A program made the translations under genes and the position numbers. This document shows, in pieces, positions 1 through 64,000 of a DNA stretch of 64,000 nucleotides. The stretch is from Pseudomonas putida. GTDB taxonomy: Bacteria; Pseudomonadota; Gammaproteobacteria; Pseudomonadales; Pseudomonadaceae. The stretch's first letter is position 1. Each line of letters starts with the position of its first letter. Under the pieces are notes generated by a model, which was not told the origin of the DNA, ran no database searches, and saw only the letters and a list, made by a program, of their open reading frames with translations. The stretch lies in the NCBI RefSeq assembly GCF_022627325.1, contig NZ_JAETZZ010000001.1, positions 1-64,000 of the forward strand. Direction: 5' to 3'.

Positions 1-50
1 GCTGTGAGGCGTTGAGCTAACCAATACTAATTGCCCGTGAGGCTTGACCA
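1..50 (+). rRNA. rrl: 23S rRNA, 3' end only
   Basis: The window opens inside the last nucleotides of a Pseudomonas-type 23S rRNA: the tail with CTAACCAATACTAATTGCCC is the conserved 3' terminus. The 5S rRNA follows about 130 bases later on the same strand, as in a normal rRNA operon. The 3' boundary is approximate. No tRNA is visible in the spacer between 23S and 5S. Confidence 0.93.
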
Positions 51-184
51 TATAACACCCAAGCAATTTGCTTCTGCAGATTGCGGTGGTGAAGATGATA
101 CGAACCGAAAGTTCGCAACGAACCACAAATATCGCATATCCGGATTCGCTGGGCTGTCCATCTGGGCATTCTGGCTACAGAATT

Positions 185-301
185 TCTTGACGACCATAGA
201 GCATTGGAACCACCTGATCCCATCCCGAACTCAGTAGTGAAACGATGCATCGCCGATGGTAGTGTGGGGTTTCCCCATGTGAGAGTAGGTCATCGTCAAG
301 A
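185..301 (+). rRNA. rrf: 5S rRNA
   Basis: The segment carries the conserved 5S core (CCCATCCCGAACTCAG, then CGATGGTAGTGTGGGG). Its ends pair as helix I: CTTGACGA at 186-193 with TCGTCAAG at 293-300. It is the last gene of the rRNA operon and a strong terminator follows at once. Ends are good to a few bases. Confidence 0.96.
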
Positions 302-311
302 TTCATTTCGC

Positions 312-347
312 AAAACCCCTATCTGCGCAAGCAGGTAGGGGTTTTGT
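312..347 (+). terminator. rRNA operon terminator
   Basis: AAAACCCCTA...TAGGGGTTTT with an inner CTGC/GCAG pairing forms a near-perfect stem directly after 5S and runs into a T-rich tract (TTTTGTCTTT). This is a classic intrinsic terminator. Confidence 0.93.
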
Positions 348-583
348 CTTTCCGATATTCGCACACCTTTCTCCAGGCAAAGATGTTTTGTCCGTCTCGC
401 ACCTGCGCAAACGCGCCGAAGGGTGCGACAATTAATCCTGTTCGTTTACGTGACTTTGCCCTGCCCAAGCTGCGTCAAGGCTTAGGTTCGGGGCACCCTC
501 GCGCCCGGATAGAGCGATGCCAGCGTGCCGTGCTGCGCATTTCTGGACCTTCACCGTCCTATACAACTGAGGTTACAAGCAAG

Positions 584-2227
584 ATGGCCAAGGCCGCCGA
601 TGTCGTTGTGCAATGCCTGGAAAACGAAGGTGTCGAGTATGTGTTCGGCATTCCTGGTGAGGAAAACCTCGACCTGCTGGAATCCCTGCGCAAGTCGAAG
701 ATCAAGCTGGTACTGACCCGCCACGAGCAGTCTGCGGGCTTCATGGCAGCCACCTATGGCCGCCTGACCGGCAAGACCGGCGTCAGCCTGTCGACCCTGG
801 GCCCCGGCGCTACCAACCTGGTCACCGCCAGTGCTTACGCCTACCTGGGCGGCATGCCGATGATGATGATTACCGGCCAGAAGCCGATCAAGAAGTCCAA
901 GCAGGGCCGCTTCCAGATCATCGATGTGTGCGGCATGATGGATCCCATCACCAAGTACACCCACCAGTTCGCCTCGGCCGACAATATCCCTTCGCGCATG
1001 CGTGAAGCGTTCCGCCTGGCCGAAGAAGAAAAACCGGGTGCCGTGCACCTGGAGCTGCCGGAAGACATCGCCGCCGAGCAGACCGATGCCATGCCGATCC
1101 CGCGCAGCCTGCACCGCCGTCCGCTGGCCGAGCACGTGGCCATCGAAGCTGCCATCGAGAAACTGCGCACCGCACGCAGCCCTATCCTGGTGATCGGTGC
1201 CGGCGCCAACCGCAAGATGACTGCCAAGGTCCTCAAGCAACTGGTCGACAAGACCGGTATCCCGTTCGTCACCACCCAGCTGGGCAAGGGTGTGGTTGAC
1301 GAGCGCAGCCCGCGCTTCCTGGGTAACGCTGCGCTGTCGTCCGGTGATTTCGTGCACCGTGCGATCGAAGCGGCCGATCTCATCGTCAACATCGGCCACG
1401 ATGTGATCGAGAAGCCGCCGTTCTTCATGGTCCGTGGCGGCACCGAAGTCATCCATATCAACTTCCGTTCCGCCGAAGTCGACGCCGTGTACTTCCCGCA
1501 GGTTGAAGTGATCGGCGACATCGCCAACGCCGTCTGGCAGATCGCTGAAGGCCTGGGCGACACTTCGCACTGGGACTTCACCCGCCTGATGGCGATTCGT
1601 GAAGCCAACGAAGCCCAGATCGCCGAAGGCGCCGACGATGACCGCTTCCCGGTCTACCCTCAGCGCCTGGTTGCCGATATCCGCCGCGTACTGCCGTCCG
1701 AAGGCATCGTCGCCCTGGACAACGGCATCTACAAAATCTGGTTCGCCCGTAACTACAAGGCTCACAAGCCCAACACCGTACTGCTCGACAACGCCCTGGC
1801 GACCATGGGTGCTGGCCTGCCGTCGGCGATGGCAGCCCACCTGGTGTACCCGGACCGTCCGGTGATCTCGGTGTGTGGCGACGGCGGCTTCATGATGAAC
1901 AGCCAAGAGCTGGAAACCGCAGTCCGTCTTGGCATGCACGTTACCGTGGTGATCCTGCGTGATGACGGCTACGGCATGATCCGCTGGAAGCAGGCCAACA
2001 TGGGCTTCACCGATTTCGGCCTGGACTACGGCAACCCGGACTTCGTCAAGTACGCCGAAGCCTACGGTGCCAATGGCCATCGCGTAGAAAGCGCCGAAGG
2101 TTTGCTGCCGCTGCTCGAGCATTGCATCAAGACCCCGGGTGTGCACGTGATCGACTGCCCGGTCGATTACAGCGAGAACGACCGCATCCTCAACAGCGAG
2201 CTGCGTGAGCGCGCGCTGGCGGTGTAA
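584..2227 (+). CDS. Acetolactate synthase catalytic subunit (ThDP enzyme)
   Basis: The 547-aa protein belongs to the ThDP-dependent acetolactate synthase family, which condenses two pyruvates to 2-acetolactate in the cytoplasm. The catalytic glutamate lies in RHEQSAGFMAATYGR (about residue 48). The ThDP/Mg motif starts GDGGFMMNSQE (about 432) and ends near RDDGYGMIRW. N-terminal, central and C-terminal ThDP domains are all present at normal length. The open frame extends upstream to 344, but the ATG at 584 begins the conserved MAKAADVVVQCL N-terminus and has GAGG at 569-572. No small regulatory subunit gene is adjacent, so it may be a catabolic AlsS-like enzyme or an extra IlvB/IlvI-type subunit. 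A related ThDP enzyme such as a carboligase is a less likely alternative. Confidence 0.9.
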   Translation: MAKAADVVVQCLENEGVEYVFGIPGEENLDLLESLRKSKIKLVLTRHEQSAGFMAATYGRLTGKTGVSLSTLGPGATNLVTASAYAYLGGMPMMMITGQKPIKKSKQGRFQIIDVCGMMDPITKYTHQFASADNIPSRMREAFRLAEEEKPGAVHLELPEDIAAEQTDAMPIPRSLHRRPLAEHVAIEAAIEKLRTARSPILVIGAGANRKMTAKVLKQLVDKTGIPFVTTQLGKGVVDERSPRFLGNAALSSGDFVHRAIEAADLIVNIGHDVIEKPPFFMVRGGTEVIHINFRSAEVDAVYFPQVEVIGDIANAVWQIAEGLGDTSHWDFTRLMAIREANEAQIAEGADDDRFPVYPQRLVADIRRVLPSEGIVALDNGIYKIWFARNYKAHKPNTVLLDNALATMGAGLPSAMAAHLVYPDRPVISVCGDGGFMMNSQELETAVRLGMHVTVVILRDDGYGMIRWKQANMGFTDFGLDYGNPDFVKYAEAYGANGHRVESAEGLLPLLEHCIKTPGVHVIDCPVDYSENDRILNSELRERALAV

Positions 2228-2269
2228 GCCGTAAAGTCCTATCCCTGGCAAACCGCCTCCCCCGGGAAC

Positions 2270-2296
2270 ATCACTGGTCTTTTAGGCCAGTGATTT
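2270..2296 (+). terminator. Hairpin after acetolactate synthase
   Basis: ATCACTGG (2270-2277) pairs with CCAGTGAT (2287-2294) around a T-rich loop, 43 bases past the stop codon. The T-tract after the stem is only TTT, so it is a weak intrinsic terminator at best. Confidence 0.55.
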
Positions 2297-2385
2297 GCGG
2301 GTGTGGCGCTTTGCGGGGATCAGGCTGCGCTGGCACCGCAACAGTGTCGGCTTTCAAGCGGGTAATCGGCAGAGCCTGCACACCA

Positions 2386-2529
2386 GATCTTTGGTTTGAC
2401 TATCGCCGTCTGATTGAGCAAGAAGGTGGTATCGCGCGTGCTGTTCAACCGGAGCATCGGATCTGCATCATCGGCGCAGGTGTTACCGGGTTGCCCGCTA
2501 CTCGTGAGCTGCTACGTTGCGGCTACTGA
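2386..2529 (+). pseudogene. Relic of tryptophan 2-monooxygenase-type flavoprotein N-terminus
   Basis: An open frame starting at 2290 ends in about 48 residues (2386-2529) that read like the start of an IaaM/lysine-monooxygenase-type amine oxidase. A DLWFDYRRLIEQ segment is followed by GGIA, then the FAD Rossmann signature IIGAGVTGLPATRELLR. A stop follows at the point where the second beta strand should begin, and nothing of the remaining roughly 500 residues of such an enzyme is found downstream. The first 32 codons have no recognisable match. No good ribosome binding site is seen. I interpret it as a truncated gene relic; a functional small protein is unlikely. It fills most of the 372-base gap between its neighbours. 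Confidence 0.6.
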
Positions 2530-2599
2530 GGCTGCGTGAAGCCCTTGCCCCGCCGCTGTGATAGGGTGCACAGACTTTGGCTTTTCAGGATGTGCCCCC

Positions 2600-3154
2600 A
2601 TGCTTCCTCCCCTCAGCGAAAAAGAGCTCAACCGCCTTGAAGACCTGCTGATCACCTACGGTAACGACTATTCGGTACTCAACCTTGCCGAGCTCAACGG
2701 CTTTTTCACCGGCCTGGCCAGCTCGCCGGGTCGGGTCAACCCTGAGCAGTGGTTACCTGCGGTCGCCGGTGGCAAGGTGCCGAAGTTCAAGAAGCCTGCC
2801 CATGAAGAAGCCTACACGGCACTGATGCTGCGCTATGCCCACCAGGTGGCGGAACAGCTTGCGGAGGATGTCGACGGCTTCGAGCCGGTGTTCGAAGAAA
2901 GTGAAGGCGAGGAAGGGCCAGCGATCATCATGGAGGAGTGGTGCTTTGGCTACATGCGCGCTACCCAGGTCGCGCAATGGGGCGACCTTCCGCCAGAGCA
3001 GGATCAACTGCTCAAGGCCATTTCGCTGCACGGGCTGGAAGATAACTTCGAACTGCTTGATACCATGAGCGTCGATGAGCTTCAGGCTTGTGTGCCCCAC
3101 GTGGTCGCTGCAGCCAAGGGCTTGTATCGGTATCAGAAGCAGCAACGACATTGA
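2600..3154 (+). CDS. UPF0149 (YgfB/YecA-like) family protein
   Basis: The 184-aa acidic, mostly helical protein matches the UPF0149 family: an opening of the LSEKELNRLEDLL type, then LAELNGFFTGLASSP, EEWCFGYMRA, and a C-terminal PHVVAAAKGLYRY. The family has no well-established biochemical role. No C-terminal SEC-C zinc motif is present, so it is a YgfB-like form. The frame is open from 2558, but the ATG at 2600 is preferred because the family start aligns there and AGGA lies at 2587-2590. It stands alone between the monooxygenase relic and the GST gene. Confidence 0.8.
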   Translation: MLPPLSEKELNRLEDLLITYGNDYSVLNLAELNGFFTGLASSPGRVNPEQWLPAVAGGKVPKFKKPAHEEAYTALMLRYAHQVAEQLAEDVDGFEPVFEESEGEEGPAIIMEEWCFGYMRATQVAQWGDLPPEQDQLLKAISLHGLEDNFELLDTMSVDELQACVPHVVAAAKGLYRYQKQQRH

Positions 3155-3283
3155 TCTGCCCAGGGTCATTATTTCGCCTAGCGAAATTATGATCTCCTCT
3201 GCGCGCTGATTCTGCTGCCCGCCGAATCAGCGCAGCATGTGTTCCAGCAGCACCACCCCGGTGCCACGCCTGGAGCGCAGACC

Positions 3284-3907
3284 ATGATCAAACTCTACAA
3301 CTTCCCCAAGTCCGGCCATGCCCACCGCATCGAGCTGATGCTGTCACTGCTGAACCTGCCCACCGAACTGGTCTTCGTAGACCTGGCCAAAGGGGCGCAC
3401 AAGCAGCCGGAATTTCTCGCCATCAACCCGTTCGGCCAAGTACCTGTGATCGATGACAACGGTACTGTCATCGCCGACTCCAACGCCATCCTCGTCTACC
3501 TCGCGGGTACTTACGACAAACGTGGCCAGTGGCTGCCCCAAGACCCGCTTGCCGCTGCCCGCGTGCAGCGCTGGCTGTCGGTTGCTGCCGGGCCCGTTGC
3601 TTTCGGCCCTGCTGCCGCTCGCCTGGTCACGGTGTTCGGCGCCTCGTTCAACACCGACGAAGTCATCGGCCGTGCCCACAGCTTGCTCAAGGTGATGGAT
3701 GCCGAGCTGGCCAAGACGCCCTTCCTGGTGGGCAGCGAGCCAACCATCGCCGACGTCGCCAACTATTCGTACATCGCCCATGCCCCCGAAGGCAATGTCT
3801 CGCTGGACCCGTACCCCAACGTGCGTGCCTGGCTGGCGCGTGTCGAAGCGCTGCCCGGCTTCGTTGCCATGCCACGTACCGCCGTGGGCCTGCAAGCCAG
3901 CGCCTGA
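3284..3907 (+). CDS. Glutathione S-transferase family protein
   Basis: The 207-aa cytosolic GST has an N-terminal thioredoxin fold ([15 protein letters not shown], with the cis-proline segment QVPVIDDNG and ADSNAIL at about 50-75) followed by the all-helical C-terminal domain containing [10 protein letters not shown] serine at the usual active-site position (PKSG) is plausible. GGAG at 3272-3275 supports the ATG. The stop is 27 bases from the next gene, the PNPOx-ferredoxin reductase fusion, so the two are probably co-transcribed and may act in the same detoxification or reductive process. The substrate cannot be inferred. Confidence 0.88.
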
Positions 3908-3934
3908 GCCGCTACCCTACCGAGGAACGCCGCC

Positions 3935-5965
3935 ATGCAAGCACTACCAGACCCTCGAACTTCCCCTTGGCACGCTGGCGAGAAACGGCTGCAGGAACAG
4001 GCCGGTGTGGCGGAACGTATGGAGGTGTTCGGGCGGAAGGTCATTCGTGACTACATGCCCGACCAGCACCGCGACTTCTACCGGCAATTGCCGTTTCTAG
4101 TTGCAGGTGCCGTGGACGCCCACGGTAAACCCTGGGCGACACTGCTTGAAGGCCCCGAAGGCTTCGTCAGTTCGCCCGACCCTCGGCAGTTGCTGATCGA
4201 CACCCAGCTCGCCAGTGACGACCCGGCAGCGCCAGGCCTGGGCCCAGGTGGTGCTGTCGGCCTGCTGGGCATCGAGCTGCACAGCCGCCGCCGCAATCGC
4301 ATCAACGGCCTTATCCAGCAAGGGAACGATGGGCGGCTGGCGGTGGCGGTGGAGCATGCTTTCGGCAATTGTCCCCAGTACATCCAGATGCGTGCTTACA
4401 CGCGTGTCGATGAGCCGGCGCAGGGGCGGCTGGATTCAAGCGTGCTGGATGCCCATGCGGTGACCATGATCGAGCAGGCCGACACCTTTTTCGTGGCCAG
4501 CTACATAGACCACCCAGACGGCCACCGCGCGGTGGACGTCTCGCACCGCGGCGGCCGGGCCGGGTTCGTCAAGGTCGATGGCAACCGCCTGACCATCCCC
4601 GACTATGCCGGCAACCTGCACTTCAATACCCTCGGCAACCTGTTGGAAAATCCGCAGGCAGGGTTGTTGTTCGTCGATTTCAGCAACGGTGATGTCCTGC
4701 AACTGACTGGCCGCACCACTATTGTGCTCGACAGCCCACTGATCAAAGACTTCGAAGGCGCCGAGCGGCTATGGACGCTTCAGGTCGAACAGGTCGTGCT
4801 GCGCCGGGCTGGCGTGTCATTGCGCTGGGCCTTCCAGGAGTACGCGCCTACCAGCCTGATGACCGGCACCTGGGCCGAGGCCGAGCAGCGCCTGCAGCAG
4901 CGCGAACGGCAGCGCCAATGGCTGGCCTGGCGTGTGCAGCGGGTGGAGCAGGAAAGCCGAGACATTCGCTCGTTCTACCTCGCCCCAGATAGGCCGGTAA
5001 CGTTCGCCCCAGGGCAGCACATTCCGGTGCGCCTGGCCTTGGGAGGCGAGACGCCGTTGATTCGCACCTACAGCCTGTCGTGCGCGCCATCGGACGGCTA
5101 CCTGCGCATCAGCGTGAAGGCCCAGGGGGCGGCTTCGCGGTATCTGCACGAACAGGTCGGCGTGGGCGATCTGCTCGACGTGCGGCTGCCCATGGGCAGT
5201 TTCACCTTGGATGGCGACAGTGCAAGGCCCATCGTGCTGATGGGGGCAGGCGTGGGCATTACCCCGCTGATCGCCATGTTGCGCGAGCAGCTGGCCCGGC
5301 AGCAGGCGCGGCGAATCCATCTGTTCCACGGCGCCCGCCGCCTCGCCGACTTGCCATTTCAACAGGAACTGGCGGCGTTGGGCGAGCAGGCAGGCGGCCT
5401 GTTGAGTGTGCATCGTTTCCTTAGCCAGCCCGAGGACGATGCACTACCAGGACGCGACTACGACCATGCCGGGCGCCTGGCGATCGAGCAGGTCAAAGCG
5501 AAGCTGACGCTGGATGACTACGACTTCTACCTGTGTGGGCCCGCCAGTTTTACCCAAGAGCTGTACGAAGGGCTGCGCGCCATTCATGTACCCGACAAGC
5601 GCATCCATGCAGAAGCCTTCGGCCCGTCGACCCTGAAGCGTCATACCGACGACAACCAGCCGACATTGCAGCAGCCACCGGCTGCCAGCGAGCCGGTGCC
5701 GGTGTACTTCGCCAGCTCGGCCAAGGAGGCGCGCTGGGCGCCGGGCGGTGGTACCTTGCTGGAACTTGCCGAGGCCCGAGGGTTGTCCCCGGACTTCAGC
5801 TGCCGGGGCGGGTCGTGCGGCACCTGCAAGACCAAGGTGGTGAGCGGCCAGGTGCATTACCCGAACCCGCCTGCGCAGATGCCGGACGCGGGGACAGTGC
5901 TGATCTGTTGCGCGGTGCCGGGCAAAACGCAGGAGGGTGGGCAAGCGTTGGTACTGGACATTTGA
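3935..5965 (+). CDS. PNPOx-like / FAD-NAD ferredoxin reductase / 2Fe-2S ferredoxin fusion
   Basis: This 676-aa three-module electron-transfer protein has a pyridoxamine-phosphate-oxidase-like flavin-binding domain at about 1-310 (GPEGFVSSPD, HRGGRAGFV). An FR-type FAD domain follows at about 340-440 (RTYSLSCAP), then an NAD-binding half at 440-560 (MGAGVGITPLIAMLRE, YLCGPASFTQ). The C-terminus is a plant-type 2Fe-2S ferredoxin at about 590-676, with CRGGSCGTC and a final ICC. All four cluster cysteines appear intact. AGGAACG before the ATG supports the start. It is probably a soluble NAD(P)H-dependent oxidoreductase; the electron acceptor is unknown. It sits between a GST and a LysR gene on the same strand. 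Confidence 0.87.
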   Translation: MQALPDPRTSPWHAGEKRLQEQAGVAERMEVFGRKVIRDYMPDQHRDFYRQLPFLVAGAVDAHGKPWATLLEGPEGFVSSPDPRQLLIDTQLASDDPAAPGLGPGGAVGLLGIELHSRRRNRINGLIQQGNDGRLAVAVEHAFGNCPQYIQMRAYTRVDEPAQGRLDSSVLDAHAVTMIEQADTFFVASYIDHPDGHRAVDVSHRGGRAGFVKVDGNRLTIPDYAGNLHFNTLGNLLENPQAGLLFVDFSNGDVLQLTGRTTIVLDSPLIKDFEGAERLWTLQVEQVVLRRAGVSLRWAFQEYAPTSLMTGTWAEAEQRLQQRERQRQWLAWRVQRVEQESRDIRSFYLAPDRPVTFAPGQHIPVRLALGGETPLIRTYSLSCAPSDGYLRISVKAQGAASRYLHEQVGVGDLLDVRLPMGSFTLDGDSARPIVLMGAGVGITPLIAMLREQLARQQARRIHLFHGARRLADLPFQQELAALGEQAGGLLSVHRFLSQPEDDALPGRDYDHAGRLAIEQVKAKLTLDDYDFYLCGPASFTQELYEGLRAIHVPDKRIHAEAFGPSTLKRHTDDNQPTLQQPPAASEPVPVYFASSAKEARWAPGGGTLLELAEARGLSPDFSCRGGSCGTCKTKVVSGQVHYPNPPAQMPDAGTVLICCAVPGKTQEGGQALVLDI

Positions 5966-6017
5966 TGCCGCCTGCAGATGGCTGATAATCACTCGACACC
6001 CGTCCCCAGGAGCTGAC

Positions 6018-6914
6018 ATGGACCAGATTCACCTGATGAAGGTGTTCGTTGCGGTAGGCGAGCTGGAAAGCTTCGCAGCCGCCGCCCGCCGCCTGGATAT
6101 CTCACCCGCTGCCGTAACCCGCGCTGTCAGCGCGCTCGAGGACATGCTCGGCGTCAAACTGTTGCTACGCACCACGCGCAGCGTGCGCCTGACCCAGGCG
6201 GGTGGCCGCTATCTGGAGGACACCCGCCATATCCTCGCCAGCATCCTTGAGGCCAACGAGGCCGCCGCCGGCATCAACGCCACGCCCAAAGGCGAGCTGG
6301 CGGTCACTGCGCCCATCCTTTTCGGCAAGAAATTCGTCATGCCGAGCATCGTGCGTTATCTGCAGCAGTACCCCGAGGTCAACGTATCTGCCTACTTCCT
6401 CGACCGCATCGTCAACATGGTCGAGGAGGGCATGGACGTTGCCGTGCGTATCGGTCCGCTGCCCGACTCCGGCCTCAAGGCCCTGCGCGTGGGCAGGGTC
6501 AGGCGCATGCTCTGCGCCTCGCCTGAATACCTGCTGCGCCATGGCGTGCCGCAGCACCCCTCGGACTTGCCGGCGCATGCGGTGATCGCCACCACCAACC
6601 TGTCCCCGCGCGCGGGCTGGCGCTTCGGCGTGACGGACGAACCGACCCTGGTGCGCATCCAACCCAGGCTCACCGTGACCAGCAACGACGGTGCGATTGC
6701 CGCGGCGGTGGGTGGGCTGGGGGTTGCCCGGTTGCTGTCGTATCAGGTGGTGGACGAGATTGCCAGCGGGCAGTTACAGGTGATCCTTGCCGACTATGAA
6801 GAAGCCCCATGGCCGATCCATGTGCTGCACCGCGAAAGCAAGCACGGTTCGGCCAAGGTGCGCGCGTTCGTCGACATGCTGGCGCATGAGCTGCGGGCCC
6901 AAGGGCTGGACTGA
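6018..6914 (+). CDS. LysR family transcriptional regulator
   Basis: The 298-aa protein has an N-terminal winged HTH of LysR type (MDQIHLMKVFVAVGELESFA, AAARRLDISPAAVTRAVSALE) and a LysR substrate-binding domain from about residue 90 (VTAPILFGKKFVMP, AVRIGPLPDSGL). AGGAG at 6008-6012 supports the ATG at 6018; the longer frame from 5937 overlaps the preceding gene. It lies 52 bases after the ferredoxin-reductase fusion and is convergent with the epimerase gene 2 bases downstream. It may regulate the GST/fusion unit or act elsewhere; the effector is unknown. Confidence 0.87.
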   Translation: MDQIHLMKVFVAVGELESFAAAARRLDISPAAVTRAVSALEDMLGVKLLLRTTRSVRLTQAGGRYLEDTRHILASILEANEAAAGINATPKGELAVTAPILFGKKFVMPSIVRYLQQYPEVNVSAYFLDRIVNMVEEGMDVAVRIGPLPDSGLKALRVGRVRRMLCASPEYLLRHGVPQHPSDLPAHAVIATTNLSPRAGWRFGVTDEPTLVRIQPRLTVTSNDGAIAAAVGGLGVARLLSYQVVDEIASGQLQVILADYEEAPWPIHVLHRESKHGSAKVRAFVDMLAHELRAQGLD

Positions 6915-6916
6915 CG

Positions 6917-7834
6917 TCATCCTGCCTTCGGGCCACCCGGCTCCGCTTGCTCGCTGACAACCGTCTGGATCGCCTGGTACTCCAGGCTGAACCCCAGGCT
7001 CATTTCTTCACCCTGCTGCAACAAACGCAGCCCCGGTTGCCCCGGCAGGTGATGGGCATTGATTGGATGGCTGACCGGCTCAAAGCAGAAGAACGGTTTG
7101 TCCTGGGGGCAGAACAGCAAGAAATGCTCGGCGCCGTTGGCGCTGCATGCCAGGCGATAACCGGCCGCGGGCTGTTCGATCACGCAGTCGCCGGCCCAGC
7201 CGCCGAACGCATGGTCGACCACGGTGCTCGGCAGGCCGGCCGGCGCATCGAAGCGCCACGCTTCAGGCACCGCTGCCTTGTAGGACGGCAACCGCCCCTC
7301 TTCGGCCAGCCACACATGCTGCGCCGCTGCCCGCAGCCGGGTGTCCGGGTAGCGCGGGAAGTAAGGATGCAAGCCCAGCCCGTACCACGTAGCGGGCTCA
7401 TCCAGATGCGTCACATGCAGGTCAAGCCTCAGGCAACCTTCATGCACATGCACATCCAGTACCGCCCGGTAGGCGAACGGCACGCTGCTCTGAAGGGTCA
7501 ACCTGGCACTTCGCTCAGTGTGGTGAGCCACCTGCCAGGCCTGCTGCCAGGCAGTGCCATGAATCGGATACAAATCGTGTGGGGTGTTGGGCGCCAGGGC
7601 CAGCCAACCTTCGGGTCTTGCAAAACCACCTTCGCCGATGCGGTTGGACCACGGCGCCAAGGGGTAGCACGCCAACTGCCGCGGTGTACTGCTGGCCAGC
7701 GTCGCCGGGTCGGTATGACGCAGCAGCGCCTGCCCGGTCGCCTTCACTTCCCAGTTGATCAGGCTGGCGCCCAGCTCGGGCGCCAGGGTCAGGCGGGTCA
7801 GGCGGTCTTGCAGCTGCAGTTCGGTGACAGCCAT
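6917..7834 (-). CDS. Aldose 1-epimerase family protein
   Basis: The 305-aa galactose-mutarotase-like protein carries SNRIGEG, IHGTAW with the conserved histidine, LGLHPYFPR and VDHAFGGW, the family signature segments. The likely reaction is interconversion of anomers of a sugar or sugar acid. It is the last gene of the minus-strand uronate cluster, 24 bases after the DMT permease, so an anomer or lactone of galacturonate or glucuronate is a reasonable guess for the substrate. Length is usual for the family. Confidence 0.82.
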   Translation of the reverse strand: MAVTELQLQDRLTRLTLAPELGASLINWEVKATGQALLRHTDPATLASSTPRQLACYPLAPWSNRIGEGGFARPEGWLALAPNTPHDLYPIHGTAWQQAWQVAHHTERSARLTLQSSVPFAYRAVLDVHVHEGCLRLDLHVTHLDEPATWYGLGLHPYFPRYPDTRLRAAAQHVWLAEEGRLPSYKAAVPEAWRFDAPAGLPSTVVDHAFGGWAGDCVIEQPAAGYRLACSANGAEHFLLFCPQDKPFFCFEPVSHPINAHHLPGQPGLRLLQQGEEMSLGFSLEYQAIQTVVSEQAEPGGPKAG

Positions 7835-7858
7835 CAGCGGCTCCTTTCACAAAGCGGG

Positions 7859-8779
7859 TCAGTTGGCCCGGCGGTAGGTCAGCAGCACGATGCCGCACAC
7901 CACCACGGCGGCGCCGATCAATTGCCAGGTGCCCAGGCGTTGATCCAGCAAAGCCCAACCCAGCAGGAGCGTAGCGATGGGCTCGATATTCATCACCGGC
8001 GCGTTCTGCGCCATGTTCAGCCGTGGCACGCAGACGAACAGCAAGGTGAAGGCCACGCCATACAGCACCACCAGGCTGGCCAACGCTGCCCAGCCGCTGG
8101 CGCTGGCCGGCAGCGACAACCCGGATGGCATCACCCCGCTGGCACCGGCCACCAGCATGCTGGCGAACACGATCAACAGGGTCAGCAAGCTACGCACCGG
8201 GCCGCGAACCGCCGCCAGTTTGTGGTCAGTGATCCACAACGCGCAGGCGAACACGCAGGCGGCGCAGAACGAAAGGCCCACGCCCAGAAGCCAGTGCGGG
8301 TTGGCCTCACCCTCATTGCTCAGGCGCCCAGGTACATCCAGCGCCAGCACCAGGCCACACAGGATCAGCCCCATGAACAGCACGGTGCGCCCGGTCGGGC
8401 GAGCGCCGCCCAGCGCCCAGGTCAGCAGCGCCAGCAGCATCGGGAAGGTGTTGCCTACCAGCAGCGCCAAGGCAACCGGGATGCGCGCCACGGCCGAGTA
8501 CAGGCACAGGCTCTGGGTGGCGATCAGCAGGCCCAACAGCAGTTGCCAATGCCGCGTGCCAGCCGGCAGGCTCAGTGGCTGGCGCTGCCACAGCACCAGG
8601 CTGGCCAGCACCAGGAAGGTGATGCCGGAACGACAGAGGATGGCCAGCAGAACGCCGGTGTCGTCATCGAAGGCGATGCGTGCGGCAATGTGGTTGCCGG
8701 CGAACGAGCAGGCCAGCAGCGCCAGTAGCGCGACCGCCAGCTTGCGTGGGAAAAGCGAGGTAGAAACAGCGACAGCCAT
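7859..8779 (-). CDS. EamA/DMT family permease
   Basis: The 306-aa inner-membrane protein shows about ten hydrophobic segments in two EamA repeats; the second ends near PVMNIEPIATLLLGWALLDQRLG, a typical EamA pattern. The ATG at 8779 is preferred; the frame runs further upstream through a REP-like palindrome that should not be coding. It lies between the TRAP transporter and the epimerase genes, in the same direction. Direction of transport (efflux or uptake) and substrate are unknown; the link to uronates is by position only. Confidence 0.83.
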   Translation of the reverse strand: MAVAVSTSLFPRKLAVALLALLACSFAGNHIAARIAFDDDTGVLLAILCRSGITFLVLASLVLWQRQPLSLPAGTRHWQLLLGLLIATQSLCLYSAVARIPVALALLVGNTFPMLLALLTWALGGARPTGRTVLFMGLILCGLVLALDVPGRLSNEGEANPHWLLGVGLSFCAACVFACALWITDHKLAAVRGPVRSLLTLLIVFASMLVAGASGVMPSGLSLPASASGWAALASLVVLYGVAFTLLFVCVPRLNMAQNAPVMNIEPIATLLLGWALLDQRLGTWQLIGAAVVVCGIVLLTYRRAN

Positions 8780-8808
8780 GTGCAGGGTCCATTTGCAGGA
8801 GTGTCCAT

Positions 8809-8922
8809 GGGCTGCTGCGCAGCCCATCGCCGGCACGCCAGCGCCCACAGGTTTCGCATGATCCATCAGATCGGCGCGGTACCTGGGAGCCGGCATGCCG
8901 GCGATGGGCCGCACAGCGGCCC
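8809..8922. repeat. Inverted pair of REP-like palindromes
   Basis: Two related elements face each other. Segment 8809-8852 starts with the stem GGGCTGCTGCGCAGCCC followed by ATCGCCGGCACGCC. Segment 8881-8922 carries GGGAGCCGGCATGCCGGC followed by GATGGGCCGC. They fill the gap between the TRAP large subunit and the DMT permease. Related GCCGGC...GGGCC copies occur in several other gaps of this window. Confidence 0.75.
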
Positions 8923-8935
8923 CGGATGAGGTCGG

Positions 8936-10216
8936 TTACAGCACGACGCTCGGCAGCCACAGCGAGATGGCCGGGATGTAGGTGACCGCGGTGAGCACCA
9001 GGAACAGCGCGATGTAGAACGGCAGCAGCGCCTTCACCGTCGATTCGATACTCACCTTGCCGATGGCCGAGCCGACGAACAGCACCGCACCGACCGGTGG
9101 TGTGATCAAGCCGATGCCCAGGTTCACCAGCATGATCATGCCGAACTGCACCGGGTCCACACCTATGCCGGTGATGACCGGCAGCAGGATGGGCGTCAGG
9201 ATCAGAATCAACGGCGCCATGTCCATCACCGTGCCCAGCAGCAACAGCATGAAGTTGATGCACATCAGGATCACATAGCGGTTGTCTGACAAGGTCAGGA
9301 ACAAGGTGGTGATCTTCGACGGGATCTGCATCAGCGTCATCACGTAGCCGAAGCTGGCGGCAAAGCCGATCAGGATCATCACGATCGAGATGGTCCGAAC
9401 CGTACGGTGCATCAGCTTGGGCAGGTCGCGCCATTTGTAGTCACGGTAGATGAACATGGTCACGAAGAACGACCAAACCACCGCCACGGCCGCTGATTCG
9501 GTGGCGGTGAACACCCCCGAGAGAATACCGCCGAGGATGATCACCATCGCCATCAGGCCCCACAGTGCTTCGCCGGCGATCTTCAGCGCTTGGCGCAGCG
9601 GGATAACCTCGCCTTTGGGGTAGTTGCGCTTCTTGGCGAACATCAGGCACAGGCCCATCATTACCGCGCTCAGCAGTAAGCCCGGCATGATCCCCGCAAC
9701 GAACAGCGAGCCAATCGACACCGTGCCGCCCGCCGCCAGCGAGTACAGCACCGAGTTGTGGCTGGGTGGGGTGAGCAATGCCTGCACCGAGCCGCTGACG
9801 GTTACCGCCGTGGAGAACTCGCGCGGGTAGCCCCTGCGCTCCATCTCGGGGATCAGTACCGAGCCTACCGATGCGGTGTCAGCCACCGACGAGCCGGAAA
9901 TGGCGCCGAAGAAGGTCGAGGCCATGATATTGACCAGCGACAAACCGCCCCGTACGAAGCCCACCAGCACGCCGGCGAAGGCCACCAAACGCCGTGACAT
10001 GCCACCTTCGGCCATGATTGCGCCAGCCAGCACGAAGAACGGAATGGCGAGCAGCGAAAACTTGTTAACCCCACTGGCGATCTGAATCATCATCGCCTGC
10101 AGCGGGATGTCGATCCACCAGGCGCCGATCAGCGCCGACAGGCCCAGAGCGAAGGCCACCGGCATACCGATCAGGATGAGCACGATGAAGCTGCCCAACA
10201 GAATGAACGCATCCAT
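8936..10216 (-). CDS. TRAP transporter large permease (DctM-like)
   Basis: The 426-aa protein is an inner-membrane TRAP-T large subunit with about twelve hydrophobic segments and the DctM signatures IPFFVLAGAIMAEGG, FFGAISGSSVADTASVG and GLITPPVGAVLFVG. It forms the ion-coupled translocation channel with the small subunit. The ATG follows the dctQ-like stop directly, so translation is coupled. The gene order binding protein, small, large subunit is standard, and neighbours udh and SMP-30 point to galacturonate/glucuronate as the imported substrate. Confidence 0.93.
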   Translation of the reverse strand: MDAFILLGSFIVLILIGMPVAFALGLSALIGAWWIDIPLQAMMIQIASGVNKFSLLAIPFFVLAGAIMAEGGMSRRLVAFAGVLVGFVRGGLSLVNIMASTFFGAISGSSVADTASVGSVLIPEMERRGYPREFSTAVTVSGSVQALLTPPSHNSVLYSLAAGGTVSIGSLFVAGIMPGLLLSAVMMGLCLMFAKKRNYPKGEVIPLRQALKIAGEALWGLMAMVIILGGILSGVFTATESAAVAVVWSFFVTMFIYRDYKWRDLPKLMHRTVRTISIVMILIGFAASFGYVMTLMQIPSKITTLFLTLSDNRYVILMCINFMLLLLGTVMDMAPLILILTPILLPVITGIGVDPVQFGMIMLVNLGIGLITPPVGAVLFVGSAIGKVSIESTVKALLPFYIALFLVLTAVTYIPAISLWLPSVVL

Positions 10217-10744
10217 TTACGCAGCTCCTTCGTTTTCTTCGGCCAGATCGTAACGAACCACCTTGCGGTTGCTCTGATCGCCCAGCAGGAGTTTTTCCAG
10301 TACAAAAACCAGGGTCAGCAGGCCACCGACGGGGATCGGCGCGTAGGTCATGCCCACCCGCACCCCAGGCAACGAGGCCAGCGACTGGTTCCACGTGGTG
10401 ATGCACAGCTTGACGCCGTAGTAGGTCATGAACACGCATACCAGGATCATCAGCACCTGAACCAGCAGTGCAACCAGCTGGCGCTGCAGGGGTGGCAAAC
10501 GGTCGGTGATCATCCCCACCGCCATGTGCGCGCCGGCCCGGTAGCTGGCGGCAGCGCCGACAAAGGTGAACACCACCATCAGCAGGATCGCTACCGGCTC
10601 CGGCCAGCTGGAGCCGGTACCCAGCACATAGCGGGCGAAGATGCCCCAAGGGATGATCAGCGACATGGCCAGGATCGACAGGCCCGCGACCCAGATACAG
10701 CTGCGGTAGAGCGTGTCGTTGACGCTCAGGAAAAGCGATTTCAT
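10217..10744 (-). CDS. TRAP transporter small permease (DctQ-like)
   Basis: The 175-aa membrane protein has four hydrophobic segments and the DctQ pattern (WGIFARYVLGTGSSWPEP, AHMAVGMITDRLP). It partners the large subunit encoded next. The ATG at 10744 is preferred over an upstream TTG at 10756. It ends exactly where the large-subunit gene begins. The 75-base gap to the binding-protein gene upstream suggests the same operon. Confidence 0.9.
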   Translation of the reverse strand: MKSLFLSVNDTLYRSCIWVAGLSILAMSLIIPWGIFARYVLGTGSSWPEPVAILLMVVFTFVGAAASYRAGAHMAVGMITDRLPPLQRQLVALLVQVLMILVCVFMTYYGVKLCITTWNQSLASLPGVRVGMTYAPIPVGGLLTLVFVLEKLLLGDQSNRKVVRYDLAEENEGAA

Positions 10745-10819
10745 AGGTATCACCAAAGCGGCAGGGCGACGGGCGTCGCACGTCGCACTGCCGGGGTCAA
10801 ACTTGGAAGGGGGCCGGTA

Positions 10820-11791
10820 TTACTGTACGGCGTCGATACGCTTCATCAGGTCGGCGTACGGTGCACCGTATTTCTCGCGTACCGAAGCGGTAGCGTCGAA
10901 GAACGGTTTCTTGTCGACGGTGATGAACTCCACGCCTGCAGCCTTGAGTTTCTCTTCACTGGCGGCAGTCTTGGCATCCCACAGCGCACGCTCTTCCATC
11001 TGCGCTTCGCGGGCGACCTTCTTCACCAGCGTCTGCTGCTCAGGGGTGAGCTTGTTCCAGGTGGTCTTGGACATCACCACCGGCTCTGGCAGGATCAGAT
11101 GGCCAGTGAGGGTGAAGTACTTGGCGCTCTGATAGTGGTTGTGCTCGAGCAGGGTTGGCGGGTTGTTTTCGGCGCCGTCGATCACCCCGGTCTGCAGGGC
11201 GCTGAAGATCTCGCCGGTATCCATGGCGATGCCGTTGCCCCCCATGGCGTTCATCATGTCGATGAACAGCGGGTTGCCCTGCACGCGGATCTTCATGCCC
11301 TTGAGGTCTTCCAGGCTGCGCACCGGCTTCTTGGTGTAGATGCTGCGCGAGCCACCGTCCATCCAGGCCAGGGCCACCAGGTTGAATTCGGAATTGGTGA
11401 TCTTGTCGAGGATCTCCTGGCCGATATCGCCGTCGATGATCTTGCGCATGTGGTCATGGTCGCGGAACACGAACGGCATGTTGAACACATTCACGTCAGG
11501 CACCACCGGGCCGACGATCCCCAGGCTGACGCGGGTCATCTGCACGGCACCGATCTGCGCCTGCTCGATGACTTCCTTTTCCGAGCCCAGGACGCCGCCA
11601 GGGAACATCTTGAAAGTGATCTCGCCATTGCTGGCCGCTTCGATCTTCTTGCCCATGTTCTGCTCGGCGACCACGGTCGGGTAACCGGCCGGGTGGATCT
11701 CGGCGAACTTGATGTCCAGCGCGTGGGCTGGCAGGGAGAGGCTGAAAGCGAACGGGAGTGCAGCAAGAAGCAGCTTGCGTTTGAACGTCAT
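10820..11791 (-). CDS. TRAP transporter substrate-binding protein (DctP-like, probable uronate)
   Basis: The 323-aa periplasmic protein has a Sec signal peptide (MTFKRKLLLAALPFAFSL, cleavage likely after AHA). The DctP fold includes the conserved arginine stretch GMKIRVQGNPLF and the helix-end pattern QTGVIDGAENNPPTLLEH. A GGAG sits 7 bases before the ATG. It delivers substrate to the DctQM-like permease encoded next. Position between uronate catabolic enzymes and the permease suggests D-galacturonate/D-glucuronate specificity; that is inference. Confidence 0.92.
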   Translation of the reverse strand: MTFKRKLLLAALPFAFSLSLPAHALDIKFAEIHPAGYPTVVAEQNMGKKIEAASNGEITFKMFPGGVLGSEKEVIEQAQIGAVQMTRVSLGIVGPVVPDVNVFNMPFVFRDHDHMRKIIDGDIGQEILDKITNSEFNLVALAWMDGGSRSIYTKKPVRSLEDLKGMKIRVQGNPLFIDMMNAMGGNGIAMDTGEIFSALQTGVIDGAENNPPTLLEHNHYQSAKYFTLTGHLILPEPVVMSKTTWNKLTPEQQTLVKKVAREAQMEERALWDAKTAASEEKLKAAGVEFITVDKKPFFDATASVREKYGAPYADLMKRIDAVQ

Positions 11792-11856
11792 GATGAAACT
11801 CCGTGGTTTTTATTATCTGGTTTCGGGCGTGCGAGTGTGGTTGGCAGTACGGGTGT

Positions 11857-12735
11857 TCAGCCCCGGCAGGCAGGTTCCTCCAGGCCTTTGACGCCGAGTT
11901 CGAAAGCAAAAACGCCCCCGGCCAGCGGCTGGTCGCCGAGGTCGATGCCTGCGGGGCGGATCGAGGTGACGAACAGGGTGTCCAGGTTGGAGCCGCCGAA
12001 AGCGCACATCGCTGGCTTTTTGACCGGCACGTTGAGTGAGCGGTCCAGGCGGCCATCCGGTGTAAACCGATGGACCTGACCGGCATCGTTGCCGCAAATC
12101 CAGTAACAGCCGTCCTGGTCGATGGCAGCGCCGTCCGGGCGGCCGGGGAAGGCATGCATATCGACGAACAGCCGCTTGTTGTGGGGTGTGCCACTGTCAA
12201 TGTCGTAGTCGAACACCCAGATTTTCTGCACGTCAGGGTGCGAGTCCGACAGGTACATGCGCGTGCCGTCGGGGCTGAAGGCCAGGCCATTGGGCACGAT
12301 CATGCCGTCCTGCTGCAGGTGCAAGCGGCCCTCGCCGTCATGCCGGTACAGCGCGCCGACCGTGGCGCTTTGCTGCATGTCCATCAGCATGGTGCCGGCC
12401 CAGAAGCGGCCCTGGCGGTCACAACGCCCATCGTTGAACCGCATACCGCTGCGGGCATGGTCGACGGCGCTGAGCAAGTGGCTGGCCAGGCTGCCATCGG
12501 CCCTGGTTTCAAGCTGGAAGATGCCGCTTTCCATGCCGGCGATCCAGCCCTGCTCAGTGCGCGCTATGCAGGCGATCATCTCGTCGCCTTGCCAGCTCTG
12601 GTGCGCGCCATCGGGCTGCCAGCGATGCAGCGTGCGGGCAGGAATGTCGACCCAGTACAGGGCTTGTTCGGTGGGGTGCCACACGGGGCTTTCGCCGGTG
12701 CCGTTGCGGGCGTCGACGATCAGTTCGCAGTTCAT
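11857..12735 (-). CDS. SMP-30/gluconolactonase family lactonase
   Basis: The 292-aa beta-propeller lactonase shows the metal-ligand motifs GESPVWHP (Glu about residue 15), RFNDGRCDRQGRFWAGT (Asn/Asp near 100-105), PNGLAFSPDGTRMYLSDS and RPDGAAIDQDG. The probable reaction is hydrolysis of galactaro- or glucaro-lactone made by the adjacent uronate dehydrogenase. AGGAGG stands before the ATG, 26 bases after the udh stop. The sequence has no signal peptide, in line with cytoplasmic action. Confidence 0.9.
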   Translation of the reverse strand: MNCELIVDARNGTGESPVWHPTEQALYWVDIPARTLHRWQPDGAHQSWQGDEMIACIARTEQGWIAGMESGIFQLETRADGSLASHLLSAVDHARSGMRFNDGRCDRQGRFWAGTMLMDMQQSATVGALYRHDGEGRLHLQQDGMIVPNGLAFSPDGTRMYLSDSHPDVQKIWVFDYDIDSGTPHNKRLFVDMHAFPGRPDGAAIDQDGCYWICGNDAGQVHRFTPDGRLDRSLNVPVKKPAMCAFGGSNLDTLFVTSIRPAGIDLGDQPLAGGVFAFELGVKGLEEPACRG

Positions 12736-12761
12736 GGCCGGGCCTCCTGAAGCACTGGGTA

Positions 12762-13568
12762 TCAGTTGAACGGTCCGGCAACGGCGAAGGCGCCGCCCTG
12801 ATAGACCATGCTCGGGTCATCGGCGGCAGGGGCCGGCTGGGCCTCTACCACGTCGCGAAACACCTCGGAGGTGTCTTTCGGCGCGTAGCCCAGGTGTGCG
12901 GCATAGCGGTTGTCCCACCATACGGTGCGGTTGTCGGAGGCACCGTAGACGATGGTGTGGCCTACATTGGGGGTGTGCAGCCCGCGTTCGATCAGCTGCA
13001 CCAGGTCGTCGTAACTTAGCCAGGTGCACAACATCCGCAGGTTCTGTGGCTGGGGGAAGGACGAGCCAATGCGGATGCTGACGGTCTCGATGCCATAGCG
13101 GTCGAAGTAGAAGCTGGCCACATCCTCGCCGTAGCACTTGGACAACCCGTAGTAGCTGTCGGGCCGGCGCGGGGCGTGGGCGTCGATGCGCTCGTCCTGG
13201 CGGTAGAAACCGATGGTGTGGTTGGAGCTGGCGAAGATGATGCGCTTGACCCCATGCTTGCGCGCCGCCTCGTAAACGTGGAACACACCGCAGATGTTGG
13301 GGCCGAGGATGTCTTCGAAGGCGTGTTCGGTGGATACGCCGCCGAAATGGAGGATGGCGTCGACACCTTCTACCAGTGCGTGGACGGCGGCCTTGTCGGC
13401 CAGGTCGCAGGTCACGACCTCTTCATGCGGGCCCGCAGCAGGTGCCATCGGGCTGATATCGGAAAGGCGCAGGACCTCGGCGTAGCCTTGCAGGCGTTCG
13501 CGAAGGACCTTGCCCAGGCCGCCTGCGGCTCCGGTGAGCAGCAGGCGCTTGAGGGGGGTAGTGGTCAT
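12762..13568 (-). CDS. udh: Uronate dehydrogenase
   Basis: The 268-aa short-chain (extended SDR) enzyme oxidises D-galacturonate or D-glucuronate with NAD+ to the aldaro-lactone. The nucleotide-binding motif is TGAAGGLGKVLRERL near the N-terminus, the catalytic YxxxK is YYGLSKCYGED (about 134-139), and HFGGVSTE is also typical. Length equals what I recall for P. putida Udh. The frame is open further upstream, but the ATG at 13568 starts the conserved MTTTPLKRLLLTG. A palindromic operator lies 28-40 bases upstream. It heads the lactonase-TRAP series downstream. Confidence 0.93.
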   Translation of the reverse strand: MTTTPLKRLLLTGAAGGLGKVLRERLQGYAEVLRLSDISPMAPAAGPHEEVVTCDLADKAAVHALVEGVDAILHFGGVSTEHAFEDILGPNICGVFHVYEAARKHGVKRIIFASSNHTIGFYRQDERIDAHAPRRPDSYYGLSKCYGEDVASFYFDRYGIETVSIRIGSSFPQPQNLRMLCTWLSYDDLVQLIERGLHTPNVGHTIVYGASDNRTVWWDNRYAAHLGYAPKDTSEVFRDVVEAQPAPAADDPSMVYQGGAFAVAGPFN

Positions 13569-13595
13569 GGCCGGCTCTTTTGTTAATTGTTGTAG

Positions 13596-13608
13596 GTTGT
13601 CGTATGAC
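13596..13608. promoter_or_regulatory. Candidate regulator operator before udh
   Basis: GTTGTCGTATGAC matches the perfect palindrome GTTGTCGTACAAC found before the porin gene at 11 of 13 positions. The TTGT-N3-ACAA layout fits FadR-subfamily GntR operators. No GntR gene is in this window, so the regulator must act in trans. Confidence 0.6.
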
Positions 13609-13664
13609 TTGCCTGGATTATCGGCAGTGACTTCCGGGGTTGTCAATGTTATTTCTGTGACCTT

Positions 13665-13698
13665 GCGGCCCATCGCGAGCCACGGCGCGATGGGCCGC
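13665..13698. repeat. Perfect hairpin between porin and udh
   Basis: GCGGCCCATCGCG (13665-13677) pairs perfectly with CGCGATGGGCCGC (13686-13698) around an 8-base loop, 13 bases after the porin stop. It resembles the REP-like family. No T-run follows on the minus strand, so it is more likely an mRNA-stabilising or attenuating stem than a full terminator. Confidence 0.7.
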
Positions 13699-13711
13699 CA
13701 CGTGCCTGCCT

Positions 13712-14950
13712 TTACAGCAACGACAGTGGGTAATTGAAGATCAACCGGTTCTCATCGAATTCGTTGTTGCTGTAGTCGCGCCGAATCGAGGAGTTGCGCC
13801 ATTTAACGCTCAGGTCCTTGAACGCCCCGCTCTGGATCACATAGGCCAGCTCCGTTTCCCGCACCCACTCCTTGCCGTCGCTGACCGACGCGGTGTGCAC
13901 GTCCTTGCCGCTGATGTAGCGGTTCATCAGCGTCAGCCCCGGCACGCCAACGGTGACGAAGTTGAAGTCATGACGCACCTGCCAGGAGCGCTCGTTGGCA
14001 TTGTCGAAACTGGAGTTGTAGCTGTCGTTGGCCAAGGTCCCGCCGCTGGTACCGTTGACCCGCATCCAGGTATCGCCATCGACTTTCTGCAGGCCCACCC
14101 AGAACGTGTTGCCGCCATATTTGGCCGAGAACATCCCCGAATACGTCTTGTTGTCCAATTGCCCGGCCTTCTCGGAGCCGTCTTCGCCGCCGTGGAAGTA
14201 GCCGAGGTTGGCGCCGAAGGTCCAGCTGCCCACCGGCTGGCTATGGCTCAGCTGCAGGTACTGCTGCTCATAGACGTCCTTGAGCACAGCGTTCCACAGC
14301 CCGACCAGGGTGCGGTCCTGGTTGAACTTGTATTCGCCACCGACGAAGTTGAACCGGTCCGACAGGGCGCCGGCGTAGCTCATGTCGTCCATGCTGGCGT
14401 CGTTGCGCGGGCTGTTGCCGCGGAACTGCCCGCCGTACAGCGTCAGCCCGGCGATTTCATTGGACGTGATTTGCCCACCGCGGAAGGTCTGTGGCAGCGA
14501 GCGGCCATCGTCGGAACGCAGGATGGGCAGCACTGGCATCCACTCACCGATCTTCAGCTCAGTCTTGGAAATCCGCGCCTTGCCCGCCACCGCCAGGCGC
14601 CCGAAGTCATCCGCCGGCCGGCCATCGTCATGCCGTGGCAGCAGGGCGGTGCCATAGGTGCCGCCACCGCCATCGAGCTTCACCGACCACATCCCCAGCA
14701 CATCCACACCGAAACCGATCGGCCCCTCGGTGAAGCCTGAGCGTGCATCGAGGATGAAGCTCTGCGTCCACTCCTCGGCTTTGCTCTGCGGGTTGCTGGG
14801 GTTGGTGAAGTTGCGGTTGATGTAGAAGTTGCGCAGGCCAAGCGTGGCTTTGGAATCCTCGATGAAGCCTGCGGCCACGCTGGTGCCCGGCAAGCTCCCG
14901 ATCATGCCGGCGCCCAGCAGGGCGAGGGGAAGGGTTTGGCAGATTTTCAT
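13712..14950 (-). CDS. OprD-family outer membrane porin
   Basis: The 412-aa outer-membrane protein has a signal peptide (cleavage near TSVAA), followed by GFIEDSKATLGLRNFYINR, the typical OprD start. Alternating aromatic strands end in LIFNYPLSLL, with the hydrophobic C-terminal strand needed for membrane insertion. OprD-family channels take up carboxylate-bearing solutes. Its place at the head of the uronate cluster, with the same operator as udh, suggests uptake of uronates across the outer membrane. The ATG at 14950 has GGAG 8 bases upstream. Confidence 0.9.
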   Translation of the reverse strand: MKICQTLPLALLGAGMIGSLPGTSVAAGFIEDSKATLGLRNFYINRNFTNPSNPQSKAEEWTQSFILDARSGFTEGPIGFGVDVLGMWSVKLDGGGGTYGTALLPRHDDGRPADDFGRLAVAGKARISKTELKIGEWMPVLPILRSDDGRSLPQTFRGGQITSNEIAGLTLYGGQFRGNSPRNDASMDDMSYAGALSDRFNFVGGEYKFNQDRTLVGLWNAVLKDVYEQQYLQLSHSQPVGSWTFGANLGYFHGGEDGSEKAGQLDNKTYSGMFSAKYGGNTFWVGLQKVDGDTWMRVNGTSGGTLANDSYNSSFDNANERSWQVRHDFNFVTVGVPGLTLMNRYISGKDVHTASVSDGKEWVRETELAYVIQSGAFKDLSVKWRNSSIRRDYSNNEFDENRLIFNYPLSLL

Positions 14951-15177
14951 TATTGTTGTGCTCCACAAAAGGGTGAGGCAACCCGTCCACCGGGCACGCG
15001 AAAGCGGCCTGCGGCAGGAGCGGGTGGGTACGGGCCGGTGAAGGCCGGGTAGGGTGAACCGGGTTTACGGCACTAGGTGGCCGGGCGTGATGCAATGGAG
15101 GGCGGTGCGAGGCTTGGGTGTAGCGCGATGGGGGTCGACATGGGGAGAGTGTCCACTGATTGTTGTTTTTGTTATGT

Positions 15178-15190
15178 GTTGTCGTACAAC
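15178..15190. promoter_or_regulatory. Perfect palindromic operator before the porin
   Basis: GTTGTCGTACAAC has perfect 5-base arms (GTTGT/ACAAC) around CGT, about 230 bases upstream of the porin start. A near-copy precedes udh. Spacing and symmetry fit a GntR-type repressor site for the uronate regulon. Confidence 0.62.
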
Positions 15191-15568
15191 TATGGCGATT
15201 TTTTAGCAAGCGCAGGCGGTAATGTCAACGCCTACCAAGGCGAATAAATCCTCGTGTAGCACCTTTTTGAGAGGCATTTTTCATCAACGGAAGCTCTAGC
15301 CCGGGCATCCCCCTGCCTTGAAAGAGATACTACGACTAAAGTCGGTGTGAAGGGCGTTGATAGGCCGGTAACCCTGGAACTTTGTGTATCAGGACCGGAT
15401 CAGGGGGTTTAAGACGCGTTATGTTGGATTTAAAACCCGGTGAGATTGTTGAGCGCCTCTGCAAGCGTGCGTACCGAGCGCACCCTTCCCCATGAACCAT
15501 TGCTAACAGGACATGTCTTACTGCCACCCTCGACATGATGTCATTTTCACACGCAAGGAGGCTCCATC
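15191..15568. other. Intergenic region without a recognised gene
   Basis: No credible gene or RNA was recognised here. The stretch is AT-richer than its surroundings and separates the divergent porin and unknown membrane-protein genes. It should hold the promoter of the downstream gene. CGACTAAAGTCGG near 15332-15344 is a near-palindrome of unknown meaning. Confidence 0.5.
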
Positions 15569-16417
15569 ATGCAATACACCCCACCTACATCCACCGGTAA
15601 GCTGCTGGGCACCTATGGCTACGGCAAGGCGCTGATCATCAGCATGCTCATCCTGGGCAGCATCTTCTTCGGCTTGGCCGTTTTCGTCGGCTACCAGAGT
15701 ATCGCCAGCGACCTGCAATTCAACGGACCCAAGCACATCTTCTACTTCACCGTCGCCTTGCTGGCTGTGCTCGGGCTGAGCATGTTCGCCCTGGCCCTGT
15801 GGCAGATAAAGCTGCGCAAAGCGCGTTACGAGGTCTACGAAAAAGGCATCTGCCAGATCATCGGCAGCGAACGTGACTACGTGCCTTTCAGCGAGATGAA
15901 TGACGTGTACCTGTTCGCCTCTGGCCAGACAGCCTTCGCAGGCCTCATCAACAACCTGGCTTATCGGCGCAACGCAAGCGAGCCTTTCCGCCGGGTCAAT
16001 CCGCACCTAAAGGGCCTGTTCGCCTTTATCGAACAGGTGCGCGACCAGCATCTGAACGAACGGCTGCCAGCGGTATACGCCACGCTTCAAAACGGTGGCG
16101 GGGTGCAGTTCAACTATCTCGACACCAAACAGGTATGGGGCAAGCGGATCAGTGGCGACTTCTTTAACGTCACCACCAAGCCCCTGACCGTCACCCGCGA
16201 CGCGCTCGACATCGATGGCCGCAAGGTCGCGTTGAGCAGCCTGGCCAATGTCGACCTCAATCAGTGGACAGAGTTGGTCGTTATCAAGGACGCGAGCGGT
16301 CAAACACTGTTGTCGACCGTCGGTAACGGGATCATGAGCTTCGATCTGTTCCTCAATACCCTGCACAACCTGCTAGACGCACCGCAAGCGCAGGCGGACA
16401 ACGCCGTCACTGCCTGA
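15569..16417 (+). CDS. Two-TM membrane protein of unknown function
   Basis: The 282-aa protein is not recognised with certainty. Two strong hydrophobic segments (about residues 20-42, IISMLILGSIFFGLAVF, and 60-82, FTVALLAVLGLSMFALAL) are followed by a soluble part. The segment RYEVYEKGICQIIGSERDYVPFSEMNDVYLF reads like a PH-like or DUF6585-type domain after a membrane anchor. AAGGAGG 8 bases before the ATG makes translation convincing. It is a single-gene unit with a hairpin behind it. It marks the left border of the accessory segment, and codon use looks native. Confidence 0.7.
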   Translation: MQYTPPTSTGKLLGTYGYGKALIISMLILGSIFFGLAVFVGYQSIASDLQFNGPKHIFYFTVALLAVLGLSMFALALWQIKLRKARYEVYEKGICQIIGSERDYVPFSEMNDVYLFASGQTAFAGLINNLAYRRNASEPFRRVNPHLKGLFAFIEQVRDQHLNERLPAVYATLQNGGGVQFNYLDTKQVWGKRISGDFFNVTTKPLTVTRDALDIDGRKVALSSLANVDLNQWTELVVIKDASGQTLLSTVGNGIMSFDLFLNTLHNLLDAPQAQADNAVTA

Positions 16418-16427
16418 CGATAGGTAT

Positions 16428-16448
16428 AGGAGCCGCTTGGCGGCTCCT
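16428..16448 (+). terminator. Hairpin after unknown membrane protein
   Basis: AGGAGCCGC (16428-16436) pairs with GCGGCTCCT (16440-16448) around TTG, 11 bases after the stop. The T-tract is poor, so it is a probable but weak terminator. Confidence 0.6.
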
Positions 16449-16651
16449 GATTGAGTCAAGCCTGAATTGAAGCGCTTCGAGGGGGTTGGTGTCTCCGCCA
16501 ACCGGCCTTATACTCCTCCACGGCCTCGCCCTCGACCACGTGACTGGCTTGTTCCATGTCGGGCACACTTCTGCCCCTTGTCGGCGTGGGCGAGGCCTCT
16601 CCCTTATCCAGTTGTCCCCCCCGGTCCACGCTCGAATGCTGTGCTTGCAGG

Positions 16652-17872
16652 TCATTCAAGCAGTTTGCTTGCACCCATGGCCATTATGGCAAGGTCCCGC
16701 TCCGGCGCTTCGAGGCTGCGACGATAATGCTCCTCGAGATCCGGTGCCCAGCTCGCCACTTCATCAATTGCCTCGATGGCCTGCGCCTGGGAGAGCCCAT
16801 AGTGTTCAACTTGGCTCAACAGGTTTCGTCGTGAAATTTCATGCCCATAACTCCCGATAGCCATTGCCAGGCGTGAAGGCGGGGCCCCATCGGTAGTCGG
16901 CACTACGTCATACATCGGCGACAATCGCCAGCAGTCGTTCGTAAACACCACTGCCACATTCTTAGGATGGTCATCATCGTTACCGACAAGAATGTTGAAA
17001 CAGATCCGCTTGAACAGCTCCTGGCGGTCCGCTTCCGGCACGCCACGGCGGTTCATTTCGTCTACCAGCACCCCGTAATGCCATTTCTTCCAATCCCCCT
17101 GCCCGAGCCAGTTGCTGTCGAGCAAGGTCAAGCCGCTTAGCATCGGAACGCGTACGTATTGGCCGTTAGCTGCCGGCGCTCTGTCAAACCGGTCGACCAG
17201 CAATGTGTTGACCCGCCCTTTGTGCAAGCGAACGTTGGCAACATTCAAGCCTTTGCTGGCGGCGAATACCATGCACGCATATTCAAGCGAAGGGATGTCG
17301 TAGTTGTCGTGGCGATCCCGAGGTTTGGCCAGGATGAATCTGCCTGCCTCGACCAAGGTACATTTGGGGCGCGCACCACCGAGCGAGGAGCGTTGCTGCA
17401 ACGTAGCCTTGGTCGCTCTATCCGTGCCAGGTGGGAAGCCGCCCTGGACTCCGTCTGCAAACTGGATGAACGCATCCAATTGAGTGAGTGTGCCCAGACC
17501 TGCCTGGCCGATGCCTTCAGGTGGCACTTTGCTGCTGCCCACCATCAGGCTGCCGGCGCGATCATGGTTGGGCGACTTCTGCAGGTAACTGATAGCGTCC
17601 ATCTCGCCGCCATGCTCGCGGATGACCAGCCGCTCGCCCCAGCCATCCGGCGCGGCATCCCTGATGAAGCCAGGAAGGCCGCCGTTCTTGGTAATGTTGG
17701 TATAGGGCTCCACGCGCAGAGGGTAGTGCAGTGGATCAGGCACCCAGCCCCCTGCCTTGTAATAGTCAGGGCTGTAGACGAACTCACCTACACCCTTTTC
17801 CACGGTAAGGCGCCCGAGCGTGGTGACCTCAAGCGATCCAGGTTGCTGGATGTAAATGTACAGTGAAGGCAT
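16652..17872 (-). CDS. hipA: HipA-family serine/threonine kinase toxin
   Basis: The 406-aa protein has a HipA N-terminal subdomain (GGLPGFIRDAAPDGWGERLV) and a HipA C-terminal kinase core. The catalytic loop NDDDHPKN is near residues 297-304 and the metal-site segment LSPMYDVVPT follows. Known HipA kinases phosphorylate a translation component (GltX in E. coli) and cause growth arrest. Length is close to the E. coli toxin and no catalytic residue is missing. It overlaps the hipB stop by one base (TGATG), so toxin and antitoxin are translationally coupled. The actual target here is unknown. Confidence 0.9.
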   Translation of the reverse strand: MPSLYIYIQQPGSLEVTTLGRLTVEKGVGEFVYSPDYYKAGGWVPDPLHYPLRVEPYTNITKNGGLPGFIRDAAPDGWGERLVIREHGGEMDAISYLQKSPNHDRAGSLMVGSSKVPPEGIGQAGLGTLTQLDAFIQFADGVQGGFPPGTDRATKATLQQRSSLGGARPKCTLVEAGRFILAKPRDRHDNYDIPSLEYACMVFAASKGLNVANVRLHKGRVNTLLVDRFDRAPAANGQYVRVPMLSGLTLLDSNWLGQGDWKKWHYGVLVDEMNRRGVPEADRQELFKRICFNILVGNDDDHPKNVAVVFTNDCWRLSPMYDVVPTTDGAPPSRLAMAIGSYGHEISRRNLLSQVEHYGLSQAQAIEAIDEVASWAPDLEEHYRRSLEAPERDLAIMAMGASKLLE

Positions 17873-18174
17873 CAGAAATCATCCTCGGAGATACGCTTGA
17901 GCCGCACGCGATGCTCGGTGGTGTAGGGCGCGGGGGAGGCCTCAGGGATTTCCTTGAAGACATCGTCAAGCAGGCCGAGATGCCACAGTGCGGTCATATA
18001 GCTGCGCATTTCCACAGTCGGCGTACCTGCTTCGATTTTGCTCAGCGTGGTGGTAGACAGGCCGGATTGAGCTGCAAGATCTTTCTGACGCATTCGACGT
18101 TCTAGCCGTCTGGTTTTGACCAGAAGCCCGATTTTCGTTAGCCGGTCTGCACACATCAAGGGGAAGGCGAGCAT
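17872..18174 (-). CDS. hipB: HipB-like HTH antitoxin
   Basis: This Xre/Cro-type helix-turn-helix protein of up to 100 aa has RMRQKDLAAQSGLSTTTLSKIEAG as its HTH. It precedes hipA with one base of overlap, the standard antitoxin-first arrangement. Neither the ATG at 18174 nor the one at 18156 (MCADRLTKIG) has a Shine-Dalgarno sequence; a TATAGAATAT box directly upstream could make the mRNA nearly leaderless. It probably represses its own promoter through the TATAAGC repeats upstream. Confidence 0.87.
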   Translation of the reverse strand: MLAFPLMCADRLTKIGLLVKTRRLERRMRQKDLAAQSGLSTTTLSKIEAGTPTVEMRSYMTALWHLGLLDDVFKEIPEASPAPYTTEHRVRLKRISEDDF

Positions 18175-18185
18175 TTTAAGATATT

Positions 18186-18233
18186 CTATAAGCGTTTTTA
18201 TCGAAGGTAAGCATGACTATAGCACTGCTTATA
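18186..18233. promoter_or_regulatory. TATAAGC half-sites at the hipBA promoter (candidate HipB operator)
   Basis: CTATAAGC (18186-18193), TAAGCA (18208-18213) and TGCTTATA (18226-18233) cluster within 60 bases of the hipB start. The last two form an inverted pair 12 bases apart. The same half-site builds the large palindrome at 18358-18402. Assignment to HipB is inference; the E. coli HipB site differs (TATCC/GGATA). Confidence 0.5.
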
Positions 18234-18357
18234 TTTACTGAAAACCCGAGTGCGGACTCGAGTGTACGGGCAGACGAATCATGGAGGGTACGTCTTCCAC
18301 TGGATTCTGCAGAGCATTCGAGGTAGGCGGCAAGCCTATAAGACTCCGGCATTTAAC

Positions 18358-18402
18358 GCCTCTATAAGCATTCTTAAGTGGCTTAAGCATGCTTATAGAG
18401 GC
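18358..18402. repeat. 45-bp palindrome made of TATAAGC half-sites
   Basis: GCCTCTATAAGCA (18358-18370) and TGCTTATAGAGGC (18390-18402) are perfect 13-base inverted arms. The inner sequence continues the symmetry imperfectly (CTTAAG twice). It lies about 50 bases past the bro-N stop and 185 bases upstream of hipB. Neither side has a proper T-tract, so an operator or recombination site is more likely than a terminator. Confidence 0.7.
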
Positions 18403-18454
18403 TTTTATGAAGAGAGTTGATCGGTATTCGCTACGTGGTGCTCACAGCAGCCCT

Positions 18455-18973
18455 TTAGACGCCATGCATGCGCAATGCCCGCTGAGCGCACTCGCGCCAG
18501 CTCATTTTGCGCTTCGCCATCGGCGAGTGTCCGGCCGCTTCCCCCGCCATCATTACCGGCATATCCCGCATCCTAACCCAGGGCTCACTTTGCCAATACA
18601 ACAGCGTCGCCGTACGCCCGCCTGGCCAACACATCTGTCCAAGTCGCGGCACATCCTCGAATGCTGCCGCCTGCCCATCGCGCAGAACCGCCACCACCTC
18701 ATGCGTCAGCCACCAGCGCAGATGGCGGTTCTCCGGAATGTGATGATGCGCCAATAAGGTGTAGGCCCCGGATTCGCTGACCATCATGGTCTCTTGACAC
18801 TGCCCATAGCGCAGCAGCTGCACGTTGCGGTACTGGTCCGGGTCGAGTTTGCGAATGCAGTGTTCATCGAAGAAGCGAGCGCTCAGCCGGCCTAGTTCGT
18901 GAGCGCAGAACCAGAGCGAGTGGAGGGGGCGGTTGTGGCGGGTGAAGAGGATAGGGGTGTGAAGGTCAGTCAT
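18455..18973 (-). CDS. Bro-N domain (phage antirepressor-like) protein
   Basis: The 172-aa protein matches the BRO N-terminal domain pattern. It has an early PLHSLWFCAHELGRL (domain I), then VSESGAYTLLAHHHIPENRHLRWWLTHEVVAVLRDGQ, the usual ESGxYxLLxxS...A...F..W....V...IR.G core with variations. Bro-N proteins are DNA-binding and typical of phages and integrated elements. GGAGG before the ATG at 18973 supports the start. It has no C-terminal KilA or ANT domain. It lies upstream of hipBA in the same direction, separated by the 45-bp palindrome; the role is unknown. Confidence 0.72.
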   Translation of the reverse strand: MTDLHTPILFTRHNRPLHSLWFCAHELGRLSARFFDEHCIRKLDPDQYRNVQLLRYGQCQETMMVSESGAYTLLAHHHIPENRHLRWWLTHEVVAVLRDGQAAAFEDVPRLGQMCWPGGRTATLLYWQSEPWVRMRDMPVMMAGEAAGHSPMAKRKMSWRECAQRALRMHGV

Positions 18974-19038
18974 GGCCGGCCTCCGCAATCTCTAAAGACT
19001 CGAGCAAGTGTGGTGCATGTGGGGAAGGTACGGTATTG

Positions 19039-19224
19039 CTAGGCTTGATAGGCATTTCCTTTGCCTCTACGTGATTTCAGCTTTCTTAGGGCTGGGTGTC
19101 GGGAGCTAAGAAATCCCACGTAGCGGACCGGACGTATTCCCCTTGCGGGTCTTGTATTAGTCCGCTCCCGACATAACACGTTTTCTGCGCGCAGGATTAA
19201 ACCACAGGCAAAAAAATGCCGCAT
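19039..19224 (-). CDS. Short Ash-like ORF (uncertain)
   Basis: A 61-codon frame encodes a very basic protein with RERTNTRPARGIRPVRYVGF followed by LSSRHPALRK. From memory this resembles the P4-phage Ash/Icd-like small proteins that recur in pseudomonad and enterobacterial genomes; I could not verify that. It has no clear ribosome binding site. Its 5' leader contains sequence complementary to its own coding region (see the structured region entry). It could instead be non-coding RNA. Confidence 0.35.
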   Translation of the reverse strand: MRHFFACGLILRAENVLCRERTNTRPARGIRPVRYVGFLSSRHPALRKLKSRRGKGNAYQA

Positions 19225-19251
19225 CTGTCGGGGCGGATTGACCGCTACGTG
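19098..19251. other. Structured segment with competing inverted repeats
   Basis: GTCGGGAGC (19098-19106) pairs with GCTCCCGAC (19164-19172). AGCGGAC (19122-19128) pairs with GTCCGCT (19160-19166), which shares bases with the first pairing. CACGTAGCGG (19117-19126) also pairs with CCGCTACGTG (19242-19251). The alternatives are mutually exclusive, as in attenuators or antisense switches. The rest of the 563-base gap (18974-19536) holds no other recognised gene. Confidence 0.5.
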
Positions 19252-19503
19252 AGGCGTTTCTTAGGCGCCGCGGAGAAAGTAAATCGATCAGACGACCCCG
19301 TCAAACTCAAAAGCTGTAGTCCTTTTCTGAACTTCTTTGTTAGGCTTTTTTGCTTTGGCTGTGGTTGCCGGGATATATGAGGGTAGGTCTAAGATTAAGT
19401 TTCCAAGTTTGAGCTTGCGGAGTGCTTAATCAACGCTCCTGATCTGCCATAGGTAACAAACTCAATTTCCGAAAAGAGCTCAGGTAGCCTGTATTGCCTC
19501 AAT

Positions 19504-19531
19504 AAAAAGGGCTGCCTCTTGGCAGCCCTTT
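19504..19531 (-). terminator. nrdB terminator
   Basis: On the minus strand AAAGGGCTGCC pairs with GGCAGCCCTTT around a 4-base loop and is followed by TTTTTATTG, 5 bases past the nrdB stop. It is a strong intrinsic terminator. Confidence 0.93.
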
Positions 19532-19536
19532 GGATA

Positions 19537-20787
19537 TCAATCCCAGCTCAACGCCCCACCCGTCTGATACTCGATCACGCGCGTCTCAAAGAAGTTCTTC
19601 TCTTTCTTCAAGTCCATGATCTCGCTCATCCATGGGAACGGGTTGGTAGTCCCAGGGTACTCTTCCTTCAAGCCAATCTGGGTCAAACGACGGTTGGCGA
19701 TGAACTTGAGGTAGTCCTCCATCATCGCAGCGTTCATGCCCAATACACCGCGTGGCATGGTGTCACGGGCGTATTCGATCTCCAGCTGGGTCCCTTGCAG
19801 GATCATCTGGGTCGCTTCTTCCTTCATCGCCGCGTCCCACAGGTGTGGGTTCTCGATCTTGATCTGGTTGATCACGTCGATACCGAAGTTCAGGTGCATC
19901 GACTCGTCGCGCAGGATGTACTGGAACTGCTCGGCAACGCCGGTCATCTTGTTGCGGCGGCCCATGGACAGGATCTGGGTGAAGCCGCAATAGAAGAAGA
20001 TGCCTTCCAGCACGCAGTAGTAGGCGATCAGGTTGCGCAGCAGCTCTTTGTCGGTTTCGACGGTGCCGGTGTTGAACTCTGGGTCGGAGATGGCGCGGGT
20101 GTACTTCAGGCCCCAGGCGGCTTTCTTCGCGACCGACGGGATCTCGTGGTACATGTTGAAGATCTCGCCTTCATCCATGCCCAGCGACTCGATGCAGTAC
20201 TGGTAGGCGTGGGTGTGGATCGCCTCTTCGAAGGCCTGGCGCAGGATGTACTGGCGGCACTCCGGGTTGGTGATCAGGCGGTACACGGCCAGGGCCAGGT
20301 TGTTGGCAACCAGCGAGTCGGCGGTGGAGAAGAAGCCGAGGTTGCGCATCACGATACGGCGCTCGTCTTCGGTCAGGCCGTCCTGGCTCTTCCACAGGGC
20401 GATGTCGGCGGTCATGTTGACCTCTTGCGGCATCCAGTGGTTGGCGCAGCCGTCGAGGTACTTCTGCCAGGCCCAGTCGTACTTGAACGGTACCAGCTGG
20501 TTCAGGTCGGCGCGGCAGTTGATCATGCGCTTTTCATCAACGGCAACACGGGCTGCGGAGCCTCCCAGCTCGGCCAGGCCTTCGGCAACGTCGAGGGCGT
20601 CGAGGGCAGCCTTGGCACGTTTGACGGCATCGGAGTCAGAAGCGGTGGCCGCACGGGCTTCCAGGGCGGCGGCACCGCCGGCGCTGTCGAGCTTGTCGAG
20701 GGTGGCGGCGGCAGTGGCCTGCGCAGGGGTGTTGCCTTTGGCGGCTACTTCGCCGTCTTCTTTGTCGAATTCGTCCCAGCTCAGCAT
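19537..20787 (-). CDS. nrdB: Ribonucleoside-diphosphate reductase class Ia beta subunit
   Basis: The 416-aa R2 subunit holds the diiron-tyrosyl radical cofactor that starts dNTP synthesis in NrdA. The iron ligands and radical tyrosine sit in [16 protein letters not shown] and [16 protein letters not shown]. An alanine-rich extension of about 70 residues precedes the conserved core at about [17 protein letters not shown]; this pseudomonad feature is longer than in E. coli. CAGGAG lies 9 bases before the ATG. The gene follows nrdA on the same strand, but a terminator and 546 bases separate them, so it probably has its own promoter with NrdR-like boxes. Confidence 0.96.
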
Positions 20788-21111
20788 GGTTTGGCTCCTG
20801 CTTGAGGGTCGCCATGGGGCAACCGGTTGGATTTTAAGAATGTGATGCCTGACGCAAGGCCGTAACGGCGAATGGACAGCTCGAGAGGCTGACTCTCGTT
20901 TACATCTGAATGTGTTCTGGCTTGTCCTGGCCAGGCCTCGGGGAGGGGCCAGGACACTGAATGGCGCTCTTTTCAGAGGGCGCAAAGTATACCGGAATTC
21001 ACCTTCGATCGGGGCGCATGTCTTGCGGGCGAGGGTAACTTTTTCGACCGGTTTTGCGTGCGTCCGTTCACGAAATGGCTGTGTTGTTCTACGGAGGGAG
21101 AGTGTAGCGCC

Positions 21112-21159
21112 AACCTATATCTTGTGCCAGTTTAAATTTTAAGGCACACCATATAGTGT
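21112..21159 (-). promoter_or_regulatory. Tandem NrdR-like boxes upstream of nrdB
   Basis: AACCTATATCTTGTGC (21112-21127) and GCACACCATATAGTGT (21144-21159) match the NrdR consensus ACACWATATATWGTGT at about 12 and 13 of 16 positions. Their starts are 32 bases apart, the three-helical-turn spacing NrdR needs. The rest of the 20788-21333 gap holds no recognised gene. Confidence 0.65.
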
Positions 21160-21284
21160 TTAGAGAGGATTGTGTCGCGGGTCCCAGCGATGAGGCCGGG
21201 TCAGGCAACACGAGCTGCGGTGGCGACTTCTACCGAGCCGCGCGAGCGGCGGGCAAGGGCCAAGGTTTCTGTGAGGCGCGGATA

Positions 21285-21328
21285 CAAAAATGCCGCGCGT
21301 GGCACCCCTAGGCACCCCGCGCGGCATT
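21285..21328 (-). terminator. nrdA terminator
   Basis: On the minus strand ATGCCGCGCG (21318-21327) pairs with CGCGCGGCAT (21290-21299) and a TTTTTG tract follows. It starts a few bases past the nrdA stop and should stop most transcription before nrdB. Confidence 0.9.
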
Positions 21329-21333
21329 AGGCC

Positions 21334-24213
21334 TTACTGGCAGGCTTCGCAGTCAGGCTCGTCGATCGCGCAGGCCTTCGGCACTGGCGCTGGGCCGGCT
21401 GCCTGGACCGGGGCGCTGTCGCCACCGCTGGAAACGGCGTTGAGCTTGCCGGTGTTGATGGTCGACTTCTCGGTGCTGGTCGCGGCCAGGGCACGGAGGT
21501 AGTAGGTGGTCTTCAGACCACGGTACCAGGCCATGCGGTAGGTCACGTCCAGCTTCTTGCCCGAAGCGCCGGCGATGTACAGGTTCAGCGATTGCGCCTG
21601 GTCGATCCACTTCTGGCGACGCGAGGCGGCATCGACGATCCACTTGGTCTCGACTTCGAACGCGGTGGCGTACAGGTCTTTGAGCTCCTGCGGGATACGC
21701 TCGATCTGCTGCACCGAACCGTCGTAGTACTTCAGGTCGTTGATCATGACCGAGTCCCACAGGCCGCGGGCTTTCAGGTCGCGGACCAGGTACGGGTTGA
21801 TCACCGTGAACTCGCCCGACAGGTTCGATTTCACGTACAGGTTCTGGTAGGTCGGCTCGATGGACTGCGACACGCCGGTGATGTTGGCGATGGTCGCGGT
21901 CGGCGCGATGGCCATGATGTTCGAGTTACGGATACCTTTCTGTACGCGGGCACGTACCGGTGCCCAGTCCAGGGTTTCTTCCAGGTTGACGTCGATGTAC
22001 TTCTGGCCACGGGCCTCGATCAGGATCTGTTGCGAATCCAGCGGCAGGATGCCTTTGGACCACAGCGAACCCTGGAAGGTCTCGTATGCGCCGCGCTCAT
22101 CGGCCAGGTCGCAGGACGCCTGGATCGCGAAGTAGCTGACCGCTTCCATCGACTTGTCGGCGAACTCGACGGCAGCGTCGGAGCCGTAAGGGATGTGCTG
22201 CAGGTACAGTGCGTCCTGGAAGCCCATGATGCCCAGGCCGACCGGGCGGTGCTTGAAGTTCGAGTTGCGTGCTTGCGGCACCGAGTAGTAGTTGATGTCG
22301 ATCACGTTGTCGAGCATGCGCACGGCGGTGTTCACGGTGCGTTGCAGCTTGGCGGTGTCCAGCTTGCCATCGACAATGTGGTTCGGCAGGTTGATCGAGC
22401 CCAGGTTGCAGACCGCGATCTCGTCCTTGTTGGTGTTCAGGGTGATCTCGGTGCACAGGTTCGAGCTGTGGACCACGCCCACGTGCTGCTGCGGCGAGCG
22501 CAGGTTGCACGGGTCCTTGAAGGTCAGCCATGGGTGGCCGGTCTCGAACAGCATCGACAGCATCTTGCGCCACAGGTCTTTGGCCTGGATGGTCTTGAAC
22601 ACCTTGATCTTGTTGTACTCGGTCAGGGCTTCGTAGTACTCGTAGCGCTCTTCGAAGGCCTTGCCGGTCAGGTCGTGCAGGTCTGGCACTTCCGATGGCG
22701 AGAACAGGGTCCATTTGCCGTCATCGAAGACGCGCTTCATGAACAGGTCAGGAATCCAGTTGGCGGTGTTCATGTCGTGGGTACGACGACGGTCATCACC
22801 GGTGTTCTTGCGCAGCTCGATGAATTCTTCGATGTCCAGGTGCCAGGTTTCCAGGTAGGCACACACCGCGCCTTTGCGCTTGCCGCCCTGGTTCACGGCC
22901 ACGGCGGTGTCGTTGACCACTTTGAGGAAGGGTACGACGCCCTGGGATTTACCGTTGGTGCCCTTGATGTAGGAGCCCAGTGCACGCACAGGGGTCCAGT
23001 CGTTGCCCAGGCCACCGGCGAATTTCGACAGCATGGCGTTGTCGTGGATCGCGTGGTAGATGCCCGACAGGTCGTCCGGCACGGTGGTCAGGTAGCAGCT
23101 CGACAGCTGCGGGCGCAGGGTGCCGGCGTTGAACAGGGTCGGGGTCGAGGCCATGTAGTCGAAGGACGACAACAGGTTGTAGAACTCGATCGCACGGGCT
23201 TCCTTGTCTTTCTCTTCCAGCGCCAGGCCCATGGCCACACGCATGAAGAACACCTGCGGCAGCTCGAAGCGTACGCCATCCTTGTGGATGAAGTAGCGGT
23301 CGTACAGGGTCTGCAGGCCCAGGTAGGTGAACTGCTGGTCGCGCTCGTGGTTGATCGCCTTGCCTAGTTTGTCCAGGTCGAAGTCGGCCAGGGCCGGGTT
23401 CAGCAGCTCGAACTCGACACCCTTGGCGATGTAGGCCGGCAGGGCCTTGGCGTACAGGTCGGCCATCTCGTGGTGGGTGGCGCTGTCGGCGACGTTCAGG
23501 AAGCCCAGGCCTTCGGCACGCAGGGTGTCCATCAGCAGGCGGGCAGTGACGAACGAGTAGTTCGGCTCGCGCTCTACCAGGGTACGGGCGGTCATCACCA
23601 GTGCGGTGTTGACGTCTTTGATGGCCACGCCGTCGTACAGGTTCTTCAGGGTTTCGCGCTGGATCAGGTCGCCATCGACCTCGGCCAGGCCTTCGCAGGC
23701 TTCGCTGATGATGGTGTTCAGGCGCGCCATGTCCAGCGGCGCCAGGCTGCCGTCGGCCAGCGTGATGCGGATGCTTGGGTGCGGCTCGATCGCGGCGTCG
23801 GTGTTGGCGCGGGTGGCGCGCTCTTTGGCACGCTGGTCGCGGTAGATCACGTAGTCACGGGCGACTTTCTGCTCGCCGGCACGCATCAGCGCCAGTTCGA
23901 CCTGGTCCTGGATTTCTTCGATGTGGATGGTGCCACCCGATGGCATGCGACGCTTGAACGTGGCGGTGACCTGTTCGGTCAGGCGCGCGACGGTGTCGTG
24001 GATGCGCGACGAGGCAGCGGCGGTGCCGCCTTCAACTGCGAGGAACGCTTTGGTGATGGCCACGGTGATCTTGTCGTCGGTGTAAGGGACGACAGTGCCG
24101 TTGCGCTTGATCACGCGCAGCTGGCCCGGAGCGGTCGCGGCCAGATCCTGGTTGGAATCGGCAGCCTGCGGCGCCAAAGCCTGCGGGTTCTCGCGAGTTG
24201 TGTCGGTTTGCAT
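21334..24213 (-). CDS. nrdA: Ribonucleoside-diphosphate reductase class Ia alpha subunit
   Basis: The 959-aa R1 subunit reduces ribonucleotides to deoxyribonucleotides. Two N-terminal ATP-cones are visible (KRNGTVVPYTDDKITVAITK near 42-60, then ITLADGSLAPLDMARLNTII near 150), as in P. aeruginosa NrdA. Active-site cysteines appear in SSCYLTTVPDD, SNLCTEITL (radical Cys) and AVCNLGSINL; the C-terminal DCEACQ provides the mobile CxxC thiols. The ATG at 24213 has GGAG 10 bases upstream. Its long upstream region carries NrdR-like boxes and a DnaA box. Confidence 0.97.
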   Translation of the reverse strand: MQTDTTRENPQALAPQAADSNQDLAATAPGQLRVIKRNGTVVPYTDDKITVAITKAFLAVEGGTAAASSRIHDTVARLTEQVTATFKRRMPSGGTIHIEEIQDQVELALMRAGEQKVARDYVIYRDQRAKERATRANTDAAIEPHPSIRITLADGSLAPLDMARLNTIISEACEGLAEVDGDLIQRETLKNLYDGVAIKDVNTALVMTARTLVEREPNYSFVTARLLMDTLRAEGLGFLNVADSATHHEMADLYAKALPAYIAKGVEFELLNPALADFDLDKLGKAINHERDQQFTYLGLQTLYDRYFIHKDGVRFELPQVFFMRVAMGLALEEKDKEARAIEFYNLLSSFDYMASTPTLFNAGTLRPQLSSCYLTTVPDDLSGIYHAIHDNAMLSKFAGGLGNDWTPVRALGSYIKGTNGKSQGVVPFLKVVNDTAVAVNQGGKRKGAVCAYLETWHLDIEEFIELRKNTGDDRRRTHDMNTANWIPDLFMKRVFDDGKWTLFSPSEVPDLHDLTGKAFEERYEYYEALTEYNKIKVFKTIQAKDLWRKMLSMLFETGHPWLTFKDPCNLRSPQQHVGVVHSSNLCTEITLNTNKDEIAVCNLGSINLPNHIVDGKLDTAKLQRTVNTAVRMLDNVIDINYYSVPQARNSNFKHRPVGLGIMGFQDALYLQHIPYGSDAAVEFADKSMEAVSYFAIQASCDLADERGAYETFQGSLWSKGILPLDSQQILIEARGQKYIDVNLEETLDWAPVRARVQKGIRNSNIMAIAPTATIANITGVSQSIEPTYQNLYVKSNLSGEFTVINPYLVRDLKARGLWDSVMINDLKYYDGSVQQIERIPQELKDLYATAFEVETKWIVDAASRRQKWIDQAQSLNLYIAGASGKKLDVTYRMAWYRGLKTTYYLRALAATSTEKSTINTGKLNAVSSGGDSAPVQAAGPAPVPKACAIDEPDCEACQ

Positions 24214-24533
24214 GGGTGGGTGTCTCCACAATTTCTATATGTTCAGGCGCCTTTTGGGCGCCCACCGTTCTGTCCACTCGTTCGACGGCCCTGGCGGGGA
24301 TGCGTCATGCGCACGCATCCGCCCGCTCGGGCGTACCGACTTCGGGACAGACTCAGGAATAAGGGGCAAAGAACATGCCGCTCCCTGGCCGAAGTCAAAG
24401 GCTATGGGGCTAGCCCAAAAGCTGTTGCTCTCCATCTCCGCTGGAGCGGTTTGGTTGTTGAAACCACAATAAGTTCAGGCAGAAAAATCGCTTGAGTTTC
24501 TCTGCTGACTCGTGCTTGGGGTTGGTACGTGAA

Positions 24534-24580
24534 ACCCAACATCTAGTGGTTCGCTGCGCTGGGGATACAAGATAATGCGG
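24534..24580 (-). promoter_or_regulatory. Candidate NrdR boxes upstream of nrdA
   Basis: ACCCAACATCTAGTGG (24534-24549) and ATACAAGATAATGCGG (24565-24580) match the NrdR consensus at about 12 and 11 of 16 positions, starting 31 bases apart. They are weaker than the pair before nrdB. The 682-base gap 24214-24895 holds these, the DnaA box and no recognised gene. Confidence 0.5.
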
Positions 24581-24607
24581 TATCGGGGGCTTTGCAAGGC
24601 GAGCGCC

Positions 24608-24616
24608 TGTGGATAA
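24608..24616. promoter_or_regulatory. Perfect DnaA box upstream of nrdA
   Basis: TGTGGATAA is the exact complement of the DnaA 9-mer TTATCCACA. It lies 28 bases beyond the outer candidate NrdR box and about 395 bases upstream of the nrdA start codon. DnaA control of nrdAB is known in E. coli. Confidence 0.65.
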
Positions 24617-24895
24617 CTTGTGCGTACTTTGTGAGTGAATAGTGGGTATTCGCTGTAGGCCTTGTACCAAGTGGTTTGCAGTATTTTTTTCTGCAGCTCA
24701 TTGCCCCAGTGCAGATTTTTCAGGGCGCGAACCCTAGCACAAAAAACGCTTCAGTCCAGGGGTGTTTCGGGTGAGGTTGGCAGTGCTGGGTGCGGGACGT
24801 AGTATCGGCAGGGGATGTTGCCTTTTGGTTAAGGCAGCGATGCCGGCGATGGCGCCGGCACAGGCAACGCAAAAACAACAATCAAGGCAAACGCC

Positions 24896-25594
24896 ATGGA
24901 CCAACCCGTACCCCGCATCCTGATCGTCGAAGACGACCAGCGCCTCGCCGAGCTCACGGCTGAATACCTGCAGGCCAACGGTTTCGAGGTGGCAGTGGAG
25001 GGCGATGGCGCGCGCGCCGCCCGGCGCATCGTCGACAGCCAGCCAGACATGGTCATCCTCGACCTGATGCTGCCCGGTGAAGATGGCCTGAGCATCTGTC
25101 GCCGGGTACGTGGCCAGTACGCAGGCCCCATCCTCATGCTCACCGCCCGCAGCGATGAACTCGACCAGGTCCAGGGCCTGGACCTGGGTGCTGATGATTA
25201 CGTGTGCAAGCCAGTGCGCCCGCGCCTGCTGTTGGCACGCATCCAGGCCCTGCTGCGGCGCAGCGAGCCGGCACAAGGCAAAACCCAAGAGCTGGCCTTT
25301 GGCGCCCTGCGCATCGACAATCGCCTGCGCGAAGCCTGGCTTGGCGAACAGCTGATCGAACTGACCGGTGCCGAGTTCGATCTGCTCTGGCTGCTGGCCA
25401 GCAACGCCGGGCGGGTGCTGTCGCGCGAGCAGATCTTCACCGCCTTGCGCGGTGTCGGTTACGACGGCCAGGACCGCTCCATCGACGTGCGCATCTCCAA
25501 GATCCGCCCCAAGATCGGTGATGACCCTGTCCACCCCCGGCTTATCAAGACCCTGCGCAGCAAGGGCTACCTGTTCGTCGGCGATGCACCATGA
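24896..25594 (+). CDS. OmpR-family response regulator (RstA-like)
   Basis: The 232-aa protein has a receiver domain at about 1-120 (ILIVEDDQRLAEL, phospho-Asp in VILDLMLPGEDG, LTARSDE and the conserved Lys in VCKPVRP). The winged-helix DNA-binding domain is at about 135-230 (ELTGAEFDLLWLL, GQDRSIDVRISKIRPKIG, TLRSKGYLF). The next gene, its sensor kinase, overlaps by 4 bases (ATGA). The pair resembles RstA/RstB; the signal and regulon are unknown. Confidence 0.9.
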   Translation: MDQPVPRILIVEDDQRLAELTAEYLQANGFEVAVEGDGARAARRIVDSQPDMVILDLMLPGEDGLSICRRVRGQYAGPILMLTARSDELDQVQGLDLGADDYVCKPVRPRLLLARIQALLRRSEPAQGKTQELAFGALRIDNRLREAWLGEQLIELTGAEFDLLWLLASNAGRVLSREQIFTALRGVGYDGQDRSIDVRISKIRPKIGDDPVHPRLIKTLRSKGYLFVGDAP

Positions 25595-27198
25595 ACAACT
25601 CGATCTTCCTGCGCATTTATGGCGGCATGCTCGCGGTCCTGGTGCTGGTGGCCCTGCTCGGCGTGCTCAGCCTGCACCTGGTCAACGAGGTGCGCGCCGC
25701 CCAGCACCGTGAGCGTCTGGCCCAAGGCACGTTCAGCCTGATGGCAGACAACCTGGCCCAGCAGAATGAAACCGAACGCAAACGCTCGTTGTTGATGTGG
25801 GAGCGCTTGTTGGGTGTGCCCCTGGACTTGCAACCGATGTCAGCGCGCACCCTTGATGGAGGCCAGCGCGCGCGGCTCAATCGCGCCTTGGTGGTGGTGC
25901 ACAAGACCGGCCCGCACGCCGCACAGGTGCTGCGCAAGGTGGGCCAGGAAGACCTGCTGCTGGTGGCCGAGGTCAAGCAGGTCAGCGAGCAGTTGGCGCG
26001 GGCCACGCTCTATTTGCTCGCCGATGAACTGGTGCGCTACCCCGTCACCGAACAGCAACAGCGCCTGGCGCAGATCAAGCAGAGCAAGGGGTTCGGTTTT
26101 GGTATTGCCCTGCAGCGCCTGGAGCGCGTGGGCCTGGACGATGACCAGCGGCGCCGGGTAGAGGAGGGCGACACGGTCATGGCGCTGGGCAAGGATGGCG
26201 ATTCGATCCGCGTGTTCGCAGGCTTGCCGGGCTCGCCCTGGGTATTGGAAATTGGCCCGCTGTACCAGCTCAACCCCTATCCGCCGCAATTGCTGGTGCT
26301 GATCGCATTCCTCGGCCTGTGCCTGATTGGCCTGGTGGTCTATTTGCTGGTGCGTCAGTTGGAGCGGCGGGTCTCGGGCCTGGAAATGGCCGCCACGCGC
26401 ATCGCCCAGGGCAGCCTGGAAACCCGCGTGCCGGCCGACGATGCCGATTCGGTCGGGCGCCTGGCGGCAGCGTTCAACGGCATGGCCGAACACCTGCAGC
26501 GTTCGCTGAACATGCAGCGCGAACTGGTGCGGGCGGTGTCCCATGAGTTGCGCACGCCCGTGGCGCGTTTGCGCTTTGGCCTGGAAATGATCGAAAGCGC
26601 GCCGACCGATCAGGCCCGCGCCAAGCACCTGGCGGGCATGGACGGCGATATCCAGGACCTGGACAAGCTGGTCGACGAGATGCTGACCTACGCCCGCCTG
26701 GAGCAGGGCGCGCCGGCCCTGAAGTTCCAGCGCGTCGACCTGGATGCCTTGCTGGACCGGGTGATCGACGAACTGGCCCCGCTCAATACCGAAGTCAGGC
26801 TGGTGCGCGGTGCCTGTCAGCTTCAGGGTGGCGAAGAGGCCTGGGTCGAGGCCGAGCCGCGCTATCTGCATCGGGCGCTGCAGAACCTGGTCAGCAATGC
26901 CCTGCGCCATGCCCGGGCAGAGGTGCGGTTGAGCTATGAGTTGGGCCAGCAGCGCTGCCGCATCGAAGTCGAAGATGACGGGCCGGGCATCCCCGAAGGT
27001 TACTGGGACCGCATCTTCACGCCGTTCACCCGGCTCGACGACAGCCGTACCCGGGCTTCGGGAGGGCATGGCCTGGGCCTGTCGATCGTGCGGCGCATCA
27101 TCTACTGGCACGCCGGCCGGGCCACGGTAGGGCGAAGTGAAGCGCTGGGCGGTGCCTGCTTCAGCCTCAACTGGCCACGCGAGCAGGCGCCGCTGTAA
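25591..27198 (+). CDS. Sensor histidine kinase (RstB-like)
   Basis: The 535-aa inner-membrane kinase has TM1 at about 8-30 (IYGGMLAVLVLVALLGVLSL), a periplasmic region of roughly 195 residues, and TM2 at about 232-255. HAMP follows, then HisKA with VSHELRTPVARLRFG and HATPase_c with NLVSNALRHA, DDGPGIPEGY and GHGLGLSIV. The large periplasmic sensor with LLADELVRYP and a GFGFGIALQ segment is like RstB. It partners the overlapping OmpR-type regulator. The stop is convergent with the PPTase gene 3 bases later. Confidence 0.9.
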   Translation: MNNSIFLRIYGGMLAVLVLVALLGVLSLHLVNEVRAAQHRERLAQGTFSLMADNLAQQNETERKRSLLMWERLLGVPLDLQPMSARTLDGGQRARLNRALVVVHKTGPHAAQVLRKVGQEDLLLVAEVKQVSEQLARATLYLLADELVRYPVTEQQQRLAQIKQSKGFGFGIALQRLERVGLDDDQRRRVEEGDTVMALGKDGDSIRVFAGLPGSPWVLEIGPLYQLNPYPPQLLVLIAFLGLCLIGLVVYLLVRQLERRVSGLEMAATRIAQGSLETRVPADDADSVGRLAAAFNGMAEHLQRSLNMQRELVRAVSHELRTPVARLRFGLEMIESAPTDQARAKHLAGMDGDIQDLDKLVDEMLTYARLEQGAPALKFQRVDLDALLDRVIDELAPLNTEVRLVRGACQLQGGEEAWVEAEPRYLHRALQNLVSNALRHARAEVRLSYELGQQRCRIEVEDDGPGIPEGYWDRIFTPFTRLDDSRTRASGGHGLGLSIVRRIIYWHAGRATVGRSEALGGACFSLNWPREQAPL

Positions 27199-27201
27199 GG
27201 C

Positions 27202-27903
27202 TTAAACGCTGACCAGGCTGAGCAGATGACCGTCCTGCACGCAGAACTGGCCTTCCAGCTCGACGCCATGGCGCCATTCGGGCGACAGGTCGATGAGCAG
27301 GCGCAGGCGTGCAAGGCCTTCAGGTGACCATCGCAGTATCTCGGCGTGCTCGAAGTAGAAGCGCTGGTGGGTCAGTGGGTAAAGGGTCTTGAACAGGCTT
27401 TCCTTGAGTGAAAAGGTCAGGGTAACCGCCAGGCCCACCTGGCTGCGGTCCAGGCGCTCAAGCTCTGCCGGGGTGAGGATTTCGCCCATCAGCCGTTCGG
27501 CTCGCTCGTCGTCCAGCAGTGCTTCCTGGTCCAGCCCCAGGCCACGGCAACTGCCTTGCGCTGCAACCACGGCCGCAGCCCAGCCTTTGCCGTGGGTGAT
27601 CGAGCCGTGGATGCCCGTGGGCCAGATCGGCGAACGGTCTTCGTGGGTGCCGGGCACATGGTCACGGCCATCCAGGCGTTGCAGCGCGGCGCGCGCGCAC
27701 ACCCGGCCGGCCAGGTACTCGGCCTGACGCTTGGCCACCGAGCGTTGCAGGCTGGGGCTGGGTTCGATGCCGGCACGCTGGAAGTCGTCGGCGGCCAGGC
27801 GGTTGGGGTCGAAGGCACAGCTGACCAGCACCGCGCCGGGCAACGGGCGGGGCAGGGGCCAGTGGTGCTGCAGCGGGTCACAGCAGGAAGGCAATCTGTT
27901 CAT
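27202..27903 (-). CDS. 4'-phosphopantetheinyl transferase
   Basis: The 233-aa Sfp/EntD-type enzyme transfers the phosphopantetheine arm of CoA to carrier proteins of fatty-acid, siderophore and peptide synthesis. Motifs are GIHGSITHGKGWAAAVV, GLGLDQEALLD (Mg-binding acidic residues) and FSLKESLFKTLYP, the KExxFK signature. It is PcpS-like. The ATG at 27903 begins the sensible N-terminus; the frame is open another 20 codons into a GC-rich hairpin region. It may serve several carrier proteins in this organism. Confidence 0.9.
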   Translation of the reverse strand: MNRLPSCCDPLQHHWPLPRPLPGAVLVSCAFDPNRLAADDFQRAGIEPSPSLQRSVAKRQAEYLAGRVCARAALQRLDGRDHVPGTHEDRSPIWPTGIHGSITHGKGWAAAVVAAQGSCRGLGLDQEALLDDERAERLMGEILTPAELERLDRSQVGLAVTLTFSLKESLFKTLYPLTHQRFYFEHAEILRWSPEGLARLRLLIDLSPEWRHGVELEGQFCVQDGHLLSLVSV

Positions 27904-27966
27904 GGCGGTATTGTGCCAGCCGCTGTGGCTGTGTGGGAGATGGGCCGCGAAGCGGCCCGGCAATCG

Positions 27967-28758
27967 TCAGTCGAACGCTTTCTTGAAGAACGCCTGCATG
28001 TCCGCCCATGAACGCTCGTCCGCAGCCTTGTTGTAACCAATGTCCGGCCCGCCATGGGCGCCGTGGCTCAAGCGGTCGGCATCCGGGTTGGTGAAGCCAT
28101 GCTTGGCGCCGGGGATGCTGACGAACTGATAGTTGACCTTGGCCGCGTCCATTTCGGCCTTGAACGCGGCGACCTGTTCATCAGTGACCATGCTGTCCGC
28201 CGCGCCGTGTTCCACCAGGATGTCGGCCCTGACCACACCAGGCTTGGCCGGCGTCTTGGTAGCCAGTGCACCATGGAAGCTCACCACGCCGTCCAGTTTC
28301 TCGCCGCGCCGGGCCGCATCCAGTACCACCTTGCCGCCGAAGCAGTAACCTACGGCGCCCAGTTGATGCTTGTTGACGTTCGGCTGCTTTTTCAGCAGTT
28401 CAAGGCCCGCGTCGAAGCGCGCGGCTGCCGCAGCCGGGTCCTTCAGCGCTTGGGCCATGAATGCCTGGGCATCCTGCGGGTGCTCGGTGTGCTTGCCGTC
28501 ACCGTACATGTCGATGGCCAGCGCTTTGTAGCCCAATGCCGCGAGGTCACGGGCACGACGCTTGGCGTAATCGTTGAGCCCCCACCATTCATGCACTACG
28601 ACAATGCCTGGGCGTTTGCCCTCCAGTGCATCGTCATAGGCGTAGTAGCCGACCAGGCGGTTGCCATCGTCGTCCTGGTAGGGGATCTCTCGGGTCACTA
28701 CTGCCGCCTGGGCAAGCGCGGCGCTGCACATCAGGGTCAAAGCCAGCAGGGCACGCAT
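27967..28758 (-). CDS. Secreted dienelactone hydrolase family protein
   Basis: The 263-aa alpha/beta-hydrolase has a Sec signal peptide (MRALLALTLMCSAALAQAA). The catalytic triad is visible as the nucleophile Cys in GYCFGG, Asp in EHGAADSM and His in PGAKHGF. The family cleaves dienelactones, but many exported members act on other esters. AAGGAG is placed 8 bases before ATG 28758 and only 2 bases before the upstream GTG at 28764, so the ATG is chosen. It is divergent from oprH and shares its regulatory gap with the PhoP-site array. Confidence 0.88.
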   Translation of the reverse strand: MRALLALTLMCSAALAQAAVVTREIPYQDDDGNRLVGYYAYDDALEGKRPGIVVVHEWWGLNDYAKRRARDLAALGYKALAIDMYGDGKHTEHPQDAQAFMAQALKDPAAAAARFDAGLELLKKQPNVNKHQLGAVGYCFGGKVVLDAARRGEKLDGVVSFHGALATKTPAKPGVVRADILVEHGAADSMVTDEQVAAFKAEMDAAKVNYQFVSIPGAKHGFTNPDADRLSHGAHGGPDIGYNKAADERSWADMQAFFKKAFD

Positions 28759-28788
28759 GTTCACTACTCCTTGTTTTGCAAACGTATC

Positions 28789-28827
28789 GTTCAGCCCCGG
28801 TTCAGCCAGGGTTCAGCCGCGGTTCAG
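28789..28827 (+). promoter_or_regulatory. Four phased PhoP half-sites before oprH
   Basis: GTTCAG occurs at 28789, 28800, 28811 and 28822, exactly 11 bases apart with 5-base spacers. A single PhoP box is two such half-sites, so three overlapping boxes exist. The array ends 60 bases before the oprH start. It predicts strong low-Mg2+ activation of oprH-phoP-phoQ. Confidence 0.82.
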
Positions 28828-28887
28828 GGCGTTCTGCTTACTCTAGCTTCCAGACCGAAACAGCGCATTCAACTGGAGTACAACGCC

Positions 28888-29493
28888 ATGAAAACCTTCA
28901 ATACCTTACTTGCTGCCATGGCCGTCTGTGCAGCGGGCATGACCACCGCCCAGGCCGCCGACGACAATTTCGCCAGCCTGACCTACGGCCAGACCAGCGA
29001 CAAGGTCCGCAAGTCTGGGCTGCTGCAACGCAACACCGACCACCTGAACGCCGACGGCATCATCGGCAAGGATGACACCTGGGGCGTGCGCCTGGGCAAG
29101 ATCAACGACCAGGGTCGCTACTACATGACCTACGACAACGTCTCGGGCGACCACAGCGGCCTGAAGCTGCGCCAGGAGAACCTGCTGGGCAGCTATGATC
29201 TGTTCCTGCCGGTAGGCGACACCACCAAACTGTTCGGTGGCGGCAGCCTGGGCATGACCAAGCTGACCCAGGACTCGCCAGGGGCCAGCCGTGATACCGA
29301 CTATGGCTATGCAGTGGGCCTGCAAGCCGGCGTAATCCAGGAAATCACCGACCGGGCTTCGGTTGAGCTGGGCTACCGCTATCTGCGTACCAATGCGGCG
29401 ACCGAGGTAGGGGCGAGCGGCGGGCCGAAAGAGGGTACCTTGCGCCTGACCAGCAGTGCTCAGACTTACCTGTCGGCGAACTACACGTTCTGA
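28888..29493 (+). CDS. oprH: Outer membrane protein OprH
   Basis: The 201-aa small beta-barrel has a signal peptide (cleavage near AQAADD) and a C-terminal strand ending YLSANYTF. OprH binds LPS and stabilises the outer membrane when divalent cations are scarce. GGAG precedes the ATG with good spacing. It heads the oprH-phoP-phoQ order known from P. aeruginosa, with a multi-site PhoP array in front. The 125-base gap to phoP contains a REP-like inverted repeat that may lower downstream expression relative to oprH. Confidence 0.93.
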   Translation: MKTFNTLLAAMAVCAAGMTTAQAADDNFASLTYGQTSDKVRKSGLLQRNTDHLNADGIIGKDDTWGVRLGKINDQGRYYMTYDNVSGDHSGLKLRQENLLGSYDLFLPVGDTTKLFGGGSLGMTKLTQDSPGASRDTDYGYAVGLQAGVIQEITDRASVELGYRYLRTNAATEVGASGGPKEGTLRLTSSAQTYLSANYTF

Positions 29494-29517
29494 TGCCCGA
29501 GTCGAGTTATCCTCTAC

Positions 29518-29591
29518 TGGCCTCATCGTCTGCAAGCCGAGTTCCCCACTGCTATTGAGTGCGGGAGCCGGCCTACCGGCGATGAGGCCGG
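29518..29591. repeat. REP-like inverted repeat between oprH and phoP
   Basis: TGGCCTCATCG (29518-29528) is complementary to CGATGAGGCC (about 29580-29589), which follows GGGAGCCGGCCTACCGGC. It is the same family as the palindromes at 8809, 33349 and 40469. Confidence 0.7.
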
Positions 29592-29618
29592 TACAGCCAA
29601 CATAGGAAGGAGCGTCAC

Positions 29619-30296
29619 ATGAAACTGCTGGTGGTCGAGGACGAAGCCCTGCTAAGGCACCACCTCCATACCCGCCTGAGCGAAAGCGGCCATGTGGTCC
29701 AGGCCGTGGCTGACGCCGAAGAAGCGCTGTACCAGGCCGAGCAATTTCACTTCGACCTGGCCGTGATCGACCTCGGCCTGCCCGGCATCAGCGGCCTGGA
29801 ACTGATCGGCCGCCTGCGCGCCCAGGCCAAGACCTTTCCCATTCTGATTCTCACCGCCCGGGGCAACTGGCAGGACAAGGTCGAAGGCCTGGCCGCCGGT
29901 GCCGATGATTACCTGGTCAAGCCCTTCCAGTTCGAAGAGCTTGAAGCACGCCTCAATGCCCTGCTGCGCCGCTCCAGCGGCTTCACCCAGTCGACCATCG
30001 CCGCAGGGCCCTTGCTGCTGGACCTCAACCGCAAGCAGGCGACCCTTGACGAGCAGCCGCTGGCGCTGACCGCCTACGAGTACCGCATCCTTGAATATCT
30101 GATGCGTCATCACCAGCAGGTGGTGGCCAAGGAGCGCCTGATGGAACAGCTGTATCCAGGCGACGAGGAGCGTGACCCCAACGTCATCGAAGTGCTGATC
30201 GGCCGTTTGCGTCGCAAGCTCGAAGGTGAGCGCGGGTTCAAACCGATCGACACGGTGCGTGGCCTGGGCTACCTGTTCACCGAGCGCTGCCGATGA
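29619..30296 (+). CDS. phoP: Response regulator PhoP
   Basis: The 225-aa OmpR-family regulator has acidic pocket VVEDEALL, phospho-Asp in VIDLGLPG (about residue 51), LTARGNW and VKPFQFEEL, and a C-terminal winged helix with EYRILEYLMRH, NVIEVLIGRLRRKL and VRGLGYLF. It controls Mg2+ limitation and LPS-modification genes and should bind the GTTCAG array before oprH. It overlaps phoQ by 4 bases. GGAAGGAG stands before the ATG. Confidence 0.95.
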   Translation: MKLLVVEDEALLRHHLHTRLSESGHVVQAVADAEEALYQAEQFHFDLAVIDLGLPGISGLELIGRLRAQAKTFPILILTARGNWQDKVEGLAAGADDYLVKPFQFEELEARLNALLRRSSGFTQSTIAAGPLLLDLNRKQATLDEQPLALTAYEYRILEYLMRHHQQVVAKERLMEQLYPGDEERDPNVIEVLIGRLRRKLEGERGFKPIDTVRGLGYLFTERCR

Positions 30297-31639
30297 TTCG
30301 TTCGCTGCGGGTGCGCTTGATGCTCGCGGCAGCGGTGCTGGCGGTGCTGTTCATGCTGGCGCTGCTGCCCGCGCTGCAGAAGGCCTTCAGCCTGGCCTTG
30401 CAGGAATCGATCGAGCAGCGCCTGGCGTCGGATGTGACCACGCTGATTTCTTCGGCGCGCATCGAGCATGGCCAGTTGCAGATGCCCGCACTGCTGCCGG
30501 ACGAGCGTTACAACCTGCCGTATACCGGTTTGCTCGGTTACATCTTCGACCGCGAAGGCAAGCTGGTCTGGCGCTCCCGGGCCACGGCCGACCAGCACAT
30601 CAACTACCAGCCGCGCTACGATGGACGCGGTAATGAGTTCGCCCGCATGCACCAGGATGACGGTGAGGAATTCTTTGTCTACGACGTCGAAATAAAGCTG
30701 CTGGGTGGCCAGAGCGCCGCCTATAGCATCGTCGCCCTGCAGCCGGTGCGTGAGTACCAGCGAACCCTCGATGGCCTGCGTGAAAAGCTCTACCTGGGCT
30801 TTGGTGCGGCCTCGCTGGCGTTGCTGGTATTGCTTTGGGCCGGCCTGACCTGGGGCCTGCGTTCCCTGAGGCGGCTGAGCCGCGAGCTGGATGAGGTGGA
30901 GGCGGGTGCCCGCGACGGGCTAAGTGCCGAGCACCCCCGTGAGCTGCTGCGCCTGACCGGCTCGCTCAACCGTCTGCTGCGCAGTGAGCGGGAACAGCGC
31001 CAGCGTTATCGCGACTCGCTGGGGGACCTGGCGCACAGCCTCAAGACGCCGCTGGCGGTGCTGCAGGGCGTGGGCGAGAGCATGCAGCAGCGCGCGGGTG
31101 AGCGTGAGCAGGCGCGGGTGCTGCAGAGCCAGATCGAACGCATGAGCCAGCAGATCGACTACCAGTTGCAGCGCGCCAGCCTGCGCAAGAGTGGCCTGGT
31201 GCGCCACAGCGTGCAGTTGCTTCCGGTGCTGGACAGCCTGTGCAGCACCCTGGCCAAGGTGTACCGCGACAAGCGCGTCGAAGTGCTGCTCGAAGTGCCG
31301 GCGCAGGCACAGGTGCCGATGGAGCAGGGCGCGCTGCTGGAGCTGTTGGGCAACCTCTTGGAAAACGCCTTCCGCCTGTGCCTGGGGCAGGTGCGGGTGA
31401 GCCTGCAGGAGGCGCCTGGGCGGCTGACCTTGAGCATCGACGATGACGGGCCGGGTGTACCGGCCGATCAGCGGGAGCGGATTCTCGAACGGGGCGAGCG
31501 GCTGGACCGGCAGCATCCCGGGCAGGGAATCGGCCTTGCAGTGGTCAAAGATATCGTCGACAGCTACGACGCTGAATTGAGCCTGGACGACTCGCCGTTG
31601 GGCGGAGCGGCATTGCGGGTCACCTTCTACCTGGATTGA
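30293..31639 (+). CDS. phoQ: Sensor kinase PhoQ
   Basis: The 448-aa inner-membrane kinase has TM1 at about 8-30, an acidic periplasmic PhoQ-type sensor (HQDDGEEFFVYDVEIKLL) and TM2 near 165-190. HAMP follows, then LAHSLKTPLAVLQGVGE with the phospho-accepting His, and an ATPase domain (LLGNLLENAFR, DDGPGVPADQ, GQGIGLAVVKDIV). It senses low Mg2+ and cationic peptides and phosphorylates PhoP. Translation is coupled to phoP by ATGA. Confidence 0.94.
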   Translation: MIRSLRVRLMLAAAVLAVLFMLALLPALQKAFSLALQESIEQRLASDVTTLISSARIEHGQLQMPALLPDERYNLPYTGLLGYIFDREGKLVWRSRATADQHINYQPRYDGRGNEFARMHQDDGEEFFVYDVEIKLLGGQSAAYSIVALQPVREYQRTLDGLREKLYLGFGAASLALLVLLWAGLTWGLRSLRRLSRELDEVEAGARDGLSAEHPRELLRLTGSLNRLLRSEREQRQRYRDSLGDLAHSLKTPLAVLQGVGESMQQRAGEREQARVLQSQIERMSQQIDYQLQRASLRKSGLVRHSVQLLPVLDSLCSTLAKVYRDKRVEVLLEVPAQAQVPMEQGALLELLGNLLENAFRLCLGQVRVSLQEAPGRLTLSIDDDGPGVPADQRERILERGERLDRQHPGQGIGLAVVKDIVDSYDAELSLDDSPLGGAALRVTFYLD

Positions 31640-31669
31640 CGTTCAGGCACAGGATGCCCCATCGCCTGC

Positions 31670-31725
31670 GGGCGGATTCCCGCCAGGGTACCTGTACAAA
31701 TCCCGCCATCGGGCGGAAATCCGCC
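31670..31725. promoter_or_regulatory. DctD/MifR-like upstream activating repeats
   Basis: GGCGGATTCCCGCC (31671-31684), CCCGCC...GGGCGG (31702-31716) and GGCGGAAATCCGCC (31712-31725) are three related dyads. The core GCGGAAATCCGC is what rhizobial DctD sites show. They lie 80-135 bases upstream of a sigma-54 promoter, the normal place for an enhancer site. Confidence 0.6.
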
Positions 31726-31804
31726 ATCTTTCTTCAGGCAATTCGCCCTGTCGTTGGGCATTTCCCGCTAGCAAATACGGCCTTTGCACCCTTCGTGGGC
31801 GTTT

Positions 31805-31820
31805 TGGCATCGCCCTTGCT
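31805..31820 (+). promoter_or_regulatory. Sigma-54 promoter of dctA
   Basis: TGGCATCGCCCTTGCT matches TGGCAC-N5-TTGCW with one mismatch and exact GG-N10-GC spacing. It is about 135 bases before the dctA start. The 314-base gap otherwise holds a CCCTCC/GGAGGG leader hairpin near 31870-31888. Confidence 0.75.
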
Positions 31821-31941
31821 ATCTGACTTGGCAGAGGCCTGCCCAGGCAGCTCGAACACAACGACAAATCCCTCCGGGTGCAGGAGGGTTAGCGATTCAG
31901 GTGCCCTGACATCCTGGGAAGGATGAAGCCGGCACACTTGA

Positions 31942-33276
<1,335 letters not shown>

Positions 33277-33291
33277 GTGTGATGCCGTCAT

Positions 33292-33327
33292 GAGAAAGGC
33301 GACCCTCGGGTCGCCTTTCTCGTTTTT
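33292..33327 (+). terminator. dctA terminator
   Basis: GAGAAAGGCGACC pairs with GGTCGCCTTTCTC around CTCG and is followed by GTTTTT, 15 bases past the stop. Confidence 0.95.
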
Positions 33328-33348
33328 GCTATGACGCCAGCGCAGTAT

Positions 33349-33377
33349 CTGCGGGAGCTGGCTTGCCGGCGATAGGC
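33349..33377. repeat. REP-like palindrome
   Basis: GCGGGAGCTGGCTTGCCGGC followed by GATAGGCCGG is a single copy of the REP-like family, between the convergent dctA and sprT genes. Confidence 0.65.
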
Positions 33378-33381
33378 CGGT

Positions 33382-33876
33382 TTATTCAACCCGCGTCTCG
33401 CCACTGTAGATCAGGACTTCTTTACACCGCCTGCACAGGTAGCGCCGCCCCTGATGCACCAACTTGTGCCGCTGTGCCGTGAACGGGAAATCGCTCTGCG
33501 GGCACGGGCAGCGGTAGATGTAGCGGGTCGCCACACGCCGGCGCACCTCATAATTGTGGCAACGATTGGGCGGCAGTTCATACACCCCGCGCATGATCAG
33601 TTGCCACTCTTCGCCATGGGCCTGAATGCGGTCGCCGAACAGTTGGTGAGCCACCAGGTGCGCCACTTCATGGGCCACGGTCTGGCGCAGGAAATCTTCC
33701 TGGTTTTCGCGGTACAGCTGCAGGTTGAAGCGCAACAGGTTTTCGTGCAGGTGGGCGACGCCCGCTTTCTGGCCGCGCAGCTTGAAGCTGACTTCCGGGC
33801 GCGGGAAGGGGCGCTTGAAAAAGGTTTCGGCTTGCTGGTAACAGGTTTCGACGCGTTGTTTGAGCAGCTCGGGCAT
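33382..33876 (-). CDS. sprT: SprT family zinc metalloprotease-like protein
   Basis: The 164-aa protein carries the metalloprotease motif HEVAHLVAHQLFG (HExxH) near residue 69 and a C-terminal zinc-ribbon-like pair, CPCP and CRRC. Bacterial SprT is poorly characterised; eukaryotic relatives (Spartan) cut DNA-protein crosslinks. The ATG at 33876 (MPELLKQRVETCY) is preferred over upstream frames. It is a single gene convergent with dctA. Confidence 0.9.
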   Translation of the reverse strand: MPELLKQRVETCYQQAETFFKRPFPRPEVSFKLRGQKAGVAHLHENLLRFNLQLYRENQEDFLRQTVAHEVAHLVAHQLFGDRIQAHGEEWQLIMRGVYELPPNRCHNYEVRRRVATRYIYRCPCPQSDFPFTAQRHKLVHQGRRYLCRRCKEVLIYSGETRVE

Positions 33877-34015
33877 GGCGGGGTAATTCTCCTGACCGGG
33901 CATTATGCCGCAAGCAGTGGCAGCCTGCCGAGCCACCGGTCAGCAGACAGCCGGAAGTCGCCTTGCGGCGGCTTCCGGTTTGATGCCCCAGTGTTGGATC
34001 TATGTGTTTTCGAAG

Positions 34016-34615
34016 CTAGTTGGTATAGACGGGCCCCACGCCCAGTCCCCAGATGATCACGGTCGCAGCCATGATCGCTACCAGTACCACCAGGCCCACT
34101 GCCAGCACCGAGCTGGAGAACAGGAAGCCTTCATCGGTCGGTATGTTCATGAATGTCGGCAAGCCGACGTACAGCAGGTAGACGGTGTAACAAATGGCCG
34201 CGGTACCCACCAGCATGCCCAGCCACAGGTGCGGGTAAAGCGCTGCCAGGCCGCCGAGGAACAGCGGTGTGGCGGTGTAGGTGGCAAAGGCGATGCATTG
34301 CGCCATGGACGGGCTGGCGTCATAGGTGCGTGCCATCCAGTGAATGAACGCGCCCATGACCGCAACCCCGGCGAGCATCGCCAGGTAGGACATGATGCTC
34401 ATCCATAAAGCGCTTTCCATCGTCAGCATCACCGCTGGCCGGTCGCCGATCACCCAGCCGACCTGGGTAGTGCCGATGAATGCCGAAACGGCGGGTATCG
34501 CCGCCAGTATCAGCGTGTGCGTCAGGTACATGTGGCTGATGCTTTCTTCTTCCCCGCGTATCTCCCGCCACTCCTGATCGGGGTGGGTAAACAGCCCCAC
34601 AACGTGATGAATCAT
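34016..34615 (-). CDS. Yip1 family inner membrane protein
   Basis: The 199-aa protein starts MIHHVVGLFTHPDQEW, a typical Yip1/YIP1-like lead-in, and has five or six hydrophobic segments (LILAAIPAVSAFIG; MSYLAMLAGVAVMGAFIHW; CIAFATYTATPLFLGGL; AAICYTVYLLYVGLPTFM; VLVAIMAATVIIWGLG). Its function is unknown. AGGAG precedes the ATG at 34615. It is divergent from ttcA. Confidence 0.85.
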   Translation of the reverse strand: MIHHVVGLFTHPDQEWREIRGEEESISHMYLTHTLILAAIPAVSAFIGTTQVGWVIGDRPAVMLTMESALWMSIMSYLAMLAGVAVMGAFIHWMARTYDASPSMAQCIAFATYTATPLFLGGLAALYPHLWLGMLVGTAAICYTVYLLYVGLPTFMNIPTDEGFLFSSSVLAVGLVVLVAIMAATVIIWGLGVGPVYTN

Positions 34616-34877
34616 GCCGGTCACTCCTCTCGTTGTTGCCAATCGCCCCCCAGATGGAGCGCAAGCGGCCCGAGGCCAGGGCACCGATGGAAGCGGTAAT
34701 GTGGCCTTATGTCGCAGTATAGGAAGCCGTTACCCGCACAAACTGTGCTTTTTAGAGCAAATCGCGCTGTAAGGCCGCCTGCTGATTCCCTTGAAGTCTT
34801 TATCGGAATCCCTACAGGTGCGCGTAGTTTGTGCGTAAAATAGCCGGCTTTTGTCACACCTCGCGGATCCAAGCGCT

Positions 34878-35702
34878 ATGGGCACCCTCTCGGTCAACCA
34901 GAACAAACTGCAAAAACGCCTGCGTCGTCTCGCCGGCGAAGCCATCACCGACTACAACATGATCGAGGATGGCGACAAGGTCATGGTCTGCCTGTCCGGC
35001 GGCAAGGACAGCTACACCATGCTCGACGTTCTGTTGCACCTGCAGAAGGTGGCACCGATCACGTTCCAGATCGTCGCGGTGAACATGGACCAGAAGCAGC
35101 CGGGCTTCCCCGAGCATGTGCTGCCGGCCTACCTGAAAGCGCTGGGCGTCGAGTACCACATCGTCGAGAAGGACACCTACTCGGTCGTCAAGGAGCTGGT
35201 GCCAGAGGGCAAGACCACTTGCTCGCTGTGCTCGCGCTTGCGCCGTGGCACCCTGTACACCTTCGCTGACGAAATCGGCGCAACCAAGATGGCGCTTGGG
35301 CACCATCGCGACGACATCGTCGAGACCTTCTTCCTCAACATGTTCTTCAACGGTTCGCTCAAGGGCATGCCGCCCAAGCTGCGTGCCGACGACGGCCGTA
35401 ACGTGGTGATCCGCCCGCTGGCGTACTGCAGCGAGAAGGACATCCAGGCCTACTCGGACATGAAGGAATTCCCGATCATCCCGTGCAACCTGTGCGGTTC
35501 GCAGGAGAACCTGCAGCGCCAGGTGGTCAAGGACATGCTGGTGGAGTGGGAGCGCAAACACCCGGGCCGTACCGAGAGCATCTTCCGCGCCCTGCAGAAC
35601 GTCGCCCCGTCGCAGTTGGCCGACCGCAACCTGTTCGACTTCACCAGCCTCAAGATCGACGAAAGCGCCACCCCGCGTTTCCTCGATGTACTGAACATCT
35701 GA
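34878..35702 (+). CDS. ttcA: tRNA 2-thiocytidine(32) synthetase TtcA
   Basis: The 274-aa PP-loop ATPase thiolates C32 of some tRNAs. The PP-loop [10 protein letters not shown] is at about 39-48. Two CxxC motifs, CSLC and CNLC, bind the 4Fe-4S cluster, and [10 protein letters not shown] is also conserved. The ATG at 34878 ([15 protein letters not shown]) is chosen over an earlier in-frame start at 34851 because it matches the family N-terminus. The next gene starts 3 bases after the stop, so the two are co-translated. Confidence 0.96.
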
Positions 35703-35705
35703 TCC

Positions 35706-36377
35706 ATGCGCGATTACCAGTGGTTGCATGAGTACTGCCTGAACCGCTTCGGCTCGGCCCAGGCCCTGGAGGCCTTCCTGCCGCAGCCGCGCACCCCGGC
35801 GCAGCTGCGCGACATCAGCAACGACCGCTACCTGTCGACCTTGGCCTTGCGCGTGTTCCGCGCAGGGCTCAAGCACAGCCTGGTCGATGCAAAATGGCCG
35901 GCATTCGAGCAGGTGTTCTTCGGTTTCGACCCGGAGAAGGTCGTACTGATGGGCGCAGAGCACCTGGAGCGGTTGATGCAGGACGAGCGCATCATCCGCC
36001 ACCTGGGCAAGCTCAAGAGCGTGCCGCGCAATGCACAGATGATCCTTGATGTGGCCAGGGAGAAGGGCAGCTTTGGTGCGTTCGTCGCCGATTGGCCGGT
36101 GACCGATATCGTCGGGTTGTGGAAGTATCTGGCCAAGCATGGCAATCAGTTGGGCGGGTTGTCAGCGCCGCGGTTTTTGCGCATGGTCGGCAAGGATACG
36201 TTCATCCCCACCGATGACATGGCCGCTGCGTTGATTGCCCAGAAGGTGATCGACAAGCAGCCGACCAGCCAGCGCGACCTGGCGCTGGTGCAGCAGGCAT
36301 TCAACCAGTGGCATGCCGAGAGCGGGCGGCCGCTGTGCCAGTTGTCGGTGATGCTGGCACATACCGTCAACCATTGA
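35706..36377 (+). CDS. DNA-3-methyladenine glycosylase I-like protein
   Basis: The 223-aa helical protein resembles divergent Tag-type 3-methyladenine glycosylases. It opens MRDYQWLHEYCLNRFGS, then RYLSTLALRVFRAGLKHSLVDAKWPAFEQVFFGFDP (cf. the Tag GLSW..L.KR..FR.AF..FD block), and ends near PTSQRDLALVQQAFNQW. The usual Tag zinc cysteine/histidine set is not evident. It is 3 bases downstream of ttcA. An alternative is a glycosylase-fold protein with a lost or altered activity. Confidence 0.72.
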   Translation: MRDYQWLHEYCLNRFGSAQALEAFLPQPRTPAQLRDISNDRYLSTLALRVFRAGLKHSLVDAKWPAFEQVFFGFDPEKVVLMGAEHLERLMQDERIIRHLGKLKSVPRNAQMILDVAREKGSFGAFVADWPVTDIVGLWKYLAKHGNQLGGLSAPRFLRMVGKDTFIPTDDMAAALIAQKVIDKQPTSQRDLALVQQAFNQWHAESGRPLCQLSVMLAHTVNH

Positions 36378-36405
36378 AAAAACCGGGGCTGCAACAGCAG
36401 CCCTG
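36377..36405 (-). terminator. Terminator of the DUF2069-wrbA-arsC unit
   Basis: GGGCTGC (36386-36392) pairs with GCAGCCC (36397-36403); on the minus strand a GGTTTTTTC tract follows. It sits just past the DUF2069 stop and abuts the convergent Tag-like gene. Confidence 0.88.
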
Positions 36406-36410
36406 CGGAT

Positions 36411-37772
<1,362 letters not shown>

Positions 37773-37857
37773 GTCGGGTCGCATCCAGCTGGGTGTGGCG
37801 GCTATTCTAACCGCAGGAACTGACCTATTCGCTTGAAACTTCGAGAAGGATTGACCC

Positions 37858-38322
37858 ATGGCAAGGCGTTTGGCAGCAGTATTGGCCATCACCGCTGGCC
37901 TTTTGCTCAGTGGCTGCGGTGCCGACTACGGTGTGGACCAGCATGGCAACACGGTGAAGGCCGAGCAGATCGACGGGCACTGGCTGGTGCTCAATTATTG
38001 GGCTGAATGGTGCGGCCCGTGCCGTACGGAGGTGCCTGAACTGAACACTGCGGCCAAGCAGTGGGCAGCCGATGGCATCAAGGTGGTGGGGGTGAACTTC
38101 GATGGCCTGCAGGGGCAGGAGTTGAAGCAGGCGGCCGATACCTTGGGCATCGGCTTTACCGTGCTGGCCCAGGACCCGGCCGAGCGTTATGACCTGCCAC
38201 GCAGCGAAGCGTTGCCGGTGACCTACATCATCGATGACCAGGGCAAGGTCCGCGAGCAACTGCTGGGTGAGCAGACCCTGGAAGGGCTCCAGGCCAAGAT
38301 CAAAGCGCTCAAGGGGGCCTGA
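37858..38322 (+). CDS. TlpA-like thioredoxin-fold lipoprotein
   Basis: The 154-aa exported lipoprotein has signal peptide and lipobox LLLSGC (Cys about residue 20). A thioredoxin fold has NYWAEWCGPCRTEVPELN as active site (CGPC) and SEALPVTYIID with the cis-proline. A periplasmic disulfide reductase role, for example in protein or cytochrome maturation, is likely. AAGGA precedes the ATG. Its last 22 bases lie inside a 114-bp segment duplicated in tandem downstream. Confidence 0.9.
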   Translation: MARRLAAVLAITAGLLLSGCGADYGVDQHGNTVKAEQIDGHWLVLNYWAEWCGPCRTEVPELNTAAKQWAADGIKVVGVNFDGLQGQELKQAADTLGIGFTVLAQDPAERYDLPRSEALPVTYIIDDQGKVREQLLGEQTLEGLQAKIKALKGA

Positions 38323-38531
38323 GAGCTGCAAGCGGCAAGCTGCAAGCTGCAAGAAAAAGCGGGCCGTGCGCTGATCCGCCTTTGCTTGCAGCTTGTAGCT
38401 AGCAGCTTGCAGCTCAAAGCACTCAACGGGGCCTCAAAGCGGCAAGCTTCAAGCTTCAAGCTGCAAGAAAAAGCGGGCCGTGCGCCGATCCGCCTTTGCT
38501 TGCAGCTTGAAGCTTGCAGCTTGAAGCTTCC
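38301..38531. repeat. Tandem 114-bp duplicated hairpin element
   Basis: Unit 1 (38301-38414) and unit 2 (38415 to about 38531) are copies offset by exactly 114 bases, e.g. AAGAAAAAGCGGGCCGTGCG at 38351 and 38465. Each has arms built from AGCTTGC-type heptamers around a loop with AAAGCGG...CCGCCTTT. Unit 1 includes the end of the TlpA-like gene; in unit 2 its stop reads TCA instead of TGA. It probably ends transcription from both sides. Confidence 0.85.
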
Positions 38532-38537
38532 GAGAGC

Positions 38538-38942
38538 TTAGCCCTCTTCGGGCCAGAACCGCAGGGGCTTGCCTTCGGCCGGCCAGAAGCGCAACTGCTC
38601 GACAGGGGACACATCCCAGCGCTGCACCGTCTCCAGCGCCTGCAGGAAGCGCTTTTCCTGCTCCATCAACGCTGGCGCGCAAAGCTTGCGGGTCTTGCCG
38701 ACCTTGCCGAAGCTCAGGTGCTCGCCGTCCAGCGTGTACGGGGCGAACCAATGATTGCAGCCCGCATTGCCATAGGCCCGGCCGTCACTGGCCAGCGTCA
38801 GTGTCAGGTGGCTGTAGTCGATCAGCGGCCGTTCACCGATCCACTCCAGCACATAGCTGCGCTCCAGTTGCAGCTTCGAAGGTTCGGTTGCGCAGCCGAG
38901 CAGGCCGGTGGCAATCAGGGCGCCGGTCAGCAGATTCTTCAC
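38538..38942 (-). CDS. META/HslJ-domain lipoprotein
   Basis: The 134-aa lipoprotein has a short signal peptide with lipobox TGLLGC and a META-type domain (YVLEWIGERPLIDYSHLTLTL, GRAYGNAGCNHWFAPY, FGKVGKTRKLCAPALMEQE). The start is a GTG at 38942 with GGAGAG in front; the GTGA overlaps the stop of the preceding gene by 4 bases. The C-terminus LRFWPAEGKPLRFWPEEG repeats an LRFWP motif. META proteins are linked to heat or novobiocin tolerance in E. coli (HslJ); the role here is unknown. Confidence 0.83.
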   Translation of the reverse strand: MKNLLTGALIATGLLGCATEPSKLQLERSYVLEWIGERPLIDYSHLTLTLASDGRAYGNAGCNHWFAPYTLDGEHLSFGKVGKTRKLCAPALMEQEKRFLQALETVQRWDVSPVEQLRFWPAEGKPLRFWPEEG

Positions 38943-39376
38943 TCGATGCTCTCCTGGCAACGCGGGCACACGTGCTTGTCGCCACGACTGGCCCAGCCCA
39001 GCTCGGCGATACGCGCCGTAGCGGCCGGCTGGCGGGCTTTCTTGCCCAGCTTGGCGTCCACGGCGAACTCGAAGTCCAGCACAGCATCGCAGCTGTCGCA
39101 CTCAGCCTGCCAATTGAGGATTTCCAGCTCGTTGAACAGCGGGCCGCTGGCCACGGCCACCCACTGGCCACGCGGGTTGATCAGGTGGCGCACGCTCTCG
39201 ACCGTCAGGCGCATGGACAAGTCCTTGCTGCCCTTGAGGGTGACCAACAGGGTGTCGCCCTTGTGCATCGAACCACCGTTGCCGGTCACCTGGTAGCGGC
39301 CCGGTACCAGGGCGCGGCACTCGATCAAGGTGTGTTGCGGGTTGAAAAGGGTGTAGCGGAAATCGTGCTCGACCAT
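38939..39376 (-). CDS. Conserved protein with two CxxC pairs (unknown function)
   Basis: The 145-aa protein opens MVEHDFRYTLFNPQHTLIECRALVPGRY and reads like a beta-rich domain. Cys pairs CDSC at about 102-105 and CPRC at about 138-141 could bind zinc. I do not recognise a family. GGAGG before the ATG at 39376 gives a firm start. The META lipoprotein follows with a 4-base overlap, and ldhA precedes it by 31 bases on the same strand, so all three may form one unit. Confidence 0.7.
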   Translation of the reverse strand: MVEHDFRYTLFNPQHTLIECRALVPGRYQVTGNGGSMHKGDTLLVTLKGSKDLSMRLTVESVRHLINPRGQWVAVASGPLFNELEILNWQAECDSCDAVLDFEFAVDAKLGKKARQPAATARIAELGWASRGDKHVCPRCQESIE

Positions 39377-39407
39377 GGGTCCTCCAGAAATGCCGCGTAT
39401 CCTAGCA

Positions 39408-40397
39408 TCAACCTGTGACCAGATTCTGCGCATTACCCGCCGCCCAGCGGTTGATGTTTTCCAGCGTGGTCGCGGCAATGGCATCCAGCGCTTCGCGGGT
39501 CAGAAACGCCTGGTGCGCGGTGACGATCACATTGGGGAACGTCAGCAGCCGCGCCAGCACATCATCCTGCAGCGGCAGGTCAGAACGGTCCTCGAAAAAC
39601 AGCTGGGCTTCTTCTTCATACACATCCAGCCCCAGGTACCCGAGCTGGCCGCTTTTCAAGGCCTCGATCAGGGCCGGGGTGTCGACCAACGCACCACGGC
39701 CGGTGTTGATCAGCATGGCGCCGGGCTGCAGTTGGGCCAGGCTTTGCGGGTTGATCAGGTGCCGGGTGTGTTCGGTGAGCGGGCAGTGCAGGCTGATGAT
39801 CCGCGCCTCGCGCAGCAGTTCTGGCAGCTCGACGTAGCGCGCCCCAAGCGCCAGCAGTTGGGGGTTGGGGAAGGGGTCATAGGCCAGCAGCTGGCAACCG
39901 AAGCCTGCCATGATCTGGGCGAAGGCGGCGCCGATCTGGCCGGTACCGACCACGCCGACGGTCTTGCCGTGCAGGTCGAAGCCGGTCAGGCCATGCAGGG
40001 TGAAGTCACCCTCGCGGGTGCGGTTGTAGGCCCGGTGCAGGCGTCGGTTGAGGGCCAGGATAAGCGCCACGGCATGCTCGGCCACGGCGTGCGGTGAGTA
40101 CGCGGGTACGCGCACCACCGCAAGGCCCAGCCTTTGGGCGGCAGCCAGGTCGACATGGTTGTAGCCGGCCGAGCGCAGGGCGATCAGGCGCGTACCGCCA
40201 GCCGCCAGGCGTTGCAATACCTGAGCGTCGAGCTCATCGTTGATGAATGCGCACACCACCTCGAAGCCCTGAGCCAGGGCGGCTGTGTCGAGGGTCAGGC
40301 GGGCGGCTTGAAAATGGAGTTCCAAAGCGCTATCGCAAGCGGCCTGGGTGAAACTTTCCTGGTCGTAGTGCTGGCTGCTGAACAAAAGAGCGCGCAT
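39408..40397 (-). CDS. ldhA: D-lactate dehydrogenase (fermentative, LdhA type)
   Basis: The 329-aa D-2-hydroxyacid dehydrogenase reduces pyruvate to D-lactate with NADH. The NAD motif is VGTGQIGAAFAQI, the catalytic arginine lies in IALRSAGYNHVDL (about 79), the glutamate in GLDVYEEEAQLFFEDRSD and the histidine in VTAHQAFLTREAL (about 297). The start at 40397 matches the family N-terminus; the longer frame upstream runs through REP repeats. It lies between gacS and the small CxxC protein, as in other pseudomonads. Confidence 0.95.
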   Translation of the reverse strand: MRALLFSSQHYDQESFTQAACDSALELHFQAARLTLDTAALAQGFEVVCAFINDELDAQVLQRLAAGGTRLIALRSAGYNHVDLAAAQRLGLAVVRVPAYSPHAVAEHAVALILALNRRLHRAYNRTREGDFTLHGLTGFDLHGKTVGVVGTGQIGAAFAQIMAGFGCQLLAYDPFPNPQLLALGARYVELPELLREARIISLHCPLTEHTRHLINPQSLAQLQPGAMLINTGRGALVDTPALIEALKSGQLGYLGLDVYEEEAQLFFEDRSDLPLQDDVLARLLTFPNVIVTAHQAFLTREALDAIAATTLENINRWAAGNAQNLVTG

Positions 40398-40468
40398 GGT
40401 CGGGCTTCCTTGGTCGTGGTTGGGGGATTGTAGCCACCTGCGCGCACAAGGAAGTTGATCTGCGCCGC

Positions 40469-40606
40469 CCCCATCGCCGGCAAGCCGCCTCCCACCGCGA
40501 CCGCGCACTGCTTCAGGCCTGCGCTTTACCTGTGGAAGCCGCCGTCTTGCCCCATTCATAAAAGCCGGCGCAAATCCCTGTGGCCGGCTTGCCGGCGATG
40601 AGGCCC
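40469..40606. repeat. Inverted pair of REP-like palindromes between ldhA and gacS
   Basis: CCCATCGCCGGCAAGCCGCC (about 40469-40488) and GGCCGGCTTGCCGGC followed by GATGAGGCC (40583-40606) face each other. The pair ends just past the gacS stop. Confidence 0.7.
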
Positions 40607-40612
40607 TGAAGG

Positions 40613-43372
40613 TCAGGCGTTCTGGCGGGCCTGCTCCGCCAGCCGGACAATTGCGCCATCCAGCTCGTCGAGCGCCTGCTGCGCTTGCGGATGCTCCTGT
40701 TTCAGCAAGGTCTCGCTGCGCTGGCAGGCGGCACGCAACTGCGGCACGCCGCAATAGCGCGAGGCACCGTTGAGCCGATGCACCTGCTCGATCAGCACAC
40801 CGTGATCGTCCGCCTCCCGTGCAGCACGAATGGCTTCACGGTCCGACGCCAGCGACGCCAGCAACATGGTCAGCATGTCTGCCGCCAGATCCGGCTTGCC
40901 TGCCGCCAGGCGCAAGCCTTCGTCAGGGTCGAGCACCGGTAGATCCTGGCCCTCGGCCTGCTGCTCCTCCAGGCGCTCCAATGGCCCGACACCCAGGCTC
41001 AGGCCGGTCCATTTCATCACCACCTGGGCCAGCTGGCGCTCGCTGATCGGTTTGGTCAGGTAGTCGTCCATGCCGCTGTGCAGCAGTGCCCGTTTCTCGT
41101 TGGCCATGGCGTGGGCGGTGAGGGCGACGATCGGCAGTGGGCTGCCGCTCTGGGTGTTTTCCCACAAGCGGATCTGCTCGGTGCAGGCACGGCCATCCAT
41201 GCCTGGCATCTGCACGTCCATCAGCACCAGGTCGAAGTGTTCGCTCTGTACCGCCTGGACCGCGGCATGGCCGTTGTCGAGCGCCAGCACATCGGCGCCG
41301 AGGTCTTCCAGCAGGGTTTGTACCAGCAGCAGGTTGGCCGCATTGTCGTCGACACAGAGGATTTTCGGCTGGCGTTGGCCGCGCGTTGGCGCGGCCAGTT
41401 CGCCCCGCGTACGGCGCGGTTGCAGCAGCTCCAGCAGCAGGCGGCGCAGCTTGCGCGTGCAGGTCGGCTTGGACAGCAGTTGGCCGTGGCCATTAGGCAG
41501 GTGAGGGTGGTACAGCGCTTGCTCGGTGGTCGGGCAAAGCACCACGCAATGGCAGTGGTAGCGCTCCAGTTGCTGGTGGTATTGGCCCAGCTGTTCGGGC
41601 GTGAGATTGCCCAGGTTGGCACCCAGCACCGCGAACTCGAAGGGCATGCCGGCCTGGAAGCCCGCCTGAACCCCCTGCAGCAGGTGTTCATACGAGGCGA
41701 ACAGGCTTACGCTCAAGCCGCAGTCCTGCAGCTGGTGCTCCAGGGCCTGGCGTGCCAGGTCATGCCCGTCGACGATCGCCGCGCGACGCCCCAGCAGCGG
41801 CTGCGACGCCTGCGTCTCGCTGTCGTCGTGGGCCTTGGGCAGGCTCAGGCTGATCCAGAATTGCGAACCCTCCCCTGGGGTGCTGTCGACCCCGATCTCG
41901 CCGCCCATCTGCTCGATCAGGCGCTTGGAAATCACCAGCCCAAGGCCGGTGCCGCCCGGCTGGCGGGCCAGCGAATTGTCGGCCTGGCTGAACGCCTGAA
42001 ACAACGTGCGCACATCCTGCGGTGACAGGCCGATACCGGTGTCCTGCACGCTGATGCGCAGTTGCGCGCTGTCTTGTTGCTCGTCCTCGAGCATTGCCCG
42101 CACGACGATGGTGCCCTCGCGGGTGAATTTGATGGCGTTGCTCACCAGGTTGGTGAGGATCTGCTTGAGCCGCAGCGGGTCGCCAACCAGCGATGACGGT
42201 GTGTCGCGGTAGATCAGGCTGAGCAACTCCAGCTGCTTGGCGTGGGCGGCGGGCGCCAGGATGGTGAGGGTGTCCTGGACCAGGTCGCGCAGGTTGAAAG
42301 GGATGCTGTCGAGCACCAGCTTGCCGGCCTCGATTTTGGAAAAGTCGAGGATCTCGTTGATGATCCCCAACAGGTTGTCGGCCGATTTCTCGATGGTGTT
42401 CAGGTAGTCCAGCTGGCGCGGGGTCAGCTCGCTTTTCTGCAACAGGTGGGTGAAGCCGAGAATACCGTTGAGCGGCGTGCGGATTTCGTGACTCATGTTG
42501 GCCAGGAATTCCGATTTGATGCGGCTCGCCTCCAGGGCCTCCTTGCGCGCCATGTCCAGCTCGATGTTCTGGATTTCGATGGTTTCCAGGTTCTGGCGCA
42601 CATCCTCGGTGGCCTGATCGATGCTGTGCTGCAGTTCTTCATGGGCGCTGTGCAGGGTTTCTGCCATGCGGTTGATGCCCCTGGCCAGTTCGTCCAGCTC
42701 GTGGCTGCCCATGGCGGGCAGACGTTCTTCCAGGTGGCCGTCTTTGAGCTGGTTGACGGCATGCTTGATGCGCGCGATCGGGTCATTGATGGTGCGGCTC
42801 ATGCGCATTGCCAGCAGGCCGCTGAGCACCAGGCACGCGAGTATTAGCAGCATGCTGGTGAACAGGTTGCGGTACCCGCGCAGCAGCGTACCGTCGTGCG
42901 ACAGTTCGATCTCGACCCAACCCAGCAGGCGCTCGGCTTCGGCCGGGACGGCTTCGGTGGCCAGGTCGCGGTGGTGGCCGAACACCGGCATCAGGTAGCG
43001 GGTGGCATCGTTGCCGCTGCGCTCCAACAGTTGAGTACCCGTGCCGCCGCTGGGCGCCTGGTTGATCATGCTGGGGCCGGCGTGGGCCAGACGGGTGCGG
43101 TCCGGGGCGAGGAAGGCCACTGCACGCACATCGGCCTGCTCCAGCGTTTGCGCAGCGATCCGCTCCAGTTGCGCAGGCGCCTGCCGGGCCATGGCGGGCG
43201 CGGCCAACGGTGCCAGTTGTTCGGCAATCATCTTGCCGCGTTGCAGCAGTTGGGTGCGCAACTGGTCTTGCTGCAGCCACGTGAAATAGCTGCCCAGCAC
43301 CAGAGCCATCAAGCTGGCAGGCAGCAGTGCCAGCAGCAGTACCCGGCTTCTGATTCCCAAACGATCGAGCAC
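40613..43372 (-). CDS. gacS: Hybrid sensor kinase GacS
   Basis: The 919-aa BarA/GacS-type tripartite kinase has TM1 at about 10-30, a periplasmic sensor and TM2 at about 170-192. HAMP is followed by HisKA with EFLANMSHEIRTPLNGILGF, HATPase_c (NLVSNAIKFTREG, GTGLGLVISKRL), a receiver domain with LVLMDVQMPGMDG, and a C-terminal HPt with QVHRLNGASRYCG. It phosphorylates GacA (encoded elsewhere) to switch on small RNAs controlling secondary metabolism. Every phosphorelay residue is present. It is the usual neighbour of ldhA. Confidence 0.95.
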   Translation of the reverse strand: MLDRLGIRSRVLLLALLPASLMALVLGSYFTWLQQDQLRTQLLQRGKMIAEQLAPLAAPAMARQAPAQLERIAAQTLEQADVRAVAFLAPDRTRLAHAGPSMINQAPSGGTGTQLLERSGNDATRYLMPVFGHHRDLATEAVPAEAERLLGWVEIELSHDGTLLRGYRNLFTSMLLILACLVLSGLLAMRMSRTINDPIARIKHAVNQLKDGHLEERLPAMGSHELDELARGINRMAETLHSAHEELQHSIDQATEDVRQNLETIEIQNIELDMARKEALEASRIKSEFLANMSHEIRTPLNGILGFTHLLQKSELTPRQLDYLNTIEKSADNLLGIINEILDFSKIEAGKLVLDSIPFNLRDLVQDTLTILAPAAHAKQLELLSLIYRDTPSSLVGDPLRLKQILTNLVSNAIKFTREGTIVVRAMLEDEQQDSAQLRISVQDTGIGLSPQDVRTLFQAFSQADNSLARQPGGTGLGLVISKRLIEQMGGEIGVDSTPGEGSQFWISLSLPKAHDDSETQASQPLLGRRAAIVDGHDLARQALEHQLQDCGLSVSLFASYEHLLQGVQAGFQAGMPFEFAVLGANLGNLTPEQLGQYHQQLERYHCHCVVLCPTTEQALYHPHLPNGHGQLLSKPTCTRKLRRLLLELLQPRRTRGELAAPTRGQRQPKILCVDDNAANLLLVQTLLEDLGADVLALDNGHAAVQAVQSEHFDLVLMDVQMPGMDGRACTEQIRLWENTQSGSPLPIVALTAHAMANEKRALLHSGMDDYLTKPISERQLAQVVMKWTGLSLGVGPLERLEEQQAEGQDLPVLDPDEGLRLAAGKPDLAADMLTMLLASLASDREAIRAAREADDHGVLIEQVHRLNGASRYCGVPQLRAACQRSETLLKQEHPQAQQALDELDGAIVRLAEQARQNA

Positions 43373-43566
43373 ACTCGCCTCCTGTGATGTGCTTGGATGC
43401 CGTTACCGGCGTAACGGAGCAAAGCGGAAAGTTACTCCGCCTGCCGGCCTAATGCACCCTTTATGTGGCTGTTTTCACCCAGCAGTCGGGCGTTGAGCGC
43501 AGGGCGGTTGCCTATGGCGGACGCATGCTCAATAATCGCGCAATTGAGAATATGTGGCAGTTGCCA

Positions 43567-44283
43567 ATGAATCCCGTAACTATTAATGCTTCCAGCATCC
43601 TCGCCATCGAGGATGACCCGGTGCTGGGTGCCTACCTGCACGAAGAACTGCAGCGCGGCGGCTTTGCGGTGACCTGGTGCCGCAACGGCCTGGAAGGCCT
43701 GGAAACCGCCGGTCGTCAGGACTTCGACGTGGTCCTGATGGATATTCTGCTGCCCGGGCTCAACGGGCTGGATGCCCTGGCCCAGTTGCGTCGACGCAGC
43801 GCCACGCCGGTTATCCTGATGTCGGCGTTAGGTGCTGAGGCCGACCGCATCAATGGCTTCCAGCGCGGTGCCGACGATTACCTGCCCAAGCCTTTCAGCA
43901 TGGTCGAGCTGCAGGTGCGCATCGAGGCCATCCTGCGCCGCGTCGCGCTGGAGCGTCGTCATCAGCCGCCATCGGGTATTGCCTGCGGCGAGCTGTGGTT
44001 CGACGAGACGGTTTGCGATGTCAGCTTCGCTGGCCGGCAGGCAGGCCTCACCCCTAGCGAGTATCGCCTGTTCGATCTCCTCAACCGCAACGTCGACGAG
44101 GTGCTGAGCAAGCCGTTTCTCTACCAGCAGGTGCTGCAACGGGGCTATTCGCGGCATGACCGTAGCCTGGACATGCACGTCAGCCAGATCCGCCGCAAGC
44201 TCAAAGGCATCGGCTACCTGGAGCGGCAGATCCGCACCGTGTGGGGCAAGGGTTACGTGCTCAGTGCCGGTGAAGCGGAGTAG
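43567..44283 (+). CDS. OmpR-family response regulator
   Basis: The protein of about 238 aa has a receiver domain (ILAIEDDPVLGAYL, phospho-Asp in VLMDILLPGLNG, LMSALGAEADR, LPKPFSMVEL) and a winged-helix output domain (LTPSEYRLFDLLNRN, RSLDMHVSQIRRKLKGIG, VWGKGYVL). Start choice is uncertain: ATG 43567 (MNPVTINASS) or ATG 43552 (MWQLPMNPV), both with weak ribosome binding sites. Its kinase follows 3 bases later. It is divergent from gacS; the signal is unknown. Confidence 0.88.
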   Translation: MNPVTINASSILAIEDDPVLGAYLHEELQRGGFAVTWCRNGLEGLETAGRQDFDVVLMDILLPGLNGLDALAQLRRRSATPVILMSALGAEADRINGFQRGADDYLPKPFSMVELQVRIEAILRRVALERRHQPPSGIACGELWFDETVCDVSFAGRQAGLTPSEYRLFDLLNRNVDEVLSKPFLYQQVLQRGYSRHDRSLDMHVSQIRRKLKGIGYLERQIRTVWGKGYVLSAGEAE

Positions 44284-44286
44284 GCC

Positions 44287-45678
44287 ATGCTGGACCGTCA
44301 CTCGCTGTTCTGGAAGCTGGCCATCCTGCTGGTAGGTTTCTGCCTGCTGATGATCGGCCTGAGTTACACCTGGGGCCGGCATATGGAAACCCAGAATGCC
44401 TACCTCGATGAGCCTGCCCGCCAGGTGCTGCGCAGCTATGCCGGGGAGGCCGAAGCGGCCTGGCGCAGTGCTGGCCGCACCGGGCTGGACCAGTGGGTTG
44501 CGGCCATGCACCAGCGTGAGCGCGGCTGGATAGGCGTGCTCGATAGCAATCTGCAGCCCCTTGCCAGCACCACCCTCGGCCCGGAGATCATGCAGCGGCT
44601 CACGCGCCTGCGCGGTGTCGACTGGCCGATGAGCCGGCGCAGTACCGACCAGCCCTGGCTGCGCATACCGTTTCCGGGGGCACCGGAGCAGGGCATGCTG
44701 GTGATGGCGTTGCCCGAACGTTTCAACCCTGGCCAATACCGGGTGCTGTGGCGGGTGGTGACCAACGGTGTGATTCCCGGGTTGTTCACCTTGCTGCTGT
44801 GTGTCGGCCTGTACCGCATGTTGATCGTGCCGCTCAACCAGTTGCGCGAGCAGGCCAATGCCTGGCGTGCCGACCAGCTGTCGGCGCGGCTGGACGCACG
44901 CACCACCGCCCGGCATGACGAACTGGGCGAGCTGGCCCGCGCCTTCGACCAGATGGCCGAACGGCTGCAGGGCACGGTGGCCATGCAACAGCAGTTGTTG
45001 CGTGATTTGTCCCATGAAATGCGCACACCGCTGAGCCGGTTGCGCGTGGCCTGCGACGGTGAAACCGACCTTCAGCGCCTGCGCGAGCGGCTGGGGCGCG
45101 AGGTGGACTGCATGCAGCAGTTGGTCGAGAACACCTTGCAGCTTGCCTGGCAGGATGCCGAACGTGCGCCGATGAACCTTGAGCCTATCCAGGTACAGGC
45201 CCTGTGGGACCTGCTGGCAGAGGATGCCAGTTACGAAAGCGGCTGGTCGCCCGAACGCTTGCGCTGCGAGTTGCCAGCTGACTGCTGGGTGCAGGGCAAC
45301 CTGAATCATCTGGCTCAGGCGTTGGAAAACATGCTGCGCAATGCCATCCGCCACTCCCCGGAAAACGGCGTGGTGCAGCTGGCCGGGCAGCGTGAAGGTA
45401 GCCATTGGCGCCTGTGGCTGGAAGATCAGGGCGGTGGCGTGGCTTACGAGGATCTGGAGCGCATCTTCGCCCCCTTCACCCGGCTCGATGGCTCGCGCCC
45501 CGGCGACGGCGGTTTCGGCCTGGGCCTGAGCATCGCCCGCAGTGCGATCCAGCGTCAGGGCGGCACCCTGTGGGCAGAGAACGGCAAACGCGGTCTAAAG
45601 CTCTGCATGCGCCTACCGCTGCACCTCCCCGCGCCATCACGGCAACCCCCGCCCCCACAAACGCTACCGACAGCTTGA
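44287..45678 (+). CDS. Sensor histidine kinase
   Basis: The 463-aa membrane kinase has TM1 at about 9-30 (LAILLVGFCLLMIGLSY), a short periplasmic domain of about 125 residues and TM2 near 160-180 (GVIPGLFTLLLCVGLYRML). HAMP follows, with LSHEMRTPLSRLRVACDG as the phospho-acceptor and NMLRNAIRHSP, DQGGG, GGFGLGLSIARS in the ATPase domain. It pairs with the regulator upstream. The last codons and stop (CAGCTTGAAG) run into a heptamer repeat, so the proline-rich tail may have changed recently. Confidence 0.88.
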   Translation: MLDRHSLFWKLAILLVGFCLLMIGLSYTWGRHMETQNAYLDEPARQVLRSYAGEAEAAWRSAGRTGLDQWVAAMHQRERGWIGVLDSNLQPLASTTLGPEIMQRLTRLRGVDWPMSRRSTDQPWLRIPFPGAPEQGMLVMALPERFNPGQYRVLWRVVTNGVIPGLFTLLLCVGLYRMLIVPLNQLREQANAWRADQLSARLDARTTARHDELGELARAFDQMAERLQGTVAMQQQLLRDLSHEMRTPLSRLRVACDGETDLQRLRERLGREVDCMQQLVENTLQLAWQDAERAPMNLEPIQVQALWDLLAEDASYESGWSPERLRCELPADCWVQGNLNHLAQALENMLRNAIRHSPENGVVQLAGQREGSHWRLWLEDQGGGVAYEDLERIFAPFTRLDGSRPGDGGFGLGLSIARSAIQRQGGTLWAENGKRGLKLCMRLPLHLPAPSRQPPPPQTLPTA

Positions 45679-45732
45679 AGCTTGCAGCTTGCAGCTTGCA
45701 GCTTGCAGCTTGCCGCTTATAGCTTGTAGCTA
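45671..45732. repeat. AGCTTGC heptamer repeat at a kinase 3' end
   Basis: CAGCTTG-type heptamers repeat about eight times (AGCTTGA, AGCTTGC, AGCTTGT variants), starting within the last two codons of the kinase gene. They are the same units that build the arms of the 38301-38531 element. Confidence 0.8.
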
Positions 45733-45816
45733 TACCCACCACAGATTGCGTGATATGGCCGGGAAGTGTTTGCCGGTATGATAGGCGCCCCTGCCGTCCG
45801 GATTGTGAAATACACC

Positions 45817-46716
45817 ATGACCTTGCAGTACCCAACCATCGCCGATTGCGTCGGCAATACGCCCCTGGTTCGCCTGCAGCGCATCGCTGGAGAAACCAGC
45901 AACACCCTCCTGCTCAAGCTCGAGGGTAACAATCCAGCAGGCTCCGTGAAGGACCGCCCGGCACTGTCGATGATCGCGCGCGCCGAACTGCGCGGCCAGA
46001 TCAAGCCCGGCGACACCCTGATCGAAGCTACCTCCGGAAATACCGGTATAGCCCTGGCCATGGCGGCAGCGATCAAGGGCTACAAGATGATCCTGATCAT
46101 GCCCGACAACTCCACCGCAGAGCGCAAGGCAGCGATGACTGCCTACGGTGCCGAGCTGATCCTTGTGACCAAGGAAGAGGGGATGGAAGGTGCCCGCGAC
46201 CTGGCCGAGAAGCTGCAGGCCGAAGGCCGCGGTCTTGTGCTGGACCAGTTCGCCAACGGCGACAACCCGATTGCTCACTACAACAGCACCGGCCCGGAAA
46301 TCTGGCAGCAGACCCAGGGCACCATCACGCATTTCGTCAGCTCCATGGGCACCACCGGCACCATCATGGGTTGCTCGCAGTACCTCAAGGAGCAGAACCC
46401 GGCCGTGCAGATCGTTGGCCTGCAACCGATGGAAGGCTCGGCCATTCCGGGCATCCGCCGCTGGCCCGAGCAGTACCTGCCGAAAATCTTCGATGCCACC
46501 CGCGTTGACCGCGTCATGGACATGTCCCAGCAAGAAGCTGAAGACACCATGCGCCGCCTTGCCCGCGAAGAGGGCATTTTCTGCGGCGTGTCTTCCGGTG
46601 GTGCGGTGGCAGCGATGCTGCGCCTGTCCCAGGAAGTGGAAAACGCGGTAATGGTCGCGATCATTTGCGACCGTGGCGACCGTTACCTGTCCACCGGCCT
46701 GTTCGACCCGAGCTAA
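45817..46716 (+). CDS. cysM: Cysteine synthase B
   Basis: The 299-aa PLP enzyme makes cysteine from O-acetylserine and sulfide or thiosulfate. The PLP lysine is in NNPAGSVKDRPAL (about 41-44), the phosphate-binding loop is ATSGNTGIALAM, and SSGGAVAAMLRL is near the C-terminus. The start at 45817 gives the usual CysM length; upstream frame reaches the repeat. rlmD starts directly at the base after the stop. Confidence 0.96.
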   Translation: MTLQYPTIADCVGNTPLVRLQRIAGETSNTLLLKLEGNNPAGSVKDRPALSMIARAELRGQIKPGDTLIEATSGNTGIALAMAAAIKGYKMILIMPDNSTAERKAAMTAYGAELILVTKEEGMEGARDLAEKLQAEGRGLVLDQFANGDNPIAHYNSTGPEIWQQTQGTITHFVSSMGTTGTIMGCSQYLKEQNPAVQIVGLQPMEGSAIPGIRRWPEQYLPKIFDATRVDRVMDMSQQEAEDTMRRLAREEGIFCGVSSGGAVAAMLRLSQEVENAVMVAIICDRGDRYLSTGLFDPS

Positions 46717-48075
46717 ATGTCCAGAAAGAAAAGCAACAGCGGCCTGCGCTTCCAGCCAGCCGGTGGAAACCGCACGCCCCAGGTACCCGTGGGCAAAAAG
46801 CAGCGTCTGGACATCGAGCGCCTTGCCGGTGACGGCCGTGGCATCGCCTTCCACGACGGGCGGACCTGGTTCGTCAGCGGCGCCCTGGCCGGTGAGGCGG
46901 TCGAGGCGCGGGTGCTCAATGCCCGTGGCAAGGTGGTCGAGGCGTGCCTGGAGCGTGTGCTGCAGGCCAGCGCCGAGCGCCGCCAGGCGCCGTGCCGCCA
47001 TTACGAGCGTTGTGGTGGCTGCAACTTGCAGCACCTGCCGCATCAGGCGCAGTTGGCGCTCAAGCAGCGGACCCTGGCCGAACAGCTGCAACGGGTGGCC
47101 GGGGTGCAACCGCAAGAATGGGCGGCGCCATTGAGCGGGCCGGAATTCGGCTATCGGCGGCGGGCGCGTGTGGCCGTGCGCTGGGATGTCAAAGCGCGTC
47201 AGCTGGAGGTAGGGTTCCGTGCCGAGGCCAGTCAGGACATCGTCGCCATCGACGACTGCGCCGTGCTGGTACAGCCTTTGCAGTCCATCGTGCGGCATTT
47301 GCCTACGGTGCTGCGTTCGTTGAGCAAGCCCCAGGCCATCGGCCACGTCGAGCTGTTCAGCGGCACGGCCGAAGCGCTGCTGGTACGCCATGTGGCACCG
47401 TTGCCGGCCGATGACCTGGCGCGTCTGCAGGCATTCTGCAACGAGGCCAAGGCGCAGCTGTGGCTGCAGGGCGAAGGCGAACCGGTGTCGGTGGAGGCTG
47501 GCGCGACGCTAGGCTTCACCTTGGAGCCGTGGCAGCTGGAACTGGCTTGGCGCCCGGGCGATTTCGTTCAGGTCAACGCCCAGGTCAATACTGCAATGGT
47601 CGAGCAGGCCCTGGTCTGGCTCGCTCCGCAGGCCGACGAGCGTGTGCTCGACCTGTTCTGTGGCCTGGGCAATTTCGCCCTGCCGCTGGCCCGCCAGGCG
47701 CGGGAAGTGGTGGCGGTTGAGGGTGTGCAGGCGATGGTGGACCGGGCTGCGGCCAATGCCCGAAACAACAATGTGCATAACGCACGGTTTTTTCAGGCCG
47801 ATTTATCCCAGCCTTTGGCAGGCGCCGGATGGGCCGCCGAGGGCTTTTCTGCGGTACTCTTGGATCCACCGCGCGACGGTGCTTTCGAGGTGGTGCAAAG
47901 CATCGCACGCCTCAAGGCCACGCGGCTGGTTTATGTATCATGCAACCCGGCCACACTGGCGCGAGACGCCCAGGTGCTGGTCGGCCAGGGGTACCGGTTA
48001 AAAAGGGCCGGGATTCTCGACATGTTTCCTCAGACGGCGCATGTCGAGGCCATGGCGTTATTCGAAGCGGGCTAG
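46717..48075 (+). CDS. rlmD: 23S rRNA (uracil-1939-C5) methyltransferase RlmD
   Basis: The 452-aa enzyme has an N-terminal TRAM domain, iron-sulfur cysteines in [14 protein letters not shown], the SAM motif [14 protein letters not shown] and the catalytic-Cys motif [11 protein letters not shown] near the C-terminus. It methylates U1939 of 23S rRNA. Its ATG abuts the cysM stop without a gap. relA begins about 95 bases downstream on the same strand. Confidence 0.95.
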
Positions 48076-48170
48076 CAGGCTGGCCCCTTGGTGCGGTTCC
48101 CATGGACTGGGAGCCACACGGTGATAGCCAGCGCTCCGAGTGGTGCGCTGTATGGAAAGGTAAAACAAAG

Positions 48171-50411
48171 ATGGTACAGGTGAGAGTGCACCAGCCGGTC
48201 AATACGGACGGCAGTATCAATCTCGAAGCATGGCTGGATCATGTGGTGAGCGTCGATTCGGCATTGGATCGCGTGGCACTCGAAGAGGCCTGCGAGTTCG
48301 CCCAGGAAATCGAGAAAAAGGGCAACCCTGCCAAGCATTCCTGGGCCGATGGAACCTCCAGTTTCCAGGCTGGCCTGGAAATCGCCGAAATCCTCGCCGA
48401 CCTCAAGCTCGACCAGGATTCACTGGTGGCGGCGGTGATCTACCGCTCCGTGCGTGAGGGTAAGGTGACCCTGGCCGAAGTCGGGCAGCGTTTCGGCCCT
48501 GTGGTGTCCAAGCTGATCGACGGCGTGCTGCGCATGGCCGCCATCAGTGCCAGCCTCAGCCCGCGCCAGTCGCTGGTGCTGGGCTCGCAGGCGCAGGTCG
48601 AGAACCTGCGCAAGATGCTGGTGGCGATGGTCGACGATGTGCGCGTGGCGCTGATCAAGCTGGCCGAGCGCACCTGCGCGATCCGTGCGGTGAAGTCCGC
48701 CGATGACGAGAAGCGTCTGCGTGTGGCGCGGGAGGTCTTCGACATCTATGCGCCGCTGGCCCATCGGCTTGGCATCGGCCACATCAAGTGGGAGCTGGAA
48801 GACCTGTCCTTCCGCTACCTGGAGCCCGATCAGTACAAGCAGATCGCCAAGCTGTTGCACGAGCGCCGGCTGGACCGTGAGCGCTTCATCACTGATGTGA
48901 TGAACCAGCTGCAGAATGAGCTGCTGGCCACCGGCGTCAACGCCGACATCAGTGGGCGGGCGAAACACATCTACTCGATCTGGCGCAAAATGCAGCGCAA
49001 AGGCCTGGAATTCAGCCAGATCTACGACGTGCGTGCGGTGCGCGTGCTGGTACCGGAAGTGCGCGACTGCTATACGGCGCTCGGTATCGTCCACACCTTG
49101 TGGCGGCACATTCCCAAAGAGTTTGACGACTACATCGCCAACCCCAAGGAGAACGGCTACCGTTCGCTTCACACCGCCGTGATCGGCCCCGAGGGCAAGG
49201 TGCTGGAAGTGCAGATCCGTACCCACGGCATGCACGAAGAGGCCGAACTGGGCGTCTGCGCCCACTGGCGCTACAAGGGCACCGACGTCAAGCCCAGCTC
49301 CAATCACTACGAAGAGAAGATCTCCTGGCTGCGCCAGGTGCTCGAATGGCATGAAGAACTGGGCGACATCGGTGGCCTGGCCGAGCAGTTGCGGGTCGAT
49401 ATCGAACCGGACCGGGTCTACGTATTCACCCCCGACGGCCATGCCATCGACCTGCCCAAGGGCGCCACGCCGCTGGACTTCGCCTACCGGGTGCACACCG
49501 AGATCGGCCACAACTGCCGTGGCGCCAAGATCAACGGGCGCATCGTGCCGCTCAACTACAGCCTGCAGACCGGCGAGCAGGTGGAGATCATCACCAGCAA
49601 GCACGGCAACCCGAGCCGGGACTGGCTGAACTCCAACCTGGGGTACGTCACCACCTCGCGGGCCCGGGCCAAGATCGTCCACTGGTTCAAGCTGCAGGCC
49701 CGCGATCAGAACGTCGCCGCAGGCAAGACCTTGCTCGAGCGCGAGCTCAGCCGCCTGGGCCTGCCGCAGGTAGACTTCGAACGCCTGGCCGAGAAGACCA
49801 ACGTCAAGACCGCCGAGGACATGTTCGCCTCGCTCGGTGCCGGTGACCTGCGCCTGGCTCACTTGGTCAACGCTGCTCAGCAACTGCTCGAGCCCGAGCG
49901 TATCGAGCAGATCGAACTGGTGCCGCGCAAGCCTAGCGGCCCGCGCAATGGCAAGCGTGGCGACATCCAGATCCAGGGCGTCGGCAACCTGCTCACGCAG
50001 ATGGCCGGCTGCTGCCAGCCGCTGCCGGGCGATGCCATCGTCGGCTACATCACCCAGGGCCGCGGGGTGAGCATTCACCGCCAGGACTGTGCCTCGGTGC
50101 TGCAACTGGCAGGGCGTGAGCCGGAGCGGATGATTCAGGTCAGCTGGGGGCCGATACCGGTGCAGACCTATCCGGTCGATATCGTTATCCGTGCCTACGA
50201 CCGCCCAGGGTTGCTGCGCGATGTGTCGCAGGTGCTGCTCAACGAGAAGATCAACGTGCTGGCAGTCAACACCCGCTCGAACAAGGAAGACAACACCGCG
50301 TTGATGTCGCTGACCATCGAGATCCCGGGCCTGGATGCGCTGGGGCGTCTGCTCGGCAGGATTTCGCAGTTGCCGAATATCATCGAGACGCGGCGTAACC
50401 GTACCCCTTGA
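48171..50411 (+). CDS. relA: (p)ppGpp synthetase RelA
   Basis: The 746-aa stringent-response enzyme has an N-terminal pseudo-hydrolase domain in which the HD motif is replaced (VAAVIYRSVREGKV), so it should only synthesise. The synthetase core is around 240-350 (IYSIWRKMQRKGLEFSQIYD, ENGYRSLHTAV). The TGS domain starts near 413 (RVYVFTPDGHAIDLPKGAT), a conserved CCQPLPGD zinc-finger region follows, and the ACT domain begins near 670 (DRPGLLRDVSQVL). The ATG at 48171 gives the standard length; the frame is open upstream. Confidence 0.96.
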   Translation: MVQVRVHQPVNTDGSINLEAWLDHVVSVDSALDRVALEEACEFAQEIEKKGNPAKHSWADGTSSFQAGLEIAEILADLKLDQDSLVAAVIYRSVREGKVTLAEVGQRFGPVVSKLIDGVLRMAAISASLSPRQSLVLGSQAQVENLRKMLVAMVDDVRVALIKLAERTCAIRAVKSADDEKRLRVAREVFDIYAPLAHRLGIGHIKWELEDLSFRYLEPDQYKQIAKLLHERRLDRERFITDVMNQLQNELLATGVNADISGRAKHIYSIWRKMQRKGLEFSQIYDVRAVRVLVPEVRDCYTALGIVHTLWRHIPKEFDDYIANPKENGYRSLHTAVIGPEGKVLEVQIRTHGMHEEAELGVCAHWRYKGTDVKPSSNHYEEKISWLRQVLEWHEELGDIGGLAEQLRVDIEPDRVYVFTPDGHAIDLPKGATPLDFAYRVHTEIGHNCRGAKINGRIVPLNYSLQTGEQVEIITSKHGNPSRDWLNSNLGYVTTSRARAKIVHWFKLQARDQNVAAGKTLLERELSRLGLPQVDFERLAEKTNVKTAEDMFASLGAGDLRLAHLVNAAQQLLEPERIEQIELVPRKPSGPRNGKRGDIQIQGVGNLLTQMAGCCQPLPGDAIVGYITQGRGVSIHRQDCASVLQLAGREPERMIQVSWGPIPVQTYPVDIVIRAYDRPGLLRDVSQVLLNEKINVLAVNTRSNKEDNTALMSLTIEIPGLDALGRLLGRISQLPNIIETRRNRTP

Positions 50412-50417
50412 AACTGT

Positions 50418-50457
50418 GGTGGCTTCTTTGTGGGCTTGCCCGCAACGAAGTCACCGC
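50418..50457. repeat. Long imperfect hairpin between relA and mazG
   Basis: GGTGGCTTCTTTGTGGGC and GCCCGCAACGAAGTCACC form a stem of about 17 pairs with three mismatches. No T-tract follows, so it may be an attenuating or processing stem. Confidence 0.55.
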
Positions 50458-50472
50458 CGAAGGACCTGCTAC

Positions 50473-51306
50473 ATGACCTATTCCCTCGAAGACCTGCTGC
50501 ACCTCATGGCCCGGCTGCGCGACCCGCAGTATGGTTGCCCGTGGGACCTCAAGCAGAACTACGCGAGCATCGTGGCGCACACCATCGAAGAGGCCTACGA
50601 AGTTGCCGACACCATCGAGCGCGGGGATTTCGAGCACCTTCAGGGCGAACTCGGTGATCTGCTGTTCCAGGTGGTCTACTACAGCCAGCTGGCCAGGGAG
50701 GAGGGGCGCTTCGAGTTCGACGGTGTGGTCGATGCGATTACCCGCAAACTGATCCGCCGCCACCCCCATGTATTTCCCACCGGCGAGTTGTACGCGCCGC
50801 TGGACACGCCCAGCCTGAGCGAGGCACAGGTCAAGTCGCGCTGGGAAGAAATCAAGGCCCAGGAACGTGCCGAGAAAAGCGAGCCTGAACAGCTGTCGCT
50901 GCTCGATGACGTGCCGGCGGCATTGCCTGCCCTGTCCCGGGCCGCCAAACTGCAAAAGCGTGCCGCCACTGTCGGTTTCGACTGGCCAGACGCATTGCCG
51001 GTGCTGGACAAGGTCCGTGAAGAGCTCGACGAAGTGTTGCAGGCCATGGCCGACGGGGATGCCAAGTCCGTCGAAGATGAAGTCGGCGACCTGCTGTTCG
51101 CGGCTGTCAACCTGGCCCGTCACCTCAAGCAAGACCCGGAAAATGCACTGCGTCGTGCCAACCGCAAGTTCGAGCGGCGTTTCCGCTTCATCGAACAGGC
51201 ATTGCGCGACAGCGGTCGCCCCATCGAATCGTGTAACCTTGACGAACTGGACGCCCTTTGGGGGGAAGCCAAACGTCAGGAAAAGAACCTGCCCAGCTGC
51301 GGCTGA
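50473..51306 (+). CDS. mazG: Nucleoside triphosphate pyrophosphohydrolase MazG
   Basis: The 277-aa protein has two MazG domains. The first contains CPWDLKQNYASI, EEAYEVADTIERGD and EELGDLLF-type metal ligands (ELGDLLFQVVYYSQ); the second has EELDEVLQAM and EVGDLLFAAVNLARH. MazG hydrolyses NTPs and lowers ppGpp in E. coli, and it follows relA here as in other gammaproteobacteria. GAAGGA precedes the ATG. Confidence 0.95.
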   Translation: MTYSLEDLLHLMARLRDPQYGCPWDLKQNYASIVAHTIEEAYEVADTIERGDFEHLQGELGDLLFQVVYYSQLAREEGRFEFDGVVDAITRKLIRRHPHVFPTGELYAPLDTPSLSEAQVKSRWEEIKAQERAEKSEPEQLSLLDDVPAALPALSRAAKLQKRAATVGFDWPDALPVLDKVREELDEVLQAMADGDAKSVEDEVGDLLFAAVNLARHLKQDPENALRRANRKFERRFRFIEQALRDSGRPIESCNLDELDALWGEAKRQEKNLPSCG

Positions 51307-51332
51307 GTGGCTGCATAAGTGAGTGAACATCC

Positions 51333-51872
51333 ATGAGTCTTTCCCTTCGCGATCAATTGCTCAAGGCCGGTCTGGTCAACCAGAAGCAGGTCTCCCAGGC
51401 CAACAAGGCCCAAAAGAAACAGAAACGCCTGGAGCACAAGGGCCAGGTCGAAGTCGACGACACCCAGCAGCGCCTGGCCAAGGAAGCCATGGCCGAGAAG
51501 GCCAAGCGTGACCAGGAACTGAACCGTCAGCAGCAGGAAAAGGCCGAACAGAAGGCCCGTGCCGCGCAGATCAAGCAGTTGATCGAGGCGACCCGCCTGC
51601 CCAAGCTCACGACCGAGGACTACTACAACTTCGTCGACGACAAGAAGGTCAAACGTATTGCGGTAAACGCCCTGATGCGTACCAAGCTGAGCAATGGCGC
51701 GCTAGCGATCGTGTCGTTTGGTGGGGGGTACGAAGTCATTCCGCGCGAGGCAGCGGTGAAGATCCAGGAGCGCGACCCTCATCGCATCCTGCTGCTCAAT
51801 ACCCATGTCGAGGAAGCGGATGAGGACGATCCGTATGCGGCGTACAAGATCCCTGACGACTTGATGTGGTAA
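51333..51872 (+). CDS. DUF2058 family protein
   Basis: The 179-aa protein starts MSLSLRDQLLKAGLVNQKQ and has a highly charged Lys/Gln-rich coiled-coil stretch (about 20-90), then a conserved C-terminal domain from RLPKLTTEDYYNFVDDKKVKRI to NPHVEEA-type ends (LLNTHVEEADEDDPYAAYKIP). It matches the DUF2058/YaiL family, sometimes called a nucleoprotein/polynucleotide-associated enzyme. Function is not established. It lies 26 bases after mazG. Confidence 0.88.
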   Translation: MSLSLRDQLLKAGLVNQKQVSQANKAQKKQKRLEHKGQVEVDDTQQRLAKEAMAEKAKRDQELNRQQQEKAEQKARAAQIKQLIEATRLPKLTTEDYYNFVDDKKVKRIAVNALMRTKLSNGALAIVSFGGGYEVIPREAAVKIQERDPHRILLLNTHVEEADEDDPYAAYKIPDDLMW

Positions 51873-51921
51873 GCACCAATCACCCCGCCTTAGCGGTAGT
51901 GTCAGTCAGTTAGCGTTAGTA

Positions 51922-51938
51922 GGGCCGCTGCGCGGCCC
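51922..51938. repeat. GGGCCGC hairpin
   Basis: GGGCCGC and GCGGCCC (51922-51928 / 51932-51938) around TGC, between the convergent DUF2058 and small ORF genes. It may end transcription weakly; no strong T-tract is seen. Confidence 0.5.
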
Positions 51939-51959
51939 GAAATCAAAAACCTGTGCGGG

Positions 51960-52142
51960 TCATTGCGAAGTGCGCTGGTTTTCCTGCACTTCAAGCTCTG
52001 CCCGGTATTGGTGGGCTTCGTGTTCATTGTGGAACATCCCGACCAATTCGCCTTGCTGGTGCACATCCCAGATCCGCACGCCAGCGGCCAGGCCTTCGTG
52101 GGACATTTTCGATTCGTCGCGTTCAGTTACTTGGACTGTCAT
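51960..52142 (-). CDS. Small conserved protein of unknown function
   Basis: The 60-aa protein MTVQVTERDESKMSH... contains GVRIWDVHQQGELVGMFHNEHEAHQYRAEL, which reads as a compact alpha/beta fold. The ATG at 52142 has GGAG 7 bases upstream; an earlier in-frame start at 52247 would add a hydrophobic N-terminus but lacks a ribosome binding site. Family unknown to me. A perfect CATGAAAC/GTTTCATG palindrome lies about 90 bases upstream. Confidence 0.65.
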   Translation of the reverse strand: MTVQVTERDESKMSHEGLAAGVRIWDVHQQGELVGMFHNEHEAHQYRAELEVQENQRTSQ

Positions 52143-52230
52143 CGTTAAACTCCACTGTTCAGTTGGTTGCGACATTCTGTCGCGCACCTCTTTTATAGAG
52201 TTTGTTAGCAGCCTAAGTAAATAAAATAGC

Positions 52231-52248
52231 CATGAAACAAGTTTCATG
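52231..52248. promoter_or_regulatory. Perfect CATGAAAC palindrome
   Basis: CATGAAAC (52231-52238) and GTTTCATG (52241-52248) are perfect arms around AA in the promoter region of the small 60-aa ORF. A TATAAA-type -10 lies nearer to the gene (about 52192). A dimeric repressor or activator could bind; the identity is unknown. Confidence 0.5.
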
Positions 52249-52259
52249 TTGCCCAGGCA

Positions 52260-52286
52260 AAAAGAAGCCCCGCACAGGGCGGGGCT
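52260..52286 (-). terminator. Terminator of the DUF3108-purNM unit
   Basis: AGCCCCGC pairs with GCGGGGCT; on the minus strand TTCTTTTT follows, 22 bases past the DUF3108 stop. Confidence 0.9.
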
Positions 52287-52307
52287 ACGGATCTTGCGGG
52301 CTGCGGC

Positions 52308-53018
52308 TTAGCTGCCTTTGACCGACTTGCCATCGACCGTACCATCCTGCAGCACGATCACATACTCCTTGCCATCGGTTTCGACCTGGCGCAGTTGGAC
52401 CAGCAGGTAGTCCCAGTCCTTGGCGAACCACAGCTCGGTGATGCGCTTGCTCTGGCTTGGGTCGCGCACGCGCTCGACCTTCACCGCCTCGACCTGGCCG
52501 GTCTTGGTGGTGACTTTCTCAGTGCCCAGCACGCGGAAGTCGTAGGTGTCGATCTCGTCACCATCGACCACCTGGTAGGTCATGCTTTTCTTGCCAGCGG
52601 CCACATCATGCTGCAGCGCCAACTGATAAGAGGACTTGTCCAGCACGCCGCGGTTGAGCGGCAGGCTGACGGCGTCACCCCGGTCGCTGCCGGTGACTTT
52701 CTTGCCGTTCCAGTCGAAGGTGAGGTCGACTTTCTTGGCTTTGCCCAGGCCGCCACGCTCGAAGTGATACTTCTGCGGCAGCAGGGTGTCGTTGTCCATG
52801 CGCAGGGTGCTTTGCTCGGTCAGGCTGGCGATCATCATGGAAGCCTTGAAATTAAGGTCCCAGGTACCGTTGGCATTCTTGACCAGGCTGCGCTCGGCAG
52901 TGCCGCTCATGGGAAGTTGCTTCCAGTCGGCGGTGTAACTGGCCGAGAAGGGTTTCAGATCGGCTGCCTGGAGGGGCAGGGCGAGCACGGCGAGAGCCAA
53001 GAGCAGGGCGCGACGCAT
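52308..53018 (-). CDS. DUF3108 periplasmic protein
   Basis: The 236-aa protein has a signal peptide (MRRALLLALAVLALPLQAADL) and a beta-rich DUF3108 domain with FSASYTADWKQLPMSGTAERSL, GRAVSLPLNRGVLDKSSYQL-type core and KRITELWFAKDWDYLLVQL. Function is unknown. It lies 8 bases after purN on the same strand and is probably co-transcribed with purMN, as in other pseudomonads. Confidence 0.87.
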   Translation of the reverse strand: MRRALLLALAVLALPLQAADLKPFSASYTADWKQLPMSGTAERSLVKNANGTWDLNFKASMMIASLTEQSTLRMDNDTLLPQKYHFERGGLGKAKKVDLTFDWNGKKVTGSDRGDAVSLPLNRGVLDKSSYQLALQHDVAAGKKSMTYQVVDGDEIDTYDFRVLGTEKVTTKTGQVEAVKVERVRDPSQSKRITELWFAKDWDYLLVQLRQVETDGKEYVIVLQDGTVDGKSVKGS

Positions 53019-53026
53019 AAATTCTC

Positions 53027-53680
53027 CTAGGGTCGGATCAAATGACCACTGGCCGGCAGTGGCTGGCCATCCAGTAATGCACCCTGTTCGCCCAGGCGCA
53101 AGCGCCCCTCGGCAAACCAGTGCACTGCCAGCGGGTAGATCTGGTGTTCCTGTTGGTGTACTCGCTGGGCCAGGCTCTCAGCGCTATCGCCTGACGCGAC
53201 CGGCACCACAGCCTGTACGACCAGAGGGCCGCCATCGAGTTCCTCGGTGACGAAGTGTACGCTGCAGCCGTGCTCGGCGTCGCCTGCCTCCAAGGCCCGT
53301 CGGTGAGTATGCAGGCCCTTGTATTTGGGCAGCAGTGACGGATGGATGTTGAGCAGGCGGCCCTGATAGTGGCGAACGAAGCCGCCACTGAGGATACGCA
53401 TGAAGCCGGCCAGCACCACCAGGGCGGGCGCGAAGCCGTCGATGCGCGCCATCAGCGCTGCATCGAAGGCTTCACGGCCGTCGAAGCCGGTGTGGTCCAG
53501 TACGGCGGTGGCGATACCCGCCGCCGCCGCGCGTTGCAGCCCGTAGGCGTCGGCGCGGTTGGAAATCACCGCAGCGATGCGTACCGGGCTGTTTTCACCA
53601 TGGCTGCTATCGATCAAGGCTTGCAGGTTGCTGCCCGAACCCGACAGCAGTACCACTACATTGCAGGGCTCGCTCGGCAT
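53027..53680 (-). CDS. purN: Phosphoribosylglycinamide formyltransferase
   Basis: The 217-aa enzyme transfers a formyl group from 10-formyl-THF to GAR in purine synthesis. Motifs are VVLLSGSGSNLQALID, then NIHPSLLPKYKGLHTHRRALEAGDAEHGCSVHFVTEELDGGP, with the catalytic His and Asp and folate-binding loop. Its ATG shares one base with the purM stop (TGATG). The pairing purM-purN is standard. Confidence 0.95.
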   Translation of the reverse strand: MPSEPCNVVVLLSGSGSNLQALIDSSHGENSPVRIAAVISNRADAYGLQRAAAAGIATAVLDHTGFDGREAFDAALMARIDGFAPALVVLAGFMRILSGGFVRHYQGRLLNIHPSLLPKYKGLHTHRRALEAGDAEHGCSVHFVTEELDGGPLVVQAVVPVASGDSAESLAQRVHQQEHQIYPLAVHWFAEGRLRLGEQGALLDGQPLPASGHLIRP

Positions 53681-54738
53681 CAGTGTGCCTTGAGGTTCTG
53701 CAGCTCGACCTGGGCAGCGCCTTCAGCGGCTTGTTCGATGCGACCGATGACCCAAGGCTGCTCGCCTTCTGCACGCAGTACATTCAGTGCTGCCTCGACC
53801 TGGTCCTGGGCCACGCAGATGACCATGCCCACGCCGCAGTTCAGTACACGGTGCATCTCGTGCTCGTCGACGTTGCCTTTCTCTTGCAGGAAGTCGAATA
53901 CCGCAGGGCGCTGCCAGCTGGCCACGTCAACCACGGCCTGGGCGTTTTTCGGCAGAACGCGCGGGATGTTGTCCAGCAGGCCACCACCGGTGATGTGGGC
54001 CATGGCCTTGACGGCGCCGGTCTGCTTGATCAGTTGCAGCAGTGGCTTGACGTAGATGCGGGTCGGCGCCATCAGCAGGTCGGTCAGCGGCTTGCCGTCG
54101 AGCTGGGTGTTCTCGATGTCGGTCGCCGACACCTCGAGAATCTTGCGGATCAGCGAGTAACCGTTGGAGTGCGGGCCGGAAGACGGCAGGGCGATCAGCG
54201 CGTCGCCGGTAGCGACCTTGGAGCCGTCGATGATCTCGGCCTTTTCCACCACACCGACGCAGAAACCGGCCAGGTCGTAATCTTCGCCTTCGTACATGCC
54301 CGGCATTTCTGCGGTTTCGCCGCCAACCAGGGAGCAGCCGGCCAGCTCACAGCCGGCGCCGATGCCGGTGACCACGGTCGCGGCGACGTCGACGTTGAGC
54401 TTGCCGGTGGCGTAGTAGTCGAGGAAGAACAGCGGCTCGGCGCCGCAGACCACCAAGTCATTGACGCACATGGCGACCAGGTCCTGGCCGATGCTGTCGT
54501 GCTTGTTCAGGTTCAGCGCCAGGCGCAGCTTGGTGCCGACGCCGTCGGTGCCAGAGACCAGCACCGGCTGCTTGTAGCCGGCCGGGATCTCGCAGAGGGC
54601 GCCGAAGCCACCCAGGCCACCCATGACTTCAGGGCGTGCGGTGCGTTTTGCCACGCCCTTGATGCGTTCGACCAGTGCTTCGCCGGCGTCGATGTCTACA
54701 CCGGCGTCCTTGTAGCTCAGGGAGGGTTGCTTGCTCAT
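53680..54738 (-). CDS. purM: Phosphoribosylformylglycinamidine cyclo-ligase
   Basis: The 352-aa AIR synthetase closes the imidazole ring with ATP. Features include [20 protein letters not shown], the glycine-rich [10 protein letters not shown], and [25 protein letters not shown]. Length is standard. It is first in purM-purN-DUF3108 and divergent from the DUF2066 gene over a 317-base gap. Confidence 0.96.
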
Positions 54739-55055
54739 TGATCCAGGCCTTTAAGAGGGAGGGATTCGTAAAAACGACCGTGACGGCCAAGGCCGGCTGG
54801 GAGCGGCGGCTGCCTGAAACGTCAGAGGTCTGTGAAGGCGCGCGATTTTATCAGGGTTGCGGTGCAGCGGCCATCCTCAGGCCGACGGGCAGGGCAGTAA
54901 ATTACTGAAAAAGCCTCGCGGGTGGTTGATGCAGCCCCTTCTGTATAAGCTGCAATCAGCGAGCCCCAGTCGCGAGTCAAAGCGCTGGGGTTCTGACTGC
55001 TTTTTCTTACAGCTTGAAGCTTGCAGCTTGAAGCTCGACTGGACAGGAATCCTCA
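54739..55055. other. Divergent regulatory gap with a heptamer-repeat remnant
   Basis: No gene was recognised. A 13-base palindrome CAGTAAATTACTG sits at 54895-54907 and a TAAAAT-type -10 for purM lies near 54845. At about 55002-55036 a TTTTTCTT run leads into AGCTTGAAGCTTGCAGC heptamers, half of the hairpin element seen at 38301-38531, ending 20 bases before the DUF2066 start. Confidence 0.55.
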
Positions 55056-56123
55056 ATGCGTCTTCTCAATTATCTGTCAGCCGGCTGCCTTGCCTTGGTC
55101 AGTATCGCCGCCCAGGCCGAAAGCGTTTCCGGGCTCTATCAGGTGCGCGAACCGCTCGAAGGGCAGGGCGCTGAAGCCCGTACTGCAGCCACCACCAAGG
55201 CGCTCGATACGTTGGTGCTGCGCCTGACCGGCGACCCCAAGGCCCCGCAAAACCCGGCGCTGGCCGAACTGCGCAAAGACCCGCAACAGATCATCAACCA
55301 GGTCGGTACCGAGGCCGGCCCGCCTGAGTCGGTGATGGTCGAGTTCGACCCCGGTAGCACCGAGCGGGCCTTGCGCAAGGCCGGGCTGGCGCTGTGGGGC
55401 AGCAATCGGCCGTCGATTCTCGGCTGGTGGCTCAATGACAGTGTCGAGGGCAGCAGCCTGGTGGGCGATGGCCAGACCAGCGCCCAGGCGCTGCGCCGTG
55501 CCGCCCAGCACCGCGGCCTGCCACTGCGCCTGCCGCTGGCCGACCTGCAGGAGCAACTGGTGGCCAACGCCAAACAGCTCGAAGGCAACGACCCGGCGCC
55601 ACTGCGCGAAGCTTCCGAGCGTTATGGCGCCGATGCGCTGTTGGCCGTGCACGCCCTGGAGGCTGATGGCAAGTGGCAAGGCAAATGGCAGCTGTGGCTG
55701 GGCGACAAGCGCGAGCAAGGCAGCGCCGAAGGCGCAGACCAGGCCGCATTGGCCGATGCTGTGATGCTGGCTGTCAGCAACCGCCTGGCCTCTCGTTACG
55801 TGACCCGGCCCGGCGCCAGCAGCCAGTTGCAGGTGCAGGTGCAAGGCGTGAACCTGCAGCGTTACGCTGAGCTCAACCGCGTGCTCGAACCTTACGGCCC
55901 GCGCCTGCAACTGGCCGACGGCAAGACCTTGACCTATGGCGTCACTGCCAACCCTGAGCAGTTGCGTGCACAGCTTGGCTTGGCCAAGTTGCAGGAGGTC
56001 CCCGCTGAACAGGCGCCTCCCACCCCGGCTGCGCCTGCGCCTGGAGCCGAAGCGACGCCAGGGCAACCGGCAACGGCTGCTGTAGCCCCCAAGCCGTTCG
56101 ACGGCTTGCGTTTTCGCTGGTAA
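55056..56123 (+). CDS. DUF2066 domain protein
   Basis: The 355-aa exported protein has a signal peptide (MRLLNYLSAGCLALVSIAAQA) and the DUF2066 pattern: LYQVREPLEGQ, ARTAATTKALDTLVLRLTGD and GLALWGSNRPSILGWW. The C-terminus is Pro/Ala-rich. It may be periplasmic; function unknown. The next gene, a PerM permease, starts 12 bases later, the arrangement seen with hda in other pseudomonads. Confidence 0.87.
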   Translation: MRLLNYLSAGCLALVSIAAQAESVSGLYQVREPLEGQGAEARTAATTKALDTLVLRLTGDPKAPQNPALAELRKDPQQIINQVGTEAGPPESVMVEFDPGSTERALRKAGLALWGSNRPSILGWWLNDSVEGSSLVGDGQTSAQALRRAAQHRGLPLRLPLADLQEQLVANAKQLEGNDPAPLREASERYGADALLAVHALEADGKWQGKWQLWLGDKREQGSAEGADQAALADAVMLAVSNRLASRYVTRPGASSQLQVQVQGVNLQRYAELNRVLEPYGPRLQLADGKTLTYGVTANPEQLRAQLGLAKLQEVPAEQAPPTPAAPAPGAEATPGQPATAAVAPKPFDGLRFRW

Positions 56124-56135
56124 GGATAAGCGACC

Positions 56136-57209
56136 ATGACTGATATGCGCCGTTGGATCTGGGTGGGTGTCGCCCTGCTGATCGCCCTGCTTCTTTATGG
56201 CCTGCACAACATCCTCTCACCCTTTTTGGTGGGGATCCTGCTGGCTTATCTGGCCGATCCGCTGGTCGATCGCCTGGAGCGCATGGGGTTGTCGCGGACC
56301 TGGGGAGTGGTGGTGGTCTTCACCCTGTTCACCTTGATCCTGCTGGCGCTGCTGCTCATCCTGATCCCGATGCTGGCCAAACAGCTGGTGCGGCTGTATG
56401 AACTGACGCCGCAGATGCTCGACTGGTTGCAACATGTGGCGCTGCCCTGGGTGCAGAGCCGCCTGGGCCTGGCCGACGGGTTCTGGAAGTTCGACAAGAT
56501 CAAGGCCGCGGTCAGTGAACACATGGGCCAGACCACGGACATCGTTGGCATGCTGCTGTCCCAAGCCACTGCCTCGAGCCTGGCGCTGCTGGCCTGGCTG
56601 GCCAACTTCGTGCTGATCCCGGTGGTGGGCTTCTATCTGTTGCGCGACTGGGACCTGATGATGGCCAAACTGCGCAGCCTGCTGCCGCGCCAGCGCGAGT
56701 CGCAGGTGGTCGGGCTGGCCGCAGAGTGCCATGAGGTGTTGGGGGCCTTCGTGCGGGGCCAGTTGATGGTCATGCTGGCGCTCGGGGTGATCTATTCCGC
56801 CGGGCTGATGCTGGTGGGGCTGGAACTGGGGCTGCTGATCGGCATGCTGGCCGGCTTGGCGGCCATCGTGCCCTATATGGGCTTCATCATAGGCATCGGT
56901 GCGGCGCTGGTGGCCGGGCTGTTCCAGTTTGGCGGCGATCTGTACCCGATGCTGGGCATCGTCGCAGTGTTCATGGTCGGTCAGGCGCTGGAAGGCATGG
57001 TGCTGACACCGTTGCTGGTGGGGGACCGTATCGGCCTGCATCCGGTGGCGGTGATCTTCGCCATCCTTGCCGGGGGCGAACTGTTCGGCTTTACCGGTGT
57101 GCTGCTGGCCTTGCCAGTGGCTGCAGTGATCATGGTGCTGCTGCGCCATGTGCATGACCTGTACAAGGAATCGGACATGTACGCGGGGGAGGTCGACCCT
57201 GATCTGTAA
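56136..57209 (+). CDS. AI-2E/PerM family transporter
   Basis: The 357-aa inner-membrane protein has about seven hydrophobic segments and the PerM signatures LLAYLADPLVDRLERMG near the N-terminus, GFYLLRDWDLMMAKLRSLLPR, and GDRIGLHPVAVIFAILAGGELFGFTGVLLALPVAAV near the C-terminus. Substrate is unknown; family members export varied solutes. It sits between DUF2066 and hda. Confidence 0.88.
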   Translation: MTDMRRWIWVGVALLIALLLYGLHNILSPFLVGILLAYLADPLVDRLERMGLSRTWGVVVVFTLFTLILLALLLILIPMLAKQLVRLYELTPQMLDWLQHVALPWVQSRLGLADGFWKFDKIKAAVSEHMGQTTDIVGMLLSQATASSLALLAWLANFVLIPVVGFYLLRDWDLMMAKLRSLLPRQRESQVVGLAAECHEVLGAFVRGQLMVMLALGVIYSAGLMLVGLELGLLIGMLAGLAAIVPYMGFIIGIGAALVAGLFQFGGDLYPMLGIVAVFMVGQALEGMVLTPLLVGDRIGLHPVAVIFAILAGGELFGFTGVLLALPVAAVIMVLLRHVHDLYKESDMYAGEVDPDL

Positions 57210-57388
57210 GCTGCTGTCTTGCTCTACTTCTAAAACCCGGCGCAGTCCATGTGGGCGCCAAACTGTCTTGCAACTCGTTGATTTTGCTTGTGCTACGTGC
57301 CTTCGCGATTGTGCCACCCGCGTTGCGGGTATAGACTTTGCACACCGATCACCCTAGGCCCCCTGTGGTCTCCCGACCGCCCGCGAGC

Positions 57389-58096
57389 ATGAAACCACCG
57401 ATCCAGTTGCCCCTGGGTGTGCGCCTGCGCGATGACGCCACCTTCATCAACTACTATCCGGGCGCCAATGCAGCGGCGTTGGGCTACGTAGAGCGGCTGT
57501 GCGAAGCCGACGCCGGCTGGACCGAGAGCCTCATCTACCTGTGGGGCAAGCAGGGTGTCGGCCGTAGCCACCTGTTGCAAGCCGCCACTCACCGCTTCCA
57601 GCAGCGGGGCGAAGCCGCTGTGTACCTGCCGCTGGCGCAGTTGCTCGATCGTGGTATCGGGTTGCTCGATTACCTGGCGCAGTACGAACTGGTGTGCATC
57701 GACGACTTGCACGTGATTGCCGGCAAGGCAGAGTGGGAAGAGGCGATGTTCCATCTGTTCAACCGCCTGCGCGACAGTGGTCGGCGCCTGCTGCTGGCCG
57801 CCTCGGCCTCGCCGCGCGAACTGCCGATCAAGCTGCCCGACCTCAAGTCCCGCCTGACCCTGGCGCTGGTATTCCAGATGCGCGGGCTGTCTGATGAAGA
57901 CAAGCTGCGCGCCCTGCAATTGCGCGCTTCGCGCCGTGGCCTGCACCTGACCGATGAAGTCGGCCACTTCATCCTGACCCGTGGTACGCGCAGCATGAGT
58001 GCCCTGTTCGACCTGCTCGAGCGGCTCGATCAGGCTTCTTTGCAGGCACAGCGCAAGCTGACCATCCCGTTCCTGAAAGAAACCCTTGGCTGGTAA
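57389..58096 (+). CDS. hda: DnaA regulatory inactivator Hda
   Basis: The 235-aa AAA+ protein is a DnaA-like homologue without a DNA-binding domain. The Walker A is LWGKQGVGRSHLLQA and the Walker B LVCIDDLHVIAGK; LKSRLTLALVFQM and the C-terminal arginine-finger region follow. Hda with the clamp triggers DnaA-ATP hydrolysis and prevents over-initiation. The ATG at 57389 (MKPPIQLPLGVRL) gives the family N-terminus; an upstream frame from 57338 exists. Confidence 0.93.
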   Translation: MKPPIQLPLGVRLRDDATFINYYPGANAAALGYVERLCEADAGWTESLIYLWGKQGVGRSHLLQAATHRFQQRGEAAVYLPLAQLLDRGIGLLDYLAQYELVCIDDLHVIAGKAEWEEAMFHLFNRLRDSGRRLLLAASASPRELPIKLPDLKSRLTLALVFQMRGLSDEDKLRALQLRASRRGLHLTDEVGHFILTRGTRSMSALFDLLERLDQASLQAQRKLTIPFLKETLGW

Positions 58097-58222
58097 GCCC
58101 TTGAATACGGGGCTTTGAGCGGCAAAACGAAAAAGTCACATCTTTTTCGATAAAATTTGCAAATGGGCCTGATAGAAGGCATAGTTTCCCCCTTCTAAAG
58201 GACTACAGACACGGTCGTGCCC

Positions 58223-58867
58223 ATGCTCAAGCGCTTCGCACCCCTCGTGCCCCTCGCACTTGTGACCCTGCTGATTGGCTGCGCGGCCCAAGGCCCTGTT
58301 TCCCAGCCCCAGGATCACACCCCGGTCGCCGCTCAGTCGGCGCCCAAGGCCAAAGCTTCGGTATCGTCCGTGTTCGGCGAGCAACCCGAAGTGGCCACTG
58401 AAGATGACCTTCAGGCGTTCTCCAGCACCAGCAAGCCTTATCAGTTGCCAGTATTGGCCGACAGCATCCTCGAACGTGGCATGTCGCTGATCGGTACCCG
58501 TTACCGCTACGGTGGTACCTCGCAGGCGTCCGGTTTCGATTGCAGCGGTTTCATCGGCTACCTGTTTCGCGAAGAGGCCGGCATGACCCTGCCGCGCTCG
58601 ACCCGCGAAATGATCAACGTCGATGCGCCCAAGGTGGCCCGCAACAAGCTCAAGCCGGGTGACTTGCTGTTCTTCAGCACCAATGGCCGTGGCCGTGTCA
58701 GCCATGCCGGCATCTATCTGGGTGACAACCAGTTCATCCACTCCAGCAGCCGCCGCAGCGGTGGTGTGCGCATCGACAACCTCGGTGATCGCTACTGGAG
58801 CAAGACCTTCCTCGAGGCCAAGCGCGCCCTGGCCATGGCGCCGGCGAGCAATCTCGCACGCAACTGA
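58223..58867 (+). CDS. NlpC/P60 lipoprotein (paralogue 1)
   Basis: The 214-aa lipoprotein endopeptidase has lipobox LLIGCA and an NlpC/P60 cysteine peptidase domain: FDCSGFIGYLF (Cys), SHAGIYLG (His) and the GDLLFF and SRSTREMI segments. It should cleave peptidoglycan stem peptides in the periplasm. The ATG at 58223 is preferred; a GTG at 58217 is nearer the AAGGA at 58197-58201. A paralogue follows. Confidence 0.87.
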   Translation: MLKRFAPLVPLALVTLLIGCAAQGPVSQPQDHTPVAAQSAPKAKASVSSVFGEQPEVATEDDLQAFSSTSKPYQLPVLADSILERGMSLIGTRYRYGGTSQASGFDCSGFIGYLFREEAGMTLPRSTREMINVDAPKVARNKLKPGDLLFFSTNGRGRVSHAGIYLGDNQFIHSSSRRSGGVRIDNLGDRYWSKTFLEAKRALAMAPASNLARN

Positions 58868-58888
58868 TATCAAAATGATGTACTCTGC

Positions 58889-58922
58889 CACGGCGACGAT
58901 GCTTGAAAAGCTAGTCGCCGTG
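58889..58922 (+). terminator. Hairpin between the two NlpC/P60 genes
   Basis: CACGGCGAC (58889-58897) pairs with GTCGCCGTG (58914-58922) over a 16-base loop, 22 bases past the stop. Only a short T-tract follows; attenuation or partial termination is likely. Confidence 0.6.
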
Positions 58923-59002
58923 CGTATTTACAGAATGCGTCTAATCTAAATTCTCAACACTTTTCGGTTGCAGCCCAGCGATCTCAGACAGGATGTTCTG
59001 CC

Positions 59003-59536
59003 ATGGTGATGATGGCGCGCTTCGCACTCCTTTCCCTGGTGGCATTGCTTGCCGCCTGCTCCAGCCGTGCCCCGGCACCGGCGCCTGTGGTACAGCCTCA
59101 GGTCTCGTACAGCCAACCCCCTGCTTCGCCGATTGCCAACGACGTGCTGATGCGCGCGATCGGTCTGGTGGGTACGCCGTATCGCTGGGGCGGTAACACT
59201 CCCGATTCCGGTTTCGATTGCAGTGGCTTGATCAACTACGTCTACCGGGATGCAGCGGGTATCAGCCTGCCTCGTTCCACCCGAGAAATGATCGTCATGC
59301 GTGCTCCGACCGTGGATGTCCACTCACTGCAATCGGGCGACCTGGTGTTCTTCGCCACCAGCGGTGGCTCGCAGGTCAGTCACGCCGGTATCTACGTGGG
59401 CGAAGGCCGTTTCGTGCATGCGCCGTCCACCGGTGGCACTGTACGCCTGGATTACCTGTCCAACAGTTACTGGTCCAAAGCCTACCTGCAGGCAAAACGG
59501 GTGATCACTCAAGGGCATCTGGCGCATAACCCTTGA
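59003..59536 (+). CDS. NlpC/P60 lipoprotein (paralogue 2)
   Basis: The 177-aa lipoprotein has lipobox LLAACS and the same peptidase motifs (FDCSGLINYVYRDAAG, SRSTREMIVM, GDLVFFATSGGSQ, SHAGIYVG). It lacks the extra N-terminal stretch of its neighbour. AGGA lies 11 bases before the ATG. The pair probably arose by duplication; both would be peptidoglycan endopeptidases with distinct expression. Confidence 0.87.
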   Translation: MVMMARFALLSLVALLAACSSRAPAPAPVVQPQVSYSQPPASPIANDVLMRAIGLVGTPYRWGGNTPDSGFDCSGLINYVYRDAAGISLPRSTREMIVMRAPTVDVHSLQSGDLVFFATSGGSQVSHAGIYVGEGRFVHAPSTGGTVRLDYLSNSYWSKAYLQAKRVITQGHLAHNP

Positions 59537-59548
59537 TCGCGCAAGGCG

Positions 59549-60865
<1,317 letters not shown>

Positions 60866-61069
60866 GTCTGCACCCCTGTGACGATGCTCTTGAAGATTCA
60901 GAGCCGGGAGAACGGCCAGTGGTTCAGCTGAGCACTTCCCGGTCGTAGCGGCCGATCCGCTCGCAGCGATCCATGAGCAAGCGATCATGCGCCTTTATCG
61001 GCATCAGATCGCTGCCAAATCACCCCCTCCGATTGACGCTCCCGGTGCAACACTCTAACCTTCGCGCGT

Positions 61070-61262
61070 GTTTCAGGTGCCCTGCAAGCCCGTCTGGGCA
61101 GGGTGAAACTGGGAAGCCGGTGTGCGCCTATAAGGTGCGAGTCCGGCGCTGCCCCCGCAACGGTAGGTGAGTCAAAAACCGCGCACGGCCACTGGATGCC
61201 AGTATCCGGGAAGGCGCGCGGGCCCGGGCCAACGCCCGCTCACGAGCCCGGAGACCGGCCTG
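61070..61262 (+). promoter_or_regulatory. Cobalamin riboswitch
   Basis: The segment shows the cobalamin-riboswitch core: GGGAAGCCGGTG (from 61111), GCTGCCCCCGCAACGGTA (61149-61166), CCACTGG near 61190, GGGAAGGCG and AGCCCGGAGACCGGCC (61245-61260). A kissing-loop-like TTTCAGGTGCC starts it. It lies about 130 bases before cobO, so adenosyl-cobalamin should turn down cobO-cobB-bluB-cobD. Confidence 0.94.
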
Positions 61263-61395
61263 TCACTGCCAACGGCATCACGGAGGGTGATGCGCGGTGC
61301 ACCGTGGCGTCTGGCCACGGCCCTGCGCGCTCTCCGTCTGCCCGCCTATCGACCTGTCGCCGTGTCTTACGCGGCGACAGCCTGCGGAGACCCCC

Positions 61396-62007
61396 ATGAG
61401 CGAAACCACCGAACGCGACGAACGTCACCTGGCGCGCATGCAGCGCAAGAAGGCGATCATCGACGAGCGCATCGCCAATTCCCCTAATGAGTGCGGCCTG
61501 CTGCTGGTGCTGACCGGCAATGGCAAGGGCAAGAGCAGTTCGGCGTTCGGCATGCTCGCACGCGCCTTGGGCCACGGCATGCAGTGTGGCGTGGTGCAGT
61601 TCATCAAGGGCCGCAACAGTACCGGCGAGGAGCTGTTCTTCCGGCGCTTCCCCGAGCAGGTGCGTTACCACGTGATGGGCGAAGGCTTCACCTGGGAAAC
61701 CCAGGACCGCCAGCGCGACATTGCCGCCGCTGAGGCAGCCTGGGCGGTTTCACGCCAACTGCTGCAGGACCCGAGCGTCCAGTTCGTGGTGCTCGACGAG
61801 CTGAACATCGCCCTCAAGCACGGCTACCTCGACCTCGATCAGGTGCTTGGCGACATCCAGGCGCGCCCCCCCATGCAGCATGTGATCGTCACTGGCCGCG
61901 CGGCCAAAGCCGAAATGGTCGAGCTGGCCGACACCGTTACCGAGATGGGCATGCTCAAGCATGCCTTCCAGGCGGGTATCCGTGCCCAGAAGGGCGTCGA
62001 ACTGTGA
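61396..62007 (+). CDS. cobO: Cob(I)yrinic acid a,c-diamide adenosyltransferase (CobO/BtuR)
   Basis: The 203-aa enzyme attaches the adenosyl group to corrinoids. The P-loop GNGKGKSSSAFGML is near residues 42-50; VVLDELNIALKHGYLD and VTGRAAKAEMVELADTVTEM follow. It is the first gene after the riboswitch. The stop TGA overlaps the cobB start GTG by 4 bases. Confidence 0.96.
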   Translation: MSETTERDERHLARMQRKKAIIDERIANSPNECGLLLVLTGNGKGKSSSAFGMLARALGHGMQCGVVQFIKGRNSTGEELFFRRFPEQVRYHVMGEGFTWETQDRQRDIAAAEAAWAVSRQLLQDPSVQFVVLDELNIALKHGYLDLDQVLGDIQARPPMQHVIVTGRAAKAEMVELADTVTEMGMLKHAFQAGIRAQKGVEL

Positions 62008-63299
62008 GTCAGACGCGCCACTGCCCAGCCGTTCTGATCGCAGCACCGGCATCTGGCCAGGGCAAGACCACCGTGACCGCAGCCCTGGCCCGCCTGCACC
62101 GCAACCTTGGGCGCAAGGTCCGTGTGTTCAAATGCGGGCCTGATTTTCTCGACCCGATGATCCTCGAGCGTGCCAGCGGGGCGCCGGTGTACCAGCTCGA
62201 CCTGTGGATGATCGGTGCGCAGGAAAGCCGCCGCCTGCTGTGGGACGCGGCGGGTGAGGCCGACCTTATCCTGATAGAGGGCGTGATGGGGCTGTTCGAC
62301 GGCACCCCGTCCAGTGCCGACCTGGCGCGCCACTTCGGCGTGCCGGTGTTGGCGGTGATCGATGGTACGGCCATGGCCCAGACCTTTGGTGCACTGGCCC
62401 TGGGGTTGGCGCGCTACCAGCCCGACCTGCCGTTCGCTGGGGTGCTCGCCAACCGTGTCGGCAGCCTGCGCCACGCGCAGTTGCTCGAAGGCAGCCTGAG
62501 CGAAGGCCTGCGCTGGTACGGCGGGCTGTCGCGCGAGCGCGGTATCGAGCTGCCCAGCCGCCACCTGGGGTTGGTGCAGGCCAGCGAGCTGAATGACCTG
62601 GATGCGCGTCTGGATGCTGCCGCCCAGGCACTGGGCAGCAGCTGCGATGCCGCATTGCCGCCGCCGGTGGCATTCGCCGCGCCGCAGGAAGTGCCCTGCA
62701 CCGCCTCGCTGGCGGGTGTGCGCATTGGCGTCGCCCGGGACGCAGCGTTCGCCTTCACCTACGGCGCCAACCTCGACCTGCTGCGCAACCTGGGCGCACA
62801 GCTGGCGTTCTTCTCACCGCTGCACGACCGCGCGCTGCCCGATGTAGACAGCCTGTACCTGCCGGGCGGCTACCCGGAGCTGTACCACCATGCGCTGGCC
62901 GCCAACGCCCCGATGTGCGCCGCGATCCGTGCGCACCACGGCGCGGGCAAGCCGTTGCTGGCCGAGTGCGGTGGCATGCTCTACCTGCTCGATGCCCTGA
63001 CCGACGTAGCCGGTGAGCGTGCAGCGCTGCTCGGCCTGCTGCCCGGCGAGGCGACCATGCAAAAACGCTTGGCGGCGCTGGCCCTGCAAGCTGTGGAGCT
63101 GCCCGAAGGCACTCTGCGCGGCCACACCTACCACCACTCCCTGACCAGCACCGAGCTGCAGCCCATCGCGCGCGGCCTGAGCCCCAACGGCGGGCGCGGC
63201 AACGAGGCGGTCTACCGCCTTGGGCGGCTCACTGCATCCTATGTGCACTTCTATTTCCCCTCCAACCCAGAGGCGGCGGCGGCGCTGTTGCGGCCATGA
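62004..63299 (+). CDS. cobB: Cobyrinic acid a,c-diamide synthase
   Basis: The 431-aa CobB/CbiA enzyme amidates the a and c carboxylates. It has an N-terminal ATP-binding P-loop (APASGQGKTTVTAALARLHRNLGR), DLWMIG and a C-terminal class-I glutamine amidotransferase with LAECGGMLYLLDALTD (catalytic Cys) and FYFPSNPE at the end. The start is GTG at 62004, 4 bases overlapping cobO. bluB overlaps the stop by 4 bases. Confidence 0.96.
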   Translation: MSQTRHCPAVLIAAPASGQGKTTVTAALARLHRNLGRKVRVFKCGPDFLDPMILERASGAPVYQLDLWMIGAQESRRLLWDAAGEADLILIEGVMGLFDGTPSSADLARHFGVPVLAVIDGTAMAQTFGALALGLARYQPDLPFAGVLANRVGSLRHAQLLEGSLSEGLRWYGGLSRERGIELPSRHLGLVQASELNDLDARLDAAAQALGSSCDAALPPPVAFAAPQEVPCTASLAGVRIGVARDAAFAFTYGANLDLLRNLGAQLAFFSPLHDRALPDVDSLYLPGGYPELYHHALAANAPMCAAIRAHHGAGKPLLAECGGMLYLLDALTDVAGERAALLGLLPGEATMQKRLAALALQAVELPEGTLRGHTYHHSLTSTELQPIARGLSPNGGRGNEAVYRLGRLTASYVHFYFPSNPEAAAALLRP

Positions 63300-63946
63300 G
63301 CGAGCACGCCTTCAGTGACGCCGAGCGCGCGGCCGTCTACCGGGCAATCGGCGAGCGCCGCGACATGCGCCACTTCGCCGGCGGCAGCGTTGCGCCTGAC
63401 GTGCTCGGCCGCCTGCTCGGCGCGGCGCACCAGGCCCCCAGCGTTGGCCTGATGCAGCCTTGGCGTTTCATCCGCATCAGCCAGGGGGATCTGCGCGGGC
63501 GGATCCAGGCGCTGGTGGAGGAGGAGCGGGTGCGCACGGCCCAGGCCTTGGGCGAGCGCAGCGACGCCTTCATGAAGCTCAAGGTAGAAGGCATCAACGA
63601 CTGCGCCGAAGTCTTGGTGGCGGCATTGATGGACAACCGCGAGCCACATATTTTCGGCCGGCGGACCTTGCCGGAAATGGACCTCGCCTCGCTCGCCTGC
63701 GCCATTCAGAACCTGTGGCTGGCGGCCCGTGCCGAAGGGCTGGGGCTGGGCTGGGTCTCGTTGTTCGACCCGCAGGCACTGGCTGCGCTGCTGGGCATGC
63801 CTGCCGGCGCCAAACCGGTGGCGGTGCTGTGCCTGGGGCCTGTCACCGAGTTCTATCCGGCGCCCATGCTGGTGATGGAAAACTGGGCCCAGGAACGGCC
63901 TTTGAGCGACATGCTGTATGAGAACCACTGGGGAGAGCGCCCATGA
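63296..63946 (+). CDS. bluB: 5,6-dimethylbenzimidazole synthase BluB
   Basis: The 216-aa nitroreductase-fold enzyme splits reduced FMN with oxygen to give DMB, the lower ligand of B12. Motifs are RRDMRHFAGGSV, AAHQAPSVGLMQPWRF and LGLGWVSLFD, with the C-terminal LGPVTEFYPAPML. It overlaps cobB and the next gene by 4 bases each, so the unit is tightly coupled. Its presence means aerobic DMB synthesis by the cell. Confidence 0.95.
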   Translation: MSEHAFSDAERAAVYRAIGERRDMRHFAGGSVAPDVLGRLLGAAHQAPSVGLMQPWRFIRISQGDLRGRIQALVEEERVRTAQALGERSDAFMKLKVEGINDCAEVLVAALMDNREPHIFGRRTLPEMDLASLACAIQNLWLAARAEGLGLGWVSLFDPQALAALLGMPAGAKPVAVLCLGPVTEFYPAPMLVMENWAQERPLSDMLYENHWGERP

Positions 63947-64000
63947 GTGTCGCCTTGCTGACCGTGGCCGGTGTGGCCCTGGATGCATTGTTCGGCGAGC
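63943..64000 (+). CDS. cobD: CobD/CbiB adenosylcobinamide-phosphate synthase, N-terminus only
   Basis: Only 19 codons lie in the window (MSVALLTVAGVALDALFGE). The hydrophobic start with DALFGE is typical of CobD/CbiB membrane proteins, and the order cobO-cobB-bluB-cobD is common in pseudomonads. The ATGA overlaps the bluB stop. The assignment rests largely on context. Confidence 0.75.
   Translation, partial: MSVALLTVAGVALDALFGE

Follow-up and report, generated by a model that had tools for sequence, protein, structure and literature searches.

The duplicated unit

Two similar stretches of DNA lie head to tail between a tlpA-like gene and a convergent META-domain gene in a genome of the Pseudomonas putida group, and each begins with the last bases of the tlpA-like gene. 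The locus raises the question of how a hairpin came to be copied together with a gene end, and whether events of this kind multiply such hairpins locally or carry them to new places. The initial annotation, made on the window analysed here (64,000 nucleotides, positions 1 to 64,000 of contig NZ_JAETZZ010000001.1), had described a 114-bp tandem duplication in which each unit consists of the last 22 bp of the tlpA-like gene and a hairpin. The features of the locus are as follows.

37858..38322, + strand: tlpA-like gene (thioredoxin/AhpC-TSA family), an open reading frame matching Pfam PF00578 (9.2e-24); source of the captured end
38301..38414, + strand: first copy of the tandem unit; the final 22 bp of tlpA, stop TGA included, and a hairpin
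38415..38528, + strand: second copy of the tandem unit; a gene end that has decayed at 3 of 22 positions, its stop TGA now TCA, and a hairpin
38323..38415, no strand: hairpin 1; inverted heptad arms flanking the core AAGAAAAAGCGG...CCGCCTTTGCTT, arms 88% complementary, z -6.46 on the + strand
38437..38529, no strand: hairpin 2; inverted heptad arms, core as in hairpin 1, arms 88% complementary, z -7.12 on the + strand
38538..38942, - strand: META-domain gene, convergent, its 3' end towards the hairpins; home-made gene model, PF03724 (2.3e-25)

The repeat search and Tandem Repeats Finder agree on the duplication. In the window, the first returned a single direct repeat family here, with two copies of 114 nt at a spacing of 114 and 89% identity, and the second reported period 114, 2.0 copies, 0% indels and a score of 375, the runner-up array in the window scoring 87. 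The gene end occupies 38301-38322 in copy 1 (22 bp, with TGA at 38320-38322) and 38415-38436 in copy 2, where the altered stop codon that had been annotated is indeed present. There are 12 differences between the copies over 114 positions, namely 3/22 in the gene end, 5/31 in the left arm, 1/32 in the core and 3/29 in the right arm. The copied gene end lies behind the stop codon of copy 1 and so forms no part of TlpA. The nearest named relatives of this protein, at 96% identity, are from P. ceruminis and P. plecoglossicida (the genome's own species was perhaps left out of that comparison). Both hairpins (about 92 nt each) have predicted folding energies of -58 to -64 kcal/mol on both strands, with z scores of -6.5 to -7.3 against shuffles. 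A pattern made from 19 bp of the gene end, allowing up to 2 mismatches, matched twice in the window, both times here (0 expected), and a genome-wide search with the same pattern found no gene-end tag outside the two local copies.

The hairpin and the last 22 bp of tlpA were thus copied in tandem, with replication slippage or unequal exchange as the probable cause. The copied gene end has since decayed, and the form of both hairpins has been kept. As a candidate crossover site, direct repeats on either side of the original hairpin were considered, from a junction register found by eye in which 11/16 bases agree, and this candidate was rejected. The direct-repeat test chose another register, with 11/16 equalled by 51 of 2000 shuffles and 12/16 by 12 of 2000. 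Since the by-eye repeat was not the best match in this test, the breakpoint mechanism of the tlpA duplication is unproven.

The same junction in other genomes

The source genome (5.58 Mb) is in 79 contigs, and repeats are prone to mis-assembly, which would favor an assembly or sequencing artefact with a true state of one copy. Comparison with a close strain speaks directly to this reading, which the initial annotation had named as its refutation. The second genome of the same species, G236, is a single contig and was used for all strain comparisons; it also has two copies, with the same decayed tag, in a region where the tlpA DNA is 99% identical. The 12 differences between the copies also argue against an artefact. 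An artefact is ruled out for the tlpA duplication by G236, and we give this explanation practically no credence.

The duplication in G236 has a period of 107, which is 114 minus one heptad. Between strains, the gene-end tag of copy 1 is identical to that of copy 1 and the tag of copy 2 to that of copy 2, and between copies 3/22 bases differ. The tag tells which copies are orthologous, and change in the hairpins can therefore be read against a fixed marker. Hairpin 1 of the source genome differs from hairpin 1 of G236 by 8 substitutions in 85 and one gap, and the two versions of hairpin 2 differ by 4 substitutions in 92. Hairpin 2 of the source genome is closer to hairpin 1 of G236 (6 substitutions in 85) than the hairpin 1 pair are to each other (8 in 85). 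Unlike the tags, the hairpins give no clean grouping by copy, and the two copies may have exchanged sequence. The tlpA-META duplication is older than the split of the two sampled strains.

A single heptad hairpin occupies the tlpA-META site in nine other genomes (L003, L004, L006, L086, L099, L106, L127, L155 and L165), and the duplicated hairpin was seen in this species only. Heptads were found in 8/77 distinct tlpA-META gaps, with the source genome and G236 among the 8; remnants too short for the gap rule, such as those in L120 and L122, stand outside this count. We infer that a single hairpin was the ancestral state at this junction. Irrespective of hairpin class, 74/77 of the distinct gaps are at least half paired, a raw count taken without a shuffled control.

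Many species carry unrelated hairpins instead in the tlpA-META gap (window 38323-38537; orthologous gaps L001-L030 and L086-L195). The junction in L357-L386 is likewise filled by differing, unrelated hairpins across many species. It seems as though one class of hairpin could stand in for another at a given junction.

A family of heptad-armed hairpins at gene 3' ends

The hairpins of the tlpA locus belong to a family whose layout is (CAAGCNN)n - core - (NNGCTTG)n, in which the arms are inverted heptad arrays. The core consensus, AAGAAAAAGC...GCTTTTTCTT, reads the same on both strands and is therefore symmetrical; it was drawn from 39 cores of 25-52 nt out of 48 parsed elements, 9 being left out for core length. 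A hairpin query gave 112 BLAST matches in the genome, in which both strands and partial arms are counted, and we read these as about 40 sites. The heptad pattern GCTTGMAGCTTGMAGCTTG had at least 121 matches in the genome, and its reversed control had 0. For comparison, 40 regions of the source genome and 36 of G236 were used, followed by 5 and 10 more, respectively; they were taken among the matches listed, and several sites on contigs C34 and C45, for example, are not included. Two further arrays lie in the window.

45671..45731, no strand: related heptad array, opposite arm not obvious; period 7, 8.7 copies; three heptads (21 nt) longer than its G236 counterpart
55006..55035, no strand: short array of the same heptad motif; period 14, identical in G236

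Across genomes, the heptad pattern occurred in at least 58/198 Pseudomonadaceae genomes, from 8/19 genera; among 185 genomes sampled across the class, it occurred in none but the source genome itself. The same architecture recurs outside the source genome, in one more member of the genus and in members of two further Pseudomonadaceae genera; in a fourth genome, the architecture pattern had no match and the heptad pattern did. Heptad amplification is patchy across genomes. Among genomes of one genus (G458, G564, G542 and others), heptad counts range from 0 to about 200. An Rfam search with the hairpins returned 16 matches, mostly to miRNA models and all under the gathering cut-offs.

Next, the position of the elements was related to gene models from a home-made finder based on codon usage. 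The median distance from an element to the closest gene 3' end is 9 nt, with 35/39 within 30 nt, and at 34/42 sites with two gene models the closest gene boundary is a 3' end. The neighboring genes are convergent at 12 elements, in the same direction at 27 and divergent at 3, with 2 undetermined; the window's gaps of at least 60 bp, used for comparison, give 4, 22 and 8, which are small numbers.

A standard terminator scan (a G+C stem followed by a T-run) returned no site at 38320-38530, because the core loop of both tlpA hairpins exceeds its limit. A rule of our own was applied to the whole family, namely a G+C stem, a loop of up to 18 and then at least 5 T in 8. It flagged 18/39 cores on the + strand, 16/39 on the - strand and 9/39 on both strands, compared with a mean of 1.1/39 and a largest value of 4 in one-strand shuffles. 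The negative scan and the low number of cores flagged on both strands count against the terminator reading. From their position and core, the heptad hairpins are likely to act as terminators, and a bidirectional terminator is plausible for the tlpA-META hairpin on the same two grounds. The probable role would be to end transcription of the two converging genes, to protect mRNA 3' ends, or both. Known intrinsic (bidirectional) terminators are alike in having an A-tract, a hairpin and a T-tract, just after stop codons and often between converging genes; in the heptad elements, by contrast, the T-tract is enclosed in a far longer stem of repeats, and termination is a prediction.

Change between strains and the origin of new copies

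Of 33 elements at 31 loci, 28 differ in length between the source genome and G236, after two rows were dropped (the first L216 cluster, which had no overlap, and L231, with a flank of 72% identity). In the aligned elements, there are 38 indels, and 26 of these are multiples of 7 (binomial P of 5e-14 for an expectation of 1 in 7); the gaps stand where the aligner put them, and the largest reflect differences between arrays. Length also differs at 6/8 further sites. Substitutions amount to 4.2% in elements and 1.1% in flanks, and at the same loci there are 9.5 indels per kb in elements, 1.6 in other noncoding DNA and 0 in coding DNA. Most change between the strains is the gain and loss of heptads.

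We also examined whether the two arms change together. The variable dinucleotides of opposed heptads matched within elements at 27/113, where 29% was expected, and at 23/104, where 30% was expected; the parser takes exact heptads only, and degenerate units shorten the arms it sees. Coevolving arms, whether by compensatory change or by template-switch correction, were not seen, since 4684/5000 and 4919/5000 permutations gave at least as many matches as observed. Opposed heptads match no more within than between elements. Each arm thus changes on its own, there is no visible selection for exact pairing of the outer arms, and pairing depends on the constant letters of the heptads. The arms would then be independent minisatellites in which whole heptads are gained and lost. 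At L235 versus L345, an AGCAAG-like hexamer tract lies beside the heptads and makes the left part of the element 85 nt longer in G236; hexamer arrays therefore also expand in the family.

Arms that vary freely without coadaptation, together with high substitution and indel rates, could also mean that these are functionless intergenic minisatellites, found at gene 3' ends because that is where they are tolerated. Such a "least worst" location has been offered as a view of P. fluorescens repeats, in the part of that work available (Silby et al. 2009, PMC2718517). Against this stand a symmetrical core that is terminator-like far above shuffles, a start close to a gene 3' end (median 9 nt), the inverted orientation kept by the arms and, with the lack of a shuffled control noted above, the paired state of nearly all distinct tlpA-META gaps. 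We consider this account unlikely, though deserving of attention, and favor probable terminators with heptad arms.

Whole hairpins have also been duplicated at seven loci besides tlpA-META. Copy numbers in G236 and the source genome, with G236 first where the two differ, are as follows.

L298: 4 copies (108 bp), versus 1 in L201
L287: 3 copies, versus 2 in L199
L274: 2 copies, versus 1 in L213
L299 (G236): 2 copies (109 bp), versus 1 in L233
L346: 3 copies, versus 2 in L215 (100 bp)
L220 and L281: 2 copies each; 64 bp in L220
L291 and L355: 2 copies each; offset 80 in G236 and 143 in the source genome

L208 holds a partial 46-bp repeat. Two of these duplications took in a gene end, which with the tlpA case makes three captures. 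In L355, the DNA between the copies repeats about 36 bp from the end of the gene before it, with the stop codon, and 0/2000 shuffles were as good. In L299, the repeated last bases of the neighboring gene are shorter and in part overlap an arm, again with 0/2000 shuffles as good. These observations divide the annotation's statement that the hairpins spread through unequal events that take in coding sequence. Local tandem multiplication, at seven other loci, and carriage of gene ends, at two, bear it out, and recurrent local amplification by such events is supported. Dispersal to new places is not supported, because the tlpA tag is present at this locus only; moreover, 38/43 regions are filled in both strains.

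The latter count covers 43 source-genome regions (3 in the window and 40 fetched); the 38 hold an element in both strains, and the other five (L221, L222, L229, L230 and L231) fall outside the judgement, as do L278, L286 and L295 of G236. At first, five of the 36 G236 regions were without a partner, namely these three and L279 and L290; counterparts of L278, L286 and L295 were looked for in the source genome, and none was found. At L279, G236 has a heptad hairpin and the source genome (L352) a different hairpin class between flanks that are 91-92% identical, perhaps through an imported segment. At L221, compared with L349:7187-9768, the source genome has an element-bearing stretch of roughly 100 bp, and G236 has about 2.6 kb of other DNA in its place.

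L290 bears on a mobile origin, in which the family would be REP/REPIN/MITE-like and moved by a transposase acting in trans, the tandem copies being insertions beside older copies. Its heptad hairpin, about 130 bp, is cleanly absent from L353 of the source genome, where the flanks are joined at a single AGCT. This one clean filled and empty pair leaves room for mobility, as do the patchy distribution across genomes, with one genus at 0 or about 200 matches, and an intergenic tail-to-tail bias like that of the P. fluorescens repeats as described in the available part of PMC2718517. As would be expected of a target-site duplication, AGCT flanks the L290 element on each side and is present once in the empty site, but it is also the element's own end; deletion between AGCT repeats explains the empty site equally well. 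The element carries no coding sequence. In a survey of this junction at 28 loci with both flanks read, heptad hairpins were found in four other genomes (L371, L376, L379 and L382) and other hairpins in many, and gain and loss are therefore both possible. Sites filled in both strains weigh against mobility, and so does the tlpA repeat, whose second copy was made in place rather than inserted because the 22-bp gene end lies inside the repeat. Y1_Tnp genes do not discriminate, as they occur in 26/26 genomes, whether or not these are rich in heptads. The sole Y1_Tnp (RAYT-like) gene found in the source genome, at G000:C79:20943-21239, has an internal stop, and its G236 counterpart, G236:C1:5664828-5665124, is open. 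By eye, no GTAG/CGTC tag is constant at the foot of the hairpin; heptads whose variable dinucleotide is TA do contain GTAG. Taking both sides, we judge a mobile family to be quite improbable.

Related systems have been described. Palindromic repeats (REPs) reiterated in tandem with flanking DNA were reported by Di Nocera et al. 2013 (PMC3733652), and in the part of that work available they resemble the heptad family as palindromic intergenic repeats multiplied in tandem. The heptad family differs in that its stem is a heptad array, its unit is a hairpin of about 92 nt and it shows, by eye, no constant tag. The P. putida intergenic stem-loop families Ppu-4 (81 nt, 41 members) and Ppu-9 (124 nt, 57 members) of Petrillo et al. 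2008 (PMC2267715) are alike in species group, size range, copy number and their nature as intergenic stem-loops, a likeness of descriptions rather than of sequences; the word "tandem" is absent from the main text of that paper. The P. fluorescens intergenic repeats, including R0 and R2, are described as inverted repeats of fixed size, and R0 and R2 were proposed as MITEs (Silby et al. 2009). They share the hairpin form and the tail-repeat-tail bias, and heptad arrays go unmentioned in the available part of that paper. Searches of the literature by heptad string and by topic, with most subscription journals outside their scope, found no description of heptad-armed hairpins.

Taken together, these results make it probable, in our view, that the hairpin is a member of a Pseudomonadaceae family at gene 3' ends, with a terminator-like core, AAAAAGC...GCTTTTT, between inverted CAAGCNN and NNGCTTG arrays. 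Its members would be terminators changed by slippage or unequal exchange, and the tlpA pair would have been duplicated in place. A further reading is speculative, and we hold it to be very improbable: hypermutable heptad stems would make stem length, hairpin number and hence read-through reversibly variable from one sister cell to another at dozens of gene ends, as a contingency-locus system of 3' ends instead of promoters or reading frames. The tlpA duplication itself is ordinary, and the hypervariable family is the more interesting finding. The tlpA locus is a traceable case of what the family does, rather than a single odd duplication. Dozens of gene-end hairpins shift in seven-base steps between nearly identical strains, which is useful for strain typing, and the heptad hairpins are candidate tunable terminators.
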